Shown here piece after piece: positions 1 through 13,537 of a stretch of 13,537 bases of DNA (within the stretch, counting starts at the first letter, position 1; every line of letters begins with the position of its first letter). The DNA lies in assembly GCA_031260095.1 (NCBI GenBank), contig JAIRKN010000133.1, positions 1-13,537 on the forward strand. Direction: 5' to 3'. The notes under the pieces were generated by a model. The model was not told the DNA's origin. It ran no database searches and saw only the letters and a program-made list of their open reading frames with translations. Both the position numbers and the translations under genes were made by a program. This stretch comes from Tannerella sp. Lineage in GTDB: Bacteria > Bacteroidota > Bacteroidia > Bacteroidales > Tannerellaceae.

Positions 1-424
1 TGAATGCTCCGGCGTTGTCGGCTTTCACTCCGGTGACCACCGAAACGGGAATAGGTACCTCCTGCAAAGTTTCTCTCTGCCGCCGGGCAGTGACGACAAC
101 TTCATTCAGCAGGTTGAAATCCTCCTCCAGTTCAATGTTCAGCAGATCCGGAATTTCGTAAACGACTATTTCCTGTTTTTTGTATCCGATGAAACCGGCT
201 TGAATGATTGCCGGAAGAGCAGGAAGGTTGAGCGTAAATTCGCCTTCCCTTCCGGTTACTGCACCGGTCGTTGCCCGGTCGTCTTTGATGAATACGCTTG
301 CTCCGGCGAGTGCTTCATTCGTCCGACTGTCCACGATTTTCCCTCGTAGGGTTTGTGCAGATATAACGCCCGAAAAACTTTCCGCTATCAGCAGAATGGC
401 GAACAAATAGATAACCTTTTTCAT
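1..424 (-). CDS. TonB-dependent outer-membrane receptor, N-terminal part (cut by window edge)
   Basis: About 141 residues are visible; the rest lies beyond base 1. Residues 1-23 form a signal peptide (MKKVIYLFAILLIAESFSG, cleavage probably after ISA). Residues about 24-100 are a carboxypeptidase-regulatory-like beta-sandwich of the kind that precedes many Bacteroidetes TonB receptors (LRGKIVDSRTNEALAGASV, then GEFTLNLP and GFIGYKKQEI). A TonB-box/plug junction follows: NEVVVTARRQRETLQEVPIP, then VSVV. This plug start resembles iron or siderophore receptors more than SusC glycan importers, but the barrel is not visible, so the substrate is inferred weakly. The protein would sit in the outer membrane and import a ligand using TonB energy. 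The ATG at 422-424 is chosen because it gives a clean signal peptide and lies 30 bases downstream of an exact -7 promoter element. No partner gene is visible upstream. Confidence 0.9.
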   Translation of the reverse strand, partial: MKKVIYLFAILLIAESFSGVISAQTLRGKIVDSRTNEALAGASVFIKDDRATTGAVTGREGEFTLNLPALPAIIQAGFIGYKKQEIVVYEIPDLLNIELEEDFNLLNEVVVTARRQRETLQEVPIPVSVVTGVKADNAGAF

Positions 425-453
425 GTTTGATAATTTTTAATTGTTAGACAAGG

Positions 454-485
454 CAAAAGTAATATCCCGCTGTGCTGAACACAAT
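454..485 (-). promoter_or_regulatory. Promoter of the TonB-dependent receptor
   Basis: Read on the minus strand, TACTTTTG at 454-461 matches the Bacteroidetes -7 consensus TAnnTTTG exactly. A TTG within ATTGTG (480-485) lies 20 bases upstream, which fits the usual -33 spacing. The receptor's ATG is 30 bases downstream of the -7 element. Confidence 0.6.
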
Positions 486-875
486 CCCATATTTATGGTA
501 TTTTGACGTATCCGGGACAGTTTTAAAAGAGGCTGCCCCCTCAAAGGGGCTTATGGTAATCGGAAAAGCGCACCCTCTTCCGTATTAATTGTCAGCCCGG
601 ATTGCTTCGTTCCTTACAACAGAACTGTCGCAACAGCATGGAAACAATCGCCGCCACGCCCGGACAGGCTTCAAACAACTTCTTTAACAGAACTGAAAAC
701 CAATAGTGCACTTCGTTACGCAAGGAAGTGAATCAGATCGTTAAAAATTTCATGATAACACTTTTTTTAAAATTAAACATTTAATTAAATCGCTATTATT
801 CAAAGAAGCATCAACTGCGGATTTAATGAATAACATCCTATTTGTTAAATCTGTAGCTGCTGACGGCATTTCTGA

Positions 876-959
876 ATGCGCGGCAGCAAATACGCAGTTG
901 CGGCAAGAGTGTTTAAAATTCTCGGCGGCAAATCCGCAACCGCGACAAGCAGGTTGAAA
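876..959. repeat. Two-unit imperfect 42-bp direct repeat
   Basis: Units 876-917 and 918-959 agree at 30 of 42 bases when aligned without gaps. In one minus-strand frame both units encode a similar 14-residue pattern: FQPACRGCGFAAEN and FKHSCRNCVFAAAH, each with a CxxC pair and a FAA motif. Because the unit length is a multiple of three and the CxxC survives in both copies, the repeat may once have been coding. No convincing intact gene contains it. Confidence 0.5.
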
Positions 960-1331
960 CAACGCAGCCGGGAATCGGAAACGGATGTACCTCCACCGCA
1001 GAAAGGGGTGACGACGAAGCGTCAACCGGCGAAATGCATTTCGCCGAAACGGACGGAACAGCGCTGGTCGGTCTGGGATGTTTCAAAAGCCTGAAATCGT
1101 CGTCCTCGCGAGATCCGATATTTTTCAAACAAACAAGGGAAAATGACAAAATCGTCATTGCGTACACACAGCATAACAAATGGTTATATCCCGGAATGCC
1201 CCAAAGTAATCTACAACTATGTCATGTGGTTTCATCCGGGATCCGGAGGCGCGGGATATACAGGCGCACGGAACGGGATAGCGGGGGCCATGGTAAGAAT
1301 TGGAAAATCCGTTTGCACGGAATCTGGTATT

Positions 1332-2195
1332 TCAACTGTTATAGATGGTCTTATTTTGTTTTGCCAGTTCAATCATTTTGTGAAACAGGGCATTCGCATC
1401 CGCTACAAAAAAGTCACTTCCCCGTATTCTGTATGGGGTAAAGATATTTTCGGGAACATGTTTTTTCAGAAATCCGGGGACATTTCTTTTTTGAATATTC
1501 CGGTGAGCCGCTAAGGTTTCAACCTCTATGACTTCTCCCGTGGAAAGCTTAACCTTCCCGAAATATGACTGAGAGGTACGGGTTTGCATTGGAAAATCTT
1601 TCTTCATAACATCTTCCGGACAATGTACAAATGACAGAAAATTAGCATTCACTCCAATCCCTATTATCCTGGCGTCGAATTTCAACATTTTATAATAAGG
1701 ACTTGATTCTCCGCAGGGATAAATGGAGCGGTCATGACCGGCAATGATCTCTTTCGCATTTTTCCCTATGGCAACAATTGAGTTTATCGGATGTATACTT
1801 CTCTCCGCCTCAGGGCGCCTCCTTGCCAGTTCGGGCAATAAGCCCAAGACGCCACGCGAATGTTTTATATCAAAAAGATTATGATCATCCTGAAGGTAAT
1901 CTTCGGCCCGGATATGAATATGCCATGACGGAAAAATAAGAGTCCCTTCCACTCCCACTATATCCATCAGAATATCTAAAACACAAAAGGGAGAAAATTT
2001 TATGTTTAAAAAGTCCATGGAACTGTGGATAAACAAAGTATCCCCTCTTTTCACCCCCAGTTTCTGTGCGAGGACGTTCCTGAAATCCTCCTCCGTCATT
2101 GGTGCATAAAGTTTCTGGCAACCAAGCCGGTATTTATATCTTAATTTTTTTACTTTATCCTCAGGAAGTAGTTTATGAATTATTTTTTTTATCAT
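1332..2195 (-). CDS. AAC(3)-family (antibiotic_NAT fold) N-acetyltransferase
   Basis: 287 residues, a usual length for the family. Members transfer an acetyl group from acetyl-CoA to an amine, classically the 3-amino group of aminoglycosides, but many chromosomal members act on other amino sugars or metabolites. Visible family motifs: HSSMDFL (57-63), GTLIFPS (84-90), SIHPINSI (133-140), YPCGESSPYY (159-168), and the HxxE pair H191-E194 in FVHCPED, which corresponds to the catalytic-site region of AAC(3) enzymes. There is no signal peptide, so it should be cytosolic. Its ATG overlaps the stop codon of the upstream deacetylase gene by 4 bases, implying translational coupling in one operon. That context favours a cell-envelope sugar as substrate over an antibiotic, but this is inference; an aminoglycoside resistance role is not supported by context. 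Confidence 0.85.
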   Translation of the reverse strand: MIKKIIHKLLPEDKVKKLRYKYRLGCQKLYAPMTEEDFRNVLAQKLGVKRGDTLFIHSSMDFLNIKFSPFCVLDILMDIVGVEGTLIFPSWHIHIRAEDYLQDDHNLFDIKHSRGVLGLLPELARRRPEAERSIHPINSIVAIGKNAKEIIAGHDRSIYPCGESSPYYKMLKFDARIIGIGVNANFLSFVHCPEDVMKKDFPMQTRTSQSYFGKVKLSTGEVIEVETLAAHRNIQKRNVPGFLKKHVPENIFTPYRIRGSDFFVADANALFHKMIELAKQNKTIYNS

Positions 2196-3244
2196 ATTGT
2201 TTTGGAATTAAAGAGGGAGAATGTAGTAAATTCCACCTCCGGATATAATTTTTGAACGGAAGAAATAAACCTGTCCATTAATTCGAAAGAGTAATCACCC
2301 ATACTTTTCGGATGAGAAATCGCGCTAAACATGATCTCTTCCGATTTATTTTCATATTTCCGAATTTGGTGCCCGACAATCTGCAACAAATAATCAAGGG
2401 ATAAGGTATGATTATCAAATGAAAGCATCCTTGAAGATAAAAGCATTTTTATTTTTGAAATCAAATCGACCTGATGATGATCATGAATCATTCTTCCCCT
2501 GTTCTCCACAGCCCTGAATGCATATTTCTTCAATTTAAACCGGGTCGGCGCTTCAAATGGAGTCTTGGGAATCGTAGCGATCGGTATTTCCAGTATACCT
2601 GCTTTACCGGACAACGCAGAATGATAATCCTCCGGGTTTACCGTCCAGTTGGGCACATCCGGCAATTTACGAAAATCAATTTCCGATATCCCGGATCTGA
2701 AATAATAACCTTTGGCCATAGAACTATCATAACAAATGCCCTGATCATACAAGCTATGAAATATCTGACGCGAATCAGGATAAATGTTATACCCTCCGGC
2801 ACGAAATGCAAGGCATTGATAGTTTTTGTCTACCGGCATACATATATCTTTCAGTTTTTCGACTGACAATTCTATAATACCCGGTATTCCTCCATACGCT
2901 GCATGATCTTTAAAATCAGATAAAGCAAAATCTTCCGAAGGTAGAAAAGCGGCCCCGTCATATTGCGTTGTCAACCAATGCGGATGAATATGTAACTGCA
3001 CATCATGACCTGCCCGGACAGCATATTGCAACTGATCTTTGTACGGAAGATAAAAAGACTTCTCATCCCATTCTTTAAACCTGTACGCACAAAGAATATC
3101 CGAAAACAAAGTTACTTTAATCCCATATCTATCCGCAATATCCAGAATCTTTTGGGTCGGATCGAATAATGCCTTCTTATAAGAAGCGTTTAATCCGCCG
3201 AGTGGCAATTCATGATCAAAAGTAAGAAACAGCTTTATTTTCAT
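2192..3244 (-). CDS. NodB-like polysaccharide deacetylase family protein
   Basis: 350 residues from the ATG at 3242-3244. Carbohydrate esterase 4-like motifs are visible: LTFDHE (7-12, the acidic motif 1 with DH in place of the common DD), a His-rich motif 2 HIHPHW (85-90), FRAGGYNIYPD (147-157) as motif 3, CYDSSMAKG (171-179) and a late SHPKSMG motif. Such enzymes remove N- or O-acetyl groups from sugars using a metal held by Asp and two His. No signal peptide is seen, so it probably acts on a cytosolic or lipid-linked precursor. The chosen start lies one base after the stop of the upstream gene; an ATG three codons earlier (3251-3253), overlapping that stop, is a possible alternative. Earlier in-frame starts would run deep into the upstream gene. 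It overlaps the acetyltransferase gene downstream by 4 bases. Confidence 0.85.
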   Translation of the reverse strand: MKIKLFLTFDHELPLGGLNASYKKALFDPTQKILDIADRYGIKVTLFSDILCAYRFKEWDEKSFYLPYKDQLQYAVRAGHDVQLHIHPHWLTTQYDGAAFLPSEDFALSDFKDHAAYGGIPGIIELSVEKLKDICMPVDKNYQCLAFRAGGYNIYPDSRQIFHSLYDQGICYDSSMAKGYYFRSGISEIDFRKLPDVPNWTVNPEDYHSALSGKAGILEIPIATIPKTPFEAPTRFKLKKYAFRAVENRGRMIHDHHQVDLISKIKMLLSSRMLSFDNHTLSLDYLLQIVGHQIRKYENKSEEIMFSAISHPKSMGDYSFELMDRFISSVQKLYPEVEFTTFSLFNSKTI

Positions 3245-3245
3245 A

Positions 3246-3575
3246 TTACTCATCCGAACGGGGACCGACAAAGGAAGTATAAACCAGAAGCAAGGCAGAT
3301 ATAAGGAGGAAGATAACCCACTCCATCCGCCCGCGGAACATAAACACGGAGGAGGCAATCATGGATATCCCGGCCAAGACATTGATGCGATGAAGGCGGC
3401 GACGGCGAAAACCGAGATCTTTATAGGGAATGGTCATGAAACAGACCGTTATGCCGGCAGCTCCGACGGCAAAGAGATACGGTGCATGTATCCAATGCGT
3501 AATATAAAGCGTCGCACCGGCAAGCACCAGCGCACCGGAAAACATAAATATATAATTTCGTACCAGCTGATTCAT
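3246..3575 (-). CDS. Small four-helix integral membrane protein, function unknown
   Basis: 109 residues with four likely membrane segments: about 8-29, 33-49, 64-80 and 85-103. Between helices 2 and 3 lies a basic loop with FRRRRLHR, which by the positive-inside rule should face the cytoplasm. I do not recognise a named family. Its ATG overlaps the stop of the FtsB/DivIC-like gene by 4 bases (3572-3575), and its stop is one base before the chosen start of the deacetylase gene, so it is the middle of a translationally coupled operon. Context hints at a role in the cell envelope or division, but nothing in the sequence shows it. Confidence 0.8.
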   Translation of the reverse strand: MNQLVRNYIFMFSGALVLAGATLYITHWIHAPYLFAVGAAGITVCFMTIPYKDLGFRRRRLHRINVLAGISMIASSVFMFRGRMEWVIFLLISALLLVYTSFVGPRSDE

Positions 3576-3874
3576 TCTTCTACGATAAACAGATCTTCTT
3601 CTTCTTTTTTCATCAGATATTCCTCACGGGCAAACTGTTCAAGTCCGGCCTTATCGGTCTGTAACTCCAGTATCTTTTTCCTGTTCTGTTCTATCTCTTT
3701 TTTATAACGCTTTATCTCGTTTTCCAGCGTACGGATCTTTTCATCATACCGGTAACGGTTATATAAATTACTGTCTCCGATAAAAAAAGTGACGGCGAGA
3801 AAAAGAATCGTGACTAACCAGTATTTGTTCAGTCCTGCCAGATATTTCTTATAAAAATCAATCAATCGAAACAT
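3572..3874 (-). CDS. FtsB/DivIC-type septum formation initiator family protein
   Basis: 100 residues: a short cytoplasmic N-terminus, one membrane segment (KYWLVTILFLAVTFFIG, about residues 18-34), then a periplasmic coiled coil rich in Lys, Glu and Leu. It ends with the family signature REEYLMKKEEEDLFIVEE, close to the usual REEY.M.+.GE. pattern. FtsB/DivIC proteins bridge FtsL and FtsQ-type proteins in the divisome. The ATG at 3872-3874 is chosen because it gives the standard short N-terminus; an earlier in-frame start at 3928 would overlap the divergent dnaX promoter region. It is the first gene of a run of four coupled genes. Confidence 0.88.
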   Translation of the reverse strand: MFRLIDFYKKYLAGLNKYWLVTILFLAVTFFIGDSNLYNRYRYDEKIRTLENEIKRYKKEIEQNRKKILELQTDKAGLEQFAREEYLMKKEEEDLFIVEE

Positions 3875-3892
3875 ATCAAAAAAGAGTTTGTG

Positions 3893-3900
3893 CAAAAGTA
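3893..3900 (-). promoter_or_regulatory. -7 element for the FtsB/DivIC-like operon
   Basis: Minus-strand TACTTTTG is an exact TAnnTTTG match, 18 bases upstream of the start codon at 3874. A TTTG (3926-3929 read on the minus strand) lies 25 bases upstream, somewhat longer than the usual 19-21 spacing. Confidence 0.5.
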
Positions 3901-3913
3901 GAAAAAATATTCC

Positions 3914-3921
3914 TATATTTG
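3914..3921 (+). promoter_or_regulatory. -7 element for dnaX
   Basis: TATATTTG is an exact TAnnTTTG match, 20 bases upstream of the dnaX ATG. A TTTG at 3887-3890 lies 23 bases upstream, slightly longer than usual. It is only 13 bases from the opposite-facing -7 element at 3893-3900. Confidence 0.55.
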
Positions 3922-3941
3922 CAGTCAAAGTTGAAAATTTA

Positions 3942-5723
3942 ATGGAAGATTATATCGTATCGGCACGGAAATACAGACCTTCGACATTCAAAAGCGTCGT
4001 CGGACAAAAGTCATTGACAACCACATTGAAGAATGCGATTCAAAGCGGTAAACTGGCACATGCCTATCTGTTCTGCGGTCCGCGCGGGGTGGGTAAGACT
4101 TCGTGCGCACGCATCTTTGCCAAGACGATCAATTGCCTGAACCCGGCGCCCGGCGGTGAAGCCTGTAATGAATGTGAATCCTGCCGCTCATTCAACGAAC
4201 AACGTTCGTTCAATATCCATGAACTTGACGCAGCATCGAATAATTCGGTCGACGATATCCGTTCGCTGACGGAACAGGTACGCATCCCGCCTCAACTGGG
4301 CAGATACAAAGTATACATCATCGACGAGGTGCACATGCTTAGCGCCTCAGCGTTCAATGCTTTCCTCAAAACACTGGAAGAGCCTCCGCATCACGCCCTG
4401 TTCATACTCGCCACAACAGAAAAACAGAAGATCCTCCCGACCATACTTTCACGATGCCAGATCTATGATTTTTCGCGTATCACGATAGAAGATATGGTGG
4501 AACATCTGCAATACGTAGCGTCGTCCGAAAAGATTACCGCAGAACCGGAGGCGCTGAACGTGATTGCGCAAAAAGCGGATGGCGGTATGCGTGACGCTTT
4601 ATCCATCTTCGACCAGGTGGTCAGTTTTACGGATGGCAACATCACCTATAAAGCAGTCATTGATAACCTGAACGTACTGGATTACGAGTATTATTTCCGT
4701 ATTACCGACGCGATACTGAAAGGCGACGTTCGTTCCGGTCTGCTTATCCTGAACGAAATCCTGGAAAGAGGTTTTGACGGGCAAAATATTATTACCGGAC
4801 TGACGACACATTTCCGGGATCTGCTGGTCTGCAAGGATGAAGCGACCCTTATCCTTTTCGAAGTAGGGGCCTCCATACGCGAACGTTACAAAGAGATGGC
4901 AAAACAATGTTCCGACTCGTTTCTTTTCAAAGCGATCGAACGGTCCAATCAATGTGATCTCGATTACCGGAACAGCCGTAACAAACGGTTATTACTGGAA
5001 CTGACACTCATACAATTATGCCAGCTGATCGTAGATCCTTCGGAAGAGGACGATAAAAAAAAAACGTTGATCCGGCCGATCACTGATCCGCAACAAACAA
5101 CAACCGCTCAGAACGCATCTGTAGATACGCAACAAAATAGTCCTCCCGTAACATCCCACGTACCGGCTCATCCGCAACATTCCGCTTCAATCGCCACGTC
5201 TTATTCGGGAGAAGCAGCAAAACATATCCATGAAATCAAACCCCAACAGACAGATACATCTAAAATATCAAATATCCGTCGAACGTCTTTAAAAGATCTG
5301 GGCAAAGAAAAAGAGAAAACACCGCAATCGGTATACACATCACAAATGCCGGATGCTAAAAATGATTTTTCACAGGATGATCTGTTAAAATACTGGATTG
5401 AATATGCAGAAAGCCTGACTATCGAAAAAATACACCTGAAGAATACATTAATGAACTGTAAGCCTTCATTGAAAGATAATTATTCGATAGAAGTGTCGGT
5501 CTACAACCCAAGTCAGAAAGATGAAATATTTGATAACAGCGCGGATATTTTAGGCCATTTGTGCAGCAAACTCCATAACAGCCGGATAAAAATGAATATC
5601 CGCATCATCGAAAAAGATGAAAAAGAGATCATTTATACTCCTATGGAAAAATATAATTACCTGATAAAAAAGAATCCCAACCTTGAAAAGTTAAAGAGTC
5701 TCTTGAATCTGACGATCGAATAA
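3942..5723 (+). CDS. dnaX: DNA polymerase III subunit gamma/tau (clamp loader)
   Basis: 593 residues. An ATPase of the clamp loader that places the sliding clamp on primed DNA. Visible: an N-terminal VSARKYRPSTF, Walker A GPRGVGKT (46-53), a zinc site with C65, C75, C78 and C81, Walker B IIDEVH (126-131), sensor 1 ATTE (157-160) and the Arg finger in SRC (170-172). The lid and collar domains run to about residue 368. A low-complexity linker rich in Gln, Thr, Pro and His covers about 375-470, and a C-terminal tau-like domain follows (about 480-593). The ATG at 3942 gives the conserved N-terminus; an in-frame TTG upstream overlaps the promoter. Odd feature: ten consecutive A bases at 5055-5064 (codons 372-375), where a shift into either other frame stops within eight codons, so a short gamma-like form is possible. 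It converges on der, 56 bases away. Confidence 0.97.
   Translation: MEDYIVSARKYRPSTFKSVVGQKSLTTTLKNAIQSGKLAHAYLFCGPRGVGKTSCARIFAKTINCLNPAPGGEACNECESCRSFNEQRSFNIHELDAASNNSVDDIRSLTEQVRIPPQLGRYKVYIIDEVHMLSASAFNAFLKTLEEPPHHALFILATTEKQKILPTILSRCQIYDFSRITIEDMVEHLQYVASSEKITAEPEALNVIAQKADGGMRDALSIFDQVVSFTDGNITYKAVIDNLNVLDYEYYFRITDAILKGDVRSGLLILNEILERGFDGQNIITGLTTHFRDLLVCKDEATLILFEVGASIRERYKEMAKQCSDSFLFKAIERSNQCDLDYRNSRNKRLLLELTLIQLCQLIVDPSEEDDKKKTLIRPITDPQQTTTAQNASVDTQQNSPPVTSHVPAHPQHSASIATSYSGEAAKHIHEIKPQQTDTSKISNIRRTSLKDLGKEKEKTPQSVYTSQMPDAKNDFSQDDLLKYWIEYAESLTIEKIHLKNTLMNCKPSLKDNYSIEVSVYNPSQKDEIFDNSADILGHLCSKLHNSRIKMNIRIIEKDEKEIIYTPMEKYNYLIKKNPNLEKLKSLLNLTIE
5055..5064 (+). promoter_or_regulatory. 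dnaX: A10 tract in dnaX, candidate slippage site
   Basis: Ten A bases sit where the collar domain meets the linker. In the normal frame they encode KKK and the first base of T. A -1 shift, or one extra A in the transcript, reads N-V-D-P-A-D-H then TGA (5084-5086), giving about 381 residues. A +1 shift, or one A fewer, reads R then TGA (5068-5070), giving about 375 residues. A purine-rich GGAAGAGGA (5042-5050) lies just upstream. Whether slippage happens is inference. Confidence 0.5.
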
Positions 5724-5779
5724 CCATACGCATCTCCCTCAACAATACGGCCCTATTCTTTCAACCGCCATATTGGGGA

Positions 5780-7093
5780 TTATTTTTCTCTCATAAAAAC
5801 CTGTATCGGCGTACCGCTGAAATCCCAGTTTTCCCGTATTTTATTCTCTAAGAAACGACGGTACGGTTCTTTTACCCATTGCGGAAGATTACAGAAAAAA
5901 ACGAATGAGGGAATATTACTTTCCGGCAATTGTGTGATGTATTTTATTTTTATGTATTTGCCTTTGGTAGCAGGAGGAGGTGTATTTTCGATAAGCGGAA
6001 GCATCACTTCATTGAGTTTTGCCGTCGAAACACGCCGATGACGGTTGTCATAGATCTCTTTTGTTTTTTCAAGCGCCTTAAAGATCCGTTGTTTGGTCAA
6101 TGCCGATATAAACAATACCGGAAAGTCCGTGAACGGCGCAAAACGCTCCCGAATCGCATGGACAAAAGTCTTAATCGCAATCTGGGATTTATCTTCTACC
6201 AGATCCCATTTATTGACACAAACCAGAAGTCCTTTTTTATTTTTCTGAATGATAGAAAAGATATTCAGGTCCTGACTTTCTATTCCGCGTGTGGCATCCA
6301 ACATCAACACACATACATCCGAATTTTCAATCGCCCTGATAGAACGTATCACAGAATAATACTCAAGATCTTCGTTCACTTTCCCCTTCTTACGTATGCC
6401 GGCGGTATCGACCAGATAGAAGTTCAGCCCGAATTTGTTATATTTTGTATAAATAGAATCGCGCGTCGTTCCGGCAATATCCGTTACAATATGACGCTCT
6501 TCCCCGATAAAGGCATTGACCAGGGAGGATTTCCCTGCATTGGGCCGTCCGACAATCGCGATACACGGAAGCTGTTCTTCCGGTTTTTCTTCTTTCTCCG
6601 ACGGCAACACTTCCACTATACGATCCAGCAAATCACCCGTACAGGATCCGTTTATGGCCGAAATGCAATACGGATCGCCAAGCCCCAGACGATAAAACTC
6701 CGCAGCAAGCGCATGTAGATCGTAATTATCGGCTTTATTGACAACCAGTACAACCGGTTTGTTACTACGTCGCAGCATCCGGGCCACTTCGTCGTCCAGA
6801 TCTGTAACGCCCGTCAATACATCTACCGTAAAAAGAATCACATCCGCTTCTTCGATAGCAATCTGTACCTGCTTATTGATCTCGCCTTCAAACACATTTT
6901 CCGAGTTTACCACCCATCCTCCCGTATCAATAAGCGAAAACTCACGTCCGATCCAATCCACTTTACCATACTGCCGGTCGCGCGTCGTACCCGCCTCTTC
7001 ATTGACTATTGCCCGGCGCGATTGTGTCAGGCGATTGAACAAAGTAGACTTACCGACATTGGGCCGTCCTACGATTGCTACTACATTTCCCAC
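5780..7093 (-). CDS. der: Ribosome biogenesis GTPase Der (EngA)
   Basis: 437 residues, normal for Der. Two GTPase domains in tandem: the first has G1 GRPNVGKS (9-16), G3 DTGG (56-59) and G4 NKAD (119-122); the second has G1 GRPNAGKSS (182-190), then DTAG and NKWD. A C-terminal KH-like domain follows ([12 protein letters not shown] near residue 400), ending in FMREK. Der helps mature the 50S ribosomal subunit. The start codon is GTG at 7091-7093, one base after the era stop codon; it gives the standard [16 protein letters not shown] beginning. No strong ribosome binding site is seen, as is common in this phylum. It is the last gene of its operon and converges with dnaX. Confidence 0.97.
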
Positions 7094-7094
7094 G

Positions 7095-8009
7095 TTATTT
7101 AATATTTAGTGATGAATCGTTCATTTGATATCCAAACATACGCAACATATTATCACGGTTACGCCAGTCAGACTCTACTTTTACAAACATTTCAAGAAAA
7201 ACCTTCTTGCCGAAGAATCTTTCCAGATCCTTACGCGCCATTATCCCGACCTTCTTCAGCGCCTGTCCCCGGTGACCTATAATAATCCCTTTCTGGGAAT
7301 CACGCTCAACAATAATCAACGATTTGATATGAATATTCTTTTCTTCTTCTACAAACTGTTCCACTGCGACTTCTACGGAATACGGGATTTCCTTCTGATA
7401 ATAAAGAAGAATCTTCTCACGTATGATTTCCGTCACAAAAAAACGTGCGGGACGATCTGTCAACACATCTTTCTCGAAATACGGCGGCGAAGGTGGTATC
7501 AGTTCCTCTACACGCTTACGCACCACGTCGACATTGAAATTAGCCTGTGCCGATATCGGATATATTTCCGCCTTAGGCAACCGTTCATGCCACTTCCCAA
7601 CCAACCCTTCCAGTTCTTTCTGGGTCGTCAGGTCCACTTTATTAATAAGTAGCAAAACAGGACATTCCGCGTTTTGAACACGATGCAGAAAAGCTTCATT
7701 TTTATCGGTTTTCTCAACTACATCCGTCACATATAGTAATACATCCGCATCTCCCAAAGCCGATTTTGAAAAATTGAGCATTGATTCCTGTAGTTTATAA
7801 TTCGGATGCAATACGCCCGGAGTATCGGAATAGACGATCTGCATGGTTTCGGTATTGACGATGCCCATAATGCGATGCCTCGTCGTCTGCGCCTTGAACG
7901 TAATAATTGATATACGTTCGCCGACCAGACGATTCATCAACGTTGATTTGCCGACATTGGGATTTCCTACAATATTGACAAAACCGGATTTATGTATCGC
8001 TTCCGTCAT
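7095..8009 (-). CDS. era: GTPase Era
   Basis: 304 residues, normal length. Era binds GTP and the 3' end of 16S rRNA during 30S subunit assembly. Visible: G1 GNPNVGKS (15-22), the switch region with [13 protein letters not shown] (38-50), G3 DTPG (62-65), G4 NKVD (123-126) and a C-terminal KH domain with the [15 protein letters not shown] loop. The ATG at 8007-8009 lies inside the end of fabH, so the genes overlap by 20 bases, and its stop is one base before the der GTG. The tight packing implies co-expression of both ribosome-assembly GTPases with fabH. Confidence 0.97.
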
Positions 8010-8985
8010 ACCCCCACTTTATATATGTCGCTCCCCATGTGAACCCGGCGCCGAAAGCAGCCAGGATAAGGTTATCGCCTTTTTTCAACTTAGATTCCCA
8101 TTCCCACAAACATAAGGGAATGCTACCGGAACTCGTATTTCCGTAACGTTGTATATTAACCATCACTTTTTCGATTGGTACCTCCAGGCGACGAGCCGCA
8201 GCATCTATAATACGCATATTTGCCTGATGAGGTACAATCCAGTCGATATTATCTTTTTTAAGTCCGTTATGTTCCACTATTTCCGCCGCTACATCGGCCA
8301 TTTCGGAAACAGCGCGTTTAAACACCACTTTTCCATCCTGATACACCGTATGTTCGTGGTTATCCACCGTTTCGTACGAAGGCATTTTAGCCGAACCTCC
8401 GGCTTCCATCAGAAGATGAGGCAGACCGCTACCATCCGTACGAAGAATGGAATCAAGGATCCCGATTGACTCGTTCGTTGATTCGATCAGTACCGCACCG
8501 CACCCATCACCAAACAAGGGACAGGTTGTACGATCCGTATAATTGGTAATTGCCGTCATCATATCACCCGCAACGGCAATGATACGTTTGTGTCGGCCTG
8601 AACGTATATAATTCGCTGCTGTTTCCAACAGGTAAATAAACCCGGAACAGGCTGCCTGCAGATCGAAAGCAAATGCTTTATTGCAACCGGTCTGATAGGA
8701 TATAATAGAAGCCGTCGGCGGAAAATGATAATCACCGGTCGACGTAGCGCATATAATTCCTTCCACTGATTCCGGTTCTATTCCGGTCTTTCTTATCAGG
8801 TCATTCACCGCCTGTATACCCATATAAGACATGGCTTTTCCGCCTTTTAACACGCGACGCTCCTTGATACCCACACGCGACATGATCCATTCGTCACTGG
8901 TATCTACGATTTTAGCCAGATCCTCATTGGTTAATTTATCTTCGGGAACATATCCTCCTATTCCTGTAATAACCGCATTTATCAT
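7990..8985 (-). CDS. fabH: Beta-ketoacyl-ACP synthase III
   Basis: 331 residues. FabH condenses an acyl-CoA primer with malonyl-ACP to start fatty acid synthesis in the cytosol. The catalytic triad is visible: C113 in LQAACSGF, H253 in VPHQANMR and N283 in RYGNTSSGS. The N-terminal [15 protein letters not shown] stretch is also typical of the family. The start at 8983-8985 gives the usual beginning ([14 protein letters not shown]). It follows rpmF after a 90-base gap holding a strong hairpin, and its end overlaps the era start by 20 bases. In E. coli plsX sits between rpmF and fabH; it is absent from that position here. Confidence 0.97.
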
Positions 8986-9010
8986 ATCATTCTATCTTTT
9001 CAATATTTAA

Positions 9011-9044
9011 AATAGCCCTAAAATTTTTCTCTTTTAGGGCTATT
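9011..9044 (-). terminator. Perfect 13-bp hairpin between rpmF and fabH
   Basis: Arms 9011-9023 and 9032-9044 are perfect complements (AATAGCCCTAAAA and TTTTAGGGCTATT) around an 8-base loop. Read in the direction of the operon, the stem runs into TTTTAAATATT, a partial U tract. It could terminate part of transcription after rpmF, or act as an mRNA processing or stability element that lowers expression of fabH-era-der. Confidence 0.65.
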
Positions 9045-9075
9045 CGCTTTTTATAACTACTCAAAAAGGCCAGCC

Positions 9076-9261
9076 TTATACGGCTACTTCTTTTTCGATT
9101 GCTAATTTACCTCTGTAATAACCGCATTCGCTGCATACAGTATGATAAACGTGCCATGCGCCACAATTCGGGCATACGGCCAATGTAGGAAGAACTGCCT
9201 TATCGTGTGATCTACGTTTGGCAGTTCTCGCGTTTCCTTGTCTTCTTTTAGGATGTGCCAT
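9076..9261 (-). CDS. rpmF: 50S ribosomal protein L32
   Basis: 61 residues, standard for L32. It begins MAHPKRRQGNARTAKRRSH, with the basic N-terminal tail that threads into the ribosome. It carries a zinc-ribbon with two CxxC pairs: C30-C33 (CPNC) and C43-C46 (CSEC), so this is the zinc-binding (C+) form. It lies 21 bases after the DUF177 gene, the pairing seen in many bacteria, and is followed by the hairpin at 9011-9044. Confidence 0.97.
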   Translation of the reverse strand: MAHPKRRQGNARTAKRRSHDKAVLPTLAVCPNCGAWHVYHTVCSECGYYRGKLAIEKEVAV

Positions 9262-9282
9262 AATGTTTTATTTTAAATTAAA

Positions 9283-9885
9283 TTAATTATCTCCCATTAA
9301 ATCCCGAAGGGCGTCCCAGCGCGGATCTACCGGTCTGCGACTTTCCCCGCGAAGCGGTTTACTATTATTATCAACGTCATCACCGGTTTCACCTGCCTCA
9401 TGAAATAAATCATCACCGTCCTCCACCTCATCTACGCAAAGTTCATTCAGTTTAGACATCATCATTTCATTGCATCCGCCCGGCTCATGTACATGTTTGA
9501 TAGGTATAGCCAACGCTATAAACTCATACATATACCAGGCTACATTGATAAACCCTTCTTCTTCCGATACGATCACATGTTCATCACTCGTTTCGGCATA
9601 CGCTTCTCCAAACGTAACTATTAATCTGTTTTTTGCCTCTATAAGAACTTCCATGTCATCTAAACAACGGTCACAGGGAACCGTTACCATACCGTTTATA
9701 TGAAATTCCAACTCGAACGCTGACGACGCACGTATGACGGATAGCGAGACATTTACATTACCCTGTTTGACCTCAGGCCCGTCCACACTTTCAAAAAAGT
9801 CATCGCCAAGTGCATAATTAAACTCATAAACCGTTGCCGGCAAGAGACTTTTTAAGTCTATCTGATATGTTTTCAACGTTCCCAA
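9283..9885 (-). CDS. DUF177 (YceD-family) protein, probably TTG start
   Basis: 200 residues from the TTG at 9883-9885, beginning (M)GTLKTYQIDLKSL, which fits the usual N-terminus of the family in Bacteroidales. YceD/DUF177 proteins are linked to 23S rRNA metabolism and are nearly always beside rpmF, as here. A CxxC (C71-C74 in VPCDRCLDD) marks the conserved core; the C-terminus is acidic and then rich in Arg and Pro (RGESRRPVDPRWDALRDLM). The frame could be extended to another TTG at 9942, but that codon coincides with the -33 box and the frame then runs through the -7 box of a very good promoter, so the extension would not be transcribed from it. No in-frame ATG is available near the start. 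Confidence 0.88.
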   Translation of the reverse strand: MGTLKTYQIDLKSLLPATVYEFNYALGDDFFESVDGPEVKQGNVNVSLSVIRASSAFELEFHINGMVTVPCDRCLDDMEVLIEAKNRLIVTFGEAYAETSDEHVIVSEEEGFINVAWYMYEFIALAIPIKHVHEPGGCNEMMMSKLNELCVDEVEDGDDLFHEAGETGDDVDNNSKPLRGESRRPVDPRWDALRDLMGDN

Positions 9886-9912
9886 AACCAATTCAAGTTG
9901 TAAAAAACCATG

Positions 9913-9942
9913 CAAAGGTATGGACTTTTTTTTAATTGACAA
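9913..9942 (-). promoter_or_regulatory. Promoter of the DUF177-rpmF-fabH-era-der operon
   Basis: On the minus strand TTG (9940-9942) is followed after 19 bases by TACCTTTG (9913-9920), an exact -7 match with ideal spacing. Transcription should start near 9906, leaving a leader of about 20 bases before the TTG at 9885. Confidence 0.7.
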
Positions 9943-10049
9943 TAGTTTTCTTTCTTATTTTTCACAGAACACTAATACCCAACAGTCTACAATCAGCATA
10001 CAAGATAAACAAATCCACTTGTCAAATATAAAACGGGCAACCCACTGAT

Positions 10050-10682
10050 TTATTCTTTTTTGTACGTCTCGGTCGGCACGTTTTTAACATTCTCCATTCG
10101 GTTTTTCATACTGTATTCACATCCGCAATAAGATTGATTATAAAACTCATACAATCGCACCAATTCGTTACGTCGTTCGCTGAGTCCGCCTTTACGCCAG
10201 TTTTGCGCCCAGAAAGTAAGCTTCGGAAAATAGGTGACGGCATACTCTCCTGCTTCCGTTATTTGCTCCAGACTTTTCCAACGGGATGCCGCTAATGTAG
10301 TTGCAAGAACCCTGAAACGGTGTTCACTTGCATACATAGCGGCAGCCACAAGGCGCTCCTTGAAACATCTCAGGCAACGTGCGCCCCGTTCCGGTTCATT
10401 TTCCAGTCCTCTTACCTTGTCAAGCCACTTATCATGATCATAATCGGCATCTATAAAATCAAGTCCCGACATTTGAGCATAACGAAGACACTCTTTTTTA
10501 CGGATCTCATACTCCTTATTCGGAAAAATATTTGGGTTATAATAAAACAGCGTCGGACGGATGTCATGTTCCAGCAAATACTCTACAATGGCCGACGAAC
10601 AAGGCGCACAACATACATGAAGAAGAATTTCCGTTTCTCCCCCAGGCGCTTCCAATTCCAACGTTGAATGTTTTCTTGTCAT
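10050..10682 (-). CDS. queH: Epoxyqueuosine reductase QueH
   Basis: 210 residues. QueH reduces epoxyqueuosine to queuosine in tRNA, the last step of queuosine synthesis, and replaces the unrelated QueG. The cysteines expected for its iron-sulfur cluster are visible: C24-C25 (HVCCAPC) and C103/C106 (CLRCF). A redox CxC follows at C186/C188 (YCGCEYS). Core motifs FYYNPNIFPNKEYEIRK and TTLAASRWKS are also family-typical. The ATG at 10680-10682 is chosen because the longer frame's ATG (10712) overlaps the -7 element. It stands alone: 164 bases separate it from the DUF177 start and a repeat array lies upstream. Confidence 0.93.
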   Translation of the reverse strand: MTRKHSTLELEAPGGETEILLHVCCAPCSSAIVEYLLEHDIRPTLFYYNPNIFPNKEYEIRKKECLRYAQMSGLDFIDADYDHDKWLDKVRGLENEPERGARCLRCFKERLVAAAMYASEHRFRVLATTLAASRWKSLEQITEAGEYAVTYFPKLTFWAQNWRKGGLSERRNELVRLYEFYNQSYCGCEYSMKNRMENVKNVPTETYKKE

Positions 10683-10700
10683 ACCTTGATAATTACCGCG

Positions 10701-10708
10701 CAAAGATA
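10701..10708 (-). promoter_or_regulatory. -7 element for queH
   Basis: Minus-strand TATCTTTG matches TAnnTTTG exactly, 18 bases upstream of the queH ATG. No clear TTTG -33 element is seen at the expected distance, so an activator may be needed. The first repeat of the 21-bp array begins 43 bases upstream. Confidence 0.55.
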
Positions 10709-10751
10709 ACATTATTTAACCGACTATCCATTAAAAAACAGGCTAAGTCGT

Positions 10752-10940
10752 ATGAAATATGTAGCTACCTAAATGAATTATGTAGCTACCTAAATGAAAT
10801 ATGTAGCTACCTAAATGAAATGTGTAGCTACCTAAATGAAATATGTAGCTACCTAAATGAAATGTGTAGCTACCTAAATGAAATGTGTAGCTACATAAAT
10901 GAAATGTGTAGCTACCCAATTGAAATGTGTAGCTACATAA
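10752..10940. repeat. Array of nine 21-bp tandem repeats with an invariant palindrome
   Basis: Nine units with an exact 21-base period. Each contains the perfect 8-bp palindrome GTAGCTAC, starting at 10761, 10782, 10803, 10824, 10845, 10866, 10887, 10908 and 10929. The palindrome is identical in all nine, whereas the spacers vary (for example ATGAAATAT, ATGAATTAT and ATGAAATGT before it; CTAA, ATAA or CCAA after it). In two units it extends to TGTAGCTACA. The period equals about two helical turns, so all palindromes face the same side of the DNA. The array lies between the queH -7 element on the minus strand and a -7 element on the plus strand. One plus frame stays open through it (repeating EICSYLN or EMCSYLN), but it has no clear gene context. 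Confidence 0.95.
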
Positions 10941-10973
10941 ATGAGAATAGGAGAATTACTAATTAAATATATA

Positions 10974-10981
10974 TATCTTTG
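10974..10981 (+). promoter_or_regulatory. -7-like element downstream of the repeat array
   Basis: TATCTTTG matches TAnnTTTG exactly and lies 15 bases before an ATG (10996). No TTTG -33 element is visible. It points away from the array into a region with no intact gene. Confidence 0.4.
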
Positions 10982-10995
10982 CCCAAAAAAAGGTT

Positions 10996-11136
10996 ATGAA
11001 ATGCCCGTATTTGTAGCTGACGGATTGTTCTCCACTGTTTTTTGAATTTTTACAGGAAAGAACGATAGCAAATAATAACAGAGATATGGATAAAAACTTT
11101 TTCATAGGAATTGAGTTATCGCTGTTCTACCCTTAA
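10996..11136 (+). pseudogene. Short broken reading frame, possibly a transposase remnant
   Basis: A 46-codon frame starts at an ATG 15 bases after a -7-like element but has a TAG at codon 7. The rest (LTDCSPLFFEFLQERTIANN and onward) stays open and ends with MDKNFFIGIELSLFYP, encoded from an internal ATG at 11086. The KNFFIGIELS part resembles the N-terminus of IS110-family transposases, where an [FI]GIDVSK-like motif carries the first catalytic Asp; here Glu replaces that Asp and the frame stops soon after. The similarity is short and could be chance. Confidence 0.25.
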
Positions 11137-11194
11137 GACGACATAAGTTTGAAGATGTTATAAGATTCACCTTTTTTTTGCAAATAACAAAACA

Positions 11195-12280
11195 TTATGA
11201 TGACAGAGGTTGAAAACAAACTAATTTATATCCGACCCCTTTGATAGTAACGATCTGTATCAACGGATCTTTTTTAAGGTATTTACGTAATGTGGTGATA
11301 TAAGTATCAAGACTGCGTGAATAGATGATACCGTTGTTGCCCCAGTTTTCTTCCAACAACTGACTGCGTTCGACGACATTGCTACATTGCATACAAAGAG
11401 CATGCAGAATTGCATTTTCTTTTTTATTTAACTGTATCACCTCATCAAAGCCTTGTAACTCATTTTTTGCCGGGTCAAAGACATATTGTCCCAAACGAAA
11501 AATATTATTTAAATGAGGATCCTTCTTCATTGTATCACCATTATCTGGAAGCAATCCGGCCGATGTTCCTGCGGATGTTATTGTGGCCACATCCAACTTT
11601 ATCCGTTTATCCCGATAAAGAAAACACAGGCAAAAAGCAGCAGCTAAAACCATGCTGATTGTAGCGATCAGATAGCCTGTCATACGATTCAATATCATTC
11701 CGGGGGTCAATTGCAGGATAGCACGCAGAGATTCTTTTTCAGAAATGGATAATATAACGGTTGCTTCCGGATTCATTTCCGGTTGTGCCTTATCTGGAAG
11801 CAGGGACGAGTCCAGTACTTCCCCCGATAAAATATCAAACCGTTCGATCACGAAATAAACCGGAATATCACGTTCGTGAAGCATACCAGCAAATAGGTCC
11901 GCCAAACAATAAATATTCATAGGTATGATCTGCTCACGTAAATCCACAAATACACGATTTATAAAACTTTCGATCGAATGACCGGATGAATTACTATACA
12001 CAATCGTATCCGGTTCGGGGCATTTACGTATAATCTGCACCTCTTCGGCGCCACAACTTTCGATAGTAACAGCCCCCGGATTTATAATATCCACAACAGG
12101 AATACGATACGTTTGCTCTTTCCGGTACGCCTGCCCGAATGCCTCCCGGACCTCTACCATTAATTGACGGCAGGTCAAGCGATATACATATTGTAACCAT
12201 ATACCCTGTAATATCAGGATAGAAACAATACCCAGAAACAGGAACAGGAACAACCGGGATTTTTTTGTAGGTGAAACCAT
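11195..12280 (-). CDS. Membrane-anchored winged-helix transcriptional regulator (sensor domain plus OmpR-type DNA-binding domain)
   Basis: 361 residues. A first membrane segment (about 9-33) is followed by an extracytoplasmic region of about 165 residues, a second membrane segment (about 201-222), a linker, and a C-terminal OmpR/PhoB-type winged helix (about 259-356). The last has LNKKENAIL, then the recognition-helix pattern SRSLDTYITTLRKYLKKD and the wing IKGVGYKL. The N-terminal half has the layout of Bacteroidetes sensor kinases, but no histidine kinase or receiver domain is present, so the protein would join sensing to DNA binding directly, like ToxR or CadC but with DNA binding at the C-terminus. 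Cys residues at 76, 87 and 125 lie in the outer domain. The ATG at 12278-12280 gives a basic N-terminus before helix 1. No neighbouring partner gene is on the same transcript. Confidence 0.85.
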   Translation of the reverse strand: MVSPTKKSRLFLFLFLGIVSILILQGIWLQYVYRLTCRQLMVEVREAFGQAYRKEQTYRIPVVDIINPGAVTIESCGAEEVQIIRKCPEPDTIVYSNSSGHSIESFINRVFVDLREQIIPMNIYCLADLFAGMLHERDIPVYFVIERFDILSGEVLDSSLLPDKAQPEMNPEATVILSISEKESLRAILQLTPGMILNRMTGYLIATISMVLAAAFCLCFLYRDKRIKLDVATITSAGTSAGLLPDNGDTMKKDPHLNNIFRLGQYVFDPAKNELQGFDEVIQLNKKENAILHALCMQCSNVVERSQLLEENWGNNGIIYSRSLDTYITTLRKYLKKDPLIQIVTIKGVGYKLVCFQPLSS

Positions 12281-12347
12281 ATTTTTAATAAAGACTATAA
12301 ATAATGCAAACTGATGATTTTTATCCGCATGGGATAGATCACGGGGA

Positions 12348-12378
12348 TAAAGATACGGCTTTCTTCATTTTCAACCAA
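12348..12378 (-). promoter_or_regulatory. Possible promoter of the winged-helix regulator
   Basis: On the minus strand TTGG (12375-12378) is followed after 19 bases by TATCTTTA (12348-12355), one mismatch from TAnnTTTG. The start codon is 67 bases downstream. A second, weaker candidate, TCAGTTTG (12307-12314), is closer to the start. Confidence 0.35.
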
Positions 12379-12538
12379 GTCAAAGTAAAAAAAGGAAACA
12401 AAATAAATAGCTTATTATAAGATTTATGGCTGTCATTTTTGACATTATCCCTACCATTTTTTAACAAAAAATTCAATAATCCTCCCGACCACCGGTTATA
12501 ATTTGACAAAAACAACAGGATCATTTGAAACAAAACAC

Positions 12539-12569
12539 TTTTCCATAAAAAATAACCCCGGTATCTTTG
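12539..12569 (+). promoter_or_regulatory. Promoter of the DUF1573 gene
   Basis: TATCTTTG (12562-12569) is an exact -7 match, 32 bases before the ATG. TTTT (12539-12542) lies 19 bases upstream in place of the consensus TTTG. Confidence 0.6.
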
Positions 12570-12601
12570 CAGCATACTAAACTTTTAAATTATTATTTGA
12601 T

Positions 12602-13021
12602 ATGAAACGAATTATTTTTTTAGCCATTGCATGTGTTTTATTCAACATTGCGTACGCACAGGAAAACAACGAAAAAGTACAAAATTCGGATACGACTGCC
12701 GTTTTCAGCAAGACGATCCATGACTTTGGAAACATCTCCGAATCGGGAGGTATTCTGGAATGTGAATTTCCCGTCACAAATACGGGCAACAAACCATTAG
12801 TTATCACAAAAGTCTCCACAAGTTGCGGCTGTACGGCTTCGGAGTGGAGCAAAGAGCCTATCGATACCGGAAAACAGGGATTTATAAAAGTCACCTTCAA
12901 TCCCAAAGGGCGTAGTGGTGAGATCAACAAATCACTGACCGTACTCACAAACGGAAATCCGTCCAATATCAGGCTGAAAATAAAAGGTAACATTGAAAAA
13001 CAGCCGGTCGCACAGAAGTAA
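12602..13021 (+). CDS. Secreted DUF1573 domain protein
   Basis: 139 residues with a signal peptide (MKRIIFLAIACVLFNIAYA, cleavage before or after Gln20). The remainder is one DUF1573 domain, an immunoglobulin-like fold common in Bacteroidetes. Family marks are IHDFGNI (39-45), PVTNTGNKPLVI (57-68), the SCGCTA motif (C75 and C77), FNPKGRSGEINKSLTVLTN and a final LKIKGN. The function of the family is unknown; it is expected in the periplasm or at the outer membrane. The gene stands alone with its own promoter, converges with larC, and is followed by a very strong hairpin. Confidence 0.93.
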   Translation: MKRIIFLAIACVLFNIAYAQENNEKVQNSDTTAVFSKTIHDFGNISESGGILECEFPVTNTGNKPLVITKVSTSCGCTASEWSKEPIDTGKQGFIKVTFNPKGRSGEINKSLTVLTNGNPSNIRLKIKGNIEKQPVAQK

Positions 13022-13055
13022 GGATATGATGACGATTTAGATGTTACGTTTTTAT

Positions 13056-13101
13056 TACGGATTTATCTTGCAAAAAATAGTTTTTGCAAGATAAATCCGT
13101 A
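13056..13101. terminator. Perfect 21-bp inverted repeat between two convergent genes
   Basis: Arms 13056-13076 and 13081-13101 pair without mismatch around the 4-base loop ATAG. It lies between the stop of the DUF1573 gene (13021) and the stop of larC (13114), so it can serve both strands as a terminator. No long T tract follows the stem on either strand, although the half next to the loop is A/T only. Confidence 0.75.
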
Positions 13102-13113
13102 TGGTGATGTCCG

Positions 13114-13537
13114 CTACTGTGTGCCGTTAGGCGTTGATGCATAGAATAATATTTCTTTCAAAGGAATGCCTTTCTCTTTTGCCAGTCTGCGCGCGTCGTC
13201 GAACTCAATTGAGATGCGTCGTGTGTCGCCATAGATGGATTCCTTGGCTTGCACTTCGCCGTAAGGAGTGGCTACTGTTACGGCTTTGCGGGGCAGGCAC
13301 GTGCGCTCGACCTGATATTTACGTACACCGATTGTGGATGTTTCCGTAAAAAGGATATGTTCGACAGCGGGGGTATCGGCGGCATCGCACATAACGTTGA
13401 TACGTGTTGCAGGACGGCATTTTTTCATGTATATCGGCGTGAAAAAAACGTCTTTTGCACCCACTTCAAAAAGCCTTTCCATCACATAACCGAGTATTTC
13501 GGGCGTCGTGTCGTCTATATTCGTTTCAACGACGGTA
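13114..13537 (-). CDS. larC: LarC, nickel-pincer cofactor biosynthesis protein, C-terminal part (cut by window edge)
   Basis: About 140 C-terminal residues are visible; the start lies beyond the window. LarC inserts nickel into the pincer cofactor of lactate racemase and related enzymes (LarC cyclometallase, CTP-dependent). Recognition rests on VETNIDDTTPEILGYVMERL at the edge of the window, GAKDVFFTPIYMKKCRPATR, the ETSTIGVRK stretch and the end RRLAKEKGIPLKEI, all typical of the LarC C-terminal domain. In some lactobacilli larC is made by a frameshift between two halves; only the second half is visible here, so this cannot be checked. It converges with the DUF1573 gene. Confidence 0.9.
   Translation of the reverse strand, partial: TVVETNIDDTTPEILGYVMERLFEVGAKDVFFTPIYMKKCRPATRINVMCDAADTPAVEHILFTETSTIGVRKYQVERTCLPRKAVTVATPYGEVQAKESIYGDTRRISIEFDDARRLAKEKGIPLKEILFYASTPNGTQ

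Follow-up and report, generated by a model that had tools for sequence, protein, structure and literature searches.

What is an array of nine identical palindromes, repeated at a strict 21-bp step, doing just upstream of a queH gene in a gut bacterium? The window analysed here, i.e., the whole stretch of 13,537 nucleotides of contig JAIRKN010000133.1 of a Tannerella sp. (GCA_031260095.1), carries exact copies of the word GTAGCTAC at positions 10761, 10782, 10803, 10824, 10845, 10866, 10887, 10908 and 10929, a total of nine where shuffles of the window lead one to expect 0.03. These palindromic cores, which span 10761..10936, are embedded in a tandem array (10752..10949) resolved by Tandem Repeats Finder into 9.4 copies of a 21-bp unit with the consensus ATGAAATATGTAGCTACCTAA (92% matches), and the dyad in the unit is perfect over 8 bp. 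The nine identical palindromes and the exact period reported by the first-pass annotation were thus all found. Its further remark that spacer bases differ between units is true, though of modest extent, as 7 of 104 spacer letters are changed, in 5 of 13 columns, among the eight internal units. In those same units 0 of 64 core letters are changed, a contrast that within this array alone is marginal (Fisher p = 0.045).

The gap that holds the array is bordered by two genes of the minus strand, so that the neighbours point the same way. One is queH (10050..10712), which encodes an epoxyqueuosine reductase (PF02677, E 9.6e-61) and has the array upstream; the other (11195..12280) encodes a protein with a C-terminal Trans_reg_C domain (PF00486) and its stop codon makes the other border. 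The two TATCTTTG boxes that had been read as outward-facing promoters are where they had been placed, one on the minus strand at 10701..10708, as the -7 box of queH, and the other on the plus strand at 10974..10981. Behind the latter there is no gene but only a 34-aa ORF, the next plus-strand gene being a DUF1573 gene at 12602. A 48-aa ORF of the minus strand (10959..11105), whose start we take to have the look of a lipoprotein signal, stops about 10 bases from the array and is possibly a gene remnant, the gene having perhaps been lost on formation of the array. Elsewhere in the window, a minus-strand gene with an aminoglycoside 3-N-acetyltransferase-family domain (PF02522; 1332-2195) adjoins a weakly deacetylase-like one.

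One reading of this layout is that of an operator, where a dimeric repressor or a nucleoid protein would occupy nine phased sites on one face of the helix and control queH and/or the opposite promoter. The palindrome is perfect in 9 of 9 units, the 21-bp step corresponds to two helical turns, the array precedes the -7 box of queH by about 44 bp, the core is kept against the spacer, as described below, and unrelated arrays are also found just upstream of queH in two other genomes of the genus (G010 and G031). Despite this, the comparison with relatives makes such a role quite unlikely. A queH gene was detected in 35 of 41 genus genomes and 30 loci were fetched; in 2 of the 29 other loci (G008 and G009) the Trans_reg_C gene is found beside it, several loci ending at contig ends. 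The gap between both genes, of 482 bp in the window, measures about 195 bp in G008. In these two gaps the alignment reveals no array, while the queH promoter stretch TTAAATAATG is kept, with a TATCTTTG box in G009 and, in G008, a weaker version of it. Furthermore, a much closer relative (G002) shows 98% DNA identity with the window queH up to position 10717, beyond which it has different DNA, without the array. The array is therefore a feature of this lineage, and the promoter downstream of it manages elsewhere in its absence. The proposal of an operator between two outward-facing promoters is not supported, as the queH promoter is kept without the array in both syntenic relatives found and the plus-strand box is geneless. 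It is probable that the array arose or landed upstream of queH in this lineage, with no demonstrated tie to that gene.

Additional layers of evidence bear on the same point. In the flanks listed, as judged by eye, the GTAGCTAC arrays of other genomes adjoin unrelated genes in mixed orientations. Moreover, in G031, a single-contig genome of 3.0 Mb, promoter gaps are not preferred by arrays: the gaps with an array comprise 26 co-directional, 9 convergent and 12 divergent ones, and those without 62, 29 and 25, respectively (p 0.69). Five of the 29 other genus loci have unrelated arrays of 21- or 42-bp period, with at least four copies, at a distance of 2-212 bp from queH, upstream in G010 and G031 and downstream in G021, G024 and G030. 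None of the five carries GTAGCTAC, and as a group they lie as often downstream as upstream, which speaks against the operator. Filtered counts of arrays with at least four copies (4 in 94 kb at queH loci vs 6 in 387 kb elsewhere, p 0.11) leave a small door open to some link between arrays and the surroundings of queH. A partition or nucleoid site, which had also been put forward, is unsupported because the GTAGCTAC arrays are scattered across the genomes of relatives. Arrays of this kind are a warning against assuming that they are the operator of the adjoining gene.

The first-pass annotation had proposed to search related genomes for GTAGCTAC at a 21-bp period, and the word was indeed found in relatives: the pattern GTAGCTAC-N13-GTAGCTAC occurs in 8 of 100 of them (own genome included), and all 8 are among the 41 of the genus. 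Five composition-matched palindromes searched as N13 pairs gave 5 positives in 205 genome tests in the genus (CATCGATG 1, GATGCATC 1, CTACGTAG 2, GGTATACC 1 and CCATATGG 0), and outside it CATCGATG and CCATATGG were each present in 1 of 59 genomes. With the own genome left out, GTAGCTAC is found in 7/40 and the matched palindromes in 5/200 (Fisher p = 0.0009), i.e., the word is about seven times commoner. The own genome (73% complete) has one array with GTAGCTAC, and dispersal is accordingly shown in relatives and not in the genome of the window itself. As for the other words, other species of the genus have a palindrome of their own in 21-bp arrays, with GGTATACC on two contigs of G007 and CTACGTAG, of 10 matches, in G008, and CATCGATG is arrayed at the same period in G037, of the genus, and in G071, of another family of the order.

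When the GTDB species genomes were searched with a three-core pattern, 30 stretches were recovered, of which 25 belong to metagenome-assembled genomes of a single isolate-code series (12 genomes, of Bacteroidales and Treponema). They are distributed over 16 contigs of five 'Tannerella sp.', 3 contigs of two Prevotellaceae, 1 of another Bacteroidales and 5 contigs of four Treponema. According to the passages of PMC11707648 that give the samples, the codes Gsp477, Gx485 and Ncb351 stand for lower termites, with the genera Glyptotermes and Neotermes as hosts; for the other codes a termite host would follow from the series, the portions of PMC9137090 that bear on sample codes leaving them unsettled. 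In the Treponema family, GTAGCTAC was present in 7/195 genomes and the reversed word in 3/195, a difference that is not significant (p 0.34). No paper listed in the literature searches describes, as far as its title and the opening of its abstract tell, 21-bp palindromic arrays in termite-gut bacteria.

Among the remaining 5 stretches, 3 are contained in open frames whose length ranges from 170 to 598 codons; those of a Nostoc and of a palsa Bacteroidetes are not clearly coding. This brings up the possibility that the array encodes a seven-residue protein repeat, as 21 is divisible by three, the array is traversed by a frame of 144 aa and 4 of the 6 matches outside the termite series are in longer open frames. 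However, the 144-aa frame overlaps queH on the opposite strand and the 23 arrays have no open frame in common, with 0 open in Trep_Cd_a, so that coding is a highly improbable explanation. A plasmid or phage origin was rejected, given that plasmid and phage records produced 0 matches to window 10500-11200 and that the sole IMG/VR contig with the three-core pattern has it inside a 940-residue open frame. A CRISPR array was also discarded, as the spacers are nearly identical within the array and 0 of 8 window proteins scanned with Pfam are Cas proteins. Rfam at gathering scores gave no known RNA family, and a tRNA search found no tRNA. Folding of the array is far better than that of its shuffles, with z -9.6 for RNA and z -13.5 for single-stranded DNA; since any tandem self-complementary array must fold well, these scores are not used as evidence.

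The constancy of the core can be addressed with all the arrays at hand. In 21 out of 24 GTAGCTAC arrays, each with at least four internal 21-bp units, departures from the column majority amount to 48/1704 letters in the core (2.8%) and 393/2769 in the spacer (14.2%), so that the core changes about five times less than the spacer in the arrays examined. The change rate is 0.5-8% within four bases of the dyad centre, 4-15% five to eight bases away, where it dips at the eighth, and 15-30% at nine and ten; it is 15% at the opposite pole, and both sides are roughly alike. Because exact cores served to find these arrays, a bias towards conserved cores is built in, and the question was repeated on arrays chosen without regard to the word, drawn from the queH loci, a 400-kb sample of G031 and 387 kb of contigs from elsewhere in the genus. 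Inverted repeats in the consensus units exceed those of shuffled units in G031 (n=48 arrays, Fisher p 2e-12, a generous value because the G031 arrays are not all mutually independent) and in other members of the genus (n=10 arrays, p 0.003); for five arrays of other genera the p value is 0.25. More importantly, inverted-repeat columns are less variable in 40 of 48 arrays of this choice (38 of G031 and 10 others) and more variable in 8, and when the masks were rotated around the units the observed mean difference was never reached in 20,000 draws (p < 1e-4). The claim that the palindrome is kept against faster-drifting spacers is hence borne out in the 21 arrays with the word as well as in the 48 chosen without it: conservation of the core is convincing across arrays, and not from the window array by itself. 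The data are no more than suggestive of a dyad that reaches into the spacers (p 0.08). Compensatory changes account for 8 of 11 double changes in the dyads, against 276 one-sided ones, and are too few to lean on, and the tests within arrays do not separate a site dyad from a hairpin.

These results also bear on the simplest alternative, a neutral minisatellite generated by replication slippage, for which the shared word and the constancy of the core would be chance plus ascertainment. In its favour, arrays are not placed by promoters, the core constancy is marginal in the window array, other palindromes form 21-bp arrays in single genomes (GGTATACC in G007, CTACGTAG in G008) and the enrichment of GTAGCTAC in Treponema falls short of significance. 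Nevertheless, such an origin would leave unaccounted for the excess of GTAGCTAC over matched palindromes in the other genus genomes, the lower variability of dyad columns in arrays picked without the word, and the likeness of units between families described below, and we regard it as unlikely. The first-pass annotation had named two observations that would point to a neutral minisatellite: a core that mutates as often as the spacer, or the same array at random sites with no promoter link. They came out differently, since the core changes less than the spacer, while the arrays do appear largely at random sites, with unrelated ones near queH in 5 of 29 other loci. On account of this split, the array is neither a plain operator nor plainly a neutral minisatellite.

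Several observations indicate that array DNA is dispersed within and between genomes. In G016, GTAGCTAC is present on at least 9 contigs, and up to 186 bp of flank, at 92% identity, recur from one array to another; likewise, two arrays of G024 share 189 bp of flank at 91.5%, and two arrays of the Treponema genome G102 have several identical unit variants in opposite orientation. The flanks of the window array match none of those of other arrays. To compare spacers, we relied on a permutation test, as the BLAST E-values of tandem DNA are inflated. Against column-permuted spacers (1000 permutations), the resemblance reaches p < 0.05 in 28% of 232 pairs between genomes, and in 13% the p value is below 0.01; these values are uncorrected for multiple tests and come from pairs sharing arrays and genomes. 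The strongest resembling pairs cross family lines. One is formed by the window and the Prevotellaceae genome Pq454_bin27, with 11.1/13 spacer letters alike (p 0.001); both arrays align at 88% over 196 bases, their flanks have nothing in common at E 1e-3, and the Der proteins of the two genomes are 60% identical, vs 80% within the genus. The other links G030 and the Prevotellaceae Cd354_bin121, with 10.4/13 letters. Altogether, 3 of 22 pairs involving the window reach p < 0.05. Across phyla, 21 of 90 pairs do so, and the ten best all join G016 with one Treponema, Cd354, at up to 9.0/13. Five Treponema arrays were compared with the window, and its spacers resemble those of none (p between 0.16 and 0.69).

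The shared flanks of the G016 and G024 arrays would be expected of a BrickBuilt-type miniature transposable element, composed of leader, array and tail and moved by a transposase encoded elsewhere. For the window copy, no leader, tail or target duplication is definable at the ends, the relatives that retain the gap being too diverged to mark them. Its flanks match no other array flank, no terminal inverted repeats are seen, and the Y1 transposases do not track GTAGCTAC, which altogether make this an improbable account. Genes for IS200-like Y1 transposases are present in 17 of 41 genus genomes, 4 of the 8 carriers of GTAGCTAC among them, and none was found in the own genome G000 (73% complete) or in G016 (99% complete); for these reasons the Y1 family is an unlikely mover of the arrays. 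REP elements with their RAYT transposases are dispersed intergenic palindromes and in this they are similar to the present arrays, but REP elements are not tandem 21-bp arrays and here the Y1 transposase is unassociated with GTAGCTAC. A REP mobilised by a RAYT was thus set aside, no Y1 transposase having been found in G000 or G016.

BrickBuilt itself, from Porphyromonas gingivalis, is the nearest of the known systems. It is described in sections of PMC4596501 as a minisatellite/MITE with a 23-nt repeat and with a leader and a tail bearing terminal inverted repeats, reported there without BLASTn matches outside P. gingivalis. Both systems belong to Bacteroidales and, as far as those sections go, have several features in common: direct repeats stand in tandem between genes, with a unit of about two turns of the helix; the number of copies varies; one genome can hold several loci, whose neighbours are unrelated; stem-loops are predicted; and the unit contains conserved as well as non-conserved sites. 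The window array, with a 21-bp unit and a place between two genes, agrees with BrickBuilt in the first of these features. On the other hand, the unit is of 23 nt in one case and 21 in the other, and the likeness is one of description; the leader and tail with terminal inverted repeats are not seen for the window copy; and BrickBuilt is reported to lack BLASTn matches elsewhere, whereas the present units are alike across families. Several copies per genome, framed by leader and tail, were not found in the own, 73% complete genome. Since the window copy fails this leader-and-tail test, we do not file it under BrickBuilt.

Beyond the word GTAGCTAC, there is a whole class of such arrays, best seen in G031. 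In the 400 kb sampled from this genome there are 62 likely non-coding arrays, 42 of them with a period of 40-42 bp and 7 with a period of 22. Those with a period of at least 20 bp and at least three copies make up 4.0% of the sampled DNA, and arrays are found in 47 of the 163 sampled intergenic gaps of at least 80 bp, as delimited by ORF-based gene calls. Mostly, each array has a dyad of its own, so that no single sequence-specific protein could read all of them. None of the 62 has a unit of 30-33 bp, although three helical turns would fit. The 40-42-bp arrays can be likened, by period alone, to the 41-nt tandem repeats of 464/PgRS of P. gingivalis, as mentioned in parts of PMC4596501. Outside G031, the density of tandem repeats in the genus (3.6 and 7.4 per 100 kb) is not above that of other genera (5.4), while arrays with a 20-44-bp period and at least four copies, a cut-off chosen afterwards, number 10 in about 481 kb of the genus and 0 in 315 kb of other genera.

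Taken as a whole, the evidence makes it probable that the window array belongs, as one copy among others, to a satellite-like minisatellite that is dispersed in termite-gut bacteria, does not code for protein and keeps its dyad. The DNA of the arrays would be copied within and between genomes, and the dyad might be retained because copying or amplification depends on it, through a hairpin or cruciform intermediate. Alternatively, retention of the dyad could be due to a dimeric protein that binds it. For the class as a whole we lean towards dependence on copying, which is favoured by the large number of G031 arrays with unlike dyads; within the GTAGCTAC subfamily, there may be a partner that recognises the sequence.

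Bacterial genomes are regarded as poor in satellite DNA. The arrays may, as a bolder and more doubtful proposition, represent horizontally mobile satellite DNA that crosses families and phyla among the bacteria of the lower-termite gut: a selfish dyad unit with a period of two or four helical turns, whose spread and array growth would be dyad-dependent, and which in G031 would fill intergenic spaces as satellites do in eukaryotes. If so, the satellite itself would move between species, its units recurring in distant residents of one habitat, and the mechanism would become testable, i.e., what copies the array and why the dyad stays while the spacers drift.

A comparable sharing has been described for the intergenic TAACTGA heptamers, short direct repeats that occur across distant phyla and for which, in the passages of PMC4679880 concerned, horizontal transfer is suggested without a mechanism; for those of Bacteroidetes, the same passages describe the gaps of close relatives as lacking obvious repeats. 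The present arrays are similar to them as short intergenic direct repeats shared across phyla, and differ in that the heptamer unit is of seven bases and, in a Beggiatoaceae genome, is located mostly just upstream of start codons, according to that part of the source (PMC4679880). Heptamer tandem repeats (CGTTCAT, TAGAGGG and CTCTACC) are also present in G016 and G031, in the same stretches as the 21- and 42-bp arrays, and recall the TAACTGA heptamers of the literature.
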